A stretch of 64,000 nt of DNA, taken from the NCBI GenBank assembly GCA_016190985.1, contig JACPPI010000007.1:124001-188000 (forward strand), given 5' to 3'. This document shows, piece by piece, positions 1 to 64,000 of the stretch. This stretch comes from Opitutia bacterium (GTDB lineage Bacteria; Verrucomicrobiota; Verrucomicrobiia; Opitutales; Opitutaceae). The notes below the pieces were generated by a model that made no database searches, had not been told where the DNA came from, and saw nothing but the letters and a program-made list of their open reading frames with translations. The translations under genes were made by a program, and so were the position numbers. Every line of letters begins with the position of its first letter. The first letter of the stretch is position 1.

Positions 1-475
1 GTTCGCGGATGTTGCGCCCGGCCGTGGCCCGGGAGTTGGGCCGGAGCAGGTGCCCGAGGCGGTTGCCGAGCCGGAGGAGGTTCAGGGCGAGCGATCGGGC
101 CCGCCGGGAACCGGTAAGGGTCGGCGCGTGCTCGAGGTTGAGGATGAACCAGCCGACCACGGAGGTGAGATCCGGTGTCTCCCAGTCGCCGTCGAGGTAG
201 GCCTCGGCAAAACCGATGTCGCCGTAGAGGGCGCATTTGGTGAAGAAGGTCGCGCGGCGCACGCGGAGGTGCGCGGCGTTGCTCACGCCCGGGGCCACGG
301 TCGTGGCGACGGTATCCGGGTCGCCGAACTCGCGGACGGTGCCGTCGGGCAACTCAAGGCGCAGGCGGCCGAGCTTCATGTCCGCAAACGAGCCGAGCAC
401 GGCGTTTTGAAAAAACGACTGGGCGGGAACGCCGGTGGCGGTCGCGGCGGGGGTGGTGGCGAGGTCGTGGCTCAT
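1..475 (-). CDS. Cyclopropane-fatty-acyl-phospholipid synthase-like SAM methyltransferase, N-terminal part
   Basis: The 5' part of a gene that leaves the window at its left edge; 158 residues are visible. The N-terminal half looks like the non-catalytic domain of CFA-synthase/mycolic-methyltransferase-type enzymes ('GDIGFAEAYLDGDW' at about residues 81-94 is the typical family signature). The SAM-binding half lies outside the window. Members transfer a methyl group from SAM to an unsaturated acyl chain in a membrane phospholipid. The start codon overlaps the stop of the DUF1365 gene (ATGA), indicating translational coupling, and it is the last visible gene of a four-gene operon with a desaturase and a flavin amine oxidase. 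The exact product (cyclopropane, methylated or furan-type acyl chain) cannot be decided here. Confidence 0.85.
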   Translation of the reverse strand, partial: MSHDLATTPAATATGVPAQSFFQNAVLGSFADMKLGRLRLELPDGTVREFGDPDTVATTVAPGVSNAAHLRVRRATFFTKCALYGDIGFAEAYLDGDWETPDLTSVVGWFILNLEHAPTLTGSRRARSLALNLLRLGNRLGHLLRPNSRATAGRNIRE

Positions 476-1335
476 GTCTTGGATACGGGTTGGGCGGCGG
501 GCGTGAGGCTGGCGTGGGGCCGGTAAAGGTCGCGCTGCGCCCCGGGCCGGGCGGCCTTGGCGAACCAAGGCACTTTCTTGAGGTAAATGCGGAGGGCGTT
601 CCAATGGATGAGCCCGATGATCCGGAGGGTGAGGAAGGGATACTTGAAGGTGAACCAGGCGAGCGCGCGATCGGTCAGGGGGCGGCGCGTGCCGGTGAGG
701 GAGCTGGTGAGCGTGCGCCGGTCGGCGTCGTAGTCGTCGATCTGGACCGAGAGCTTGTCGCCGGGGTCGCGCAGCGTGAAGTCAAAGGCCACATCCATGT
801 CGGTGAACGGCGAGACGTAGAAATACTTGGGCGTGCGCAGAGTGAAGGCCGCGCCCTGCCGGGTGGCGGGGCCGAGCACGAAGGGTTTCATCTCGCGGAA
901 GGTGTTCGTGACCTCCGCGAGCGCGGCGACGGGCCGGCCATCCCGGTCGGAGCAAAAATAAAACGAGACGGGATTGAACAGATAGCCGAGCACGCGCGGC
1001 AACGTCACGAGCAGCACGCGGGTGTCGGCGGGCAGGGTGGTGCCGTGGGCGGCGAGGTAGGCGAGGACCCGGGCCTTGAGGTGGGGGATCGCGGACGGAG
1101 GTGCGGGGGCAACGCCGGAACCGGGGTTGTGCAGCGGTTCATTGGTCGGCAGGAAGTCGGCCTCCCGGAACGAATACGCGTTCCGGCGGTTGTGGGAGAA
1201 AAACCGCAGGCGGCGGTGCAGGGCCTCCAGTTCGTCGAGGTCGAGCGCGAACATGAAGATGCGATACAGGAACCGGTTGTCCACGGGCGAAAACCGGTGG
1301 TGCAGCACAAGGCACTCGTAGAGGCAGGAGTTCAT
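472..1335 (-). CDS. DUF1365 family protein
   Basis: A 287-residue DUF1365 protein. The start at 1335 gives the family's usual opening (MNSCLYEC, then HHRF at about residues 13-16 and 'NRFLYRIFMF'); an in-frame ATG at 1374 would only add a non-conserved leader. Conserved blocks include 'RVLGYLFNPVSFYFC' and 'EVTNTFREMKPFV'. No biochemical function is firmly established for the family. It co-occurs very often with an FAD amine oxidase and a CFA-synthase-like enzyme, exactly as here, so a role in modifying unsaturated membrane acyl chains is inferred. Its stop overlaps the next gene's start by 3 bases. Confidence 0.88.
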   Translation of the reverse strand: MNSCLYECLVLHHRFSPVDNRFLYRIFMFALDLDELEALHRRLRFFSHNRRNAYSFREADFLPTNEPLHNPGSGVAPAPPSAIPHLKARVLAYLAAHGTTLPADTRVLLVTLPRVLGYLFNPVSFYFCSDRDGRPVAALAEVTNTFREMKPFVLGPATRQGAAFTLRTPKYFYVSPFTDMDVAFDFTLRDPGDKLSVQIDDYDADRRTLTSSLTGTRRPLTDRALAWFTFKYPFLTLRIIGLIHWNALRIYLKKVPWFAKAARPGAQRDLYRPHASLTPAAQPVSKT

Positions 1336-1405
1336 GCGGTGGGGCAAGGGGCCGACATGCAGGCAGGATGCCATTTGGATGGCTCAGGAGGGCCGGATAT
1401 TCCAC

Positions 1406-2698
1406 TCATGGCCGGTTCTCCCAAGGATCGCGCCCGAGCAGCTGGCGGCTGAGGTTCACGGCGGAGAGCAGGCCGTCCTCGTGAAACCCGTAGCGCGTCC
1501 AGGCGCCGGCGAAATAAGTCTCGGTGCCGCCGACCGCGGCCAGGTTGAGGGCCGGAATCTCCGCCTGGGCCCGCACGGCGCCGAGCGAAAAAAGCGGATG
1601 CTCGTAGGCGATGGTCTTGAGCACCCGATCCGGGTGGATGCGTTCGGGGCCGTTGATGGACACGAAATAATTCTCCCGGTCGGAGACTCCCTGCAGGCGG
1701 TTCATCCAGTAATGCGTGGCGGGGGCGGCGGCGCCGGCCGGAGCGCGGCCGAGGGAATAGTTCCAGGCGGACCAAGCGAGCCGGGTGCGCGGCATGACGG
1801 TGGGGTCGGTGTGCAGCGTGGCGGTGTTGGGCTGGCAATGGAATTCGCCCAGCAGCCGCCCCTCGGCGGGCGTCGGATCCGCGAGCAACCGGAGGGACTG
1901 GTCGGCGTGGCAGGCGAGGATGACCCGGTCGAAGCGCCCGACCGCGCCGTCGGAGGTGGCGAGAGTGACGCCGCCTTTTTCCCGCCGCACGCGGGTGATC
2001 CGGGCGCGGTGCCGGATGCGGTCGCGCCAGGGCGCGGTGAGCCGCTGCACGTAGGCCTGCGCGCCGCCCTCGACCGTCCACCACTGGTGCTGGGTGCTGA
2101 GGCCGAGGAAACCGTGATTGTGGAAAAATCGGAGCAGGGTGGCGACGGGAAAGGCGAGCATCTTCTCCGGGGGCGTCGACCACACGGCCGAACTCATGGG
2201 CAGGAGGTAGAGCCCGAGAAAATCCGGCCCGTAGCCGCGCCGCCGCACATAGTCTCCGAGCGTGACCCCGGCCCAGGCCGGATCGGCCAGCGCCGCGACC
2301 GCCTCGCGGTTGAAACGGTCGATGGCGAGCAGCATGCGGAGGAAGCGCGGACGGAAAAGATTCCGGCGCTGGGCGAACAGGTGGTTGAGCGACGAGCCGG
2401 CGAACTCGAGCCCCGTGTCCTCGTGCCGCACGCTGAAGGACATCGACGTCTTCTTCACCGGCACATCGAGCAGGCGGAAGAGGCGCACGAGCTGCGGATA
2501 GGTCTCGTGGTTGAACACCATGAAGCCGGTGTCGATCGGCACCGGGCGCCCGGTGCCGGCCTCGGGGACGGTCACGGTGTGGGTGTGCCCGCCGGTGTGG
2601 TCGTTCTGCTCAAAGACCGTGAGGTCGAAGTCGCGGTGCAGGAAGTGCGCACAGCCCAGGCCGCCAATGCCGGAACCGATGATCGCGAGAGAGGGCAT
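1406..2698 (-). CDS. FAD-dependent NAD(P)-binding amine oxidase-type oxidoreductase
   Basis: A 430-residue flavoprotein of the amine oxidase/phytoene desaturase-like superfamily. The Rossmann dinucleotide-binding motif GSGIGGLG lies at residues 8-15, followed by an acidic residue ending the second strand ('LTVFEQ'). The C-terminal FAD-binding region is 'YFAGAWTRYGFHEDGLLSAVN'-like and ends near residue 415. Homologues sit beside DUF1365 and CFA-synthase genes in many bacteria and are thought to oxidise or desaturate acyl chains on phospholipids; the substrate is not known from sequence. It lies 48 bp downstream of the desaturase gene and 70 bp upstream of DUF1365 on the same strand. Confidence 0.87.
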   Translation of the reverse strand: MPSLAIIGSGIGGLGCAHFLHRDFDLTVFEQNDHTGGHTHTVTVPEAGTGRPVPIDTGFMVFNHETYPQLVRLFRLLDVPVKKTSMSFSVRHEDTGLEFAGSSLNHLFAQRRNLFRPRFLRMLLAIDRFNREAVAALADPAWAGVTLGDYVRRRGYGPDFLGLYLLPMSSAVWSTPPEKMLAFPVATLLRFFHNHGFLGLSTQHQWWTVEGGAQAYVQRLTAPWRDRIRHRARITRVRREKGGVTLATSDGAVGRFDRVILACHADQSLRLLADPTPAEGRLLGEFHCQPNTATLHTDPTVMPRTRLAWSAWNYSLGRAPAGAAAPATHYWMNRLQGVSDRENYFVSINGPERIHPDRVLKTIAYEHPLFSLGAVRAQAEIPALNLAAVGGTETYFAGAWTRYGFHEDGLLSAVNLSRQLLGRDPWENRP

Positions 2699-2746
2699 GG
2701 AGGCGGTGGGCGGCGGGCCGGCGGGACTTCCCGCGGCCGGACGGGC

Positions 2747-3925
2747 TCAGGTTTCCGCGGCCGGGGTGGTGGTCGCCGGCCGGTCGTCGGCGGTGAGTTC
2801 GCCGACATCCTTGTGCATCGCCGGGCCCTCGGCCTTTTTCTGGGCGGAGATCTCACCGGAGCCGACCGTGGCGAGGGCGATCGCCGCGGCCGTGGGCACG
2901 ACGCGCCGGAGGGTGTTGATCTCATCCTGCACCGATGAGACGGAGAAGCGGTGGACCGTGTCGTGGTGGGCGTTGCGGGCCGCTTCGTCGTAGATCGACT
3001 GCGGGACGGGCTTGAGGCCCCAGATGAATCCGGTCCAGGAGAGCAGCTTCAGGCCGTAGTAGGTGGGGTCGATTTCCCACCAAAAAAAACCGTTGCGCGT
3101 GGACGACTGGTAGCGGTGGTGGTTGTTGTGCCAGCCTTCGCCGAGGGTGATGAGCGAGAGGATGAAGCTGTTGCGCGAATCGTCGGTGGTGTGAAAGCGG
3201 CGCCGGCCCCAGAGGTGGGTGAAGGAGTTGATCGAGGCCGTGCCGTGAAAGAGCGCCGTGGTGCTGATGAAGAAGCCCCAGACCAGCAGTTGTGCGCCGT
3301 TGGTGCCCAGGCCCGGGGCCGCCGTCTCCAGATAACGGCCGAGCAGGAACAGGCTGGTCGCGAAGACCACCGGCACGACGATGTCGAAGCGGTTCAACCA
3401 GACGAGCTCGGGGTAGCGGGCGAGGTCGCGGATCTGGGAGTAATCGGTCGGGAAGTTGCGCTTGCTGGTGATCCAGCCGATGTGCGACCACCAGAAGCCG
3501 TGCACGTGCGGCGAGTGTGCGTCCTCGGGCTCGTCGGAGTGCCGGTGGTGGTGCCGGTGGTGATAGGCCCACCAGAGCGCGCCCCGTTGCACCGTGGTGC
3601 CGGTCCACAGCGCGAGCAGGAACTGTCCGAAGCGCGAGGTGCTGTAGGTTTTGTGGGAGAAGTAGCGGTGAAAAACGCCGGTGACGGCAAACATGCGCAA
3701 AAAATAAAGCGCGACCGCCGTCCAGACCGCGAACCAGTTCCATCCTGTCCAGATGACCCCAAGGCAGCCAAGGTGCAGGATGATGAAGGGAATGCAGCGG
3801 ACGAAATTCACGCCGTCGGGCCGGGCGCGGACGACCGCAGGCGACTCCAAGGAATAATCGGAGTCAATCCATTGGACCAGGGAGCCCAGCAGGCGGCGGA
3901 ATGAGTTCTGGGGCGGGGTCGGCAC
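2747..3925 (-). CDS. Membrane fatty-acid desaturase (acyl-CoA/acyl-lipid delta-9 type)
   Basis: An integral membrane di-iron desaturase. With a GTG start at 3925 the protein has 392 residues. The three histidine boxes are present: HRYFSH (about residues 86-91), a His-rich box with HHRHHH (about 122-127) and HNNHH (about 266-270). Four or so hydrophobic segments lie between them. The last 50 residues are a low-complexity tail not needed for catalysis. An ATG at 4015 would add 30 residues with no family similarity, so GTG is preferred, though no clear ribosome site supports either. First gene of the operon leading to the CFA-like methyltransferase: it would make the double bond that the downstream enzymes modify. 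Confidence 0.88.
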   Translation of the reverse strand: MPTPPQNSFRRLLGSLVQWIDSDYSLESPAVVRARPDGVNFVRCIPFIILHLGCLGVIWTGWNWFAVWTAVALYFLRMFAVTGVFHRYFSHKTYSTSRFGQFLLALWTGTTVQRGALWWAYHHRHHHRHSDEPEDAHSPHVHGFWWSHIGWITSKRNFPTDYSQIRDLARYPELVWLNRFDIVVPVVFATSLFLLGRYLETAAPGLGTNGAQLLVWGFFISTTALFHGTASINSFTHLWGRRRFHTTDDSRNSFILSLITLGEGWHNNHHRYQSSTRNGFFWWEIDPTYYGLKLLSWTGFIWGLKPVPQSIYDEAARNAHHDTVHRFSVSSVQDEINTLRRVVPTAAAIALATVGSGEISAQKKAEGPAMHKDVGELTADDRPATTTPAAET

Positions 3926-4052
3926 GGACGAATAATTTTGAATGAGGCGGGAAGGAAACCACCCGTGCAAGCCACCGCAAGCTGGAGTTAACCCGGTGGA
4001 AATATCCCGGTCCATTCCACGCCGAGCCCCGGGTTACGGGCCGCCGCCGGGA

Positions 4053-4214
4053 TCACGCCGCCAGCCGGTCGGGCTTGGCCGGGGTCGCGGAATTTTTGTC
4101 CGCCGCAGGCCGCAAGGGCGGCTCGGGGGGCGGTTGCACGCCCACGCTCTCCTCTTCGGGCTCGGTGGACACGAGCACGGAAAGCAGTGTGAGGATGATA
4201 ACGGCGGAGATCAT
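4053..4214 (-). CDS. Possible small membrane peptide
   Basis: A 53-codon frame with one hydrophobic segment at its N-terminus ('MISAVIILTLLSVLVSTE') followed by a Pro/Glu/Lys-rich tail. It lies in the otherwise gene-poor stretch 3926-4469 between the desaturase and the TetR regulator. No homologue is recognised and no clear ribosome site is seen. The membrane-anchor-plus-proline-rich architecture is plausible for a real small protein. Apart from this frame I see nothing in 3926-4469 beyond possible promoter DNA for the desaturase operon. Confidence 0.3.
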   Translation of the reverse strand: MISAVIILTLLSVLVSTEPEEESVGVQPPPEPPLRPAADKNSATPAKPDRLAA

Positions 4215-4469
4215 GGCTTGGTGAAGGCGGTGCCGGGTCAGAGCACCAAAGTGAGAGATTGTTCCCGATGCTTCCCACAAAGCGCCAAAGCCGGGCTTTG
4301 TTGCGGGAATCTACGGTGGCCGCGGCGTGGTCAGCGCCGCGAATGATCGCAAAAGGAGCCATTTCTTGAGACAGCGCAAGGCACGCCCGCGGTCGAGACG
4401 GGTTAACAGCGGCGCTCGCGGCGTGATAGGGGGCTGGCTTTGGCGGACGGGCGGGAACCACCGGCCCCA

Positions 4470-5123
4470 CTACCCGCCCCCAGGCCGGTTCCGCGGGAAT
4501 GCGGCGGTGGCAAACTGCACGAAATGCGACAAGGCTGCCGCATGGTCGTTGTCCCGACAGATGCCGCGCGTCATAAACTTCATGTGGTGAAGCGACGCGG
4601 CTGCATGCTGCATGGCGCCGACGACAAAACTCAGCCGCCAGAGAAATTCCTCGGGGGGCAGGGACGGGTGATGCCGACGGATCGCCTGGCCAAAGCGGGC
4701 CAACACCGGCTGGAATTCCTCGGCCTGGAATTTTTCCATGAAGGGCAGGGGCTCGCTCAGGCTGCGGCCGATCAAACGCCCCGCATGCGGTCCCGGGCCT
4801 TCCAAATCTGCAAACAGCCCGAAAAGGGGTTCAGCCAGCAATTGGAAGATGACCGGGAGCGGAACCGGTTGCCCGTCGGCTTTGCCCTCGGCTATCGCCA
4901 AGCCTGTCAGTCGGGTTTGGTTGATCGGCCGGATGCGCCGGCGAAGAACTTCGAGGTAGAGATTTTCCTTGTCACCATGATGATAGTTGACCGCCGCCAG
5001 ATTGACTTTCGCTTCCATGGTCACTTGCCGGAGAGATGTTCCATGATAGCCAAGCTTCGCAAACAGCGGTTCAGCAGCTACTAATATTCGATCCAAAGTT
5101 TCTTCCGATGGATTTTCGCTCAT
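4470..5123 (-). CDS. TetR/AcrR family transcriptional regulator (CerR-like)
   Basis: A 217-residue TetR-family repressor. The N-terminal helix-turn-helix covers about residues 8-55 ('LFAKLGYHGTSLRQVTMEAKVNLAAVNYHHGDKENL' region, with the invariant G-x-x-x-T/S and YHH-F/G-DKE/S-like signature). The C-terminal ligand domain resembles the DUF1956/CerR group. The ATG at 5123 is chosen because an upstream TTG would place six codons inside a palindromic operator. The gene is divergent from the DUF3016 gene, and two overlapping palindromes lie directly against its start codon, so it probably represses itself and perhaps the divergent gene. The inducer is unknown. Confidence 0.9.
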   Translation of the reverse strand: MSENPSEETLDRILVAAEPLFAKLGYHGTSLRQVTMEAKVNLAAVNYHHGDKENLYLEVLRRRIRPINQTRLTGLAIAEGKADGQPVPLPVIFQLLAEPLFGLFADLEGPGPHAGRLIGRSLSEPLPFMEKFQAEEFQPVLARFGQAIRRHHPSLPPEEFLWRLSFVVGAMQHAAASLHHMKFMTRGICRDNDHAAALSHFVQFATAAFPRNRPGGG

Positions 5124-5124
5124 C

Positions 5125-5154
5125 TGATACGATAGTATCAAACGATCGTTTGAT
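5125..5154. promoter_or_regulatory. Overlapping palindromic operator candidates
   Basis: Two palindromes are fused here: a perfect 18-bp one at 5137-5154 (atcaaacgatcgtttgat) and an imperfect 16-bp one at 5125-5140 (tgatacgatagtatca, one mismatched pair). They abut the TetR start codon at 5123 and face the divergent DUF3016 gene. Size and place fit a TetR-type operator. On the minus strand TTGATC and TATCGT are 17 bp apart and would put transcription almost at the start codon, suggesting a very short or absent leader. This is inference from pattern only. Confidence 0.65.
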
Positions 5155-5271
5155 CAATGATCAAGCCTCATTTCCGTTTAATCTCCTTGTTCATCGACGT
5201 TCATACCGGCCCGGATAGTTGCACTCCCGGAGATAACTGCTTACCTCTGTCTTGGCTGAACCCTCAATCCT

Positions 5272-5787
5272 ATGAAAATCAAACTACCTCTCTTTTTTCT
5301 GCTTGGTTTGGTCGGGTGCAACGGTGCCTGGGCGGCGAATCCCGCCATGGCCGACTCGCCGGTGCTGGTGATTTTTGTCGCGCCGGAGAACTTCACCGAT
5401 GTGAAGGATGAATACATGGGCACTGATCGCGGCCGGGAAGCTGTGCTTGCTGAGCTGAAGCAGCATATCATGAAGCGCGCCGTCAGATACCTGGAAGCCG
5501 GCCAAAGACTGGAGGTCACCGTCACCGATGTTGACCTCGCCGGCGGTTTCGAACCCTGGCACCGGCTTAATCTCCACAACATCCGCATCGTGAAGGATCT
5601 CTATCCGCCGCGCGTCACCCTGCAATTCCGCCTGCTGGATGGCGATGGCAGTGTGCTCAACGAAGGCACCCGCCAGCTGCAGGATTTGGGCTACCTGGCG
5701 AGCATGGCGTGGCCCCTGTCGGATCCACTGCGTTACGACAAGGAGATGCTCAACGCCTGGCTGCGTCGGGAGTTCAAGCACTCCTGA
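5272..5787 (+). CDS. DUF3016 domain-containing exported protein
   Basis: A 171-residue exported protein of the DUF3016 family. It starts with a signal peptide ending near 'LVGCNGAWAA'; the Cys at about residue 16 could be a lipobox (LVGC) or the site may be AWA-A. The mature part contains the family's 'F.PENFTDVKDEY' opening and 'LEVTVTDVDLAGGFEPW' (about residues 83-98). Function is unknown; family members are periplasmic or envelope proteins. It is divergent from the TetR regulator and followed by a likely terminator at 5816-5846, so it is probably a single-gene unit. Confidence 0.82.
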   Translation: MKIKLPLFFLLGLVGCNGAWAANPAMADSPVLVIFVAPENFTDVKDEYMGTDRGREAVLAELKQHIMKRAVRYLEAGQRLEVTVTDVDLAGGFEPWHRLNLHNIRIVKDLYPPRVTLQFRLLDGDGSVLNEGTRQLQDLGYLASMAWPLSDPLRYDKEMLNAWLRREFKHS

Positions 5788-5815
5788 GGGAGCGGCCTTG
5801 GCCATTGACCAAACG

Positions 5816-5846
5816 GGCGTCGGCCGTGGCCGGCGCCTTTTCTTTT
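5816..5846 (+). terminator. Rho-independent terminator after the DUF3016 gene
   Basis: A GC-rich hairpin (ggcgtcggcc / ggccggcgcc, one G-T pair) is followed by TTTTCTTTT. It lies 29 bp past the DUF3016 stop and upstream of the thioesterase gene. Confidence 0.6.
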
Positions 5847-5880
5847 GACCGCCCAAGGCGGCGGCGGACACACTGCCCCG

Positions 5881-6324
5881 ATGAACGAGGCCACGCCGTC
5901 AGCCGAACCCACGGGCGTCTACGCGAAGTTCGAAACCGAGCTGCAGGTGCGGCCCGACGACATCGACATGTATCGGCACGTGCACAGCAGCCGCTACATG
6001 GACTACGTGCTCGCGGCCCGGTTCGAGCAGATGGAACGCTGCTACCAGATGCCGATGAGCGAATTTGAAAAAAGGGGCTTCGGCTGGTTCATGGCCGCCA
6101 CGCAGATGAACTTCAAGCGTCCGCTGGGCTTGGGCGACCGCTTCATCGTGCGGACTTGGATCGAGAAATTCACCCTCATCGGTGTGAAGGTGCAGTTCCA
6201 GATCGAGCGCGTCGCGGACGGGAAGCTCAGTTGCGACGGCTGGTTTGACTACGTGATGGTGTCCATCGAGACCGCCCGGGCGGTGCGCCTGCCTGGTGAC
6301 ATCCGCGCCAAATACGCGATCTGA
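5881..6324 (+). CDS. Acyl-CoA thioesterase, 4HBT hotdog fold
   Basis: A 147-residue single hotdog-domain protein. The 4HBT signature is visible at about residues 18-40: 'QVRPDDIDMYRHVHSSRYMDY', with the catalytic Asp and the HV-N/S-S-RY pattern typical of 4-hydroxybenzoyl-CoA and YbgC-like thioesterases. It is expected to hydrolyse short or medium acyl-CoA thioesters in the cytoplasm. A TTG 12 codons upstream is in frame, but the ATG at 5881 gives the normal family length. It follows a terminator and so probably has its own promoter. Confidence 0.85.
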   Translation: MNEATPSAEPTGVYAKFETELQVRPDDIDMYRHVHSSRYMDYVLAARFEQMERCYQMPMSEFEKRGFGWFMAATQMNFKRPLGLGDRFIVRTWIEKFTLIGVKVQFQIERVADGKLSCDGWFDYVMVSIETARAVRLPGDIRAKYAI

Positions 6325-6555
6325 GCCCCGCGCCAGCCCCCCGGCCAACCTGCTGCCTGCTCACGGGTTGCCCGGGTGACGAAAAGAATACCCTTGCGTT
6401 GTGGCGGCGGCTGAGCGTCCTTACGCACCTCGTTAGAGACAGCGTTTTGATGACAGGATCTGGTGAGTCGTAGGCTGAGCGTTAGCTTAAGTGATGATTT
6501 CGAAACCCACAGTGGGAACGGACTGGCAGATGGCGAAGGATCTACGATTTATCAT
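6325..6555. other. Leader/promoter region of the RRM gene
   Basis: A 231-bp gap of noticeably lower GC than its surroundings, directly upstream of the RNA-binding protein gene. The reading frame stays open upstream from about 6463, but the peptide there has no family resemblance, so this is read as a 5' leader. Genes for small RRM and cold-shock proteins often have long structured leaders; no specific RNA family is recognised here. Confidence 0.35.
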
Positions 6556-6954
6556 ATGAGCAATTCCAAACTATATGTTGGAAACCTGTCGTTCAACACC
6601 ACCGAGGGCGAACTCCGTTCGCACTTCGAGCAATTCGGCGCCGTGACCGACACCTATGTCGCCATGGACAAGATGACCGGCCGCCCCCGCGGTTTCGCGT
6701 TCGTCACCATGGGCACCCCCGATGAGGCCAAGCTGGCCATTGAGAAGACCAATGGCGTCGATCTCGGCGGTCGCGCCCTGCAGGTCAATGAGGCCCGTCC
6801 CAAGGAAGAGCGCCCGGGTGGCGGCTTTGGCGGCGGCGGTCGCGGCGGCTACGGCGGTGGTGGCGGCGGCCGTGGCGGTCGCGGCGGCTACGGCGGCGGC
6901 GGCGGTGGTGGTCGCGGCGGCTACGGTGGTGGTGGCGGCGGCGGTCGCTACTAA
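6556..6954 (+). CDS. Glycine-rich RRM RNA-binding protein
   Basis: A 132-residue protein with one RNA recognition motif (residues about 5-83): RNP2 LYVGNL near the start and RNP1 RGFAFVTM near residue 43. A C-terminal tail of about 43 residues is almost only Gly, Arg and Tyr (RGGYGGGGG repeats). It binds single-stranded RNA and is likely a cold-shock or RNA-chaperone type protein, as in cyanobacterial Rbp proteins. Start ATG 6556 is fixed by the family N-terminus ([13 protein letters not shown]). It is followed by a strong terminator and is probably monocistronic. Confidence 0.93.
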
Positions 6955-6986
6955 TCCTCCGTTCGCATCCGCGAACTGAACTTTCG

Positions 6987-7016
6987 AGGCGGAGCCCATG
7001 CGGCTCCGCCTTTTTA
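6987..7016 (+). terminator. Rho-independent terminator after the RRM gene
   Basis: A perfect 10-bp stem (aggcggagcc / ggctccgcct) with a 5-base loop runs into a T tract, 33 bp after the RRM stop codon. Confidence 0.9.
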
Positions 7017-7024
7017 TTCTCTTT

Positions 7025-7145
7025 GGGTCCGATACCCCGAGGCTGGCTTCGGCTTGGTTTGGTTGTGGGAGCGTGCCGGCCCGCGACTGTCGCGACCAAG
7101 GTCGCTCCCGCAAAAACGGGACCAGAGCGGTCTTGATCAAATGCC
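7025..7145 (+). repeat. REP-like intergenic repeat, copy 1
   Basis: About 120 bp that recurs in inverted orientation at 10550-10673. The core palindrome at 7065-7111 has ends GTGGGAGCG and GGTCGCTCCCGC; flanks shared with the second copy include 'GCTTCGGCTTGGTTTGGTT' and 'AGAGCGGTCTTGATCAAATG'. It sits immediately after the RRM terminator and before the glycosylase gene. The core resembles REP sequences of Pseudomonas type; no REP-associated transposase is in the window. Confidence 0.85.
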
Positions 7146-7241
7146 CCCCGCGGCTGGTCCCAAGGATTTTTCCTTTTCGACTTGGCCGAAAAATAATCTC
7201 GCCGTAGCCCGCCGGGCGAAGGCGGATAGGGAACGACGCCC

Positions 7242-7853
7242 ATGCCTACTACCATCGCCGCCGTGCAGCAACACCTCGCCCGCCTCGGAGCGTGCACCCT
7301 GTGTCCGCGCATGCACCGGCCCGTCGTGGTCGGCCGACCCGTCGCCTCGCGCATCCTGCTCGTGGGCCAGGCCCCGGGCGACAAGGAGCCGATGCTGGGC
7401 CGTCCCTTCGCGTGGACTGCCGGCAAGACGCTGTTCAAATGGTTCCACGACGGGCTCGGCTGGACCGAGGACGAGGCGCGCGACCGGATTTATTTCGCCG
7501 CCGTGTGCCGCTGCTTCCCCGGCAAGAAGAAAACCGGTGGCGACCGCGTGCCCGACGAGGACGAGATCGCCAACTGCTCGCGCTGGCTCGCGGCCGAGGT
7601 CGCGCTGCTCCGTCCCCAGCTCGTGCTGCCCGTCGGCAAGCTCGCCATCACGCAGTTCCTGCCCTCCGCGCCATTGAACGACATCATCGGGAAAAAATTT
7701 CCGATCAACTACCGCGACCACAAGCTGGACTGCATCCCGCTGCCGCATCCGTCGGGCGCGTCGCCCTGGCACCGCATGGAACCCGGCAAGACGCTCCTGC
7801 GCCGGGCGCTGGCGCTCGTTGCCGCGCATCCGGCGGTCAAATCGGCGGCTTGA
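7242..7853 (+). CDS. Uracil-DNA glycosylase, family 4/5 (Fe-S type)
   Basis: A 203-residue base-excision repair enzyme that would remove uracil from DNA. The N-terminal pair ACTLC (Cys at about residues 18 and 21) and the later Cys residues in 'VCRCFPGKK' and 'IANCSRW' provide four possible ligands for the 4Fe-4S cluster typical of thermophilic-type UDGs. The catalytic motif GQAPGDKE (about residues 44-51) corresponds to family 4 GEAPGxxE, and HPSG near residue 169 is the second active-site motif. Function rests on these motifs; separating family 4 from family 5 would need alignment. Confidence 0.85.
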   Translation: MPTTIAAVQQHLARLGACTLCPRMHRPVVVGRPVASRILLVGQAPGDKEPMLGRPFAWTAGKTLFKWFHDGLGWTEDEARDRIYFAAVCRCFPGKKKTGGDRVPDEDEIANCSRWLAAEVALLRPQLVLPVGKLAITQFLPSAPLNDIIGKKFPINYRDHKLDCIPLPHPSGASPWHRMEPGKTLLRRALALVAAHPAVKSAA

Positions 7854-7950
7854 TCTCAGGCAGCAGCGCGGGGCCGATCACGCGCGCCGGCCGCGCGGAA
7901 ATTTGATTGCACGTCCCCTCCGCGCCCGCTGCCTTGGCGGCTTCCCTTTC

Positions 7951-8967
7951 ATGCCCAAGTCTCGTCCGCACCTTCTCCTGTTGGCCGCCGCCCTGGGCGG
8001 CGCAGTGTCCGCCAAGGAGGCCCGCCCGCCCTACCTCGGCGCCATCGTGGCCGACGCCCAGACCGGCCAGGTGTTGTTTGAGGACAAGGCTGATGTGGTC
8101 ACACCGCCGGCGAGCATGACGAAACTGATGACGTTTGCCGTCCTGCACGACCAACTGGCCAGCGGCGCGCTGACACTGGAGACGCCGGTCACCGTGACGG
8201 CGGAGGATTCCAAGATCGGTGGCACCCAGGTGTGGCTGAAGCAGGGTGAGACCTTCCCCGTCGAGGAGCTGATCTACGCGATGATGATCCAGTCGGCCAA
8301 CGACGCCGCCCACGCGCTCGCGCGCACCGCGGCGGGCAGCGCCACCGCCTTTGTCGAGCTGATGAACACCAAGGCCCGCGCCCTCGGCCTCGCGCACACC
8401 ACGTTCCGCACGCCGCACGGTTTGCCGCCGGCCAGCCGCCGCACCGCCGAGGGCGACCTGACCACGCCGCGCGATTACGCCATCCTCAGCCGCTATCTGC
8501 TGCGCGAGACCGACGTCACGAAATACACGGCCGTCAGCTCGCGCCCCTTCGGGACCAAACGGCCGAACGGCCCGGTGAAGATGACCAACCACAACCACCT
8601 GCTCGGCAAGGTGGCCGGGGTGAACGGACTCAAGACCGGTTTCACCAACGGCGCGGGCTACTGCCTGGCGGCCAGCACCGAGCGCGGCGGCCGCGGCCTG
8701 GTCGTGGTCGTGATGGGCAGCCCGGATTCCAAGACCCGGGACCTCAAGGTCATCGAGCTGTTGGAGCGCGGCTTCGCTTCGCGCCCGCCTGCCCTGCCCG
8801 CGGTGAAGACGGAAACGCCCGCTCCGCCCGCCGCCGAGCCGGCCGTGTTGCCGACGGTCAGGACCGACAAGACGCCGGCCGCCACTTCCACGCCGGCCGG
8901 AGAAAACTCGACCGCCAAGGACCCGGTCTTTATTTTCCGCGTCAATCCACCCGCCAAAAAACCGTGA
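7951..8967 (+). CDS. dacA: D-alanyl-D-alanine carboxypeptidase (penicillin-binding protein 5/6 type, S11)
   Basis: A 338-residue exported serine carboxypeptidase that trims the terminal D-Ala from peptidoglycan pentapeptides. After a signal peptide (residues 1-21) the three S11 motifs appear in order: SMTK at 55-58, SAN near 113, and KTG near 228. The C-terminal 70 residues are a Pro/Ala/Thr-rich tail, not an obvious PBP5 C-terminal domain or amphipathic anchor. The start at 7951 is chosen for the signal peptide; upstream in-frame codons are not conserved. The stop overlaps the FKBP gene's GTG start (GTGA), so the two are coupled. Confidence 0.88.
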   Translation: MPKSRPHLLLLAAALGGAVSAKEARPPYLGAIVADAQTGQVLFEDKADVVTPPASMTKLMTFAVLHDQLASGALTLETPVTVTAEDSKIGGTQVWLKQGETFPVEELIYAMMIQSANDAAHALARTAAGSATAFVELMNTKARALGLAHTTFRTPHGLPPASRRTAEGDLTTPRDYAILSRYLLRETDVTKYTAVSSRPFGTKRPNGPVKMTNHNHLLGKVAGVNGLKTGFTNGAGYCLAASTERGGRGLVVVVMGSPDSKTRDLKVIELLERGFASRPPALPAVKTETPAPPAAEPAVLPTVRTDKTPAATSTPAGENSTAKDPVFIFRVNPPAKKP

Positions 8968-9446
8968 GCCCCACCACCATCCGCCGCCTCGTCTTGTTTC
9001 TGTTCGCCCTCCTCGGGCTGGGCGCCGTTCCGCTGCAGGCCCAGCGCGAAAAACTGCCCATGGAGGACGTCGAGTTCGTCGAGAAGAAATGGCCCGACTG
9101 CAAGCGCACCTACACCGGGCTCCGCTACATCGTGCTCCAGCCCGGCGAGAAAGGCGGCCCGACGCCCGAGAAGGGCATGGAGGTCGCCGTGCTCTACAAG
9201 GGCATGCTGCTCGACGGAACCGTCTTCGACCAGTCGCCCGATGCCGGGCATCCGCTCCGGGTGCGGCTCGCTCGTGGCGGTTTGATCGACGGGTGGGAGG
9301 AAGCCCTGCAAAAGATGCACAAGGGCGAGAAGTGGCTGCTGATCGTGCCGCCCGAGATGGCCTACGGCGCGCGGGGCAAGCCTCCCGCCATCAAGCGCAA
9401 CGCCACGCTCGTGTTCGAGATGGAGCTGGTCGACTTCAAGAAGTGA
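8964..9446 (+). CDS. FKBP-type peptidyl-prolyl cis-trans isomerase, exported
   Basis: A 160-residue protein with an N-terminal signal sequence ('LVLFLFALLGLGAVPLQA') and an FKBP domain: 'EVAVLYKGMLLDGTVFDQS' at about residues 73-91 and 'LLIVPPEMAYGARG' near 130-143, ending with 'ATLVFEMELVDFKK'. It would assist folding of secreted proteins in the periplasm. The GTG start overlaps the stop of the carboxypeptidase gene. It is followed within a few bases by a double-hairpin repeat. Confidence 0.9.
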   Translation: MSPTTIRRLVLFLFALLGLGAVPLQAQREKLPMEDVEFVEKKWPDCKRTYTGLRYIVLQPGEKGGPTPEKGMEVAVLYKGMLLDGTVFDQSPDAGHPLRVRLARGGLIDGWEEALQKMHKGEKWLLIVPPEMAYGARGKPPAIKRNATLVFEMELVDFKK

Positions 9447-9449
9447 CGG

Positions 9450-9504
9450 GTGGAGCGCGTTGACCCCAACGCGCTCTCAGCGGCTTGGGGTCAAGCCGCT
9501 CCAC
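9450..9504. repeat. Double-hairpin intergenic repeat (GTGGAGCG family), copy 1
   Basis: Ends GTGGAGCG and CGCTCCAC pair with each other and enclose two hairpins: agcgcgtt/aacgcgct (9454-9475) and agcggctt/aagccgct (9479-9500). It lies exactly between convergent genes (FKBP stop 9446, RarD stop 9517). Related copies are at 28696-28769, 58399-58472 and 61883-61940. Confidence 0.85.
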
Positions 9505-9516
9505 TTCGCCCCCGGT

Positions 9517-10437
9517 TCAGCCGGCCCCGACGGACTTCAGCAGCATGCGCCGCTGAATCCAGAACGCATCGGCGCTGTAGAGGGCGAGCCCGCACCAGAT
9601 GAGGCCGAAGGCTTGCAGGCGCGCGGCATCGAACGGCTCACGGTAGACGAGCCAGCCGATCAGGAACTGCACGGAAGGGGCGAGATATTGGAGCAGGCCC
9701 AGGGTCGCCAGGCGGATGCGCTGAGCGCCGTAGGCGAAGAGCAGCAGGGGGATGGCTGTCACCACGCCAACGCTCAGGATGTAGAGGTGCAGCCGCAGGT
9801 CGACACGTCCGAGCGCGCCTTCCCCGGTGTGGTGCCACCACAGGAGCAACCCCGCGGCCAAGGGGAATAGCAGAATTGTCTCCACGGTCAGACCCGCAAT
9901 GGAACCGAGGGCGGAGCGCTTTTTCAACAGACCGTAACCCGCCCAGGTCCCGGCCAGCGTGAGGGCGATCCACGGCACATGCCCGGCGCGGGTCAGCAAC
10001 ACCCCGACCCCGGCGGCCGCGAAACCGATCGCGATCCACTGCGGGGGGCGCAGGCGCTCTTGCAGCAGCAGCGAGCCGAGCGCGACGTTGACCAGGGGGA
10101 CGAGAAAGTAGCCCAGGCTCGACTCGATGACGTGGCCGGAATTCACGGCCCAGATGTAGACCACCCAGTTGACCGCCAGCAGCACGCTGCTCAGCAGGAT
10201 CAGTCCGAAAGTCCGGGATTCGGTGAAAGCCGGCCGCAGGGCGCGCAGGTTATTCTGCCACCACAGCACGCCGAGCAGGAACAACAGCGACCAGGCGATC
10301 CGATGCGTGATCAATTCCAAGGCGGAAACGCCCTGCATTTGTTTCCAATAAACGGGCACGACGCCCCAGATCAGAAAACTGGCGGTGGCGGCCAGGGCGC
10401 CGCGCGCGGCATCGGGATGGGCGGGAATCTTGGACAC
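9517..10437 (-). CDS. rarD: RarD-like EamA/DMT superfamily transporter
   Basis: A 306-residue membrane protein with about ten transmembrane helices. The N-terminal 'ATASFLIWGVVPVYWKQMQGVSALELITHRIAWSLLFL' pattern is characteristic of RarD (chloramphenicol-sensitive protein) and not of general EamA proteins. RarD members are drug/metabolite transporter-family permeases; the substrate is not settled. Single gene, convergent with the FKBP gene. Confidence 0.87.
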   Translation of the reverse strand: MSKIPAHPDAARGALAATASFLIWGVVPVYWKQMQGVSALELITHRIAWSLLFLLGVLWWQNNLRALRPAFTESRTFGLILLSSVLLAVNWVVYIWAVNSGHVIESSLGYFLVPLVNVALGSLLLQERLRPPQWIAIGFAAAGVGVLLTRAGHVPWIALTLAGTWAGYGLLKKRSALGSIAGLTVETILLFPLAAGLLLWWHHTGEGALGRVDLRLHLYILSVGVVTAIPLLLFAYGAQRIRLATLGLLQYLAPSVQFLIGWLVYREPFDAARLQAFGLIWCGLALYSADAFWIQRRMLLKSVGAG

Positions 10438-10549
10438 AGCCCGTCAACGTGGGGCCCCACCCCGGCCGCGTCAATCAGCGGGCCATGACAGCGGCGGCAA
10501 TTTTGCCGCGCACAGCCGCCGTAGCAAATATCCTCGGGGCGAGCCCCGA

Positions 10550-10673
10550 GGCATTTGATCAAGACCGCTCTTGTCCCGCATTTGTGGGAGCGACCTTGGT
10601 CGCGACAGTCGCGTGCAAGCACGCTCCCACAACCAAACCAAGCCGAAGCAAGCCTCGTATCGGTATTGGACCC
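10550..10673 (-). repeat. REP-like intergenic repeat, copy 2
   Basis: Inverted copy of the element at 7025-7145; core palindrome 10584-10630 with ends GTGGGAGCG and CGCTCCCAC. In both copies the repeat lies directly downstream of a terminator, read on the strand of the preceding gene. Together with the terminator at 10689-10722 it fills most of the 310-bp gap 10438-10747; the rest shows nothing recognisable except the RarD promoter region. Confidence 0.85.
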
Positions 10674-10688
10674 ACTGTGAATAAACAA

Positions 10689-10722
10689 GGCGGGCCAAGG
10701 CATCGTTCAGCCCTGGCCCGCC
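10689..10722 (-). terminator. Rho-independent terminator of the small exported protein gene
   Basis: On the minus strand a 12-bp stem (ggcgggccaggg / ccttggcccgcc, one G-T pair) is followed by TTGTTTATT, just after the stop codon at 10748. Confidence 0.75.
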
Positions 10723-10747
10723 CAACTGCATTTACGCTTCCTGCCGT

Positions 10748-11161
10748 TTACCGGGCGGCAAGCAATTTGTCGTCGGGCGCGATGCGCGGCGCCTGACGGA
10801 GTGCCGTGATCGTGGCCTTGTCCGCCAGGGACAGGGAAGTGATCTGGCTGTTCGCAAAGCGGATCACCAGCGTGCCGTCCCGGCTCGGGCCGGATTCACC
10901 CAGCCGGGCGGTATAGCCGGAATACAGCCAGCTGCCGTCGGCGAGCACGGTGTTCGGTGAGCCCAGGCGCAGCGAGACCATGATGCGGCTCGTGCCGACG
11001 GTGACGGTGTCGCCATTGGCGGCGACGGTGGCGGCTACTTCGCGGAGGGGCAATTCGCCCCCGGTGGGGAGCGACGCGGTGGCATGGTTGGCCGCGTGAA
11101 GGTTGACGACGGCACAAAGCGCCATAAGCGCGAGGGAGGAGTGGAACAGGTTGGTTTTCAT
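10748..11161 (-). CDS. Small exported protein of unknown function
   Basis: A 137-residue protein with a signal peptide (residues 1-23, cleavage after 'VVNLHA'). The mature domain contains 'VTVGTSRIMVSLRLGSPNTVLADGSWLYSGY', a pattern reminiscent of the BamE/SmpA fold (G-x-s-x-x-V-x-x-x-lG-xP ... W-Y); that similarity is by eye only. An upstream in-frame GTG/ATG would add 37 residues before the signal peptide and is rejected. It has its own terminator and is divergent from the histidine kinase gene at 11365. Confidence 0.7.
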   Translation of the reverse strand: MKTNLFHSSLALMALCAVVNLHAANHATASLPTGGELPLREVAATVAANGDTVTVGTSRIMVSLRLGSPNTVLADGSWLYSGYTARLGESGPSRDGTLVIRFANSQITSLSLADKATITALRQAPRIAPDDKLLAAR

Positions 11162-11250
11162 GATGGGTGAGGGCTGGGGTTGAACTGAAGGTTTCGTCTG
11201 ACGGCGCCAAACTGGGTGAGCGGCGTCCGCGACTCGAATTTCCGCCCGTG

Positions 11251-11320
11251 AACGGCTCGCCCGTCGGGTCAATCGCGGCGCTTCCCGGGTGAACGGCTCG
11301 CACTATCCGCCAACGGCTCG
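11251..11320. promoter_or_regulatory. Three phased direct repeats AACGGCTCG
   Basis: AACGGCTCG occurs at 11251-11259, 11292-11300 and 11312-11320, with start-to-start distances of 41 and 20 bp, close to four and two helical turns. They lie 45-115 bp upstream of the LytS-type kinase start. LytTR regulators bind pairs of roughly 9-bp direct repeats two turns apart, so this is a candidate autoregulatory site for the regulator encoded at 13125. Confidence 0.55.
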
Positions 11321-11364
11321 GGATGCGCCTCGACGCCCCGAAACCCAGCGCTCACACTTCCTCC

Positions 11365-13128
11365 ATGCGCCTGAGTTTGTCTTGGATTGTCATCGGCTTG
11401 ACGGGCATGTGGCTGCCGGCGGCCTGGGCCCAGACGACACCGGATATCCGTTTGAAACACGGGGACGATCCCCGCTGGGCGGCACCGGATTGGGACGACT
11501 CGGACTGGACACCGATCAAGTATACCGAGTTTCCCGCCCACCGTGGCGTCTACTGGGTGCGCATCCGGATGATTGAGCCCACGCCAAACACGCCGGTGCA
11601 GGGCGAGTCCCGCTATGCATATGTATGGGATTGGCCGGGCAAATCAGGCGCGGCCCCGATTGACGCACTGTTTCTCTCCTCGGTCTACAGCTTCGAATTG
11701 TTTCTCGATGGCGAACGCCTGATCGGCGGTGGCGTGGTCGGGGCGGACCGCACGAGCGAGGTGCCCGGGCGCCTGGATCACCTGGTGCAGATTCCGGAGG
11801 CCCTGCGGCACAGGGACAGCCATCTGCTGGCCATACGAATGTCCGCCTATCGCTACAATTTTCCGGCGACACACTTCAGCGCCGGGTTTCAACCCGTGAA
11901 TTTCGCCCAGCGGCTGCGACAGGAAGCACTGCAACCGATATTTCCGCTGATGGGGGTGGTCGGGTCGTTGTTGATGTCGATGACCAGTCTGATTCTGTTT
12001 CGTTTCATCGAGCAGCGGCGGGCGCTGTGGCTGGTGAGCCTCGTGAGCCTGGCGCTGGCGGTCTTCTACGGCTTGATTGCGATGCGCTGGCTATATCCCT
12101 ACCCCTCTGACTGGCATTATCCGCGGCTGCTGGCCATCACCTGGATCCTGACCGGCGCAAGCTTCCTGTTGGTGTGGCTGTTGCTCGAGCAATTTGCCGT
12201 GTCGCGCAAACTGTGGTGGTTGGGCCTGCTGGGCCTGCTGCTGGCGGGGGCGTGGCAGGCCTCGCCGATCTACGAGTTCAAGGTGCTCTGGATTTGCCGG
12301 GCCATGCTGGTGGTGGCGCTCCCTGTCACGGGCTGGGCCTGCTGGCGGCGCCAGCCCGGAGCCTGGCTGGCGCTGGCGGGCGTCGTCGCCGCCCTGCTGG
12401 TGGTGCGGGCGGAACGGCGGGTCTTTCTCGATCCGACCTTTTTCCTGATGATCGCGGGGCTCGTGCTACTGGTCTTCGCCGCGGTGGGCGCGCAGGTGCA
12501 GGCGGCGCGCCGGCGCGCGCGGGAGGCCCAACTGACGGCGGCGCGCATGGAAATCGAGCTGCTGAAGAAAAACCTCCAGCCGCATTTCCTGCTGAACACG
12601 CTTACGGCGGTCTCCGAGACCATCGAACAGGATCCGGCCGGGGCGGTGAAGTTCATCGACGATCTGGCCGCCGAGTTCCGCTCCTTGGCCCTGATGTCGG
12701 GCGAGCGCCTGGTGCCGCTGAAGCGGGAGCTGGATCTCTGCCGGGCCCATCTGAAGGTGATCAGCCGACGCACCGGTCGGGAAGTGGGGTTGGTGACGGA
12801 AGGCGTGGACGACGATTCCCTGGTGCCGCCGGCTTTGTTCCTCACCCTTATTGAAAACGGGCTCGTCCACCAGCAGGCGGCCAGTGGCGCCGCCTTCCGG
12901 CTCATGGCGCAGCCTGCCGGGGCGGGCCTGCGCTACGCCTTTGTGTCGCCGGGTCGCACCCGGGAGTCGGCAGGGCGGCCGGCCGGCGGCACCGGGCTGC
13001 GCTATGTGAAGGCGCGCCTGGAGGAGAGTTTCCCAGGGCGCTGGACTTTCTCGCAGCAGCAGACGGCCACGGGTTGGGAGACAGTCATCGGCTGGGAAGC
13101 GGAAGCCGCCACGGGAGGTGCGGCATGA
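11365..13128 (+). CDS. LytS-family sensor histidine kinase with 7TM-DISM-like sensor region
   Basis: A 587-residue membrane kinase. A signal peptide (ending 'WLPAAWA') leads to an extracytoplasmic jelly-roll-like region of about 170 residues ('WAAPDWDDSDWTPIKYTEFPAHRGVYWVRI'), then about seven transmembrane helices (residues 190-380), then the His_kinase domain with 'KKNLQPHFLLNTL' (phospho-acceptor His near 407) and the N-box 'LIENGLVH' near 497. This layout matches 7TMR-DISM receptors fused to a LytS-type kinase. ATG 11365 is chosen because it opens the signal peptide. The stop overlaps the regulator's start (ATGA). The ligand is unknown. Confidence 0.87.
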   Translation: MRLSLSWIVIGLTGMWLPAAWAQTTPDIRLKHGDDPRWAAPDWDDSDWTPIKYTEFPAHRGVYWVRIRMIEPTPNTPVQGESRYAYVWDWPGKSGAAPIDALFLSSVYSFELFLDGERLIGGGVVGADRTSEVPGRLDHLVQIPEALRHRDSHLLAIRMSAYRYNFPATHFSAGFQPVNFAQRLRQEALQPIFPLMGVVGSLLMSMTSLILFRFIEQRRALWLVSLVSLALAVFYGLIAMRWLYPYPSDWHYPRLLAITWILTGASFLLVWLLLEQFAVSRKLWWLGLLGLLLAGAWQASPIYEFKVLWICRAMLVVALPVTGWACWRRQPGAWLALAGVVAALLVVRAERRVFLDPTFFLMIAGLVLLVFAAVGAQVQAARRRAREAQLTAARMEIELLKKNLQPHFLLNTLTAVSETIEQDPAGAVKFIDDLAAEFRSLALMSGERLVPLKRELDLCRAHLKVISRRTGREVGLVTEGVDDDSLVPPALFLTLIENGLVHQQAASGAAFRLMAQPAGAGLRYAFVSPGRTRESAGRPAGGTGLRYVKARLEESFPGRWTFSQQQTATGWETVIGWEAEAATGGAA

Positions 13129-13823
13129 AACTGCTGCTCATCGAGGACGAGCCGTTGGTGGCGCAACGCTTGGAGCGTTTTTGCCGGGAGATCCTGGCCG
13201 GCGGGCTGGAGAAGCTGCATTCGGCCACCACGTTTGACCAAGCCGGTGCCTGGCTGGCCGAGAACCCCGTGGATGTGGCGTTGCTCGACCTGAACCTCGA
13301 AGGACAGGACGGCATGGAGCTGCTCAAGCGCAGCGTGGCGTCGTCTTTTCACACGATAATCGTGTCGGCCAACACGGATCGGGCGCTGGAGGCGTTTCAA
13401 TATGGCGTGATGGACTTTGTCCCGAAGCCATTCACCCGCGAAAGGCTGGCCCAGGCGCTGGAGCGGGTGCGCAGTCCGGGCGGACGCGCGGCCTTTGCCG
13501 CACGAAACCTGGCGGTGAAAAAAGCCGGCCGGGTGGAACTCGTGGCGATTGACGACGTCGTGTATGTGCAGGGGGCGGGCAATTACTCGGAACTCGTGCT
13601 GGCCGGCGGCCGGCGCGAATTGCATGACAAGACGCTGGAAAAACTGGAGACGGTCCTGCCGGCGGATTTTGAGCGCATCCACAAAAGCTACCTGGTGCGC
13701 ATGAGCGCGGTGAAGGCGTTGCATAGCGCCGAGGGCAGCCATTACGAGGCAGAGCTGAAAAACGGGGTTTGCCTCCCCATCGGCCGCGCCCGCTACAAGG
13801 AACTCCGGGAAAAATTGCAGTAG
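13125..13823 (+). CDS. LytTR family response regulator
   Basis: A 232-residue regulator: receiver domain (residues about 1-118; acidic pair E8/D9, phospho-acceptor Asp in 'DVALLDLNLEG' near 50, Lys in 'FVPKPF' near 102) and a C-terminal LytTR DNA-binding domain ('VYVQGAGNYSELVL ... FERIHKSYLVRM', residues 135-230). It starts inside the stop of the kinase gene and is its obvious partner. Repeats at 11251-11320 may be its binding site. Confidence 0.93.
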   Translation: MKLLLIEDEPLVAQRLERFCREILAGGLEKLHSATTFDQAGAWLAENPVDVALLDLNLEGQDGMELLKRSVASSFHTIIVSANTDRALEAFQYGVMDFVPKPFTRERLAQALERVRSPGGRAAFAARNLAVKKAGRVELVAIDDVVYVQGAGNYSELVLAGGRRELHDKTLEKLETVLPADFERIHKSYLVRMSAVKALHSAEGSHYEAELKNGVCLPIGRARYKELREKLQ

Positions 13824-13841
13824 CCGGCCATTCCCCGAAAA

Positions 13842-14237
13842 CTAGCTGCGGTGCACGGGGTGGGGCCGGCCGGAGTCGTCGATGGCCACGTAGGTGAACA
13901 CTCCCTCGGTCACACGCAGGAGCGTGCCGTCCTTGCCGCGTTGCACCCAGGCCTCGACGTCGATCTTCATCGAGGTGCGGCCGATCTTCAGCAGCTTGGC
14001 GTGGCAGTTCACGATGTCGCCGACGTAGACGGGGTTCAGGAACACCATGCCGTCCACCGCTACGGTCGTCACCCGGCTGCGCGAAAGATTCTTGGCCACG
14101 ATGGCCGCGCCGAGGTCCATCTGCGACATGAGCCAGCCGCCGAAGATGTCGCCGTTGGCGTTGGTGTCGGCGGGCATCGCGATGGTGCGGATGACCAGCT
14201 CGCCTTGCGGCTCGGCGGGGCGGGGGATGTCGCTCAT
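13842..14237 (-). CDS. Acyl-CoA thioesterase, YciA-like
   Basis: A 131-residue hotdog-fold thioesterase. The signature 'MPADTNANGDIFGGWLMSQMDLGA' (residues 21-44) with the catalytic Asp in NGDIFGGW is typical of YciA/BACH acyl-CoA hydrolases, as is 'VTTVAVDGMVFLNPVYVGDIV'. It hydrolyses acyl-CoA in the cytoplasm. Single gene, divergent from deoC. Confidence 0.9.
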   Translation of the reverse strand: MSDIPRPAEPQGELVIRTIAMPADTNANGDIFGGWLMSQMDLGAAIVAKNLSRSRVTTVAVDGMVFLNPVYVGDIVNCHAKLLKIGRTSMKIDVEAWVQRGKDGTLLRVTEGVFTYVAIDDSGRPHPVHRS

Positions 14238-14329
14238 GGGCGCAAACTAACCGAGGGGCCGGCGCTGGCAAGCCCCCGGCTGACTTTGGCGTTGTTTTCA
14301 GGGGTTTGAGGGCGGATATTGCACAAATC

Positions 14330-15268
14330 ATGACAGGCACAGCGCATGCCGCTTTCCGGCGTTTGTTCAATGAAATCGGTTCGGTGGACTATGTGGGCAT
14401 CGAGGAGCGCGTCGCCAAATACACCACCCGCAGCATCAAGAAGGGGTCCAAGGTGTTCGGCCTGAAACTGGCCGTGTCGATGGTCGATCTCACCACGCTC
14501 GAGGGCAAGGACACGCCCGGCAAGGTCGAGTCGCTCTGCCAGAAAGCCCAGAGCCCGCATGACGACCCTGACATCCCCACCGTGGCGGCGGTGTGCGTTT
14601 ATCCGTCCATGGTGAAACACGCCCGCCGGGCGCTGGGCGAGGATACGGGCGTCCGCATCGCGTCGGTCGCCACCGCGTTTCCCTCCGGCCAGGCCCCGCT
14701 GCGCACCCGCCTGGCCGAGGTGAAGTCCGCCGTGGCCGACGGGGCCGACGAGATCGACATGGTCATCAATCGCGGCGCGTTTCTCGCCGGCGAGTTCCAG
14801 CTGGTGCAGGATGAGATCGCAGCGGTGCGGCAGGCCTGCGGGCCGGCCACGCTGAAGGTCATCCTGGAGGTCAGCGAACTGGAGACCTACGACAACATCC
14901 GCGCCGCGTCCTTCATCGCCATGCGCGTGCTGCGGCCCAACGATTTCATCAAGACCAGCACCGGCAAGACCACGCTCAACGCCACCCTGGGCAACAACCA
15001 GGTGATGCTCGAGGCCATCCGCGATTTCTACCTCGACACCGGCACGCCCGTCGCGATGAAGCCGGCCGGCGGCATCCGCACCGCGAAGCAGGCGCTGCAA
15101 TTCCTCATCGCCGTCAAGGAGACCCTCGGCGACGAGTGGCTCAACAATACCCGCTACCGCTTCGGCGCCTCCTCGCTCCTCAACGACCTGCTCCGCCAGA
15201 TCGAGAAGGAGAAGACCGGCGCCTATCAGGCCCCGTATTATTTCAGCGAGGCCGCCGAATCCTACTGA
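14330..15268 (+). CDS. deoC: Deoxyribose-phosphate aldolase
   Basis: A 312-residue DeoC enzyme splitting 2-deoxyribose 5-phosphate into acetaldehyde and glyceraldehyde 3-phosphate. Recognisable segments: 'AAVCVYPSMV', 'KLKVILEVSELE'-like strand, 'NDFIKTSTGK' (Schiff-base Lys in KTSTGK, near residue 210) and 'MKPAGGIRTAKQAL' (second Lys). About 60 residues longer at the N-terminus than E. coli DeoC, as in the long class of DeoC proteins. ATG at 14330 is preferred over an upstream TTG. Downstream aldehyde dehydrogenases could oxidise the acetaldehyde made here. Confidence 0.93.
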   Translation: MTGTAHAAFRRLFNEIGSVDYVGIEERVAKYTTRSIKKGSKVFGLKLAVSMVDLTTLEGKDTPGKVESLCQKAQSPHDDPDIPTVAAVCVYPSMVKHARRALGEDTGVRIASVATAFPSGQAPLRTRLAEVKSAVADGADEIDMVINRGAFLAGEFQLVQDEIAAVRQACGPATLKVILEVSELETYDNIRAASFIAMRVLRPNDFIKTSTGKTTLNATLGNNQVMLEAIRDFYLDTGTPVAMKPAGGIRTAKQALQFLIAVKETLGDEWLNNTRYRFGASSLLNDLLRQIEKEKTGAYQAPYYFSEAAESY

Positions 15269-15273
15269 GTTTT

Positions 15274-15306
15274 TTTAACCACGAATGGACACGAATAGAC
15301 ACGAAT
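15274..15306 (+). repeat. Left inverted repeat of the GxxExxY cassette
   Basis: 33 bp built from a repeating ACGAAT(A/G)GAC-type unit (period 10). It contains the ATG of the GxxExxY gene at 15285, so the repeat encodes the first seven residues (MDTNRHE). Confidence 0.85.
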
Positions 15307-15680
15307 CAGAAGAGAGCGTCCTGCATCGTGACTTGGTATTCCGAATCGTGGGCTGTGCCTTTGATGTGGTCAAAGAGATCGGTCATGGGCTGCACGAGAA
15401 ACCCTATGAGAATGCCTTGGTGCTGGCCTTCCAGGATACCGGAATCTCGGTTCAGCAACAGGTCGCATTCCCCATTCTTTTCAAGGCACGCCAGGTTGGG
15501 GAGTATATTCCCGATATGATTGCCGATAACGCGGTGATCATTGATGCCAAGGTGATTGATCGCATCACCGACCACGAACGTGGGCAGGTGCTGAATTATC
15601 TGCGCATCACCGGACTGCGAGTCGGCCTGATCATCAATTTCAAGCGTGCGAAACTGGAATGGGAAAGGATAGTGCTCTGA
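15285..15680 (+). CDS. GxxExxY family protein, predicted PD-(D/E)xK nuclease
   Basis: A 131-residue protein carrying the name-giving motif GLHEKPY (residues 35-41). Further conserved residues fit a PD-(D/E)xK nuclease core: E38, D77 in YIPD, D87-A-K89 in VIIDAK, and Q101-x-x-x-Y105 (QVLNY), the latter like motif IV of RecB/Cas4-type nucleases. Function of the family is not established. The start codon lies in the left inverted repeat. Coding composition is clearly less GC-rich than its neighbours, a sign of transfer. It breaks up what is otherwise a deoC-aldehyde dehydrogenase run. Confidence 0.9.
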   Translation: MDTNRHESEESVLHRDLVFRIVGCAFDVVKEIGHGLHEKPYENALVLAFQDTGISVQQQVAFPILFKARQVGEYIPDMIADNAVIIDAKVIDRITDHERGQVLNYLRITGLRVGLIINFKRAKLEWERIVL

Positions 15681-15684
15681 TCCC

Positions 15685-15717
15685 ATTCGTGTGAATTCGT
15701 GTCCATTCGTGGTTAAA
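15685..15717 (-). repeat. Right inverted repeat of the GxxExxY cassette
   Basis: Inverse of the left repeat with two mismatches over 33 bp. It ends 12 bp before the ATG of the aldehyde dehydrogenase gene. Confidence 0.85.
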
Positions 15718-15729
15718 CCCTCTTCCCCC

Positions 15730-17244
15730 ATGTCCATGCTCACCGCGAAAAAACCCACCCGCCCGGCCGCGCGCGCCGCCGGCCGCCCGTTGCCCGAGCT
15801 CATCTTCGGCGATCTCTGGGAATACGATCCGGCGCCCGAGACGGCCGATCCGAAGCTGAAGGCCCGCTACGACCTGTTTATCGGCGGCAGGTTCACCGCG
15901 CCCGCCTCCGGCAAATATTTCGACTCCATCAACCCGGCCAACGAGACGAAGCTCGCTGAGATCGCGCACGCCAACGCCGCCGACGTGGACGCCGCCTACC
16001 AGGCCGCGAAGAAAGCCCACGACAACGTCTGGGGCAGGATGCCCGGCCGCGAGCGCGCCAAATACATCTACCGCATCGCCCGCCTGCTGCAGGACCGGGC
16101 GCGCGAGTTCGCCGTCGCCGAGACGATGGACGGCGGCAAGCCGATCAAGGAGTCGCGCGATTTCGACGTGCCGATGTGCGCGGCGCATTTCTTCTACCAC
16201 GCCGGCTGGGCCGACAAGCTCGACTACGTGGCGCCCGGCCGCCGGGTCGCGCCGCTTGGCGTCGTGGGCCAGGTCATCCCGTGGAACTTCCCGCTGCTCA
16301 TGCTCGCGTGGAAGCTCGCGCCCGCCCTCGCCATGGGCAACACCATCGTCATCAAGCCGGCCGAGACGACCAGCATCACCGCGCTGAAGCTCGCCGAGAT
16401 CTTCCAGGACGCCGGCCTGCCGGCGGGCGTCGTCAACATCGTCACCGGCTTCGGCGACACCGGCGCGGCGGTCATGGGCCACCCGATCGCGGCGAAGGTG
16501 GCGTTCACCGGCTCGACGGAGGTGGGCAAGATCATCATGCGCTCGCTCGCCGGCACCGACAAGAAGATGACCATGGAGCTGGGCGGCAAGGCGGCCAACA
16601 TCGTGTTCGACGACGCGCCGATCGACCAGGCCGTCGAAGGCATCGTCAACGGCATCTTTTTCAACCAGGGCCATGTGTGCTGCGCCGGCTCGCGCCTGCT
16701 CGTGCAGGAGACTGTGGCCGCCGAGGTGCTGGCCAAGCTCAAGAACCGCATCCGCGTCCTCCGCATCGGCGACCCGCTCGACAAGAACACCGACATCGGC
16801 GCCATCAACTCGAAGGAACAGCTGGGCACGATCGAGCGCCTCGTCGCCATCGGCGTGAAGGACGGCGCGACGATGTTCCAGCCGCCGTGCAAGCTGCCGA
16901 GCAAGGGTTACTATTTCCGCCCGACGATCTTCTCGGGCGTCTCCATGAGCCACCGCATCGCCCGCGAGGAGATCTTCGGGCCCGTGCTCAGCGTGCTCAC
17001 CTTCCGCACCGTTGACGAGGCGGTCGAGAAGGCCAACAACACCGCCTACGGCCTCAGCGCCGGCGTGTGGACCGACAAGGGCACGCGCATCCTGAAGATG
17101 TCCACCGAGCTCAAGGCCGGCGTCGTCTGGGCCAACACCTACAACAAGTTCGACCCCACGTCGCCCTTCGGCGGCTACAAGGAGTCCGGCTTCGGCCGCG
17201 AGGGCGGCCGGCAGGGCCTGCTCGACTACTGCAAATTAATATGA
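15730..17244 (+). CDS. NAD-dependent aldehyde dehydrogenase (catalytically complete)
   Basis: A 504-residue ALDH-superfamily enzyme oxidising an aldehyde to a carboxylate. The cofactor-binding 'VIPWNFPLLMLAWKLAPALAMGN' region is near residues 180-202, the catalytic Glu lies in MELGGKAAN (near 283) and the catalytic Cys in 'GHVCCAGSRL' (near 317-318). ATG at 15730 follows the right GxxExxY repeat; in-frame codons upstream belong to that repeat. Its place after deoC suggests it oxidises acetaldehyde or a related product of deoxynucleoside breakdown. It is followed by a polypurine/polypyrimidine inverted repeat. Confidence 0.92.
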   Translation: MSMLTAKKPTRPAARAAGRPLPELIFGDLWEYDPAPETADPKLKARYDLFIGGRFTAPASGKYFDSINPANETKLAEIAHANAADVDAAYQAAKKAHDNVWGRMPGRERAKYIYRIARLLQDRAREFAVAETMDGGKPIKESRDFDVPMCAAHFFYHAGWADKLDYVAPGRRVAPLGVVGQVIPWNFPLLMLAWKLAPALAMGNTIVIKPAETTSITALKLAEIFQDAGLPAGVVNIVTGFGDTGAAVMGHPIAAKVAFTGSTEVGKIIMRSLAGTDKKMTMELGGKAANIVFDDAPIDQAVEGIVNGIFFNQGHVCCAGSRLLVQETVAAEVLAKLKNRIRVLRIGDPLDKNTDIGAINSKEQLGTIERLVAIGVKDGATMFQPPCKLPSKGYYFRPTIFSGVSMSHRIAREEIFGPVLSVLTFRTVDEAVEKANNTAYGLSAGVWTDKGTRILKMSTELKAGVVWANTYNKFDPTSPFGGYKESGFGREGGRQGLLDYCKLI

Positions 17245-17250
17245 TCCGTA

Positions 17251-17345
17251 TCTTTCTCTTTCCTCTTTCTCTTAATCTTTATCCCGGTTGGGGACGAAGG
17301 ACCGAGGGTCAGAGAAAAGGGAAAGATTAAGAAGAAAGAGAAAGA
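17251..17345. repeat. Polypyrimidine/polypurine inverted repeat
   Basis: A pyrimidine arm (17251-17280, containing cttaatcttt) pairs imperfectly with a purine arm (17322-17345, aaagattaagaagaaagag...). It fills the gap between the first aldehyde dehydrogenase and the POT transporter. A similar purine/pyrimidine arrangement is seen at 26575-26656. It could fold in RNA; no T tract makes it a classical terminator. Confidence 0.65.
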
Positions 17346-17351
17346 CTTTAA

Positions 17352-18698
17352 ATGCCCCAACCCTACCTCACCGCCCCGATCAAGACCGACAAGATGCCCC
17401 CGGGCATCCCCTACATCATCGGCAACGAGGCCGCCGAGCGGTTCAACTTCTACGGGATGCGCGCCATCCTCGTCGTGTTCATGACGAGGTATCTGGTCGA
17501 CCGCAGCGGCGCGCTGGCGCCCATGAGCGAGAATGACGCCAACAAGTGGTATCACCTCTTTTTGTCGGCGAATTACTTCTTCCCCATGCTCGGGGCGATC
17601 GTCGCCGACGCGTTTTTCGGCAAATACCGCACGATCTTCTGGCTCTCGCTGGTCTATTGCCTCGGCAGTCTCGCCCTGGCGTTCGACCACACGCGCCTCG
17701 GGCTCGGGGTCGGCCTCACGCTCATCGCGCTGGGTTCCGGCGGCATCAAGCCCTGTGTGTCGTCGAACGTGGGCGACCAGTTCGGCTCCGACAACCAGCA
17801 TCTGATGTCGCGGGCCTTCGGCTGGTTCTACTTCTCGGTCAACTTCGGCTCGTTCTTCTCGATCCTGCTCATCCCTTGGCTGCTGGAGCATTACGGCCCG
17901 GTGCCCGCGTTTGGCGTGCCGGCGGGGCTCATGCTGCTGGCGACGGTTATCTTCTGGGCGGGGCGCTTCAAGTTCGCCCACATCCCGCCGACGGGGAAGC
18001 GGTTCCTGAGCGACACCTTCAGCCGCGACGGCCTGCTCACCCTCGGTCGCATCGCCATCATCTACGCTTTCGTCGCCATCTTCTGGTCGCTGTGGGACCA
18101 GAGCGGCGGCGAGTGGGTCACGCAGGCCGAGAAGATGGACCTGCATTTCGCTGGCATCAACTGGCTCTCGTCCCAGATCCAGGCACTCAATGCCATCATG
18201 ATCCTGGCCTTCATCCCGCTGTTCCAATACGCGATCTACCCGGCGATCAACCGGGTCTGGGCGCTCACCCCGCTGCGCAAGATCGGCCTCGGCCTGATCG
18301 TCACGGGCTTCTCCTTCCTCGTCAGCGCGTGGATCGAGACCCAGATTGCGGCCGGCCTGAAACCCAGCATTGGCTGGCAGATTCCCGCCTACGCCCTGCT
18401 TTCCGCCGGCGAGGTCATGGTCTCCATCACCGGGCTTGAGTTCGCCTACACCCAGGCGCCGAAACACATGAAAGCCGTCGTGCAGTCGCTCTACCTGCTC
18501 GCGGTCTCCGCCGGCAATTTCTTCACCGCCATGGTCCACTGGTTTATCGAGAACCCCGACGGCTCGCTGAAACTGCACGGCGCGTCCTACTACAACTTCT
18601 TCGCCTACCTCTCCATCGGCTGCGTGGCCGTGTGGGTTTTCGTGGCGAAAGCCTACAAGGAAAAGACCTACCTGCAGGGTGACGCTCCCGCCGCCTAG
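17352..18698 (+). CDS. POT/PTR family proton-dependent oligopeptide transporter (MFS)
   Basis: A 448-residue transporter with about twelve membrane helices. POT signatures are present: 'GNEAAERFNFYGMRAIL' (residues 25-41, the ExxERFxYYG motif) and 'ALGSGGIKPCVSSNVGDQF' (near 125-143). It would import di- or tripeptides, or another small solute, with protons across the inner membrane. It lies between the two aldehyde dehydrogenase genes, only 18 bp before the second. Substrate cannot be told; the operon context suggests a metabolite related to deoxynucleoside use, or a later insertion. Confidence 0.9.
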   Translation: MPQPYLTAPIKTDKMPPGIPYIIGNEAAERFNFYGMRAILVVFMTRYLVDRSGALAPMSENDANKWYHLFLSANYFFPMLGAIVADAFFGKYRTIFWLSLVYCLGSLALAFDHTRLGLGVGLTLIALGSGGIKPCVSSNVGDQFGSDNQHLMSRAFGWFYFSVNFGSFFSILLIPWLLEHYGPVPAFGVPAGLMLLATVIFWAGRFKFAHIPPTGKRFLSDTFSRDGLLTLGRIAIIYAFVAIFWSLWDQSGGEWVTQAEKMDLHFAGINWLSSQIQALNAIMILAFIPLFQYAIYPAINRVWALTPLRKIGLGLIVTGFSFLVSAWIETQIAAGLKPSIGWQIPAYALLSAGEVMVSITGLEFAYTQAPKHMKAVVQSLYLLAVSAGNFFTAMVHWFIENPDGSLKLHGASYYNFFAYLSIGCVAVWVFVAKAYKEKTYLQGDAPAA

Positions 18699-18716
18699 CC
18701 TCAACCGACACCGCCC

Positions 18717-19583
18717 ATGTCCCGCCTCCCCATCACCAAGACCCCCAAGGTTTACGTTGGCGGCGCGTTCATCCGCTCCGAGAGCGCGCGCACCTTTCCG
18801 CTGCGGGACGCCGCCGGCAACTTTTTCGCCAACATCCCGCAGTGCACCCGCAAGGATCTGCGCAACGCCGTCGAGGCCGCCGCCAAGGCCGGTCCCGGCT
18901 GGGCCCGGCGCACTGCCTACAACCGCGGCCAGATCATCTACCGGCTCGGTGAGATGCTCGAGGCCCGCAAGGCCGATATGGCCGACGCCCTCGCGGTCGG
19001 CGGCGCCTCGAAGTCCGCCGCCGCAAAGGAAATCACCGCGACGATCGACCGGCTCATCTACTACGCCGGCTGGGCCGACAAATACGAGCAGGTGCTCGGC
19101 AATGTGAACCCCGTCGCGTCGCCGCACTTCAACTTCACCGTCACCGAGCCCATGGGCATCGTAGGGTTGCTCGCGCCCGAGGAGGCGCCGCTGCTCGCAC
19201 TCGTCTCGCTCATCGCGCCGGCCATCACCAGCGGCAACACCGTCGTCGCGCTCGCCTCCACGGCGCAGCCCTATCCGGCCATCGTGCTCGGCGAGATGCT
19301 CGCGACGAGCGACCTGCCCGGCGGCGTGGTTAATCTGCTCACCGGGTTCCGCAAGGAGCTGGTGCCGACCTTCGCCAGCCATACGCACCTTCGCGCCATC
19401 GCGGGCGTGGCCAACGCCGACGAGCGCAAGGCGCTCAAGCTGGCCGCCGCCGACAGCGTCAAGCGCGTCAAGCTGCTCAAGACCGAGGAGCCGGTGGACT
19501 GGTTCTCCGAGAAGGCCCAGGGCCTCTACGAAGTGCGCGACACGCTCGAGTTCAAGACCACTTGGCATCCGATCGGAGCCTGA
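18717..19583 (+). CDS. Truncated aldehyde dehydrogenase family protein without catalytic half
   Basis: A 288-residue protein matching only the N-terminal, NAD-binding half of ALDH enzymes ('TEPMGIVGLLAPEEAPLLALVSLIAPAITSGNTVVAL', about residues 141-178). The usual ELGGK Glu and the catalytic Cys region are absent; after 'GVVNLLTG' the chain runs into an unrelated 60-residue tail. The frame is clean with normal codon use, so it is probably a maintained protein and not decay. Paired ALDH genes next to deoC are known in other bacteria; a scaffold or regulatory role beside the complete enzyme at 15730 is inferred. Confidence 0.8.
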   Translation: MSRLPITKTPKVYVGGAFIRSESARTFPLRDAAGNFFANIPQCTRKDLRNAVEAAAKAGPGWARRTAYNRGQIIYRLGEMLEARKADMADALAVGGASKSAAAKEITATIDRLIYYAGWADKYEQVLGNVNPVASPHFNFTVTEPMGIVGLLAPEEAPLLALVSLIAPAITSGNTVVALASTAQPYPAIVLGEMLATSDLPGGVVNLLTGFRKELVPTFASHTHLRAIAGVANADERKALKLAAADSVKRVKLLKTEEPVDWFSEKAQGLYEVRDTLEFKTTWHPIGA

Positions 19584-19586
19584 GCC

Positions 19587-20018
19587 ATGATTGTTTTCAT
19601 CCCGCCTAACGCCGACGGCACCTACCCCCGCCCACCACTCAAGGTCTGGTGGATCATCTGGGTTTTTCTGCTGGTCGATCTTTTGGGAATTTACGCTGTG
19701 CTGGGCCAGGGCCCGTTGCTACCAGCGCCATCCGGAGGAAACCCGCTCACCAATCTTGTCGGTTTCGTGCCACTTTTTATCAGCATCATCATCCGTTGGC
19801 TGGTGCTGCCTCGTAGCGCCGAACCGATGAGGGCGTTTGTGCTTTTTGTTGTGGGTATTGCACTAGCCGAGTCTTGCGGATTGCTCGGCATCTTTCTCGG
19901 CGGGCCGTATCGCGACAGCCTGTTTGTGCTCGGCGTGCTGGGCGTCACCCAATACGTGCCGTTCTACGCGAAGAAGCTCTTCGACCCGAAGGGCTCGGGT
20001 TTCATCCCGAACAATTAG
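19587..20018 (+). CDS. Small membrane protein of unknown function
   Basis: A 143-residue protein with four predicted membrane helices ('WWIIWVFLLVDLLGIYAVL', 'LVGFVPLFISIIIRWLVLP', 'AFVLFVVGIALAESCGLLGI', 'DSLFVLGVLGVTQYVPF'). It begins 3 bp after the truncated aldehyde dehydrogenase stop, so it is the last gene of that operon. Codon use is slightly less GC-biased than the genes before it. No family is recognised. Confidence 0.75.
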   Translation: MIVFIPPNADGTYPRPPLKVWWIIWVFLLVDLLGIYAVLGQGPLLPAPSGGNPLTNLVGFVPLFISIIIRWLVLPRSAEPMRAFVLFVVGIALAESCGLLGIFLGGPYRDSLFVLGVLGVTQYVPFYAKKLFDPKGSGFIPNN

Positions 20019-20076
20019 CAAGCGGTCACCGGTCGCTGACGGCGTCAGCTTTGGGCCGCAGCCGCCCCGGGAGCTT

Positions 20077-20144
20077 ATGTAAACTATTAGTTGACATCAG
20101 CCAAAGCCGTTGCCGACCGGCCGATGTCAACTAATAGTATACAT
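20077..20144. repeat. Long palindrome between convergent genes
   Basis: Arms 20077-20098 and 20123-20144 pair over 22 bp with one mismatch; the arm core is actattagttgacatc. It lies between convergent genes (stops at 20018 and 20205). The same TTGACATC core forms a palindrome at 38234-38260, also between convergent genes. A bidirectional transcription end is likely, although there is no T tract. Confidence 0.8.
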
Positions 20145-20204
20145 TGGCATCGGAGGAGGCGGAGATATTTAGGCGGCGCGGGAGGGGGCGGGCACTGAAA
20201 GGAA

Positions 20205-20681
20205 TCAGGGGTTGCCGCTGAGTCGGCCGGTCTCGGCGAGCCGTTCGAGGAAGATCCAGCTGCGCTTGGCGCGGACCTCGGGACTCTTGGCATCCTCGAT
20301 GTAGCGCACGACCTGGCGGCGCAAGGCCACGGTGTGTTTCAGCCAGCGTTCCCGCAGTTCCGGCCGCGTGCGGAATATGCGGGACATTTCCTCGGGCAGG
20401 TCGGGTTCGCGCGAAGCGGTGTCGCGCTCCAGCGAGAACTCGACCGTGTCGCCCGCGTCCACGCCGGCGGCCCGCAGCAGGTCGACCTTGAGGGCGAGCT
20501 TGTAGTGCCCGCGCTTGCCGGGAAGCAGGGTGACGCGGTCGAGGTCGCCGTTGAAGCGGAGGAGCGCGTTCCAGCCCTTGTTCTCGGCCGGGGTCAACGC
20601 CAGCGCGGCGACGGCGCGCTTGGGGATGTCGACCCAGCGGACGAGCGAGACACGGTAGAGTCTGGCGCGCAACCGGACCAC
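20205..20681 (-). CDS. DUF1905/YdeI-like (OmdA) protein
   Basis: A 158-residue protein with an N-terminal DUF1905-type beta-barrel region ('GWNALLRFNGDLDRVTLLPGKRGHYKLALKVDLLRAAGVDAGDTVEFSLERD') and a C-terminal YdeI/OmdA helical segment with 'RRQVVRYIEDAKSPEVRAKR' near residues 124-143. Family members have been linked to bacteriocin tolerance; the molecular activity is unknown. A GTG at 20681 is taken as start, just past the aminopeptidase stop (7 bp gap), so the two are likely co-transcribed; an upstream ATG would overlap that gene by 56 bp. Confidence 0.75.
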   Translation of the reverse strand: MVRLRARLYRVSLVRWVDIPKRAVAALALTPAENKGWNALLRFNGDLDRVTLLPGKRGHYKLALKVDLLRAAGVDAGDTVEFSLERDTASREPDLPEEMSRIFRTRPELRERWLKHTVALRRQVVRYIEDAKSPEVRAKRSWIFLERLAETGRLSGNP

Positions 20682-20688
20682 GGGCGGA

Positions 20689-23340
20689 TCACTCCGGGAG
20701 TTTGACGCGCTCCTTGACCCACGCGTCGATGGCGGGCAGTTCACGTTTCTTCACAGCGGCGTAGAGCCGGATGAAGTCGGCGCCTTTGGCCGCTTCGGCG
20801 AGGGAATCGGGCGGGAGCTTGGCCCGCACGAGTTCCTCCAGCTCGGTGGCGCGGGCGGCCTCGGTCGAGGCGCGGGCGATGGCGGGCAGGTAGACATTGC
20901 GGCCGAAGAAGGTGGTGCGCTTCAGGAGCGCCTCGGTGTTGGCCCGGGCGAAATCCCAGGCCAGGTCGGCGTGTTCGCTGTTGGCGATGGCGGCGACGTT
21001 GCGCGCGGCCTCGGTGGCGGACAACTCGTCGCCCAGGGTCAGGGCGAGGGTCTCCCGGGCGAGCGCCGGGTCGAGCGCGGCCTGCATGCCGGCGTAGGCG
21101 CGGCGTTTTTCGGGTGTCGTCTGGGCGGCGCGGGCGAGGGCGTGCAACTGGTCGTAGGTTTCGCGCGTGGCGTAGCGGCCGACGACGGCGAGCACGGGGC
21201 CGCGGAGGTTGCCGGGCAGGCGGGCGGGCGCGGTCAGGAAATGTTGGAAGCGGCGCGTGCACTCCTCGATCACGGCGCGGTCGCCGTAGCGGCCGAGGGC
21301 CTCCACCAGCTTGGCGCGCAGCGTGGCGTCGAGCGGTGATTCGCCGGCCCGGTCCTCCCAGCCCAGGTGGGCGAGCCGGGGGCCGAACAGCTGGGTCGCC
21401 CAGACCTGAAAGGCGCGGCGGCCGGGCTGGTTGCGCTGAAGCAGGTCGAGCAGCGCGACCTTGTCCAGCAGATGCTCCCACACGGGCTGGCTCGGGCTGG
21501 CGCGGAGCTGCTCGGCGAGGCCGAGCCACGCGGTGGCGGGCAGGCGGCCGGCCTCGGTCAGGGCCCAGGTGTCGCCGAGCAGGTTGAGCTGGTCGGCGAC
21601 AGGCAGCGTGGTGATCTCGCGGCGGAGGGCGTCGGTGAGCGCGTCGTCATAGAGCACGCGGTAGAAGCCGGCGTTGCCGACGTTGGCCTTGGCCGTGCCG
21701 GCGCCGGCGGGCCACGGCGCGGTGGCGGGCCGCGCGTCGAGCAGGGTGACGGCGGGGGCCGCGAGGCTGGCCGTGTTGGCGAGGGTGACCGGGATTTTCC
21801 ACGCGAGCGGCGCGGGGGCGGGGTCGTTCACGGTGAAACGCGATTGCTCGAGGCGGAGGGTGCGGTTGGCGCCCTCGTCGGCGGCGGAGACAAACACGAC
21901 GGGGAAGCCGGGTTGCTCGGTCCAGTTGGCGGCCAGCTCGACGACGGGTTTGCCCGAGGCCGCGGCGAGCGAGGCCCAGAGGTCGGCGGTGGTGGTGTTG
22001 GAATACTGGTGGGTCGCCATGTAGTGGCGGAGGCCGGCGCGGAAGGCATCCTCGCCGAGGTAGGTCTCGAGCATGCGGAGGAAGGCCTGGCCCTTCTGGT
22101 AGGAGATGGTGTCGAAGGCGTCGTTGGCCTGGCTCTCGTTGGCGATGGGCTGCTGGATGGGGTGGGTGGTCCTGCGGGCGTCGAGCGCGAGGGCGGCCTC
22201 CTTGGCCTCGGCGGCGCGGACCCAGAGCTGCCACTCGGGGTTGAGGGCGTCGCTGGCCTTGGTGCCCATCCAGGAGGCGAAGCCCTCGTTCAACCAGAGG
22301 TTGTCCCACCACGCCATGGTGACGAGGTCGCCGAACCACTGGTGCGCCATCTCGTGGGCGATGACGGCGAAGACGCGCTCGCGATTCACCTGGGCGTCGG
22401 TCGCGGGGTCGTAGAGCAGGGCGGTGTCGATGTAGGTGATGCAGCCCCAGTTTTCCATGGCGCCGAAGGTGGCGAAGGCGTTGGGCACGGCGATCTGGTC
22501 GAGCTTGGGCAGCGGGTAGGGCACGCCGAAATACTGGTTGTAGTAGGCGAGGATGCGCTTGGTGGATTCCAGCGCGTAGGCGGCGCTGGCGCGCTTGCCC
22601 TCGGTGGTGATGATGCGGAGCTTCACGCCGTCCTGCTCGCCCTCGAGGGTCTCGAACTCGCCGGCGTAGAGCGCCACGAGGTAGCTGGCCATGGCCGGCG
22701 TGCGGGCGAACACGACTTCCTTCCAGCCGGGGCCCAGCGCGGTCTCGCGCACGGCGGGGGTGTTGGCGACCGCCATGAGTCTCTCCGGCACGACGAGCGT
22801 GATGTCGTAGGTGGCGCGGTAGACGGGCTCGTCCCAACACGGAAACACCCGGCGGGCGTCGGTGGGCTCGAACTGCGTGCCGAGCATGAGCTTCTCGCCT
22901 GCAGCGGTGGGGTATTTGTCGACGAAAAACCCCTCGGCCTGCGTGCCGATCTTCCCGCGGTAATCGAGGTGGACGGAGTGTCGGCCGGGGCCGAGCGCGA
23001 CGGGGAGGGTGAGCGTCTGCCTGGCGGGGTCGATTCGGGCAACCAAGGGGCGCGGCACGGCCGGGTCGTCCACAAGCGCGGCCGAGTCGATGATCAGCTC
23101 GTTGGCATTGAGCACGAGTTCAGTCACGGACTGGAGAACCTCCAGCTCGATGGTGGCCGTGCCCGTGGTGGTGCGGGCGGCGAGGTCGGGCTGGATGCGC
23201 AGCGCGTAGTGGCGCGGGACGGCGGTCTTGGGCAGCTGCCCGGGCGTGTCGGCGAAAGCGAAGGGCTTTTCCGCGAGCAGCGCGGCGGGCAGGCAACAGG
23301 CGAGCAGCACCGCTCGCGCGGCGCGAAGGAGGGTCGGCAT
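20689..23340 (-). CDS. M1 family zinc aminopeptidase
   Basis: An 883-residue exported metallopeptidase. A signal peptide (residues 1-23) is followed by the M1 layout: GAMENWG exopeptidase motif near residue 295, zinc motif HEMAHQW near 330 with the third ligand Glu in 'LNEGFASW', and a C-terminal ERAP1-like helical domain. It would remove N-terminal residues from peptides in the periplasm. Size and motifs match the tricorn-interacting factor F3/ERAP-type subgroup more than E. coli PepN. First gene of a two-gene unit with the YdeI-like gene. Confidence 0.92.
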   Translation of the reverse strand: MPTLLRAARAVLLACCLPAALLAEKPFAFADTPGQLPKTAVPRHYALRIQPDLAARTTTGTATIELEVLQSVTELVLNANELIIDSAALVDDPAVPRPLVARIDPARQTLTLPVALGPGRHSVHLDYRGKIGTQAEGFFVDKYPTAAGEKLMLGTQFEPTDARRVFPCWDEPVYRATYDITLVVPERLMAVANTPAVRETALGPGWKEVVFARTPAMASYLVALYAGEFETLEGEQDGVKLRIITTEGKRASAAYALESTKRILAYYNQYFGVPYPLPKLDQIAVPNAFATFGAMENWGCITYIDTALLYDPATDAQVNRERVFAVIAHEMAHQWFGDLVTMAWWDNLWLNEGFASWMGTKASDALNPEWQLWVRAAEAKEAALALDARRTTHPIQQPIANESQANDAFDTISYQKGQAFLRMLETYLGEDAFRAGLRHYMATHQYSNTTTADLWASLAAASGKPVVELAANWTEQPGFPVVFVSAADEGANRTLRLEQSRFTVNDPAPAPLAWKIPVTLANTASLAAPAVTLLDARPATAPWPAGAGTAKANVGNAGFYRVLYDDALTDALRREITTLPVADQLNLLGDTWALTEAGRLPATAWLGLAEQLRASPSQPVWEHLLDKVALLDLLQRNQPGRRAFQVWATQLFGPRLAHLGWEDRAGESPLDATLRAKLVEALGRYGDRAVIEECTRRFQHFLTAPARLPGNLRGPVLAVVGRYATRETYDQLHALARAAQTTPEKRRAYAGMQAALDPALARETLALTLGDELSATEAARNVAAIANSEHADLAWDFARANTEALLKRTTFFGRNVYLPAIARASTEAARATELEELVRAKLPPDSLAEAAKGADFIRLYAAVKKRELPAIDAWVKERVKLPE

Positions 23341-23434
23341 GGGGTGCGGGGACGATTGCCGCCCGGCCGGGGGATTGTCAACGGCCTCTCGACGACTCTG
23401 TCCGCCGAAGCCTTGGCGAAGGCGGAAGCCCCCC

Positions 23435-24421
23435 TTACTGGTGGTCGCGCTTTTTGAGGAAGCGGGCGATCTCCCGGGCGATGGGCATGGAGGGCGCGGT
23501 GCCGGGCTGCATGACCGAGAGGGCGGCGACGGCGTTGGCGTAGTGGGCGGCCTCGAAAATGTTGTGGCTGAACTTCACCAGGCCGGCCGCGAAACCGCCG
23601 ACAAAGGCGTCGCCCGCGCCGGCCGTGTCCACGACCTCGACGTCGTGCGCGAGGATGCGCTGGTAGACATCGGGCTGGGAGACGAAGCAGCCGCGCGCGC
23701 CGAGGGTGACGATGACGACCGGCACCGACAGGCAGCGGCAGAGGCGCTGGAGCGCATCGGACGTGAGCGCGTGCAGGGTCTCCTCGGAGAACTCGCCCCG
23801 GGCGTTGAACGGCGCGGTGCGGAGGATGGCCGCGCAGGAGGGACACTGCTTCACGAGGCCGGCGAACTCGCTCTCGTTGGGGATGAGCACCTCGGTGTGC
23901 CGGAGCACGGCGGGGTCGAACTCGGCGCGCAGCGGCGCGGGGTTGAGGACGGTGATGGCGCCGTTGCGGCGGGCGGTGCGCAGCACGAAGCCGACGGTGG
24001 CGTAGTCCGACTCGCCCTGGCAGACGACGACCTGGGCCGAGCCGAGCGGGGCCGGCGGGATGTCGCGCGGCTTCAGGCCGAGGTTGGCGCCGAGCGAAAT
24101 GATGATCTGGTTCTGGCCGGCGCCGTTGACGGTGATGACGGCGGCGCCCGTGGAGTGCTTGGGTTTTTCAACGAAGTGCGCGTGCAGGCCGGCGCCGCGC
24201 GCGAAGGGCCGGACGCGGTGCGCCGCGCCGTCGGGCCCGACCGCGCCGATGAACAGGGTGGCGATGCCCGCGCGCGCGGCGGCGACCGCCTGGTTGAAGC
24301 CCTTGCCGCCGGGCCCGGGCCGGAAATCCCCGACCACGGTCTCGCCCGGCCGCGGAAAGTTCTTCGTGTAGAACGCCAGATCCTGGACAAAGCTGCCGAC
24401 GACGACGACCGAGGACTTCAT
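23435..24421 (-). CDS. PfkB family carbohydrate kinase (ribokinase-like)
   Basis: A 328-residue sugar kinase. The N-terminal PfkB signature 'PGPGGKGFNQAVAAARAG' is at about residues 34-51 and the C-terminal one with the catalytic base, 'DTAGAGDAFVGGFAAG', near 262-277. It transfers phosphate from ATP to a sugar such as ribose or deoxyribose. ATG 24421 gives the normal N-terminus (MKSSVVVVGSF); further upstream codons are not conserved. A mid-protein Cys-rich stretch ('QCPSCAAI', 'QRLCRC') is unusual for the family. It stands alone on this strand. Confidence 0.9.
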   Translation of the reverse strand: MKSSVVVVGSFVQDLAFYTKNFPRPGETVVGDFRPGPGGKGFNQAVAAARAGIATLFIGAVGPDGAAHRVRPFARGAGLHAHFVEKPKHSTGAAVITVNGAGQNQIIISLGANLGLKPRDIPPAPLGSAQVVVCQGESDYATVGFVLRTARRNGAITVLNPAPLRAEFDPAVLRHTEVLIPNESEFAGLVKQCPSCAAILRTAPFNARGEFSEETLHALTSDALQRLCRCLSVPVVIVTLGARGCFVSQPDVYQRILAHDVEVVDTAGAGDAFVGGFAAGLVKFSHNIFEAAHYANAVAALSVMQPGTAPSMPIAREIARFLKKRDHQ

Positions 24422-24617
24422 GGACGGGATCAGGGCAAGGTGGCTTTGCGCACAGCGGCGCAAAGTGTCGGATAAGTCGCATCGCCGTTCATCTCGGGCA
24501 AAATGAAAAACTGTTCTGCGCCGCAACGCAACCCCGGCGGCGTCCGCTCATCCCGGCGGCGGCCCGCTCGTCCAGATCGCGGGTGCGCCCCGGCGCCGTT
24601 CCCGCAGTCTGCCCGCC

Positions 24618-25829
24618 ATGTCAGCCGTCCAACCCGCGTTCAGCGCCTCACCGGACGTTCTTGCCGTGACCCCGGCGGGCGTGGTTCGCTCCCGCGTGAA
24701 AATGGATGCCGCGACGGATACTCAGGCTCGCTTGCAGCGCGCGAAGGAGCGGCTGTATGTGCTCTGTCAGGCTGGGGGCTGGTCGTTTTTTCTCGTGCTG
24801 CAGCTGGTCTTCATCGCGCTGTTCCGGACGAGCAGCCTGACGGGTCGGAGTGACCCGATGGAGATCTACCTGTCCATGGTCCGCGTGGTGGCCGAAGGAC
24901 TGTTGATCACGCACTATGCCCGGGTTTACGTGACCCGCTGGGGCTGGAAGGAGCTGGGCTGGCGGCCGCTCATCCCGCGCATTCTGCTGATGGCCCTGAC
25001 CATGTCGGTGGTGTGGACAGTCGTGGGCTACAGCATCGATTTCGGGCTGCTCCAGTTGAAATACGGGAGCAAGTATCCGCTTTGGCTGCTGATGGGCTCC
25101 AGTCTGGTGAACGGAGCCATCATGATGGTCGGCTGGCTCTGCATTTATTTTTTCTACAACCTCTTTGAGCGGCTGAACCGCCTGCAGGTGGAGCAGCTCC
25201 GCCTCGCCGGCAGCGTGAAGGAGGCCGAGCTCCGCGCCCTCAAGTCGCAGGTCAACCCGCACTTCCTCTTCAACTCGCTCAACAGCCTGCGCGCCCTGAT
25301 CGACGAGGACGCCCCGCGCGCCCGCGAGGCCGTGACCCGCCTCGCCAACATGCTGCGCTACTCCCTCCAGTCCGGCCAGCAGGAGACCGTGCCGCTCGAC
25401 GACGAGATCCGCATCGTCGAGGACTACCTGGCGCTTGAGCACATCCGCCACGAGGCCCGCCTGCGCGTCCGCTGGGAAATCGCCGCCGAGGCCCGGCCGA
25501 TCAGCGTCCCGCCGATGCTGTTGCAGACGCTGGTCGAGAACGCGGTCAAATACGGCATCTCCACCCGCCGCGAGGGCGGTGAATTGGGCATCACGGCCCG
25601 CGTGGACGGCCCGGCGCTCAAGATCCGCGTCACCAACCCCGGCGATCTCAGCGCGCCCACGAGCGCCTCCGCCGCGCTCGCGGGCTCGTCCACCGGCGTG
25701 GGCCTGCGCAACGCCGCCGAGCGCCTGCAACTGCTCTTTGGCGAGCGGGCCCGGCTGACGGTGCTGGCCGAGCCGGCGGGCTGCGTCACGGCGGAGGTCC
25801 TGATCCCCCTCGCCCCCTCCTCCCGATGA
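24618..25829 (+). CDS. LytS/NatK-like sensor histidine kinase
   Basis: A 403-residue membrane kinase. Four membrane helices (about residues 50-195) lead to a His_kinase domain with 'KSQVNPHFLFNSLNSL' (His near 215) and an HATPase region with the N-box 'LVENAVKYG' near 308 and 'GVGLRNAAERL' near 358. There is no extracytoplasmic sensor domain, so it probably senses within the membrane. ATG 24618 is used; an ATG at 24702 would also keep the first helix. Stop overlaps the regulator's ATG. The arrangement kinase-regulator-ABC transporter matches natK-natR-natAB of Bacillus. Confidence 0.88.
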   Translation: MSAVQPAFSASPDVLAVTPAGVVRSRVKMDAATDTQARLQRAKERLYVLCQAGGWSFFLVLQLVFIALFRTSSLTGRSDPMEIYLSMVRVVAEGLLITHYARVYVTRWGWKELGWRPLIPRILLMALTMSVVWTVVGYSIDFGLLQLKYGSKYPLWLLMGSSLVNGAIMMVGWLCIYFFYNLFERLNRLQVEQLRLAGSVKEAELRALKSQVNPHFLFNSLNSLRALIDEDAPRAREAVTRLANMLRYSLQSGQQETVPLDDEIRIVEDYLALEHIRHEARLRVRWEIAAEARPISVPPMLLQTLVENAVKYGISTRREGGELGITARVDGPALKIRVTNPGDLSAPTSASAALAGSSTGVGLRNAAERLQLLFGERARLTVLAEPAGCVTAEVLIPLAPSSR

Positions 25830-26548
25830 AAGCGCTGATTGTTGACGACGAGCGCCTCGCGCGCAACGAGCTGCGCCGCCTGCTGGCGGCCCACGCCGAC
25901 ATCGAGATCGCCGGCGAGGCGGTCGACGTGGAGGACGCGCGGGCCAAGGCGGCCGCGCTCAAGCCGGACCTCATCTTTCTCGATGTGCAGATGCCGGGGG
26001 CCGACGGCTTCAGCCTGCTGGAGCAGCTCGAGCCGCCGCTGCCCCAGGTGATCTTCACCACCGCCTACGACGAGTTCGCGGTGAAGGCCTTTGAGTTCAA
26101 CGCGCTCGATTACCTGCTCAAGCCGGTCGATCCCAACCGGCTGGTCGCCGCGTTGGAAAAGCTCCGGCCCCGGGGCGACGCCGCGTCGGCGTCCGGCCCC
26201 GCCGGTCGGCGGCTGACGCTGGAGGACAAGGTCTTTGTCCGCGAGGGCGACCGCTGCTGGTTCGTGCCGGTGAAAAACATCCGGTTGCTCGAGTCCGAGG
26301 GCAACTACACCCGCATCCATTTCGACGACCAGAGGCCGCAGCTCTTCCGCTCGCTCACCGCGATGGAGGAGCGGCTCGATCCCAAGGCCTTTTTCCGCGC
26401 CAACCGCAAGCAGGTCATCAACCTCGCCTGGGCCGAGGGCATCGAGCCCTGGTTCAGCGGCGGCCTGCTCGTGAAGCTCAAGGGCGGGATGAAGGTCGAG
26501 CTGTCCCGCCGCCAGGCGCAGGATTTCCGCGACCGCATGAGCCTCTGA
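25826..26548 (+). CDS. LytTR family response regulator
   Basis: A 240-residue regulator with a receiver domain (acidic pair D7/D8, phospho-acceptor Asp in 'LIFLDVQMPG' near 54, Lys in 'YLLKPV' near 103) and a LytTR DNA-binding domain ('IRLLESEGNYTRIHF ... FFRANRKQVINL', residues 135-238). It overlaps its kinase gene (ATGA) and lies 115 bp before the ABC transporter, which it probably controls. Confidence 0.93.
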   Translation: MKALIVDDERLARNELRRLLAAHADIEIAGEAVDVEDARAKAAALKPDLIFLDVQMPGADGFSLLEQLEPPLPQVIFTTAYDEFAVKAFEFNALDYLLKPVDPNRLVAALEKLRPRGDAASASGPAGRRLTLEDKVFVREGDRCWFVPVKNIRLLESEGNYTRIHFDDQRPQLFRSLTAMEERLDPKAFFRANRKQVINLAWAEGIEPWFSGGLLVKLKGGMKVELSRRQAQDFRDRMSL

Positions 26549-26574
26549 AGGGGAAAGCTGAAGAACTGAAAGGC

Positions 26575-26656
26575 CGAAAGGCTGAAACAACCGGCACCGT
26601 GCCACCAATCGAATCTCGCCTCGCCATTCTCAGCCCTTCAGCCCTTCAGCCTTTCA
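26575..26656. repeat. Imperfect inverted repeat before natA
   Basis: The arm cgaaaggctgaa (26575-26586) pairs with ttcagcctttca (26645-26656). The surroundings are reiterated GAAAGGCTGAA / CAGCCCTTCAG units, giving a purine-rich block on one side and a pyrimidine-rich one on the other. It fills the gap between the regulator and the transporter. Confidence 0.65.
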
Positions 26657-26663
26657 GACCTTT

Positions 26664-27425
26664 ATGATCGAAGCCCACAGCCTCACCAAAACCTTCAAGG
26701 ACAAGAAGCGCGGCGTCATCACCGCCGTGGACAAGGTGTCCTTCACCTGCCGGCCCGGGCAGATCTACGGCCTGCTCGGCGCCAACGGCGCGGGCAAGAC
26801 CACGGCGTTGCGCATGCTCGCCACTCTCCTGACACCGACAACCGGCACGGCGGTGGTGGCGGGCCACGACACCGTCACCGCCTCCGTGCAGGTGCGGGCC
26901 AATGTCGGCTTCCTCGCCGCCAGCACCGCCCTCTACGGCCGGCTCACCGCCCGCGAGATGATCGCGTATTTCGGCCGGCTCAACGGCATGACCGACGACG
27001 CCATCCGGGCCCGCCTCAAGGCGCTCTCGGTGGATCTCGACATGGCCGAGTTCCTCGACCGCCGTTGCGAAAAGTTTTCCACCGGCATGAAGCAGAAGAC
27101 CTCCATCGCCCGCACCCTCATCCACGATCCCGCCGTGATGATCTTCGACGAGCCCACGCTCGGTCTCGACGTGATGACCGCCCGCGCGATCGTCAAGTTT
27201 GTGCGCGACTGCCGCGACCGCGGCAAGACCGTCATCTACTCGACGCACATCATGAGCGAGGTCGAGAAACTCTGCGACCGGGTCGGCATCATCCACAACG
27301 GCCGCCTGGTCGCCGAAGGCACCGTCCCCGAGCTCCGGGCCCGCTTCAACGAGCAGGACATGGAGGAAGTTTTCGTGAAGGCCGTCGGCGGCGAGGCCGC
27401 CCTGGCCGCCGCGTTGAAAAACTGA
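26664..27425 (+). CDS. natA: ABC transporter ATP-binding protein, NatA-like
   Basis: A 253-residue ATPase subunit. Walker A 'GANGAGKTT' is at about residues 38-46, Walker B 'VMIFDEPTLGLD' near 153-164, and the H-loop His in 'YSTHIMSEVE' near 194. The signature motif is FSTGMKQK in place of LSGGQ, as in NatA and related exporters of Na+ or drugs. It works with the permease 10 bp downstream. Regulation by the LytS/LytTR pair upstream is inferred from the natKR-natAB parallel. Confidence 0.85.
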   Translation: MIEAHSLTKTFKDKKRGVITAVDKVSFTCRPGQIYGLLGANGAGKTTALRMLATLLTPTTGTAVVAGHDTVTASVQVRANVGFLAASTALYGRLTAREMIAYFGRLNGMTDDAIRARLKALSVDLDMAEFLDRRCEKFSTGMKQKTSIARTLIHDPAVMIFDEPTLGLDVMTARAIVKFVRDCRDRGKTVIYSTHIMSEVEKLCDRVGIIHNGRLVAEGTVPELRARFNEQDMEEVFVKAVGGEAALAAALKN

Positions 27426-27435
27426 GGCCCCCACC

Positions 27436-28686
27436 ATGAACTGGAACAACATCACCACCGTTTACCTGAAGGAGCTCCGCGACTCGCTCCGCGACCGCCG
27501 CACGCTGCTCTCCACGATCATCATCCCCACGCTGGTCATCCCGCTGATGGTCTTCGGCGTCGGCAAGGTCATGAGCAAGGTCATGAACCAGGCGCAGGAG
27601 GAGGCCTCGCCGATCATGATCATCGGCGGCGAGGATTCGCCCGGCATCGTGGCGGCGCTCAAGGCCGAGCGGGATGCCGCCAAAAACCGCCCCGTGTTTC
27701 GCGTGGTGCCGACCGGCGACTACAAGGCCGCCATCGGCGACAAGAAGATCCGCGCCGCCGTTGAAATCCCCGCCGGCTTCGAGGCGGCGCTGCGGACCGG
27801 CGTGGCGCCCGATGTCACGGTTTACCACTACGAGGGGGAGATAAAGTCATCCTTGGGCCAGCGTGCGCTGGAGAAGTTTTTCACCGAGTTGCGGCAAAAG
27901 ACCGCCGAGGCTGCGCTCACCGGGCGCAACCTCCCCGTCACGTTGCTCAAGCCTTTCGAGGTGAAGCGCAAGAACGCCGCCCCGCCCGAGAAGGTCGGCG
28001 GCAACATCGTCGGCGGCTTCGTGCCCTACCTGATCATCATCCTGTGTTTCACCGGCGCGATGTATCCCGCGATGGACCTCACCGCCGGGGAAAAGGAGCG
28101 CGGCACGATGGAGACCCTGTTGTGCAGCCCGGTGCCGCGCGTCGACATCGTGCTGGGCAAATTCCTCATGGTGCTCACCGGCTCGGTCTCCGCCATGGTC
28201 TTCATGCTCCTGTCGATGGGCACCACGGCCGCCATCGGCGGCTCGATCATGACCGGCAGCGGCGCCACCATGAAACTGGCCCAGGGCGGCGCCGCTGCGC
28301 CGAACGTGATGCCGACGGTGGACCCGATGGGGCTGATCGGCGTGCTCGCGATGGTGCTGCCGGTGGCGGTGCTGTTCGCCGCCGCGGCGTTCACCATCTC
28401 GCTGTTCGCCAAAAGCTACAAGGAGGCCCAGAGTTACCTCGCGCCGATGATGATCGTCGTCATCATGCCGGCGGTGATCGGCATGCTGCCCGGCATCGAT
28501 CTCAACGTGAAGCTGGCGCTCGTGCCGATCCTGAACCTCTCACTCGTCTGCAAGGAGATGCTCTCCGGGGTCTGGCACTGGGGTCTCATCGCGCTCATTT
28601 TCGGTTCGTCGAGCCTATACGCCGCCCTCGCGCTGACACTCGCGGTGAAGATGTTCAACCGCGAGGACGTGATGTTCCGCGCGTGA
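27436..28686 (+). CDS. natB: ABC-2 type permease, NatB-like
   Basis: A 416-residue permease. One N-terminal helix (about residues 28-46) precedes a long extracytoplasmic segment of about 150 residues, then five to six helices ('IIILCFTGAMYPAMDLTAGEKERGTMETLL' region from residue 195). The 'TAGEKERGTMETLLCSPV' motif is the ABC-2/NatB hallmark. It forms the membrane part of the exporter with the preceding ATPase. A hairpin repeat whose first stem ends in TTTT follows the stop and may terminate the operon. Confidence 0.87.
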   Translation: MNWNNITTVYLKELRDSLRDRRTLLSTIIIPTLVIPLMVFGVGKVMSKVMNQAQEEASPIMIIGGEDSPGIVAALKAERDAAKNRPVFRVVPTGDYKAAIGDKKIRAAVEIPAGFEAALRTGVAPDVTVYHYEGEIKSSLGQRALEKFFTELRQKTAEAALTGRNLPVTLLKPFEVKRKNAAPPEKVGGNIVGGFVPYLIIILCFTGAMYPAMDLTAGEKERGTMETLLCSPVPRVDIVLGKFLMVLTGSVSAMVFMLLSMGTTAAIGGSIMTGSGATMKLAQGGAAAPNVMPTVDPMGLIGVLAMVLPVAVLFAAAAFTISLFAKSYKEAQSYLAPMMIVVIMPAVIGMLPGIDLNVKLALVPILNLSLVCKEMLSGVWHWGLIALIFGSSSLYAALALTLAVKMFNREDVMFRA

Positions 28687-28695
28687 GGTTGGACG

Positions 28696-28769
28696 GTGGA
28701 GCGCACTGACCCCAGTGCGCTTTTCTTCGCAAGGAGTGTCCAAAACGCGCTGCGGTCAGCGCGTTCCAC
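28696..28769. repeat. Double-hairpin intergenic repeat (GTGGAGCG family), copy 2
   Basis: Hairpins agcgcact/agtgcgct (28700-28721) and aacgcgct/agcgcgtt (28744-28765) with outer ends GTGGAGCG-like and CCAC. The first hairpin is followed by TTTTCTT and can double as the natB terminator. Confidence 0.8.
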
Positions 28770-28786
28770 CCCCAGTTTTGATAATT

Positions 28787-28824
28787 GGGTAAAAGCCGCC
28801 GGCGCGGGGTAAACCCCGGGTAAA
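28787..28824. promoter_or_regulatory. Three GGGTAAA direct repeats
   Basis: GGGTAAA occurs at 28787, 28807 and 28818, spaced 20 and 11 bp, i.e. on one helix face, 65-100 bp before the coiled-coil gene. An activator site is possible; nothing identifies the protein. Confidence 0.35.
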
Positions 28825-28890
28825 TGGCCCCGCCCTCGCTAGGCGTTCAGCCACCTTGCTGGTAGGGTGCGGTCGTAACTTTCCACTCCC

Positions 28891-29385
28891 ATGAACACCC
28901 CCGACACATCCTCCGCCGCCCAGGAATCCGCCCACCTCGAAAAACTGCGCTCGCAGCTCTCGACCGACATCGAGGCCATGCAGCAGAAGGAAGCCAGCCT
29001 GAAGGAATACGAGCAACGCCTGCGCCTGCTGGTGGAGCACGCCCACCAAACCCCGCCGACGCAGCCCACCAGCCGGTTCTATGTCGCCAACGGTCCCGAC
29101 AGCCAGGAGGCCCTCGACGCCGAGTGGGACAAATACAACCGGGCCCACGCCCTGCTCGAGGCCGCGCGCCGCGGGCTGACCGACGACCGCCTCGCCTTCA
29201 AGGAACGCGAGGAGAAGCTCGACCTGCGCGAGGCCGACGTCGCCCGGCGCGAAGCCTGGGTGGCGGGCCGCGAGCAGGAGCTCGCCACGCGGGAAGCCGC
29301 CACGGCCGCGCGACCGGAGGCGAAGGCGACCTTCATCTCCGCCCCGTTCCTCGCCGCGAAAAATTTCTTCACGCGGCAGGGCTGA
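28891..29385 (+). CDS. Coiled-coil protein of unknown function
   Basis: A 164-residue acidic, highly charged protein. Two long helical stretches with heptad character (about residues 12-50 and 80-137, e.g. 'KEREEKLDLREADVARREAWVAGREQEL') are joined by a proline-containing linker. No signal peptide or membrane segment. No family is recognised. It lies between the natAB operon and the convergent ABC-F gene and appears monocistronic. Confidence 0.7.
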   Translation: MNTPDTSSAAQESAHLEKLRSQLSTDIEAMQQKEASLKEYEQRLRLLVEHAHQTPPTQPTSRFYVANGPDSQEALDAEWDKYNRAHALLEAARRGLTDDRLAFKEREEKLDLREADVARREAWVAGREQELATREAATAARPEAKATFISAPFLAAKNFFTRQG

Positions 29386-29423
29386 GGCGTGCCGTTCGCG
29401 AGGCGGGAGCGGGGGCTCCCGCC

Positions 29424-31316
<1,893 letters not shown>

Positions 31317-31366
31317 GGCAAACCCGCGAGTGAGCCGCTTCGCAGGGTTGCCGTCAATGGCTTTGC

Positions 31367-32293
31367 TCAGGTCAATGTCAGGGCCACGGCGCCAGCCACC
31401 GCGACCACCCCGCCCGCCACGGAACGCCGGGACGGACGCTCACCCTCCAGCCAATACGCGATCGGGATGGCGATGAGCGGCGTCGTGGCCGCGATGGGCA
31501 GGACGAGGCCGCTCGGGGTCGTGGCCAGCGCCCACTGGTAGCAGCCGACGGCCAGCACCGGCCCGACCAGGCTGTTGGCGAGCAGCCACAGGCGCGCCCG
31601 CCGCCGTCCCGCCGGGTTGTCCAGCGCCGCCGGACGCGGCGGCAGCCGGCCGAGCAGGCGCAGGATCAGAAACCAAACCGCCGTGAACACGAGGCCCGCG
31701 AGGATGCGATGGTAGGTCGCGTTGAGACCGAACGTGGCGTTGTGCGCGGATTCGCCCGCCGCGACGGCAACATCGACGCCTTTGCGGCTCACCAACGCGC
31801 CCAGGCCCTGGCCGGCGGCGGCCACCAGGCCAAAGAGAAACCCTAGCGGCCGCACGCGGACACGCGGCGGACTGGCCTTGCTCGGCATCAAGGCCAGCAG
31901 CACCCCGCCGATGATCACCGCGCCCCACAGCACCTGCGCGCCCGACAGGCGTGTGCCCAGCCACAGCCACTCGCCGACGGCCGCGATGGGGGCCGCGAGG
32001 CACTGGGTCATCAGCACGGTCAGGCGGGAGCCGAGCAGGGGCAGGGCGGCAAAGACGCCGAGGTCGCCGAGGCCCATGCCGATGATGCCGCTGAGCAAGA
32101 ACCAACCCGTGCTCGCACTGCCGAAGCCGTGGCCCAGGGTGTGCGCGAAGAGCCCCAGCACCGAAACCGAGATGAGCAGCCGCCCGAGATTGGCGCGGAG
32201 GGGCCCGGAGGCCTGGACGCTGCGGCCGGCGCAGGTGGCGTTGAGGGCGAAGAAAAAAGCGGCGAGGAAGGCGGCGAACACGGCTGGTCGCAC
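31367..32293 (-). CDS. EamA/DMT family transporter
   Basis: A 308-residue membrane protein with about ten helices in two EamA repeats (for example '[19 protein letters not shown]' and '[44 protein letters not shown]'). Substrate unknown. A GTG at 32293 is the preferred start because it directly precedes the first helix; an ATG at 32407 would add 38 non-hydrophobic residues and overlap the start of the divergent YyaL gene. Confidence 0.8.
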
Positions 32294-32399
32294 GCTCGCA
32301 GCGGGAAGCCAGGGGGCGCAACCATCGTTTGCGGCCGCCGGTGACAGGCCCGGCGATTTTTTTTGCCTTGCTGCCGGGTTGCGCGAACTTGGCGAACAT

Positions 32400-34637
<2,238 letters not shown>

Positions 34638-34679
34638 TTTAAGGTCTGGCCAGCGCGGCCAATTGTTAACAAGCATGTG

Positions 34680-34704
34680 GGGATTGTCCCAAGCGGACAA
34701 TCCC
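34680..34704 (+). terminator. Hairpin after the YyaL-type gene
   Basis: A perfect 10-bp stem (gggattgtcc / ggacaatccc) with a 5-base loop, 43 bp after the stop codon. There is no T tract, so termination is only likely. Confidence 0.45.
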
Positions 34705-34750
34705 TCAACCTTCATCGGTAGTTATCGCACTGAGATGATCGCAACCGTCC

Positions 34751-37636
34751 ATGGAGCCACCTCCGCCCAAACCGCTCAATGATCCCGCCCGGCTGGCCGC
34801 GCTGCGACGGCTGGGTCTGCTCGACACGCCGGCGGAAGCCGGGTTCGACCGGCTCACGCGGCTGGCCGCCAAGGTGCTCGGGGCCCCGACGTGCCTCGTG
34901 TCGCTGGTCGACGACCGGCGGCAGTTCTTCAAGGCGGCCTTCGGCCTCAGCGGGCCGGCGGGCGCGGCGCGGCAAACCCCGCTCACGCACTCGTTCTGCC
35001 AGCATGTCGTGGCCTCGGGGGCACCGCTGGTGGTGGACGATGCGCCGGCGCATCCGCAGGTTTGCGACAACCCCGCCATCCGCGACTTTGGCGTGATGGC
35101 CTACTTGGGCGCGCCGATCCGCGCGCCCGACGACCACATCATCGGCTCGTTCTGCGTGATTGAGGGGAGCCCGCGCCGCTGGCTGCCGCACGAGGTGGAA
35201 TTGGTGCGGGAATTCGCGGGGCTGGTGGACACGGAGGTCGCGCTGCAGGCCGCGTCCATCGAGCGGGAGATGGCGCTCGGGCACCAGCGCGCGGTGCTGA
35301 ACGGCACACCGTTCAGCGTGATCACCACGACGCCGGAGGGAATCATCGAGGTGTTCAACGCCGGGGCCGAGGCCATGCTGGGCTATGCCGCCGCGGAGAT
35401 GATCGGCCGGCAGACGCCGGCCGTGATCCACCTGGCCGCCGAGGTGGAGGCGCGCGCCCGGGAGTTGAGCGCGCAGCTCGGGCGGGAGATCGCGCCGGGG
35501 TTCGAGGCGTTCGTGGCCCGCGCGCGGCTGGACGGGGCCGACGAGCGCGAGTGGACCTACGTGCGCAAGGACGGGAGCCGGCTGCCGGTGCTGCTGAGCG
35601 TGACGGCGCTGCGCGGCGCCGAGGGCGCGATCACGGGGTTCATGGGCATCGCGCAGGACATCACCGCGCGCCGGCAGGCGGAGCAGGCGCTGCGCGACAG
35701 CGAGGAGCGCTTCCGCACCCTGGCGCAGCTCGCGCCGGTGGGGATCTATCAGGCGGATGCCCGGGGCGCCTGCCTCTATGTGAACGAGCGGTGGAGCGCG
35801 CTGGCGGGCCTCTCCGCGGCGGAAGCCGCCGGCGAAGGCTGGAGCGCCGCCTTGCACCCGGACGACCGCGAGAAAACCTACGCGGAGTGGAAGGCCTTCA
35901 GCCAGGGCGACCGGGAATTTGCCCTGGAATACCGCTTCCGGCACCGGGATGGCCGCGTCACCTGGGTGGCCGGCGGCGCCGTGGCGCTCCGCGACGCCGC
36001 CGGGTCCATCACCGGGTTCCTGGGAACGGTGAGCGACATCACGGCGCGCAAGGAGCTGGAAACCAGCCTGGCCCTGGCCCGCGACCAGGCGCTCGAAAGC
36101 TCGCGGCTGAAGTCGGAGTTTCTCGCCAACATGAGCCACGAGATCCGCACGCCGATGAACGGCATCATCGGCATGACGGGCCTGCTGCTGGACACGGAGC
36201 TGACCGGCGCGCAGCGCGAGATGGGGCAGACCATCGGGAACAGCGCCGAGCACCTGCTGGCGATCATCGACGACATCCTTGACTTCTCCAAGATCGAGGC
36301 CGGCAAGCTGCGGATCGAGGCCAGGCCGCTGGTGCTGGAAACCCTGCTGGATGAGGTGAGGTCACTGCTGACCGCCCGGGCGCAGCGCAAAGACCTGGCG
36401 CTGCGCTTTGATCTGGATGCGCGCCTGCCGGCCCCGCTGCTGGGGGATGCGGGACGCATCCGGCAGGTGCTGCTCAACCTGATCGGCAATGCCATCAAGT
36501 TCACGGTGCGGGGCGAGATTGTCGTCGCGGTGCGCTGGTTGTCCGAATCCGACCAGAAGGTGTGCTTCCGCGTGGAAGTGCGGGACACGGGCATCGGCAT
36601 CCCCGCGGCGGTCCAGCCGCGGCTCTTCCAGCCCTTCACCCAGGCGGACGGGTCGACGACCCGCCGGTTTGGCGGCACGGGGCTCGGCCTGGCGATCTCC
36701 CGGCAGCTGGTGGAGCTGATGGGCGGCGAGATCGGCCTGAGCAGCGAGTTGCACCGCGGGTCGTGCTTCTGGTTCTCCCTCGCCTTGCCCCGCGCGGGAG
36801 AATCCGTCCCGGCCACACCGGGGCGGACGGCCACCGACCGGTCCTTTGCGCTCGCGCAACCCGAGGCCCGCCTGCTCGTGGCGGAGGACAATGAGACCAA
36901 CCGCCTGGTGGCGCGGGGGATTCTGGAACGGCTCGGCTTCCAGCTGGATTTTGCGGGCGATGGCGCCGAGGCCCTGCAGCTGCTGGCCCGCCACCGCTAT
37001 GCCGCGGTATTGATAGATTGCCAGATGCCGGTCATGGACGGCTACACCGCCACCCGGCAGATCCGGGCCGGCGCGGTGCCGGGACTGGATCGGAATATCA
37101 CCGTCATCGCGCTGACGGCCTACGCCATGCCCAGCGACCGGCAGAAATGCCTTGAGGCCGGCATGGACGACTATCTGCCCAAGCCCCTGCGGCCGGACCA
37201 GCTCCTGCAAGCCTTGGAACGCTGCGGGCTGATCGTGTCCGGCGCGGCGGGCGCGGCGGCGGCCGCCCCTGCACCGGGCGAGGTCTTGGCGGCCGACCAG
37301 GTGGAACTGCTGCGCGGGTTGCCCGGGCGCCAGCAGCCGACGTTGTGGCAGGAGGTGACGGAGATTTTCCTGCGGGAGACGCCGGCCGACCTGGCCACAC
37401 TGCGCGACCACGCGGAGCGGCAGGACCAAACGGCCACCGCCCAGCTGGCGCACCGGCTGGCGGGCGCCTGCGGGAGCCTCGGCGGCCACGCGTTGCGCCA
37501 GGCGGCCCAGGCGGTGGAGGCGGCCGCCGCGCGCAATGACTGGGCGGCGGCGCCGCAGCAAATCCGGAAACTCGACATGGAGTGGCGGCGGCTGCAGGCT
37601 GCCATCCTGAAGTCAGACTCACCCCCCACTCCATGA
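34751..37636 (+). CDS. Hybrid sensor histidine kinase: GAF-PAS-PAS-HisKA-HATPase-REC-Hpt
   Basis: A 961-residue soluble hybrid kinase. Order: GAF (about residues 20-165), two PAS domains (175-310 and 315-440, each ending in a PAC-like '...ITGFxGxxxDITARR/K'), HisKA with 'NMSHEIRTPMNGIIGM' (His near 461), HATPase with 'LLNLIGNAIKFT' and 'GTGLGLAIS', receiver with 'LLVAEDNETNRLVA' and phospho-acceptor Asp in 'VLIDCQMPVMDG' (near 756), and a C-terminal Hpt domain with 'QLAHRLAGACGSLGG' (His near 900). No membrane segments, so the signal is cytoplasmic. Stop overlaps the next gene's start (ATGA). Confidence 0.92.
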   Translation: MEPPPPKPLNDPARLAALRRLGLLDTPAEAGFDRLTRLAAKVLGAPTCLVSLVDDRRQFFKAAFGLSGPAGAARQTPLTHSFCQHVVASGAPLVVDDAPAHPQVCDNPAIRDFGVMAYLGAPIRAPDDHIIGSFCVIEGSPRRWLPHEVELVREFAGLVDTEVALQAASIEREMALGHQRAVLNGTPFSVITTTPEGIIEVFNAGAEAMLGYAAAEMIGRQTPAVIHLAAEVEARARELSAQLGREIAPGFEAFVARARLDGADEREWTYVRKDGSRLPVLLSVTALRGAEGAITGFMGIAQDITARRQAEQALRDSEERFRTLAQLAPVGIYQADARGACLYVNERWSALAGLSAAEAAGEGWSAALHPDDREKTYAEWKAFSQGDREFALEYRFRHRDGRVTWVAGGAVALRDAAGSITGFLGTVSDITARKELETSLALARDQALESSRLKSEFLANMSHEIRTPMNGIIGMTGLLLDTELTGAQREMGQTIGNSAEHLLAIIDDILDFSKIEAGKLRIEARPLVLETLLDEVRSLLTARAQRKDLALRFDLDARLPAPLLGDAGRIRQVLLNLIGNAIKFTVRGEIVVAVRWLSESDQKVCFRVEVRDTGIGIPAAVQPRLFQPFTQADGSTTRRFGGTGLGLAISRQLVELMGGEIGLSSELHRGSCFWFSLALPRAGESVPATPGRTATDRSFALAQPEARLLVAEDNETNRLVARGILERLGFQLDFAGDGAEALQLLARHRYAAVLIDCQMPVMDGYTATRQIRAGAVPGLDRNITVIALTAYAMPSDRQKCLEAGMDDYLPKPLRPDQLLQALERCGLIVSGAAGAAAAAPAPGEVLAADQVELLRGLPGRQQPTLWQEVTEIFLRETPADLATLRDHAERQDQTATAQLAHRLAGACGSLGGHALRQAAQAVEAAAARNDWAAAPQQIRKLDMEWRRLQAAILKSDSPPTP

Positions 37637-38226
37637 AAGTGCTGATCGCCGAGGATGACCCGATCGCCGGCCGCGTGCTCGAAGCCGCGCTGGTGAAGCT
37701 GGGCCACGAACCGCAGATCACCAACGACGGGGAGGCGGCCTGGCAATTGCTGCAGGCGCAACCCGTCCGGGTCGTGGTCAGCGACTGGCGCATGCCCCGG
37801 CTCGACGGGCTCGAACTGTGCCGGCGCATCCGGGCCCGCCCTGGCGACTACGTCTGCTTTATCCTGCTGACCCAGCAGGCGGCCACCGCCGGCAACCTGA
37901 AGGAGGCCATGGAGGCGGGCGTGGACGATTTTCTGGGCAAACCCGTCGATCACGGCCAGCTCTGGATGCGGCTGCGCGTGGCGGAGCGCATCCTGCAATT
38001 CACCACCGAGGTCCGCCAGCTGGAGTCCTTTCTGCCCATCTGCAGCTACTGCAAGAACGTGCGGGACGACAAAAACTACTGGCACCGGATCGAGCAATAT
38101 ATCAACCAGCGCACCGGCGCCAATTTCAGCCACGGCGTGTGCCCGTCCTGCTACGAGCGCGTGCTGGTGCCGCAGATGCTGGCGGCGGGCCTCACCCCGC
38201 CTCCGCCCGGGGAACGCGGCCGGTAG
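37633..38226 (+). CDS. Response regulator with C-terminal Cys-rich zinc-ribbon-like segment
   Basis: A 197-residue protein. The receiver domain (residues 1-120) has the acidic pair E8/D9, phospho-acceptor Asp in 'VVVSDWRMPRLDG' (near 53) and Lys in 'FLGKPV' (near 104). After a short helix follows 'LPICSYCKNVRDDKNYW ... HGVCPSCYE' (residues 135-177), two CxxC pairs typical of the tail found on many PAS/REC signalling proteins. No DNA-binding domain, so it probably acts by protein contacts as partner of the hybrid kinase whose gene it overlaps. Confidence 0.9.
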   Translation: MKVLIAEDDPIAGRVLEAALVKLGHEPQITNDGEAAWQLLQAQPVRVVVSDWRMPRLDGLELCRRIRARPGDYVCFILLTQQAATAGNLKEAMEAGVDDFLGKPVDHGQLWMRLRVAERILQFTTEVRQLESFLPICSYCKNVRDDKNYWHRIEQYINQRTGANFSHGVCPSCYERVLVPQMLAAGLTPPPPGERGR

Positions 38227-38233
38227 CCACCGG

Positions 38234-38260
38234 CTGATGTCAACCAATAGTTGACATCAG
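38234..38260. repeat. Palindrome between convergent genes
   Basis: ctgatgtcaac / gttgacatcag (11-bp perfect arms, loop CAATA). It lies 8 bp after the regulator stop and before the convergent phosphodiesterase gene; same TTGACATC core as 20077-20144. Probable bidirectional transcription end. Confidence 0.75.
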
Positions 38261-38301
38261 CGCCCGGGCGGCGGGACGGAGAGCGGAAATCGCGACAGGG
38301 G

Positions 38302-39540
38302 CTAGCGCCGGAGGGCGGCGCGCACGAGCGTGCCGTCGCCGTCGTTGGGCGCGGGCGCGAGGCCGAGCACGGCGCAGACAAGGTTGTAGACGTGGATGTT
38401 GTCCACGCGGTCGATGGTCGTGCGGGTCTTGAAGGCGGGGCCGTGGGCGAGGAAGAGCGCGCCCATGTTGGGCGTGGCGTTGTCCCAACCATGGTCGCCC
38501 TTGGAAAAGGTGGCGGCGCGCACGGGCCAGCCGGCGCGCTGCTCGACGGACCACTGGTCGTCGGCGATGAGCATGACGGCGGGGATGCGGTCGTTGCCCG
38601 AATAGTGGAGCCGCGCGGGGATCTCGTCGCGGAGGTAGACCTGGAGCCGGGGCGGAGCCTTGGCACGGAGGGCGGCGGCCAGTTCCGCGGCCGTGCGCGT
38701 GCCGGGCTTGGGCCGCACGCCGGCGTAAGGACCGGTGGTCTCGATCTCGATCGTGCTCACATCGACCAGGTCATCGAGGAAGATGACGCGGTCCGTCGAG
38801 GCGGGGGACATGCCGTGATCGGCCAGGATGATCAGGTTGGCGCTGGCGCGCAGGCCGAGCCGGTCCAGGCCGTCGAGCAGCCGGGCAATGGCTTCATCCA
38901 CCTCCGTGATGGAGGCCTGCACTTCCGGCGCGTCCGGCCCGTATTTGTGGCCGCCGTGGTCCACGGCGCTGAAATACAGCGTCGCCAGGCGCGGGCGCTC
39001 GGCGGCGGGGACATCGAGCCACGAAAGCAGGCCGTCGACGCGGTCGTTGGAAGGCACCTTGTCGTTGAAGGGCAGCCAGCGCGACGGGCGCAGGCCGTTG
39101 TGCGCCGCCTCCGAGCCGGGCCAGAAATAGCACACGCTGCGCACGCCCTGCCGTTCCGCCGTGATCCAGACCGGCTCGCCGCCCCACCATTTCGCGTCGG
39201 TGTTTGAGGCGGGTTTGCTCATCCCGAAAGTCTCGCCGTTGGCCGGGTCGTAGAACCAGTTGCCCACGATGCCGTGCCGCGCGGGGCGAAGACCGGTGAC
39301 GAGCGTATAGTGATTGGGAAACGTTTTTGTCGGATACGAAGGCGTCATCGCGCGCGCATGCACGCCCTCGCGCGCCAATCTTTGCAAGGTCGGGGCGGAG
39401 TAGCGTTGCAGGTAGTCCCAGCGGAAGCCGTCGAGGGAAATCAGGATGACGAGCTGCGCGGCAGCGGGCGGCGGCGGGGTCGAGCAGGAGGCCAGCAGTC
39501 CGCCCAGCAGCAGGGCGAGGACGATCAGGCGGCGCGACAT
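38302..39540 (-). CDS. Ectonucleotide pyrophosphatase/phosphodiesterase family lipoprotein (alkaline phosphatase superfamily)
   Basis: A 412-residue lipoprotein (signal peptide with lipobox LLASC, Cys near 19). It has the NPP core: first metal Asp in 'ISLDGFRWDY' near 36, nucleophile Thr in 'PSYPTKTFPNHYTLVTGL' near 72, then 'DHGGHKYGPD', 'ILADHGM' and 'KGDHGWDN' for the remaining zinc ligands. It would cleave phosphodiester or pyrophosphate bonds of nucleotides or lipids in the periplasm. ATG 39540 opens the signal peptide. Convergent with the signalling pair and divergent from slyX. Confidence 0.9.
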   Translation of the reverse strand: MSRRLIVLALLLGGLLASCSTPPPPAAAQLVILISLDGFRWDYLQRYSAPTLQRLAREGVHARAMTPSYPTKTFPNHYTLVTGLRPARHGIVGNWFYDPANGETFGMSKPASNTDAKWWGGEPVWITAERQGVRSVCYFWPGSEAAHNGLRPSRWLPFNDKVPSNDRVDGLLSWLDVPAAERPRLATLYFSAVDHGGHKYGPDAPEVQASITEVDEAIARLLDGLDRLGLRASANLIILADHGMSPASTDRVIFLDDLVDVSTIEIETTGPYAGVRPKPGTRTAAELAAALRAKAPPRLQVYLRDEIPARLHYSGNDRIPAVMLIADDQWSVEQRAGWPVRAATFSKGDHGWDNATPNMGALFLAHGPAFKTRTTIDRVDNIHVYNLVCAVLGLAPAPNDGDGTLVRAALRR

Positions 39541-39593
39541 GCGGGCACGTTGGCGGATTGCCTCGGCCCGGGCAACCTGCATTCTGTCCCGGC

Positions 39594-40278
<685 letters not shown>

Positions 40279-40280
40279 GC

Positions 40281-41510
40281 TCAGAACAGGGCCGTGACCT
40301 CGACGTGCTGGCCGGGCTCAAGGAAGACATCGCCGGAGAGCGCGGCGGTCTCGTCGTTCTTATAGAGTTTGCAGGCGACGGGACCGGTGGCCTCGTCGGT
40401 GGCCCAGCCCCATTTGCCGATGGAGACGAATTTCATGGGCACGCCCTTGTCCCAGCTGAGCCCGGGGCCGTCGCCGCGGATGTAGAGCTTGTTGCCGATG
40501 CCGATGTAGGCGGTGACCAGCAGGCGCGTGGCGCCGTCGGCGGAGACGGAGGCCTCGGCGGGGGCGGGGGCTTCGGCCGGCTCGGATGACTCGCCGCGGG
40601 CCGGGGTATCGGGCTGGGCGGATTCGCCGGAAGCTTCCGCCGCCGGCGGATCGCCCGGCATGGGCTCGGACATCGCCGCGAGCGTGTCCTCGGGCTTGGG
40701 TTTGCGCGGGGCGCGGGGCTTTTTCGGCTTGGGCTCCTCCGCGGCGGGTGCGGGTGCACCCATCACTGTGACGGATTCGACCACGGGAGCGTCCTCCTTC
40801 GCCAAGCCTACGGAGGGTGGGGCTTTCGCCTCAGCGGGTTCGGCCGGAGCAGGTGTCGGGGCGGCGACCGGAATGGAGATCGTGGCGAGTTTCGTTTCGA
40901 GCGCGGCGACGGCGGCGGAGAGGCGCGATTCGAACTTGCCGGCGGCGGCGTCCTGCGCGGCGGCGAGCTGCTTGCGCGTCGAGGCGTCGAGCGCGGTCAG
41001 CTCGGCCAGGGTCTTGCCGATCTTGTCGGCGAGGGCCGTGAGGCGTTCGCCTTCGCTCTGCCGCAGGGTGGCCAGCTCCTCGCTCAGGCGCTCCTTTTCC
41101 TCGTCCTCGGCGCTGGCGAGCTGCTGGTTGAACTCGGCCAGCTTCTCCTGCATGCGGTAGGGGAGGTTCTCGGCGGCGTGGGCGGTCTTGTGCACGGCCT
41201 CCTCGACGGCCTTGATCTGGGCGGCGGCGCGGGCGAGGCTCTCGCCGGCGGCGTTGAGGCGCTGCACCTGGTCGGCAATGCGGGCGCGCTCCTGCTGGAC
41301 GTATTCGGCGGAGTCGGCGGCGTAATCGACGAGAAAGGGCACCAGCCCGATGATGGCGGCCAGCCCGATGCAGGACACGGCGCTGATGAGCGGCACCGGC
41401 GCGTAGGGATTTTTCGCGAAATAAACGATGATGAACGCCGTGAGCAGCAGGCCGAGGTCGATCACCAGAAAGATCCATTTGGGCAGGCGGGGGGCGGGGT
41501 CGAGATTCAT
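40281..41510 (-). CDS. Membrane-anchored coiled-coil protein with Ala/Pro-rich region
   Basis: A 409-residue protein. Two membrane helices near the N-terminus (about residues 12-34 and 42-62), then a coiled coil of about 150 residues (70-220, rich in Ala, Glu, Lys, Gln), then an Ala/Pro/Lys-rich disordered region with 'KPKKPRAPRKPKP', and a C-terminal domain of about 80 residues ('LLVTAYIGIGNKLYIRGDGPGLSWDKGVPMKFVSIGKWGWA') that looks like a small beta-sandwich of carbohydrate-binding type. The C-terminal motif recurs in Opitutus-type proteins as far as I recall. Function unknown. ATG 41510 is chosen; upstream codons overlap a repeat. Confidence 0.78.
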   Translation of the reverse strand: MNLDPAPRLPKWIFLVIDLGLLLTAFIIVYFAKNPYAPVPLISAVSCIGLAAIIGLVPFLVDYAADSAEYVQQERARIADQVQRLNAAGESLARAAAQIKAVEEAVHKTAHAAENLPYRMQEKLAEFNQQLASAEDEEKERLSEELATLRQSEGERLTALADKIGKTLAELTALDASTRKQLAAAQDAAAGKFESRLSAAVAALETKLATISIPVAAPTPAPAEPAEAKAPPSVGLAKEDAPVVESVTVMGAPAPAAEEPKPKKPRAPRKPKPEDTLAAMSEPMPGDPPAAEASGESAQPDTPARGESSEPAEAPAPAEASVSADGATRLLVTAYIGIGNKLYIRGDGPGLSWDKGVPMKFVSIGKWGWATDEATGPVACKLYKNDETAALSGDVFLEPGQHVEVTALF

Positions 41511-41587
41511 AGGCGGGTCGCGCGCAGGCTTCTTTTCGCGGGGCGCGGGGGGTTTCTCAAGGCTAAACCGGCGCGCCGGCCCGGCCG

Positions 41588-41680
41588 GGGCGCATCTCAG
41601 TTTCTTGCAGCCCCGAGGGAGTCCCCCGAGGGGGAACCCCGACTGACTGCCCTGATTTTGCAAAATAGTGAGATGCGCCC
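41588..41680. repeat. MITE-like inverted-repeat element
   Basis: gggcgcatctca (41588-41599) and tgagatgcgccc (41669-41680) are perfect 12-bp inverted ends; similarity extends inward (cagtttcttgca / tgcaaaatag) to about 22 bp and outward into CCGGCC. The 93-bp unit contains no gene and an internal CCCCGAGGG hairpin. It lies in the 229-bp gap 41511-41739. Confidence 0.6.
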
Positions 41681-41739
41681 GCCCGGCCGACGAATGGCAT
41701 TGAGAACCGGCGCGCGCGCGGCTAGTCCTCGGCGCGCAG

Positions 41740-41997
41740 ATGAACTTTTCCCACTTCGTGCGGATCGACCGGGGACGTCGCGGCCTGGAGCGGCACTACG
41801 TGGTGCACACGGGCGACCCGAAATTCACGCTGGAGCTGACGCCGGACGCGGAGGCGCCGGACCAGATCGGCGGAGGCGTCATCAAGCGGCTGTGCGTGCC
41901 GAATTCATGGGCGGGCGATTACGGCCGTTACGGAAAGCTGCTCGCGGCGGCGCAGGAGTTTTTCGCGGAGTCGAACCGCGGCCCGGCGCGGCGTTAG
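41740..41997 (+). CDS. Small protein of unknown function
   Basis: An 85-residue basic protein without membrane segment ('FVRIDRGRRGLERHYVVHTGDPKFTLELTPD...'). Composition, codon use and a clean frame support it as a real gene; no family recognised. Convergent with the membrane protein gene, whose stop lies 4 bp away. Confidence 0.6.
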   Translation: MNFSHFVRIDRGRRGLERHYVVHTGDPKFTLELTPDAEAPDQIGGGVIKRLCVPNSWAGDYGRYGKLLAAAQEFFAESNRGPARR

Positions 41998-42001
41998 GCG
42001 C

Positions 42002-42376
42002 TCACATCATCAGCCGGCGCCAGGACTGCGCGATGAACGACACGAGCATGCCGATGCGGACCGAGCCCTCGAAGGTCAGCACCACGAGCGCCCACTTGAG
42101 GCCGCAGGTGCTGCGGAGGAGATAACCCACACCGGTCGCCACGATCAGCACGATGCCCTGGGCGCGGCCGACCGGGTGCAGCAGCAGGGTGAACATCCAG
42201 ACACAATACGTGACCAAGCCGCCGGCCCAGACGGTGGCCATCCAGTCTTTCATCGGCAGCTCGCGCGGGTCGGCGTTCACCCGGATCTGCTTGATGCCCA
42301 TGTAGCGCTCGCTGACCACGAGCTGCCACAGCTCAAAGGCCAGGAAGAGGGGGGCGAGCAGGGCCGCGGGGTTCAT
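42002..42376 (-). CDS. Small membrane protein of unknown function
   Basis: A 124-residue protein with about four hydrophobic helices ('ALLAPLFLAFELWQLVV', 'MATVWAGGLVTYCVWMFTLLL', 'GIVLIVATGVGYLL', 'ALVVLTFEGSVRIGMLVSFI'). No family recognised. It is divergent from the permease gene at 42495. Confidence 0.7.
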   Translation of the reverse strand: MNPAALLAPLFLAFELWQLVVSERYMGIKQIRVNADPRELPMKDWMATVWAGGLVTYCVWMFTLLLHPVGRAQGIVLIVATGVGYLLRSTCGLKWALVVLTFEGSVRIGMLVSFIAQSWRRLMM

Positions 42377-42494
42377 GTGTCGGGCAATTTCGCCTCCCGG
42401 CCGCCGCGAGGCCAGATTTTATTGGGCGGAGCGGGAAAGTTTCCGCAACTCCGCGCCCCGTCGCCGTGTTTTCCGGGGCAACCCCCACCGCACC

Positions 42495-44915
42495 ATGCTG
42501 ACCGATCTCCGCCTTTCCCTGCGGGCCCTGCTCAAGAACCCGGGCTTCGCCGTCGTCACCATCCTCACGCTCGCGCTCGGCATCGGCGTGAACACCGCGA
42601 TGTTCTCCATCGTCAACGGCGTGGTGCTGCGCGGCCCGCCGGTGCCCGCCGCGGACCGCGTCATCATGCTCGAGACCGCCCGGCTGGATGACCGGAACGA
42701 AAGGAGCGGGCTGTCCTGGGCCGAGTTCACGGAGCTGCGCGCCCAGCAGCAGTCCTGTGTCGATTACGGTGTCTTCCAGGACCGCACGACGACGCTCAGC
42801 AGCGCCGGCGGCGACCCCGAGCGCATCGAGGGCACGGCGATCTCGGCCTACGGGCTGACGGTGCTCGGGGCGCCGATCGAGCTGGGCCGCTGGTTCAACG
42901 CCGAGGAGGACCAGCCAGGCGCGCCGGCCACCATTGTGCTGGGCCACGCGCTGTGGCAGAACCGTTTCAAATCCGACCCCGCCATCCTCGGCCGGCAGGT
43001 GAAGCTCAACGGCGAATCCGCCACCGTCGTCGGCGTGGCGCCGGCCAGTTTCCGCTTCCCGGAAAATTCCGACGCTTTCCATCCCGTGCGCGACATGTTC
43101 CGCGAGGACAAGCGCGACAACCGCCAGTTGCGGATCCTCGGCCTGCTCAAGCCCGGGGTGACCGTCGGGCAGGCGCGGGCCGAACTGACGGCCTTTGGCC
43201 GGCGCCTCGCGACCGAACATCTGACGGAGAACAAAGGCATCGGCTTCTATGCCGACACCATCCGCGACGCGTTCTCCGACCGCGAAACCCGGCTGTTGTT
43301 GGGCGTCATGCTCGGGGCCGTGTTCTTCGTGCTGCTCATCGCCTGCGCCAATGTCGCCAATCTGCTCCTGACGCGCATGGCCACGCGGGAAAAGGAACTG
43401 GCGGTCCGCGCCGCGCTCGGAGCCGGACGCGCCCGGGTGGTGCGCCTGCTGATGACCGAGACGCTCGTGCTGACGGTCGCCGGCGCGCTGGCCGGGCTGG
43501 GGCTGGCCTATGGCGGGATCGTGCTGTTCCGCCACGGCGTCACCGACCTCAGGCCGCCGTATTGGATGCGCTTTGAAATCGACGGGACCGCGCTGCTTTA
43601 CTCCGCCGGCCTCACGGTCGCGGCCTGCCTGCTCGCCGGGCTCTATCCGGCCTTGCGGGCCTCGCGCACCGACCTGAACTCGGTGCTGAAGGACGGCGGC
43701 CGCGGCTCGACGGCGGCCGGGCTGGGCCGGTTCACGCGGGCGCTCGTCGTCGGCGAGATCGCCATGTCCTGCCTGCTGCTCGTCCTCTCCGGCCTGATGG
43801 TGCGCACCGTCGTGAAGATGCAGAGCGCGCCGCTCGGCTTCGACACCGCCGGCATCTACCACGGTCGCGTCGCCCTGCTCGACAAGCAGTCGCAGGGCAC
43901 GGCGCAACGGCACGCGTTTTTCAAGCAGCTCGCCGACCGGCTCCAGGCGGCGCCGGAGGTCGCCAGCGCGGGCCTGGTGGATTCGCAGCCGACCTTCGGC
44001 GGCTCCGAGCCCGTGGTCATCGACGGCCGGGCGCCCGACCCGGAAGGCGCGCGCGGGCCCGTGGCGACGGTCAAGGCCGCGTCCCCGGGTTATCTGCCGA
44101 CGCTGGGCATCCCGATCCTGCAGGGCCGCAACCTCACCGACGCCGATGTGGCCGGCGCGCCGGCGGTGGCGGTCGTCAGCACGCATTTCGCCGAGAAATA
44201 CTGGCCGGGCCGCAGCGCGCTCGGCCAGCGTTTCCGCCGGGGCAGCGGCAAACCGGGCGAGAAGCAGGAGTGGATCACGGTGGTGGGCGTGGCCCGCCAG
44301 GTCATGCAGGGCCGGTTCGACAACGAGGTCACCCCGCAGGCCTACGTCTCCTGCCAGCAGGCCGAGGAAATCGACCGCATGAGCGTTTTCGCCCGCTCGC
44401 GCAGCGGCGACCCGGCGCTGCTCGCCCCGGTGCTGCGCCGCACCGTGCGGGAGGTGCGCGACGACCTGCCCGTCTATTTTGCGCAGACAATGGACCAGAT
44501 GCTCGCCGAGGCGAAGGCCTCGAAAAAACTCATCGCGTGGCTGTTTGGCATATTCGGCGTCGTGGCCTACGGGCTCGCGGGCATCGGCCTCTACGGCGTG
44601 ATGAGCTACGCCGTCAGCCAGCGCACGCCGGAGATCGGCGTGCGGGTGGCGCTCGGGGCGACGCCGGGCAACATCCTCGCGCTCATCTGCCGCCAGGGCG
44701 GCTGGCAGCTGGCGGCCGGCCTCGGGTTCGGCCTCGTGCCTGCGCTGTTCGCCGGGCAGCTGCTCGCGACATTTCTCTACGGCGTGAGCCCGCGCGATCC
44801 GGTGACTCTGGGCGCCACGCTGCTTTCGCTCGGTCTCGCCGGCGTCGCGGCCCTGCTCTTGCCCGCGCTGCGCGCCCTGCGGGTCAATCCCGTCGTCGCG
44901 CTCCGCAACGAGTGA
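42495..44915 (+). CDS. ABC transporter permease of the ADOP/MacB type
   Basis: An 806-residue permease with the duplicated MacB_PCD-FtsX layout. One helix at residues 21-43 ('GFAVVTILTLALGIGVNTAMF'), a periplasmic domain, three helices (about 275-430), a second helix and periplasmic domain, and three C-terminal helices ending 'ALRALRVNPVVALRNE'. Size, the 'LRLSLRALLKNPGF' opening and the lack of a neighbouring ATPase gene match acidobacterial-duplicated-orphan permeases. Substrate unknown. ATG 42495 gives the family N-terminus. Followed by a perfect palindrome at 44924. Confidence 0.88.
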   Translation: MLTDLRLSLRALLKNPGFAVVTILTLALGIGVNTAMFSIVNGVVLRGPPVPAADRVIMLETARLDDRNERSGLSWAEFTELRAQQQSCVDYGVFQDRTTTLSSAGGDPERIEGTAISAYGLTVLGAPIELGRWFNAEEDQPGAPATIVLGHALWQNRFKSDPAILGRQVKLNGESATVVGVAPASFRFPENSDAFHPVRDMFREDKRDNRQLRILGLLKPGVTVGQARAELTAFGRRLATEHLTENKGIGFYADTIRDAFSDRETRLLLGVMLGAVFFVLLIACANVANLLLTRMATREKELAVRAALGAGRARVVRLLMTETLVLTVAGALAGLGLAYGGIVLFRHGVTDLRPPYWMRFEIDGTALLYSAGLTVAACLLAGLYPALRASRTDLNSVLKDGGRGSTAAGLGRFTRALVVGEIAMSCLLLVLSGLMVRTVVKMQSAPLGFDTAGIYHGRVALLDKQSQGTAQRHAFFKQLADRLQAAPEVASAGLVDSQPTFGGSEPVVIDGRAPDPEGARGPVATVKAASPGYLPTLGIPILQGRNLTDADVAGAPAVAVVSTHFAEKYWPGRSALGQRFRRGSGKPGEKQEWITVVGVARQVMQGRFDNEVTPQAYVSCQQAEEIDRMSVFARSRSGDPALLAPVLRRTVREVRDDLPVYFAQTMDQMLAEAKASKKLIAWLFGIFGVVAYGLAGIGLYGVMSYAVSQRTPEIGVRVALGATPGNILALICRQGGWQLAAGLGFGLVPALFAGQLLATFLYGVSPRDPVTLGATLLSLGLAGVAALLLPALRALRVNPVVALRNE

Positions 44916-44923
44916 GGCCCTGA

Positions 44924-44954
44924 CAGGTTTGTCATCTAATAGATGACAAACCTG
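44924..44954. repeat. Perfect palindrome between convergent genes
   Basis: caggtttgtcatct / agatgacaaacctg: 14-bp perfect arms with loop AAT, 8 bp after the permease stop and before the MarR gene's stop. The centre TCTAATAGA resembles the other convergent-gene palindromes. Probable bidirectional terminator without T tract. Confidence 0.75.
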
Positions 44955-44988
44955 CTTGGGTCTCCGGCGCGGGTGGAGCGGCATTTCA

Positions 44989-45465
44989 TCAGCGAGATCT
45001 TCCCGGCGCGCATTCGACCAGGCAGCGGGCCAGGGCGTCGCGCAGGTGGACGAGGGCCCGCTCGACCCCGGCCCGGTGCGGGGCGGGCACGCAGCCAAGC
45101 AGGTTGACGGCGTGCTCGCTGAACGAAGCTTCGAGCCGGGCGCATTCGGCGCGGCCCTTGACCGTGAGTTCGATGAGCCAGCTCCGTCCGTCGTCGGGGT
45201 GGTCGACGCGCCTGATCAGGCCGCGTTTTTCCAACCGAACGACGAGCCGACTGGCCCAGGTCTTCTCCAGATTCATCAGCTCCGCGAATTCCTGCACGCT
45301 CGGCGGTGAGGTGCGCTGCCCCAGCAGCAGCAGGGCCTGGCACTCCTTGGTGGTGGCGTCGGAGCAGCAGGCGGTCATCGCGCGCTGGGCTTGGAGAAAG
45401 AGCTGCACGACGTCGCGCAGGAGGGCGTCGGTGTTCCGGGCGGAGCGGTGGGAGGCGCGGGGCAT
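44989..45465 (-). CDS. MarR family transcriptional regulator
   Basis: A 158-residue winged-helix regulator. 'VQEFAELMNLEKTWASRLVVRLEKRGLIRRVDHPDDGRSWLIELTVKG' (about residues 56-103) is the MarR recognition helix and wing with the D-x-R-D/S-x-R signature. 'CCSDATTKECQALLLLG' upstream contains three Cys that could sense metal, arsenic or oxidation. It is co-directional with the DUF6428 gene, 53 bp downstream of it; a palindrome in front of that gene is a candidate operator. Confidence 0.88.
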   Translation of the reverse strand: MPRASHRSARNTDALLRDVVQLFLQAQRAMTACCSDATTKECQALLLLGQRTSPPSVQEFAELMNLEKTWASRLVVRLEKRGLIRRVDHPDDGRSWLIELTVKGRAECARLEASFSEHAVNLLGCVPAPHRAGVERALVHLRDALARCLVECAPGRSR

Positions 45466-45518
45466 GGGACGAGGCTGGTGTTTCGGCCGGGTGTTGGCGA
45501 GCGCGGCGTGGGCGGATT

Positions 45519-46079
45519 TCAGGCGCAGCAAGCGGCGGCTTCGCGCTTGCCGGTTGTCTGCTCGGAACCAGAACAACCGCAGGCGGCACCCGACGCGGCT
45601 TTGTCACCGAGGCCGGGCTCGGAGCGGCAACACCCGCCGGTCAGCCGGCCGACCTGGCGCTCGGCGGCTTTGCAGCGGGTGCGGTCGGGGGTGAGCGCGA
45701 CGACGAGCTGCCCGCCGGTGGGTGCCACACTGGCGATGTCCCACAGGGCGGTCACGCCGCTGCCGAGCGAGGTGTGGACACGGGCGTCGGTGTCGCCGAC
45801 AAGGGGCAGCTCCTTCTCGACGCGGTCGAGGATCGCGAGGATCTTGCGGGCCGGCATGGGGCCGCGCAGGGGATTGAGGCTGTTCAGCGGCGGCGTCCAC
45901 AGCTCGAACTGGGTCTCGGACCAGCGGTGGGTCAGGGCGCCGCAGTCCATGGTCTCGTAGGCGACGCGTTTGACCTCGGTGAGGTGGCAGCCGGCGGGGA
46001 CGGTGTCGCCGCCGTGGCGGAACACGACGGGCAGGGCGGGGTGGGCGCGGAGGGTGGCGAGGAAGGCGGAGGTTTTCAT
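45519..46079 (-). CDS. DUF6428 family protein with Cys-rich tail
   Basis: A 186-residue protein resembling DUF6428 proteins often found in arsenic-resistance clusters ('FRHGGDTVPAGCHLTEVKRVAYETMDCG', residues 20-47). The C-terminal 45 residues are rich in Cys ('LTGGCCRSEPG', 'CGCSGSEQ', 'AAACCA'), suggesting metal or metalloid binding. It heads the operon with the MarR regulator. The arsenic link is from known neighbourhoods of the family; no other ars gene is in this window. Confidence 0.7.
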   Translation of the reverse strand: MKTSAFLATLRAHPALPVVFRHGGDTVPAGCHLTEVKRVAYETMDCGALTHRWSETQFELWTPPLNSLNPLRGPMPARKILAILDRVEKELPLVGDTDARVHTSLGSGVTALWDIASVAPTGGQLVVALTPDRTRCKAAERQVGRLTGGCCRSEPGLGDKAASGAACGCSGSEQTTGKREAAACCA

Positions 46080-46106
46080 GGTGGATGCCACTAGCAACCA
46101 ACCGGG

Positions 46107-46129
46107 GATGGTTGTCAAACGCAACTATC
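46107..46129 (-). promoter_or_regulatory. Candidate MarR operator upstream of the DUF6428 gene
   Basis: gatagttg-N7-caaccatc on the minus strand, an imperfect 8-bp inverted repeat (7 of 8), 28 bp upstream of the DUF6428 start, next to a TTGACA box. AGTTGC/GCAACT half-sites are common for MarR-type proteins. Confidence 0.5.
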
Positions 46130-46165
46130 AAGACAGGCCGGTGCGCGGCAAAAGGACAGGGGGGT

Positions 46166-47941
46166 TCAGTAACCGGCGGCCTTGCTGTCGGGCCTGCGCG
46201 GGTCGGGGGCGCCGAGGCGCAGGCCGGTCTTGGGATCGATGGCGATGGATTCGGCGTCGCCCTGATAGCCGCCGTCGTAGGCGGACTCCCTGCGCCTTGG
46301 CAAATGGTGACCCTTGGCGACCAGGAGGGCCAGGGTGTCGGGCGACATTCCGTAGCGCTCGAAGGAGATCACGTCGGGCAGCCACTGGTTGTTGATGCGC
46401 GGCGCTTCGACGGCCTGTTGCACGGGCATCTGGAAGTCGATGAGATTGCTGATGACCTGAAGCACGGTGTTGATGATCGTCGGGCCGCCGGGCGAACCGG
46501 TGACGAGCACGACCTTGCCGTCCTTGAGGACGAAGGTCGGGGTCATCGACGAGAGGGGGCGCTTGCCGGGGAGGATGGCGTTGGCTTCGCCCTGGATGAG
46601 GCCGTAAGCGTTGGGCACGCCGACGAGCGCGGTGAAGTCATCCATTTCGTTGTTCATCAAAATTCCCGTGCCGGGGATGGTGACGCCCGAGCCGTAGGCG
46701 TCGTTGATTGTATAGGTGTTGGCGACAGCGTTGCCGTCGGCATCGACGACGGAGAAGTGCGTGGTCTCGTTCGACTCGGGTGCGGCGGGCGCGACGAATT
46801 TTCCGAGGCCGGGCAGCACGGCGCTGGCCGGCGTGGCATGGTCGGGCGAATAGTCGGCCATGCGGCCCTTGATGTAGGCCGGGTCGAGGAGCCGCGCGAC
46901 GGGGACCTTCACGAAAGCGGGGTCGCCGAGATATTCGGCACGGTCACGGAAGGCGCGTTTCATGACTTCGGCGAACAGGTGGTATTTCGCCGCGGAATTG
47001 TGGCCAAGGGCGCCGACGTCAAAGGGCTCGAGCATGCCGAACATCTGGAGGAGCGCGATGCCGCCGGAGGAGGGCGGGGGCATGGTGACGATGTCGAAGC
47101 CGCGGTATTGGCCGCGGAGGGGCGTGCGCTCGACGACCTTGTAGGCCGCGAGATCGGCGAGCGTGATGTTACCGCCGTGTTTCGCCATGGCGGCGGCGAT
47201 GCGGCGGGCGGTCTCGCCCTCGTAGAATTCGCGGGGGCCGTTTTTCTGGAGGCGGGCGAAAGTCTCGCCGAGGTCGGCTTGCACCCAAATCTCGCCCGTG
47301 GAGTGGAAGGCGCCGTCTTTCAGGTAGATTTTTTTCGACTCGTCGAACCGGCCGAGATGCTGGGCGAAGTTGCGCAAGCTGGCGGCGGTCCATTGCGAAA
47401 CCACGTGCCCTTCGGCGGCGAGCCGGCGCGCGGGCTCGACCACGTCGGCCCAGGTGACCTTGCCGGAGCCGTATTGCCGCATGGCGAGCGCGAAGCCGGC
47501 AACCGAACCGGGGACGCCGCTGGCTTTCCAGCCGACGGTGGAGGAGCCCTCGCCCTCGATGACTTTGCCGTCGGGGCCGACATACATGTTTTTCGTCGCG
47601 GCCGCCGGGGCGGACTCGCGATAGTCGATCACGAGGTCGCGGCCGGTCCGACCTGCGCCCGGACCGCCGTCGGCCAGATGGATCAGCATGAATCCGCCTC
47701 CGCCGATGTTGCCGGCGAAGGGAAAGGTCACTGCAAGGGCGAGGCCGGTGGCGACGGCGGCGTCGACGGCGTTGCCGCCTTTGCGCAGAATCTCGAGGCC
47801 GGCGGCGGAAGCGTAATTGTTGCAGGAGACCACGAGGCCGTGCGGCGCTTCGACGGCGGCGCGCTGGGCGGACAGGCGCAACGGCACGGCCAGAAGGGAG
47901 AGGGTGAGCAACGCGGAAACGAGACGTGGGGTGGGGCGCAT
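46166..47941 (-). CDS. ggt: Gamma-glutamyltransferase
   Basis: A 591-residue exported Ntn-hydrolase precursor that transfers or hydrolyses gamma-glutamyl groups such as that of glutathione. Signal peptide residues 1-25; 'GGNAVDAAVATGLALAVTFPFAGNIGGGGFM' near 55-85; the autocatalytic Thr starts the small subunit in 'NETTHFSVVDADGNAV' near residue 393; the oxyanion SPGG is near 485. It is divergent from the TonB-dependent receptor with a 140-bp shared promoter region. Confidence 0.93.
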   Translation of the reverse strand: MRPTPRLVSALLTLSLLAVPLRLSAQRAAVEAPHGLVVSCNNYASAAGLEILRKGGNAVDAAVATGLALAVTFPFAGNIGGGGFMLIHLADGGPGAGRTGRDLVIDYRESAPAAATKNMYVGPDGKVIEGEGSSTVGWKASGVPGSVAGFALAMRQYGSGKVTWADVVEPARRLAAEGHVVSQWTAASLRNFAQHLGRFDESKKIYLKDGAFHSTGEIWVQADLGETFARLQKNGPREFYEGETARRIAAAMAKHGGNITLADLAAYKVVERTPLRGQYRGFDIVTMPPPSSGGIALLQMFGMLEPFDVGALGHNSAAKYHLFAEVMKRAFRDRAEYLGDPAFVKVPVARLLDPAYIKGRMADYSPDHATPASAVLPGLGKFVAPAAPESNETTHFSVVDADGNAVANTYTINDAYGSGVTIPGTGILMNNEMDDFTALVGVPNAYGLIQGEANAILPGKRPLSSMTPTFVLKDGKVVLVTGSPGGPTIINTVLQVISNLIDFQMPVQQAVEAPRINNQWLPDVISFERYGMSPDTLALLVAKGHHLPRRRESAYDGGYQGDAESIAIDPKTGLRLGAPDPRRPDSKAAGY

Positions 47942-48081
47942 CCCGGCATGATTTCCGGCGCGCGGGGCGCCTCAAGACGTAAATCTGATGAGCAGGATAA
48001 AGACTTGTTGAATGCGCCGATTTGCCTATCCTGCGCCCCACCTGCCGGCCGGTCTGTCAGGCCGGCCCAACTTTATACCGT

Positions 48082-50745
<2,664 letters not shown>

Positions 50746-50772
50746 GCCCTGCCGGGATTTCTCCCTCTCGCG

Positions 50773-50803
50773 AGGCGCGGGCTGCAAAGCCCGCGCCTTT
50801 TTT
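50773..50803 (+). terminator. Rho-independent terminator after the TonB-dependent receptor gene
   Basis: An 11-bp perfect stem (aggcgcgggct / agcccgcgcct), GCAA loop and TTTTTT tail, 27 bp after the stop codon. Confidence 0.92.
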
Positions 50804-50808
50804 GTGCC

Positions 50809-51564
50809 TCATCGCGTCGGCCGCGCCGACCCGGTCTTGGGCACGGCCTGAAACCGGCCGTGAGCCAGAAAATGCAAAGTGTGGCGAATCGCCGCCGGGT
50901 CGCGCATCAAGAAAGGATGGGAGCAGGGCAGGACCAAATGATCAGTCATGCCCGCCAACCGTGTCCGCTCGACGGAGACCTTGCCGTCGTCGGTTCCGGG
51001 GATGAGCAGGCTGTTGATCCAATTGATGGACTGGCGGCCGGCGATCACGCCGACCGGACAGGTCGCAGGACCCAGGCGGTTGGGCACCGAGCCGGCTCCG
51101 GTGCCGAGCTGCCGGCCGGCGGGACCGTTGAGCGCGGAGAAGAGCCGCCAGGGGCCGAGGCGGTCGACCACTTCGCTGCCCTGGTTGGGCGGGCCGAGCA
51201 TGACGACCCGACCGAGGGCCGGCAGGCGGTGCGTGGCCAGATACTGGCGCACGAGGATGCCGCCGAGCGAGTGGGTGACGAAGTGAATGCGGGACGCACC
51301 TGCTTTCCCGCAATCGGCGACTGCCGAGGCGATGGCCCGGACGGCGAGTTCTTCGATGGGTGCCCCGCGCGAAGGGTAGTCGATGTTGTGGACGACATAG
51401 CCCGCCGCCTGCAGGGCCTTCGCCATCGGCCGCATCGAGCGACTCGTGCGGGCGAGGCCATGGAGCAGAATGACGTGCTCGGACGAAGCGAGGGAGCGGG
51501 TGCCTGGGACGAGCATGAGCAGGAGGCAAAGCGACCGGCGAAACATGGTGCGGGCGGGGGCCAT
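50809..51564 (-). CDS. Exported alpha/beta-hydrolase, lipase-like
   Basis: A 251-residue hydrolase. Signal peptide ('MFRRSLCLLLMLVPGTRSLA'); oxyanion motif 'VILLHGLART' near 37; nucleophile Ser in 'FVTHSLGGILV' near 101; catalytic His probably in 'LPCSHPFLM' near 215. 'MLGPPNQGSEVVD' is typical of triacylglycerol-lipase/PGAP1-like enzymes. The first ATG (51564) directly follows the upstream stop; the ATG at 51546 opens the signal peptide and may be the real start. Last gene of the rhombosortase/Aas cluster. Confidence 0.82.
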   Translation of the reverse strand: MAPARTMFRRSLCLLLMLVPGTRSLASSEHVILLHGLARTSRSMRPMAKALQAAGYVVHNIDYPSRGAPIEELAVRAIASAVADCGKAGASRIHFVTHSLGGILVRQYLATHRLPALGRVVMLGPPNQGSEVVDRLGPWRLFSALNGPAGRQLGTGAGSVPNRLGPATCPVGVIAGRQSINWINSLLIPGTDDGKVSVERTRLAGMTDHLVLPCSHPFLMRDPAAIRHTLHFLAHGRFQAVPKTGSARPTR

Positions 51565-53361
51565 TCAGGCCCTGGATTCAGGCGCACAGACTACGCGGAG
51601 GATTTGAAGCATTTGCTCATTGGTGGCGGCATCCTTGACGGCGAGGCGGATGGCGCGCGGCCCGAGCCGGGCGCCCATGCGCACCGCGTCGCGCAGGAAC
51701 AGGCCCTCGGCCCGCGCCCGGCGCACGACGGTGTCGGCGTCGGGGCCGGGCTCCGGCAGGTGGCAGAGCAGGAAGTTGGCGATGCCCGGCAACACGTCCC
51801 AGCCGAGCGCGCGCAGGCCGGTGGCGAGCTGTTCCCGGAGCGCCGCGGTCTCTTGATGGCGGGCGGCGTAGTAGGCCGGATCCTGCAGCGCGCGGACGGC
51901 GGCGACCTGGGCCGGCAGGCCGATCACCCACGGCGGCGTGATCGCGCGCAGCGCCTCCAATTGGTGCGGCCCGGCGCAGAGATAGGCGGCGCGCGCGCCG
52001 CTGAGCGCGTAGACCTTCGACATGGACTTGGCGACGATCACGTTCTCCGACGCGGCGGCGAAACGCTCGAGCGACTGGTCCGCCCCGGCGCCCGGCTTCG
52101 CCAAGGCTTCGCCGGGCACGTATTCGACATAGGTCTCGTCCACCCAGATGCGGGTGTGCCACGGCGCGGTGCGCAGCACGGCCTCCAGTTTTTCGCGCGG
52201 CACATGCCGGCCGGTCGGGCTGTTGGGGTTGACGAGGGCGACGAGATCGTAGTCCAGCGCCAGCGCCGCCTGCAACCCGGTGAGGTCGACCTCATAGTCC
52301 CGGGCCCGGTCGAGGGGCAGCCGGTCCACGGCGCAGCCGATGACTTTTTCCAGCACATGGGCGTATTCCCCGTAGGTCGGGTCGAGGATCAGGACGCGCG
52401 AGTCGGCCGTCAGCCAGTGGCGGAAGGCGCGAAAGATCAGGTCTGACGAGCCGGCGCCGGGCAGGATGCTTTCCGGCGCCACGCCGCGCGCGGTGGCGAT
52501 GGTGGCGATGAGCCCGGCGCAATCCGTCGGCGGCGAGGTGCGCAGCAGCCAGGGCAGGTGCTCGGCCAGCGTGGCGGTCACGCCCGGCGCGGGCGGAAAC
52601 CACGCGTCGAGCACATCGGCGTTGATGATGTCGCGCCGGCGTTCGAGGGCGTCGAACCTGTCGCCGATGGCGGCGAAGAACGCCCCGCCGTGAAAGCAGG
52701 CCGCCGGCTGGCGGAACGGGAAGGGCAGCTTCCACGCGGTGCGCGCCTCCAGCCGGGCGAGCAGGGGCGAGAATTCCGCCGCGCACCGGCGCAGGCGTTC
52801 GAGGGCGCCGAGAAGGAGGTCGTAGGTCACGGCGCCGGACCGGGTGGAGAGCCCGACCGGCTCCAGGCCGACGCGCCGGTAGAGGTCCATGACCTCGCGC
52901 CGGCCGAGGCCGACGATGCGCGTGCCGCCGTGGGCCTCGACCCAGCGGAAGGCCGCATACATCAGCAGCGTGGCCAGCTCGCGGCCGCGGTGCGGCTGCA
53001 GCACCGTGAGCAGGCGGACCTCGTAGAGTTTGTCGTCGAAGGCGAAGGGCAGGGCGGGGCGCGCGAAATACTTGTCGACCGAGAACGCCGGGGCGCGCGG
53101 CGGGGTGACGCTGATGAAGCCGGCGATGGCCCCGCCGCAACGGACGGTCAGGTAGATGTTCCCCACGTCGAGCGCGTCGCGCAGCGCGCCGGCGGCATTC
53201 ACGGCGTGCTGGCCGAGTTCGCGCGCGTAGATCTCGTGGCGCAGGCGGAAGACCTCTTCGCGGTCCTCCGCGTCGGCGAGGCCGAGGACATACGTGGCCT
53301 CGGTCTGCGGGAAGGGGAAGATCTGCGCGGGGCGGCGGGACAGGGCGGCGGGATTGTTCAT
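51565..53361 (-). CDS. Fusion of a GNAT acyltransferase domain with a PLP-dependent class I/II aminotransferase
   Basis: A 598-residue two-domain protein. Residues about 20-190 form a GNAT domain whose opening ('EDREEVFRLRHEIYARELGQ') resembles autoinducer-synthase-like and N-acyl amino acid synthase GNATs; 'VRLLTVLQPHRGRELATLLMYAAFRW' (115-140) is the acyl-CoA/ACP-binding motif. Residues about 215-595 form a HisC-type aminotransferase: 'NPNSPTG' 378-384, 'VDETY' with Asp 408, PLP Lys 449 in SMSKVYALSG, and the C-terminal Arg in 'IRLAVKD'. It may make an acylated or amino-acid-derived small molecule. ATG 53361 is chosen. It lies in a cluster with acyl-ACP synthetase/acyltransferase, MFS and lipase genes. 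Confidence 0.87.
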   Translation of the reverse strand: MNNPAALSRRPAQIFPFPQTEATYVLGLADAEDREEVFRLRHEIYARELGQHAVNAAGALRDALDVGNIYLTVRCGGAIAGFISVTPPRAPAFSVDKYFARPALPFAFDDKLYEVRLLTVLQPHRGRELATLLMYAAFRWVEAHGGTRIVGLGRREVMDLYRRVGLEPVGLSTRSGAVTYDLLLGALERLRRCAAEFSPLLARLEARTAWKLPFPFRQPAACFHGGAFFAAIGDRFDALERRRDIINADVLDAWFPPAPGVTATLAEHLPWLLRTSPPTDCAGLIATIATARGVAPESILPGAGSSDLIFRAFRHWLTADSRVLILDPTYGEYAHVLEKVIGCAVDRLPLDRARDYEVDLTGLQAALALDYDLVALVNPNSPTGRHVPREKLEAVLRTAPWHTRIWVDETYVEYVPGEALAKPGAGADQSLERFAAASENVIVAKSMSKVYALSGARAAYLCAGPHQLEALRAITPPWVIGLPAQVAAVRALQDPAYYAARHQETAALREQLATGLRALGWDVLPGIANFLLCHLPEPGPDADTVVRRARAEGLFLRDAVRMGARLGPRAIRLAVKDAATNEQMLQILRVVCAPESRA

Positions 53362-53389
53362 GGGAGTGGCTCCGGTGGATTGATTCAAG

Positions 53390-53449
53390 GTGGGAGCGAG
53401 CTTGCTCGCGACGTTTTGGCGTGCGGGTCGCGAGCACGCTCGCTCCCAC
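53390..53449. repeat. REP-like palindrome, copy 3
   Basis: Arms of 23 bp (53390-53412 and 53427-53449), ends GTGGGAGCGAGC and GCTCGCTCCCAC, with a 14-base loop. It occupies the only sizeable gap (101 bp) within the 50809-58310 cluster. Same family as the core of 7025-7145 and 10550-10673. Confidence 0.88.
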
Positions 53450-53462
53450 AGATGGCAGGCCT

Positions 53463-55601
53463 TCAGATTGTGATCAGCTTTTCGAGTTCGCGGTGGTTGG
53501 TCTTGCCGGTGCCGAGCCTGGGGATGCTCGGCACGACGACGATCTCGCGCGGGGCGCAGAGGTTCGCCAGGCCCCGGGCCTTGATGGCGGCGCGCAGGTC
53601 GGCGAGCTGCAGCCGGGGCTCGTTGGTCACGGCGACGAGCTTCTCGCCCTTGTCCTCGTCGGGCCGGGCGATGACGGCCACGGCGCAGCGCAGGCCGAAC
53701 TGCGGGAAGGCGCCGGCGAGGGCGTCCTCGACCGCAGTGAGGCTGACCATCTCGCCGCTGACCTTGGCGAAGCGTTTCATCCGGCCGCGGATGTGGAGGT
53801 AGCCGTCGGCGTCGACGTGCACGATGTCGCCGGTGTCATGCCAGCCGCCGAGCGCGGCGAACTTCGCCTGCGCGTCGGGGTTGAGGTAGCCCTTCATGAC
53901 ATTCGGCCCGCGGACGTAGAGCCGGCCGCCCTCCGCGACGCCCTCAACGGGCTCGAGGCGGTGGGCGAGACCCGGCACGAGCCGGCCGGCCGAGCCGACC
54001 GCGGGCTCCATGCGGGTGTTGAGGCTGATCATCGGGCTGCACTCGGTGGCGCCGTAGCCCTCGAGGATGCGCACGCCGAATTTCCGGGCCCAGGTGTCGA
54101 GCGTGGCCGACTGCACCTTCTCCGCGCCCGCGATGAGGTAGCGCAGCGAGTTGAAGTCGTAGGGGTGGGCCTTGCGGGCGTAGCCGTTGAGGAAGGTGTT
54201 CGTGCCCATCAGCACGGTGCAGGCCTTCTCGTAGACGAGGGTCGGCACCACGCGGTAGTGCAGCGGCGACGGATAGAGGAAGGTGTAGCAGCCGCGCACG
54301 AGCGGGAAGAGCGTGCCGCCGAGCAGGCCGAAGCTGTGAAACAGGGGCAGGGCGTTGAAGAACCGGTCGTCGTCGGCCACGTCGATGACGGCGACGGCCT
54401 GGCGGACGTTGGCCAGCAGGTTGCGGTGCGAAAGCTCGACGCCCTTCGGCACGCCCTCGGAGCCGCTGGTGAAGAGCACGACGGCGGTGTCCTCCGCGCG
54501 GAGCGGCGTGTCGCGCAGGCCGGCGCCGCAGGCCAGCGTGTGCCGGAGAAGCGCGAGGAATTTCGCGGCCCCGGAGATCTCCGGCCGGATGTCCTCAAGG
54601 CAGTGGAAGGTGAGGCCCGCCTCGGCGAGCGGGGCGACGTTGAGCCGGGCCTTTTCCAGAAACCGGCGCGAGGTGATGATGTGCCTGAGCCCGGCGAGCT
54701 GGACGCACTGCAACATGACCGGGATGCCGGTGGAGTAGTTGAGCAGGGCCGGCACCTTTTGCGCGGCCCACAGGCTGAGAAGCGTGGCCGGTTGCGCGTT
54801 CACGTTGGGCAGGAGCACGCCCACGCGCTCGCCCGCGTCGGGGCCGAGCCGCCGCCGCCATGCGCCGGCGAGCACGTCGGCCCCGGTCAGCAGGCGGCGG
54901 TAGGTGAGTTCCTGGAAGCTCACGTCCTCGAGCGCGATGCGGCCGGGGATGTTGGCAGCGGTCTCGCAGATGGCGGCGAGCAGGTTGGGCGGCCCGAACT
55001 CCATCTCGGCCTCGAACTGCTGCAGGGTCATCCGGTCGCGCAGCCAGGTGGTGACCTTCTGGCGGGCGACCGCGTTGGAGACATGCTCCAAGGCCGGGGC
55101 GGTGAGCGCCGCGCTGAAATGCGCCGTGACGCGCGGAAACCACCGCGTCCAGCCGTGGTGCCGCACGAAGCGCACGCGCTGCGCGCCGCGCAGATAGCAG
55201 GTGATGACCCGGGCGTTGGTCTGGCGGATGAGGAAGCCGGTGCCTTCGTAGATCTTCATCAGCGAACCGTTGAGGGTGATGCGGCCCTCGGCGAAAAGGA
55301 CGAGCCGGCCGCCCCGCTTCAGGTGCTCGGCCATGTCGCGCACGGCGTAGGGCGAGGCGTTGTCGACCGGGAAGGTGCGGGCGTTGAGCATCATCTTCCG
55401 GTGGAACCAGCTCGCCTGCGCCGCGGTGCTCGAGGTGACAAATTTCCAGTCGTCGTCGAGCACGGCGGCGAGGAACAGCCAGTCGAGCCACGAGACGTGG
55501 TTGGGCACGAGCAGCACCGGGCCGGGCGTGTCCAACGCGGCGGTGTTGCAGGCCCGGAACCGGAAGAAGAGACGGGCGATGAGGCGCAGGAAGAATTTCA
55601 T
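53463..55601 (-). CDS. aas: Aas-like bifunctional acyltransferase / acyl-[ACP] synthetase
   Basis: A 712-residue protein, close to the 719 of E. coli Aas. The N-terminal PlsC domain has 'VPNHVSWLDWLF' (HX4D, about residues 33-44) and 'FAEGRIT' near 102. The C-terminal AMP-binding domain has the P-loop 'FTSGSEGVPKGVELSHRN' near 370-387, 'EGYGATECSP' near 507 and 'HDTGDIVHVDADGYLHIRGR' near 585. Aas re-acylates lysophospholipids at the inner membrane using acyl-ACP it makes itself. It overlaps the upstream LplT-like gene by 4 bp, the natural partner. The start ATG 55601 is fixed by the PlsC N-terminus. Confidence 0.9.
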   Translation of the reverse strand: MKFFLRLIARLFFRFRACNTAALDTPGPVLLVPNHVSWLDWLFLAAVLDDDWKFVTSSTAAQASWFHRKMMLNARTFPVDNASPYAVRDMAEHLKRGGRLVLFAEGRITLNGSLMKIYEGTGFLIRQTNARVITCYLRGAQRVRFVRHHGWTRWFPRVTAHFSAALTAPALEHVSNAVARQKVTTWLRDRMTLQQFEAEMEFGPPNLLAAICETAANIPGRIALEDVSFQELTYRRLLTGADVLAGAWRRRLGPDAGERVGVLLPNVNAQPATLLSLWAAQKVPALLNYSTGIPVMLQCVQLAGLRHIITSRRFLEKARLNVAPLAEAGLTFHCLEDIRPEISGAAKFLALLRHTLACGAGLRDTPLRAEDTAVVLFTSGSEGVPKGVELSHRNLLANVRQAVAVIDVADDDRFFNALPLFHSFGLLGGTLFPLVRGCYTFLYPSPLHYRVVPTLVYEKACTVLMGTNTFLNGYARKAHPYDFNSLRYLIAGAEKVQSATLDTWARKFGVRILEGYGATECSPMISLNTRMEPAVGSAGRLVPGLAHRLEPVEGVAEGGRLYVRGPNVMKGYLNPDAQAKFAALGGWHDTGDIVHVDADGYLHIRGRMKRFAKVSGEMVSLTAVEDALAGAFPQFGLRCAVAVIARPDEDKGEKLVAVTNEPRLQLADLRAAIKARGLANLCAPREIVVVPSIPRLGTGKTNHRELEKLITI

Positions 55602-56881
55602 GGCGCGGCGGATTTGACCGGGGGCCGCAGCCAGGCGACGAGGAGGGCGACGCCCGCCGCCAGGCCGAGGAACACGCCGCTGGAGCTGAGCCCGGCCTTC
55701 ACGCCGGCGAACACGTAGGCGCCGGCCAGCAGCATGCCGAGGTTGTCGAAGAGGTTCTGCACCGCGATGGTCTTGCCCAGCTTGGCGGGATCGGACTCGG
55801 CCTGGAGCGTGGCGTTGAGCGGGATGAGAAAAAGTCCGGCGGCGACGCCGGTGGCGACAAGCAGGAGGACCACGGGCACGACCAGATGCAGCGGCCCGAG
55901 CTGCGCCACCGGGCTGCGCCAGAACCCGAGCGAATCCACCGACCAGAGCAGCGCGAGCAGCCCGGCCAGGAGAAAGCCGTAGGCCGGGGTGCGGCGCAGG
56001 TCGCCGACCGCGTGCCACTGGCCGGCGAGCAGGCTGCCGCCCATCACGCCGACGCTGAGCCAGAGGCCGAGCAGGGCGATCTGGGTGTTGTCCGGCAGGC
56101 GCAGCACCTCGAGGCCCCAGGGCTGGAAGTTGATCTTCATCGCCGCGCCGCAGACCCAGAACAGCGCCGTGCCGATGAGCACGCGGGCCAGGCGGGGCGC
56201 GTGCAGCAGGCCGCGCAGGTGGCCGGTGAACTCCCGCACGCTCCGGCCGGGCGCGACGTCGGCCTTGTGCGGCGTGGGCGTCATGAAAAAGTTGAACAGC
56301 AGGGCCGCGCCGAAGATGCCGCCGACCACGCCGTAGGAGACGAGCACGCGGTCCTTGAACACATCGGCCAGCACCGAGCCGGCGATGGCGCCGCCGAGGA
56401 TGGCGACGAGGGTGAGCAGCTCGACCAGGCCGTTGGCCTTCACGAGGCGCTCGCGCGGGAGGATCTCGGGGAGGATGCCGTATTTGGCCGGGCCGTAGAA
56501 GCACGCGCCGATGCCGACCATGAGATAGCCGAGGCCCTGCCAAGCCGGACCGAACCACACGCTCAGCGCGCACAGGCCGGTGCCGAGCACCTTCAGGGCG
56601 TTGCCGCCGACCAGCCAGGAAGTTTTGGCAAAACGGTCGTTGAGATAACCCGCCAGCGGCGCGAGCAGCACATAGGGCACAAAGAGCAGGCTGGTGTAGA
56701 CCGTGTTGCCCGTGCGCAGCTCGGCGGCGGTGATGGCCCCGGATTTCGCGAGGTAGGTGAGCTGGCCGACGATGACGGCGAGGATGGCGTTGTCGCCGAA
56801 GGCCCCGAGAAACTGGCCGGCGAGCAGGAGCGGGTAGTTGCGGCGGGGTTTCATGAGGCGCTGAACGAGGGGGTGCGGCAC
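55598..56881 (-). CDS. lplT: LplT-like lysophospholipid transporter (MFS)
   Basis: A 427-residue MFS protein with about twelve helices ('NYPLLLAGQFLGAFGDNAILAVIVGQL' is the typical LplT opening, followed by 'LLAPLAGYLNDRFAKTSWLVGGNALK' loop 2-3). LplT flips lysophospholipids inward for re-acylation by Aas, and here the two genes overlap. Its 5' end overlaps the rhombosortase gene by 31 bp. An ATG further upstream is absent from the conserved region, so 56881 is used. Confidence 0.88.
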   Translation of the reverse strand: MPHPLVQRLMKPRRNYPLLLAGQFLGAFGDNAILAVIVGQLTYLAKSGAITAAELRTGNTVYTSLLFVPYVLLAPLAGYLNDRFAKTSWLVGGNALKVLGTGLCALSVWFGPAWQGLGYLMVGIGACFYGPAKYGILPEILPRERLVKANGLVELLTLVAILGGAIAGSVLADVFKDRVLVSYGVVGGIFGAALLFNFFMTPTPHKADVAPGRSVREFTGHLRGLLHAPRLARVLIGTALFWVCGAAMKINFQPWGLEVLRLPDNTQIALLGLWLSVGVMGGSLLAGQWHAVGDLRRTPAYGFLLAGLLALLWSVDSLGFWRSPVAQLGPLHLVVPVVLLLVATGVAAGLFLIPLNATLQAESDPAKLGKTIAVQNLFDNLGMLLAGAYVFAGVKAGLSSSGVFLGLAAGVALLVAWLRPPVKSAAP

Positions 56882-57432
56882 ATCGCGGAACGGTGGAACA
56901 GAAATGCCGCCGCGGCGAGCCCGGCCCCGAGCACATGGGCCGCAGCGGAAGCCTGGTGGACGCCGGTTTCAAACCGGCTCAGGAGGGGCCCGGCGTGCGT
57001 GGCGTCGTGGAGGATTTTCGCCGCGACCAGCCCCAGCAGGCCGATCCACCAACCGCGCTCCGCCGCGCGCGCCTGCAACTGGACGAGGGCCAGCAGCACA
57101 AGCACACCCGTGGCCAGACCCGAGAGGCCCCCATAGGCCTGCATCGCCGGTGTCAGCCCGAGCAGCCCGAGGCTGATGAGCGGGGCTCCGACAAGAGTGA
57201 ACCGCCCCGGCAGGCCCGGCCGGGCCTGCTCCAGCCACGTGCCCGCACCGAGCAGCACGACCAGGTTCCACGCAAGATGGGAGGCCGAAAAATGCACCCA
57301 GTGGCCGGTCCACAGCCGCCACGCTTCGCCGTGCATGATCGCGGTGCGGTCATAGAGGAAAACCCGCGGCGCGAGGCCCAGCAACAGAGCCGGGAGCGCA
57401 AACAGCTGGAGGTTGGAGCGGAGCGCCTTCAT
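56851..57432 (-). CDS. rrtA: Rhombosortase (rhomboid-family intramembrane serine protease)
   Basis: A 193-residue membrane protein with about six helices. Rhomboid residues: H52 and N56 in 'SASHLAWNLVV' (HxxxN), catalytic Ser104 in 'YGGLSGLATG' (GxSG) and His166 in 'ASAAAHVLGAG'. Small size and the adjacent target identify it as rhombosortase, which cleaves proteins at a C-terminal GlyGly-CTERM-like tail. Its start overlaps the stop of the target lipoprotein gene (ATGA). Confidence 0.85.
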   Translation of the reverse strand: MKALRSNLQLFALPALLLGLAPRVFLYDRTAIMHGEAWRLWTGHWVHFSASHLAWNLVVLLGAGTWLEQARPGLPGRFTLVGAPLISLGLLGLTPAMQAYGGLSGLATGVLVLLALVQLQARAAERGWWIGLLGLVAAKILHDATHAGPLLSRFETGVHQASAAAHVLGAGLAAAAFLFHRSAMCRTPSFSAS

Positions 57433-58310
57433 TTGCGGCTGGCGGCAAAGCGGCCGGCGAGGATCAGGGCGAAAAGCGCGGCGAACCAGCCGTCGAGCGC
57501 GCCGGCCCCGGTGTAGCCCGGCTTGTGCTCGATGCGGATGTTCTGCGGCTCCTCCTTGGCGCGGACCTTGAAGAGTTCGAGTTCCTGCGCGAGGTTGGCC
57601 GTCATCTGGGCGGAGGCGTCCTCGATGCCCTTGGCCGAGGCCTGTTGCAGGAAATAATCGGCGCGGAACAGTGTGGAGTGGTTCTGGACCGTGCTGGTCC
57701 CGGGGGCGCGGAACAACAGGCTGCGGCTCGGGATGTCGTAGACGACCGCCTCCATCAGCGTGTGCGTGCTGTTGCGCTGGGCGGGCACGAGGTAGGCACC
57801 GACGATCGTCCAGTAGGCGAGGCCCGCCTCCGTCTCGGTGGAGTTCTGCGCCTGGTCGTAGGCGATGAGGGCGACGACATCGATGCCCAGCATGGCGCGC
57901 AGCTGGTCGAGGTTTTCAAAGCCGCCGCCGGGCCGGAGGTAGGTGGTGGGGATGATCTCGATGGATTGGACAAAGGGCAGGGCCTTGAACTGGCCGGCGA
58001 CCTTCCGCAGCAGCTCGGTCCTCTGCTGTTCGGTGAAGTTGGCCTGGATCGGCCGGAAGCCGCCGCGGCCGTCGCCCAGCCCGGCCGGGATGAAGGCCAC
58101 GCCGACGCGCAGCGGCAGGCGCAGCGTCGGGATCTGCGGCTGGATGAAGGGCTGGTCTTTGTCGGGATAGAGGAACTGGACAACGCTGCTGGCCTCGTGA
58201 TGGCGGCGGTTGCTCCAGCCGACGCAGCCGGTGAACATTGACAACAGCATCAGCCCGAGCAGCGCCAGGGCGACGAGGCGGGGGACTTGGAGGGAGAGCT
58301 TGTTTTCCAT
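57429..58310 (-). CDS. Rhombotarget lipoprotein with C-terminal sorting signal
   Basis: A 293-residue lipoprotein: signal peptide with lipobox-like 'LLSMFTGC' (Cys 29), a globular domain ('LPLRVGVAFIPAGLGDGRGGF ... QRTELLRKVAGQFKALPFVQSIEIIPTTYLRPGGGFENLDQLRAMLGIDVVALIAYDQ'), and a C-terminal tail with 'YTGAGALDGW', a hydrophobic helix and Arg/Lys end. That tail has the GlyGly-CTERM form recognised by rhombosortase, encoded next. It is therefore a dedicated substrate, presumably lipid-anchored at one end and cleaved at the other. First gene of the 58310-50809 cluster. Confidence 0.85.
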   Translation of the reverse strand: MENKLSLQVPRLVALALLGLMLLSMFTGCVGWSNRRHHEASSVVQFLYPDKDQPFIQPQIPTLRLPLRVGVAFIPAGLGDGRGGFRPIQANFTEQQRTELLRKVAGQFKALPFVQSIEIIPTTYLRPGGGFENLDQLRAMLGIDVVALIAYDQAQNSTETEAGLAYWTIVGAYLVPAQRNSTHTLMEAVVYDIPSRSLLFRAPGTSTVQNHSTLFRADYFLQQASAKGIEDASAQMTANLAQELELFKVRAKEEPQNIRIEHKPGYTGAGALDGWFAALFALILAGRFAASRK

Positions 58311-58398
58311 GCGGCGAGACTACCCGAAAGCCCCGCCGGGGCGTTAATCGATAAACCCGATGCGGGCCATTGAGCCGGGCAATGGGATTGCAGGAAGG

Positions 58399-58472
58399 AG
58401 GAGCGCGCTGATCCCGGCGCGCCAGGGATACCGGCCGGTGGGAAAAGCGCGTTGGGGTCAACGCGCTCCACC
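58399..58472. repeat. Double-hairpin intergenic repeat (GTGGAGCG family), copy 3
   Basis: A degenerate first hairpin (gagcgcgctgatcccggcgcg) and an intact second one (agcgcgtt-ggggtc-aacgcgct, 58446-58467) ending CCAC. It lies between the divergent lipoprotein and LysR genes. Confidence 0.7.
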
Positions 58473-58523
58473 ATCGAAACTATATTGCGTAACACCCCAC
58501 CGGATGCAGGCTCCGGACCCAGC

Positions 58524-59426
58524 ATGAACATCCACCACCTGGAACTGTTCTACTATGTGGCGCGGCACGGCGGCATCAGCCGCGCGGTGCGCAACATGCC
58601 CTACGGCATCCAGCAGCCGGCGGTCAGCAGCCAGATTTTGCTCCTGGAGGAGGACCTGGGCGCGAAGCTGTTCGAGCGCCAGCCCTTCAAGCTCACCCGC
58701 GAGGGCGAGGAGCTTTACGCGTTCGTCCGGCCCTTCTTCGACAACCTCTTCCCGATGGCGGAGAAGCTGCGCAAGCAGTCCGCGCCGTCGCTGCGCATCG
58801 GCGCCTCCGAGCTGGTGCTGCGCGACTACCTGCCGACGGTCGTCGAGCAATTGCGCCGCCACGAGCCGCGGCTGCGGCTCGGCCTGCGCTCGGGCTTCCA
58901 GGGCGAGATGGAAAAATGGCTGCTCGACCGCGAGATCGACCTCGCCGTCGTGCCGCTGGAGAGCAAGCCCCCGGCGCGGGTGCGCTGCCTGCGCCTGCTG
59001 CGGCTGCCCCTCGTGCTGCTCGTCCACAAAAAATCAAAATTGAAGTCCGCCGCCACACTGTGGGAACAGGGCGAGATCGGGGAGCCGCTCATCTGCCTGC
59101 CGGCGACGGAGCTGGTGACGAAGAATTTCCGGCGGGGCCTGCAGCGCCGGCAACTGGACTGGCCGCATTCGATCGAGGCCAGTTCCACGGAGCTGGTGAC
59201 CCGTTATGTCGCCAACGGCTACGGCATCGGCGTGAGCCTCGGCCAGACCGAGGTGGTCAAACACCCGGACGTGCGCGTGCTGCCGCTCGAGGGCTTTGAC
59301 CCGATCGAAATGGCCGCGCTGTGGAGCGGCGAGCCGTCGCCGCTCGTGCGCGTGGTGCTGGCGGAGGCGCAGCGCTACGTGGCGCAGCACTGGCCCGGCC
59401 TGGCGGTGGCGGACCAAATCGGCTGA
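58524..59426 (+). CDS. LysR family transcriptional regulator
   Basis: A 300-residue LTTR. The N-terminal winged helix ('LELFYYVARHGGISRAVRNMPYGIQQPAVSSQILLLEEDLGAKLFERQPFKLTREGEEL', residues 5-65) is followed by a PBP2-type effector domain. The recognition helix carries 'NMPYGIQQPAVSSQ', an uncommon form seen in Verrucomicrobia-type LTTRs. ATG 58524 is the family start. It is divergent from the rhombotarget lipoprotein gene (213-bp gap with a hairpin repeat) and may control that cluster; the inducer is unknown. Confidence 0.9.
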   Translation: MNIHHLELFYYVARHGGISRAVRNMPYGIQQPAVSSQILLLEEDLGAKLFERQPFKLTREGEELYAFVRPFFDNLFPMAEKLRKQSAPSLRIGASELVLRDYLPTVVEQLRRHEPRLRLGLRSGFQGEMEKWLLDREIDLAVVPLESKPPARVRCLRLLRLPLVLLVHKKSKLKSAATLWEQGEIGEPLICLPATELVTKNFRRGLQRRQLDWPHSIEASSTELVTRYVANGYGIGVSLGQTEVVKHPDVRVLPLEGFDPIEMAALWSGEPSPLVRVVLAEAQRYVAQHWPGLAVADQIG

Positions 59427-59428
59427 GG

Positions 59429-61210
59429 CTAATGCTTCGCGGCGACCACCGGTCGCGCTTGGGTGGCCGCGATCCAGCCGTCGATCACGGTCTCCAGCAC
59501 GGCGAGCGGGAGGTTGCCGCTTTGCAGGAAGACGTTGTGGAATTCCTTGATGGAGAATTTCGCGCCGAGGGCCTGCTGCGCCCTGGCGCGGAGGGCGAGA
59601 ATCTTCAGCTGGCCGACCTTGTAGGCGCAGGCCTGCCCGGCAAAGACGACATAACGCTCCGCCTCGGAGGCCGGGATGCCGTAGTCGATGACCTGCTGGC
59701 GGGTCCATTTCTTGTTGTGCAACCCGGTATCAACGACGAGGCGGCGGGCGCGGAAGAGTTCGGCATCAAGCTGACCGAGCAGGCCGACGGGATCGCCTTC
59801 ATACCAGTTATTCTCGGTGGCCAGCTGCTCGGCGTAGAGCGCCCAGCCCTCGGCGTAGGCGGAACCGCCGCCGAAGATGCCGTCGCGTCGGTAGCGGGGC
59901 AGGCTGGCGGTCTCGCGTTGCAGCGCGATCTGGAAGTGGTGGCCGGGGATGGCCTCATGATAAACCAGGGTCCGCATGCTGACGATTTTGAAAGTCGGGC
60001 CGGGCAGCGGCGCCCAAAAAATGCCGGGGCGGGACCCGTCCTTGGCCGGCCCGGTGTAGTGGGCGGCAGCGGTCTTCTCCGTGAACGGCGGCTCGCGTTT
60101 CACGACACAGGGGGCCTTGGGGCGGAGGTCGAACACGGCTTCGGAGCGTTTCAGGGCGTCGGCCAGGAGATCCTCATAACGCTTGATCAAACCGGCGCGC
60201 GGCTCGGGTTCGGCCGCAGGCTGGAGGCTGAGGTTGAGTTTCTCCATGCGGGCATTGATCGACCCCTCGGCGTAACCCAGCTGCTTGAGCAGACCGTCCA
60301 TCTGCGCCTCGATGCGGGTGACCTCGGTGAGGCCGAGCGCGTGGACCTCGTCGGGCGTCATATTCGTGGTGGTGAAGCGGCGGAGAGAATTGGCATAGGC
60401 TTTGTCCCCGCCCGGCAGGCGCCAGAGGCCGGCATCGCTGGTCGTGTGGGGCAGTTGGTCCTGCAGCAGGGCCTGGGCGCGCCGGAAGGCCGGGATGATC
60501 TGCCCGGCCACGGTTTTTTCCGCGGCGGCGACAAAAGCGACGCGTGCCTCCGCGGTCACTTCCTGCAGCTTGCCGGCGCGCTCGTCGAGCGAGGCGACGA
60601 GGACATTCTTGGCCGGGGGGTCGGCGAGAAAGCGTTCGAACTGCCCGAGGGCGGACTTGGTGATGAAGTCCGGCATGAGGAAGCCGCGGGTGGCGGCGTC
60701 CTTGGCCTGCGCGATGCCTTCGTCCATCTGGGGGGCGACGAGCTCGAGCCGCGCGAGGTAGTTTTCGATGTCGCGCTGGTGGCGAATCGGGTGCGTCTGG
60801 CTGAGGAAATTGACGAGGCTCACCTGCAGGCCGCCGAACTGGCTGAAGATAAAATTAAAATCCGCGAACGGCTCGGAATCCACGCTGCCCTGGAGCGACC
60901 ATTCGATGACGGCCGCCGAGATGCGCTGCTCGGGGTCGAGCCGGGCGCGGTCGAACCGCGCGATTTCGGCGAGGGCGGCTTTGGCTTTTGCGACCCGCGC
61001 CGCGCGGTAAGCCTTGGTGATGGGCGTGAGCTGGCGGTCGAGGGCATCCTGTTCGGGGCCGCTGAAAAACTGGGTGGCGGTGGCAGCAGTCGGGTTGGTC
61101 CGCATGATCTCGGCGGTGAGGGCGTCGGCCCAGGCGTCGAAATTTTTGTCGGCGGCCAGCGCAGGGACGGCCGTGGCGGCAAGGAGGGCGAACAGGCGGA
61201 GTAGCTTCAT
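59429..61210 (-). CDS. DUF885 family exported metallopeptidase-like protein
   Basis: A 593-residue protein with a signal peptide (residues 1-20, ending 'VPALA'). The DUF885 zinc-site pattern 'YHEAIPGHHFQIAL' is near residue 417 and 'AYAEGWALYAEQL' near 452, giving an HExxxGH-like motif and a downstream Glu. It probably cleaves peptides in the periplasm. ATG 61210 opens the signal peptide. Convergent with the LysR gene, stop codons 2 bp apart. Confidence 0.85.
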   Translation of the reverse strand: MKLLRLFALLAATAVPALAADKNFDAWADALTAEIMRTNPTAATATQFFSGPEQDALDRQLTPITKAYRAARVAKAKAALAEIARFDRARLDPEQRISAAVIEWSLQGSVDSEPFADFNFIFSQFGGLQVSLVNFLSQTHPIRHQRDIENYLARLELVAPQMDEGIAQAKDAATRGFLMPDFITKSALGQFERFLADPPAKNVLVASLDERAGKLQEVTAEARVAFVAAAEKTVAGQIIPAFRRAQALLQDQLPHTTSDAGLWRLPGGDKAYANSLRRFTTTNMTPDEVHALGLTEVTRIEAQMDGLLKQLGYAEGSINARMEKLNLSLQPAAEPEPRAGLIKRYEDLLADALKRSEAVFDLRPKAPCVVKREPPFTEKTAAAHYTGPAKDGSRPGIFWAPLPGPTFKIVSMRTLVYHEAIPGHHFQIALQRETASLPRYRRDGIFGGGSAYAEGWALYAEQLATENNWYEGDPVGLLGQLDAELFRARRLVVDTGLHNKKWTRQQVIDYGIPASEAERYVVFAGQACAYKVGQLKILALRARAQQALGAKFSIKEFHNVFLQSGNLPLAVLETVIDGWIAATQARPVVAAKH

Positions 61211-61300
61211 GGAGGAGACTGCCCACAAAACACTTTCATCGCCGAAGAGCTAGCCGAGAAAGTCCGGTCGGTGGAAAATAACATCTGGCGGTGACAGCCG

Positions 61301-61367
61301 GGGGAGGGGCCTTGGGCCCCGACTTCTTCTGGCGGCACAGGACAACCAGGGTCTGAGGCCCCTCCCC
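61301..61367. repeat. Inverted repeat before the DUF5069 gene
   Basis: ggggaggggcct (61301-61312) and aggcccctcccc (61356-61367) pair perfectly over 12 bp around a 43-bp loop, in the 210-bp gap between divergent genes. Confidence 0.6.
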
Positions 61368-61420
61368 TCAAGCCTGTCCTCCGGTCTTGCCTCGGTTTAC
61401 TCCTGTGCAAAGCTGGTTCC

Positions 61421-61870
61421 ATGCCCGCCGTGGAAGGTCTGCGTTCCCCCTACGATAAAAGCGCCGGCGGTCTGCGCCACCTCGGCCGCATGTTCGACAA
61501 GATGCGCCTGAAGCAGGCCGGCAAGCTGCCGCCGGACTTCGAGCGCAACTACGGCCTCTCCTTCGGCCTCGACGGCATCCTCTGCGGCTTTCTGGGCGTG
61601 AAGTTCGAGGACATCGAGGCGCGGGTGCAGGCGGGCGGCGCCGACGCGGAGATCGTGGAGTGGGTTTTTTCGCACGGGCTGCGACCCAGCAAGACGCAGG
61701 CCGTGGTCTGGAACGAATACATCCGCAAGCTGGGCTGGAACGACCGTGGATCCGCGGTGCTCGCCAAGGCCAAGGCCGAGGGCGGCTACGCCGACCGGCA
61801 CGACGTGGTGACGATCCTCGACGGCATCGAGGTCAGCGAAGGGCGCGAGCCGCCGGCTCAGCGGAGTTGA
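61421..61870 (+). CDS. DUF5069 family protein
   Basis: A 149-residue soluble protein with the DUF5069 pattern 'LRSPYDKSAGGLRHLGRMFDKMRLKQAGKLPPDF' (residues 6-40) and 'DGILCGFLGVKFEDIEARV' (50-68). Function unknown. Codon use is normal. It has its own upstream region and is followed by a double-hairpin repeat. Confidence 0.85.
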   Translation: MPAVEGLRSPYDKSAGGLRHLGRMFDKMRLKQAGKLPPDFERNYGLSFGLDGILCGFLGVKFEDIEARVQAGGADAEIVEWVFSHGLRPSKTQAVVWNEYIRKLGWNDRGSAVLAKAKAEGGYADRHDVVTILDGIEVSEGREPPAQRS

Positions 61871-61882
61871 TCAACCAGGAGA

Positions 61883-61940
61883 GTGGAGCGGCTTGACCTC
61901 ATGACGCTCGATTCAGCGCGTTGGGGGCAACGCGCTCCAC
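61883..61940. repeat. Double-hairpin intergenic repeat (GTGGAGCG family), copy 4
   Basis: Ends GTGGAGCG and CGCTCCAC; second hairpin agcgcgtt-gggggc-aacgcgct intact, first degenerate. It lies between convergent genes (stops 61870 and 61952). Confidence 0.8.
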
Positions 61941-61951
61941 CCGCAAGGCGG

Positions 61952-62416
61952 TCACTTCTTCCGCGTGAAGACCGCCGGTTCGCCGTAGAGCGCGGGGTTG
62001 GCGAGGTTGGCGGAGATGAGTTTCTGGAGCGCGGCGCGGCCCTTGGTGCTTTCTGGGACGACTTTGGTGCTGACGGTGCGCACGGTGAGCTGCCGGCCGT
62101 CGGCCGAGAGCGTCGCGGTGAGATAGGTGTGGAGCCGGTCGTGGTTGAGCTCCTGCACGCTGAGGAAGGCGGTGCCGGCGAAATCGGAATGGAAGGCGGT
62201 GTAGAGGTCGTGGTCCATCGCCACGACATAGGTGCCCTCGTCGAGCTGGCGGACAACCAGGGTGCCCTTCCCGTCGTCTCCGCCGAGCCACACGCCGAGG
62301 AGGCGCGCGTCGACGTTGCGCGTCGGCCGGGCCGTGAGCGGCACGTCGTAGTTGCAGCCGACGAGAAGGAGGGCGGTGGCGACGAGGAGGCTGGCGAGGG
62401 AGAATTTCGGTTTCAT
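61952..62416 (-). CDS. Small lipoprotein of unknown function
   Basis: A 154-residue lipoprotein with a clear lipobox ('LLVGC', Cys near 21). The mature part looks like a small beta-barrel ('GVWLGGDDGKGTLVVRQLDEGTYVVAMDH'), similar in style to lipocalin-like lipoproteins. No family assigned. The start overlaps the stop of the toxin gene by 4 bp (ATGA), an odd coupling of a lipoprotein to a toxin-antitoxin pair. Confidence 0.75.
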   Translation of the reverse strand: MKPKFSLASLLVATALLLVGCNYDVPLTARPTRNVDARLLGVWLGGDDGKGTLVVRQLDEGTYVVAMDHDLYTAFHSDFAGTAFLSVQELNHDRLHTYLTATLSADGRQLTVRTVSTKVVPESTKGRAALQKLISANLANPALYGEPAVFTRKK

Positions 62417-62724
62417 GTTGGTGGCGAGACTGTCCGGTCGCGCCAGTAGTAGGGCGCGCGTTTGGCGTGGGCCACGGCATTGATCCAGATGACGTCGGCC
62501 GTTTCGAGGCAGTAGAGCGCAAAGGGGAAGCGGGGCAGCACGACCTTGCGGTGGCCGGATGCCGGGTGGAGGGGCCACGCCTCCGGGAATTCCTGAATCA
62601 ACCTTGTCGCATGCTCCACCGCGGCCAGCAGTTCCAGCCCGAGCCCGCGTCTCAGCTGCTCGTAATACGCCATGGCGGCATCGAGTTCGCGTTCCGCCTC
62701 CCGATGGAGGAGATGCCGTTTCAC
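62413..62724 (-). CDS. ParE/RelE-type toxin
   Basis: A 103-residue protein of the ParE/RelE superfamily ('REAERELDAAMAYYEQLRRGLGLELLAAVEHATRLIQEFPEAWPLH ... RKVVLPRFPFALYCLETADVIWINAVAHAKRAPYYW'). The helical hairpin plus C-terminal 'FPFALYC' and 'AVAHAKR.P.YW' are typical of ParE toxins. Coupled to the antitoxin by an ATGA overlap. Activity (gyrase poison or mRNase) cannot be decided. Confidence 0.88.
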   Translation of the reverse strand: MKRHLLHREAERELDAAMAYYEQLRRGLGLELLAAVEHATRLIQEFPEAWPLHPASGHRKVVLPRFPFALYCLETADVIWINAVAHAKRAPYYWRDRTVSPPT

Positions 62725-62951
62725 GAGTGCCGCTTCCGCAACTCGGCGAACACTTCGCTGGCGGGGCGGCCTTGCGCCCGGCCCGAGCGGACTTCCTCCG
62801 CCCGGCGGATCAGCTCGGCATCCCAGGCCGGTGCGGCATCGGCCTCAGCCGGGCCATCCAGGGATTCCAGCAGATAGCTGGCCAGTTCGGCGCGGTCGGC
62901 GGCCGAAAGCGTGGTGAGCTGCGGCTTCAGTTTTTCAGCCAGGGCGGTCAT
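62721..62951 (-). CDS. Addiction-module antitoxin (TIGR02574-like)
   Basis: A 76-residue protein of the addiction-module-component family ('LSAADRAELASYLLESLD' near 15-32, 'WDAELIRRAEEVRSGRAQGRPASEVFAEL' near 43-71). It would bind and neutralise the toxin encoded next; the two genes overlap by 4 bp. Its start codon coincides with the stop of the truncated methyltransferase frame. Confidence 0.87.
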   Translation of the reverse strand: MTALAEKLKPQLTTLSAADRAELASYLLESLDGPAEADAAPAWDAELIRRAEEVRSGRAQGRPASEVFAELRKRHS

Positions 62952-63301
62952 GGGTGAAGGCTAGCCGGGAAGACCCGACGGTCAAGACGGAGGATGGACG
63001 CAAAACGGGGAGAGTTGTTTGCCCACGGATGGCACGGATATGCACGGAAGGGCGGGTCGGCGAAGATCAGATCGAACACGCCTTTCGGATGCTTCGCTCG
63101 AAGGGTGTCCATGACCTCAAGGCAGTCGCCATGGTAGAGGTAGAGGCCGCAGGCGTCGTCACGGCAGGCGAGCTTGGACGGCTGGAGAACGTCCGGGCCT
63201 TCGGCGACGATGGCATCCTCGGGCCGAAATATGGCGTCGTAGTCGGGATAGATGGCCTGCGGCAGGCGCGAGGACTTCTTGCTGGCGGGCTTCTTCGGCA
63301 C
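62948..63301 (-). pseudogene. DNA methyltransferase gene, truncated after the DPPY-type motif
   Basis: A 117-codon frame from a GTG at 63301. The first 84 residues match the N-terminus of N6-adenine/N4-cytosine DNA methyltransferases: 'LYLYHGDCLEVMDTL' near 53-67 and catalytic 'FDLIFADPPF' near 76-85. At this point (about 63046) similarity ends abruptly; the remaining codons (RAYPCHPWANNSPRF) come from a CCGTGCATATCCGTGCC-type repeat. The rest of the enzyme is missing, so it should be inactive. Its position upstream of the toxin-antitoxin genes suggests a decayed defence locus. Confidence 0.8.
63016..63046. repeat. CCACGGATGG-type repeat at the methyltransferase break
   Basis: cccacggatggcacggatatgcacgga, built from 10-11-bp CACGGAT units, a divergent relative of the ACCACGAATGG repeats at 15274 and 15685. 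It coincides with the truncation point of the methyltransferase. Confidence 0.65.
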
Positions 63302-63348
63302 GCGTTGATCGGATCGATCCGGGGTTGGAAAGGATCAAGGATAATTAG

Positions 63349-63379
63349 CGATAGGCTGTAAGCGGTAAGCTGTAAGCCG
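63349..63379. repeat. Short tandem repeat GGTAAGCTGTAAGC
   Basis: Overlapping units (aggctgtaagc, ggtaagctgtaagcc) in the 195-bp gap between the methyltransferase remnant and hppA. Apart from this and the hppA terminator, 63302-63496 shows nothing recognisable. Confidence 0.45.
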
Positions 63380-63438
63380 GGAACCCGCCGTCGCCCTTTG
63401 GGCTATGGCGAGGCGCCTTTTATCCCATGAAAAGCGAA

Positions 63439-63462
63439 AGGCCGCGGGGTGAGCCGCGGCCT
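63439..63462 (-). terminator. Rho-independent terminator of hppA
   Basis: A 9-bp stem aggccgcgg / ccgcggcct with a 6-base loop; on the minus strand it is followed by TTCGCTTTT, 35 bp after the hppA stop. Confidence 0.8.
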
Positions 63463-63496
63463 CGGGGAAGTGGTCGGCGAAACGGCGCCCGGCGAA

Positions 63497-64000
<504 letters not shown>

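Follow-up and report, generated by a model that had tools for sequence, protein, structure and literature searches.

A GxxExxY gene with a PD-(D/E)xK nuclease fold lies between inverted unit arrays, and gene-less hairpins share the same units

In the 64,000-nt stretch of Opitutia DNA that we analyzed (the window), we found that a GxxExxY gene lies between deoC (stop codon at 15268) and an aldehyde dehydrogenase gene (ALDH; likely ATG at 15730), enclosed by two inverted arms (Table 1). The 33-bp parts of the arms are identical at 31/33 positions and an inverted-repeat search extends the arms to 44 nt (86%). Each arm consists of three tandem 10-bp units, which on the left are in the order CACGAAT-GGA-CACGAAT-AG-A-CACGAAT, and both left-right mismatches are found in a single spacer. 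The left arm contains an ATG at 15285 and the first 22 nt (7 codons) of the gene, the stop codon (15678-15680) is 4 bp ahead of the right 33-bp arm, and GC content is ~0.52 across the gene as compared to ~0.62-0.70 in the flanking DNA. The inverted ends, the placement of the start and stop codons, the lower GC content and the separation of deoC from ALDH had all been described in a first-pass annotation, and we confirmed them in the sequence. All 4 matches to the core CACGAATNNACACGAAT in the window (at most 2 mismatches) are at the cassette; shuffled sequences have a mean of 0.02 matches and 0/100 shuffles reach 4. Because an alternative start (TTG at 15333) also keeps the whole domain (the TIGR04256 match begins at residue 17), the start codon within the left arm is likely rather than proven.

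Table 1. Positions of the cassette and of two gene-less hairpins in the window.
Feature	Position	Strand	Evidence
Left arm	15274..15317 (33-bp part 15274-15306)	.	inverted-repeat search and pattern matches
CACGAAT units, left arm	15280-15286, 15290-15296, 15300-15306		pattern matches
GxxExxY gene, 131 codons and stop, PD-(D/E)xK-fold protein	15285..15680	+	TIGR04256, PF13366, structure model
Right arm, inverted, three ATTCGTG units	15674..15717 (33-bp part 15685-15717)	.	inverted-repeat search and pattern matches
Gene-less hairpin, arms like those of S23 gene L041 of the same genome	17251..17345	.	inverted repeat; arm match 24.0 (at most 6.0 with the other five S23 genes)
Gene-less hairpin, arms like those of S23 gene L040 of the same genome	26561..26662	.	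inverted repeat; arm match 17.5 (at most 8.0 with the other five S23 genes)

The window protein matches TIGR04256 (GxxExxY) with 122.9 bits (cut-off 35, E 8.1e-36) and PF13366 (PDDEXK_3) with 115.4 bits (cut-off 22, E 2.5e-33), and a Pfam search up to E 1 found no Y1_Tnp domain in it. A PD-(D/E)xK fold was already known for this family, as the Pfam name shows. Our structure model, built from a 21-sequence alignment, has a pLDDT of 93.1 and a pTM of 0.84. When we searched with the model in Foldseek, lambda exonuclease was the top match (E 7e-4, probability 1.00), followed by LHK-Exo and SSO0001, with two matches at E ≤0.001. A second structural aligner matched SSO0001 at Z 9.2 (99 residues, rmsd 3.6) and other nucleases at Z ≤7.5, a range where chance resemblance is possible. 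The order E, D, D/E-x-K, QxxxY is the motif of lambda exonuclease/Cas4/RecB-type nucleases, and the window protein carries it as E38, D77, D87, K89, Q101 and Y105. E38, D77, D or E at 87 and K89 are jointly present in 93/94 proteins of the genus (those complete at these columns), Q101 is present in 87/95 and Y105 in 91/95. The model thus gives good reason to assign the window protein to the lambda-exonuclease/Cas4/RecB-like PD-(D/E)xK fold, as the first-pass annotation had proposed from the same six residues; nuclease activity is predicted. The protein differs from lambda exonuclease, Cas4 and RecB in that it is a single ~120-residue domain and is encoded between repeat arrays. Because it has a single cysteine, a Cas4-type iron-sulfur cluster is unlikely.

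Seven GxxExxY genes, each flanked by inverted repeats, lie at seven separate places in the source genome (2.95 Mb); at L002 the best arms are ~75 bp away from the domain and there are hairpins on either side. The seven genes have four unit types: CACGAAT (the window gene and L002), CACGGAT (L004 and L007), CACAGAG/CGCGGAG (L001 and L003) and GGAACTCAGG (L006). Across the genus, 20/21 genomes have a GxxExxY gene, with 116 matches altogether, of which we examined 95 and omitted 21 that are mostly fragments, contig-edge or weak matches. Flanking arms at a score of at least 12 are present at 89/95 genes as compared to 1/95 for the best of eight shuffles, which leaves 6/95 genes below the threshold; at a threshold of 11, the counts are 91 and 10 of 95. 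Control flanks have arms at 2/20 deoC loci and at 2/29 other window genes. Among 36 loci taken from genome contigs, 4 are incomplete and were left out, and 24 of the remaining 32 have arms. These 32 include 13 distant loci (L188 to L201), of which 9 have arms; in 2/13 a shuffle also reached 12. By record titles, the 9 armed distant loci are from Fodinibius, Cyclobacteriaceae, Sphingobacteriales, Spirochaetes, Nostoc, Daejeonella, Kapaibacterium, Rhodospirillales and one uncultured bacterium. Searches of viral contigs (two queries) and of phage records found no GxxExxY relatives, and 8 of 72,556 plasmid records have one. The first-pass annotation had suggested that the repeat serves for translation start, which is likely for the window gene and is not general: among the 89 armed elements, 16 have an in-frame ATG within the left arm, 62 have it between the arm and the core and 3 have none, and in the remaining 8 the arm is >60 bp upstream.

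GxxExxY arms are composed of about three tandem 9-10-bp units that read inward. For 126/160 arms, a period of 9 or 10 fits best, and at least two inward CRCNNR units at 9-11-bp spacing are present in 71/89 left arms and 70/89 right arms, as compared to 3 left and 3 right arms on the opposite strand (2.6 expected). Arm similarity follows protein identity (Mantel r 0.52, 0/999 permutations), also among pairs with <60% protein identity (Mantel r 0.19, 0/999 permutations). For the 52/89 elements that are ungapped and have a clear period, we found left-right mismatches at 39/858 repeat columns as compared to 132/736 other columns. Pairing alone would constrain the spacers like the units; since the mismatches avoid the units, the units themselves seem to be read as sites and not merely paired. 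Mismatches that would form G-U wobble pairs on the sense strand are not preferred (35 vs 74). Mismatches in the genus arms are also skewed, with A on the left and G on the right in 52 and the converse in 27, perhaps in relation to start-codon accessibility.

We compared 24 orthologous deoC-ALDH junctions. The gene is present in 3 (L050, L052, L057), gene-less hairpins with C(A/G)CGAAT units are present in 2 (L056, L066), a CACAGAG-type half arm is present in 1 (L064), and 8 are tight empty junctions (L051, L055, L058, L060, L063, L070, L072, L076) of the kind that the first-pass annotation had proposed to look for. The empty sites are in sister species. In the remaining 10, the spacer is unassigned or holds a palindrome of another kind. 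The palindromic repeat GTCATCCTGAGCG...GAATGACA, which differs from the cassette, occupies this junction in L053, L059, L061 and L062; as several kinds of palindrome occur there, the gap collects multiple repeat families. In two relatives, a same-clade gene lies ~1.6-1.7 kb 3' of deoC (L119 of G011 and L142 of G013), a distance that equals the length of ALDH, so that this gene probably sits at the junction after ALDH. A comparison of deoC-ALDH and L300 junctions with and without an insert, where the intergenic flanks are too diverged, gave no convincing target-site duplications.

Arms with the same units are also found without the gene. We examined exact CACGAAT arms at 30 loci: 19 are in paired gene-less hairpins (17 distinct, 65-162 bp), 7 are in gene cassettes and 4 have no partner. 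In G013, a complete genome, 15/20 sampled CACTAAT sites are palindromes of 60-136 bp with unrelated loops. The first-pass annotation had listed repeats without the gene, the gene without repeats, a lack of empty sites and an unlike fold as observations that would speak against a mobile cassette: the gene is rarely without repeats (6/95), there are empty sites and the fold agrees, and repeats without the gene are common, which, where the unit type matches, we read as gene-less derivatives. Some palindromes are nested (L237, L260, L298): two CACGAAT hairpins have a GTAG-like palindrome in the loop, and in this group CACGGAT units are found within the loop of a CACTAAT hairpin.

To relate gene-less arms to resident genes, we counted arm matches by unit type in each genome; these counts are of arms, not of elements. 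With their own arms removed, five same-clade carriers have 6, 1, 1, 7 and 11 exact CACGAAT arm matches, as compared to 2, 1, 1, 1 and then twelve zeros in non-carriers. For CACTAAT, six carriers have 4, 13, 35, 2, 7 and 7 matches with their own arms removed and fifteen other genomes have 0-7. The carrier excess of gene-less matches for the CACGAAT and CACTAAT types has one-sided p values of 7e-4 and 1e-3 with kinship ignored. There are exceptions in both directions: G017 has 7 CACTAAT matches and no cognate gene was seen there, and G004 and G010, which have the cognate gene, have 1 gene-less match each. In 12 genomes outside the genus, CACAGAT-type arms number 40 and 20 in two carriers of that type, 13 and 4 in two others and zero in eight; the 13 and 4 are in the genomes of L200 and L199, where the gene that we examined is without such arms. 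A Bacteroidota/cyanobacterial type, GTCTGAATCACGGATT, has 0-2 matches in each of the 12 genomes and so has not spread in gene-less form. Overall, hairpins that carry the units without the gene are dispersed and are commonest where a gene of the matching type is present.

Among the 89 armed genes, 0/228 within-genome pairs are >70% identical (drafts may hide identical copies) and 104/3688 between-genome pairs are. For the L001 type, gatA-side sequence is found upstream in 18 genome-contig loci and the downstream neighbor is found as well in 17; we assigned the names gatA and gatB from the flanking protein sequence. CACAGAG units are present on both sides in 18/20 L001-like elements and in 17/18 with both gatA-gatB flanks. 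Across the 17 gatA-gatB loci, dN is ~0.11, dS is near saturation and the median dN/dS is 0.08, a value taken from the 7/136 pairs with dS of 0.05-1.5. The window gene has a dN/dS of 0.036-0.086 against two same-site orthologues. At two junctions, then, the GxxExxY gene is common to several species and is under strong purifying selection. That many species share the gatA-gatB element may reflect either inheritance or repeated insertion at one junction.

A second gene family has a parallel design. The source genome has six S23/TIGR02436 genes, and two hairpins in the window have arms like those of two of them (Table 1). From 112 S23 matches we examined 34 loci of the genus (L222, a weak and partial match, was omitted) and found inverted arms at 26/34 as compared to 3/34 for shuffles. 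The arm period is 7 or 14 in 17/19 arms and 8 in 2, which rules out the 9-10-bp S23 units that we had first assumed. As with GxxExxY, the arms follow protein clade (Mantel r 0.54, 0/999). S23 proteins are four-helix bundles and the two families are unrelated in sequence.

Taken together, these data show a small PD-(D/E)xK-fold protein that is encoded between clade-specific inverted unit arrays. The reading that we lean towards, by analogy with REPIN-RAYT systems (REPtrons), is that the cassette belongs to a family of palindromic elements, of which it is the member with the gene, and that the nuclease would act on this family in trans. According to passages of a study of REPINs and RAYTs (PMC8049555), inverted arms flank a spacer that is short and diverse, copies without the gene are numerous, the gene itself is single-copy and inherited, and genomes that have it contain more copies; all four features so described are seen with GxxExxY. 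We found paired inverted arms with diverse spacers and no gene; the gene appears to be single-copy and vertically inherited, judging from the 0/228 close pairs and the sharing at gatA-gatB; and gene-less copies are more numerous with the gene for two unit types (kinship ignored) and not for a third, distant type. The systems differ in that RAYTs are HUH/Y1 tyrosine transposases, GxxExxY arms are 9-10-bp unit arrays specific to the protein clade, and inspection of the window arms found no GTAG tag. Passages of PMC3733652 describe TIRtrons, in which a TIRYT gene also lies between inverted repeats and repeat families are found elsewhere in some species; in contrast to GxxExxY, the TIRYT is a tyrosine transposase, and neither unit arrays nor GxxExxY is described in those passages.

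In such a system, several GxxExxY subunits would bind the unit array on both inverted arms, with a spacing of about one helical turn, and the nuclease would nick or cut at the element ends or at an extruded hairpin. Host replication or repair might then copy or move the short palindromes, mostly in gene-less form and in trans. The nuclease would thus act on its own arms, and the cassette seems to have given rise to many gene-less hairpin copies that are scattered in related bacteria. The resident nuclease would sustain the hairpins as a RAYT keeps REPINs, with a RecB/Cas4-like nuclease in place of an HUH transposase, and arms at the gene would be retained as the protein reads them, perhaps for self-regulation too.

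It is less probable, in our judgment, that an outside enzyme (a RAYT or TIRYT, another transposase, or replication slippage with repair) moves the palindromes and that GxxExxY and S23 genes are cargo. We still weigh this explanation because unrelated S23 genes share the overall design at 26/34 loci, so that both families may depend on one external machinery, and because arms are found in some genomes with no cognate gene in view; the source genome also has 7 Y1_Tnp (RAYT-family) matches, one of them below the cut-off. Against a passenger role, unit sequence tracks both the GxxExxY clade and the S23 clade, the period is specific to the family (9-10 vs 7 bp), and the catalytic residues of the nuclease are retained.

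A quite unlikely explanation is that the arms are local operators or RNA hairpins, which regulate their own gene or are processed by RNase III in the manner of 23S rRNA intervening sequences (IVS), and that the gene-less hairpins are regulatory relics. In its favor, 17/18 gatA-gatB loci have retained the arms on either side of the element, and the Coxiella IVS, according to passages of PMC4990558, contains an S23 ORF, has termini that form a 28-bp stem and is cleaved by RNase III. Small ORFs with inverted termini are common to the IVS and to GxxExxY elements, and S23 genes in the genus have similar arms; however, GxxExxY elements lie between protein genes, as the cassette does between deoC and ALDH, and have an arm period of 9-10 rather than 7 bp. 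The empty alleles at the deoC-ALDH junction and the tens of gene-less copies, which are dispersed and differ in their loops, also argue against this explanation, and an RNA hairpin as the main constraint is disfavored by the position of arm mismatches in spacers, not units, and by the G-U asymmetry. Homing, in which the nuclease would cut the empty deoC-ALDH junction and repair would copy the cassette, fits the nuclease fold and the empty sites and is nonetheless very improbable, since the intergenic insertion junctions differ and the element carries the conserved sites within it instead of splitting them, gene-less hairpins of the same kind occur at the deoC-ALDH junction, the seven genes of the genome are at seven different places, and many species share one element type at the gatA-gatB junction; of the minimal mobile or homing-type cassette put forward in the first-pass annotation, the inverted-end cassette and its empty sites stand and the homing does not.

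If the cassette supplies a nuclease that serves the whole element family in trans, this would explain part of the intergenic hairpin repeats in the genus and probably in other phyla. The partnership of gene-less hairpins with a resident gene would work as in REPIN-RAYT systems, with a different enzyme and no GTAG tag, and such partnerships of genes and miniature repeats would have arisen with more than one enzyme class. Tentatively, GxxExxY genes across several phyla could be inherited nucleases that each sustain a private palindrome population in clade-specific 9-10-bp arrays, and S23 genes could do likewise with units of 7 bp. In that case at least three such partnerships, REPIN-RAYT among them, would have evolved independently, and a lone PD-(D/E)xK nuclease would mobilize DNA. 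Many genomes have annotated GxxExxY and S23 genes, both with no known role, and the arms are a candidate substrate for both families. The clade-specific units would be a natural recognition code, whose specificity may be readable from sequence alone. In the literature search (many journals are outside its coverage), the portions of text available mention GxxExxY incidentally and do not tie it to repeats; PF13366, TIGR04256 and IPR026350 appear as listing entries, PDDEXK_3 was not found, and no title among the matches listed links GxxExxY proteins to repeats.

Other palindromes are present in the same DNA and in related species. In the intergenic region of L300, the hairpin family differs by species (L303-L322) and includes S23-like unit arrays, AAACCTGAAACTTGAAACC. 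The window also has an inverted repeat at 20061-20160 (42 nt, gap 16 nt, 79% complementary) in which we recognized no type. At 53390-53449 and 10582-10632 there are palindromes GTGGGAGCGAGCTTGCTCGCGAC and a variant of it, and the palindrome at 53390-53449 matches repeats that flank the Y1_Tnp (RAYT-family) gene L046 in the same genome, an ordinary REP-like pair.
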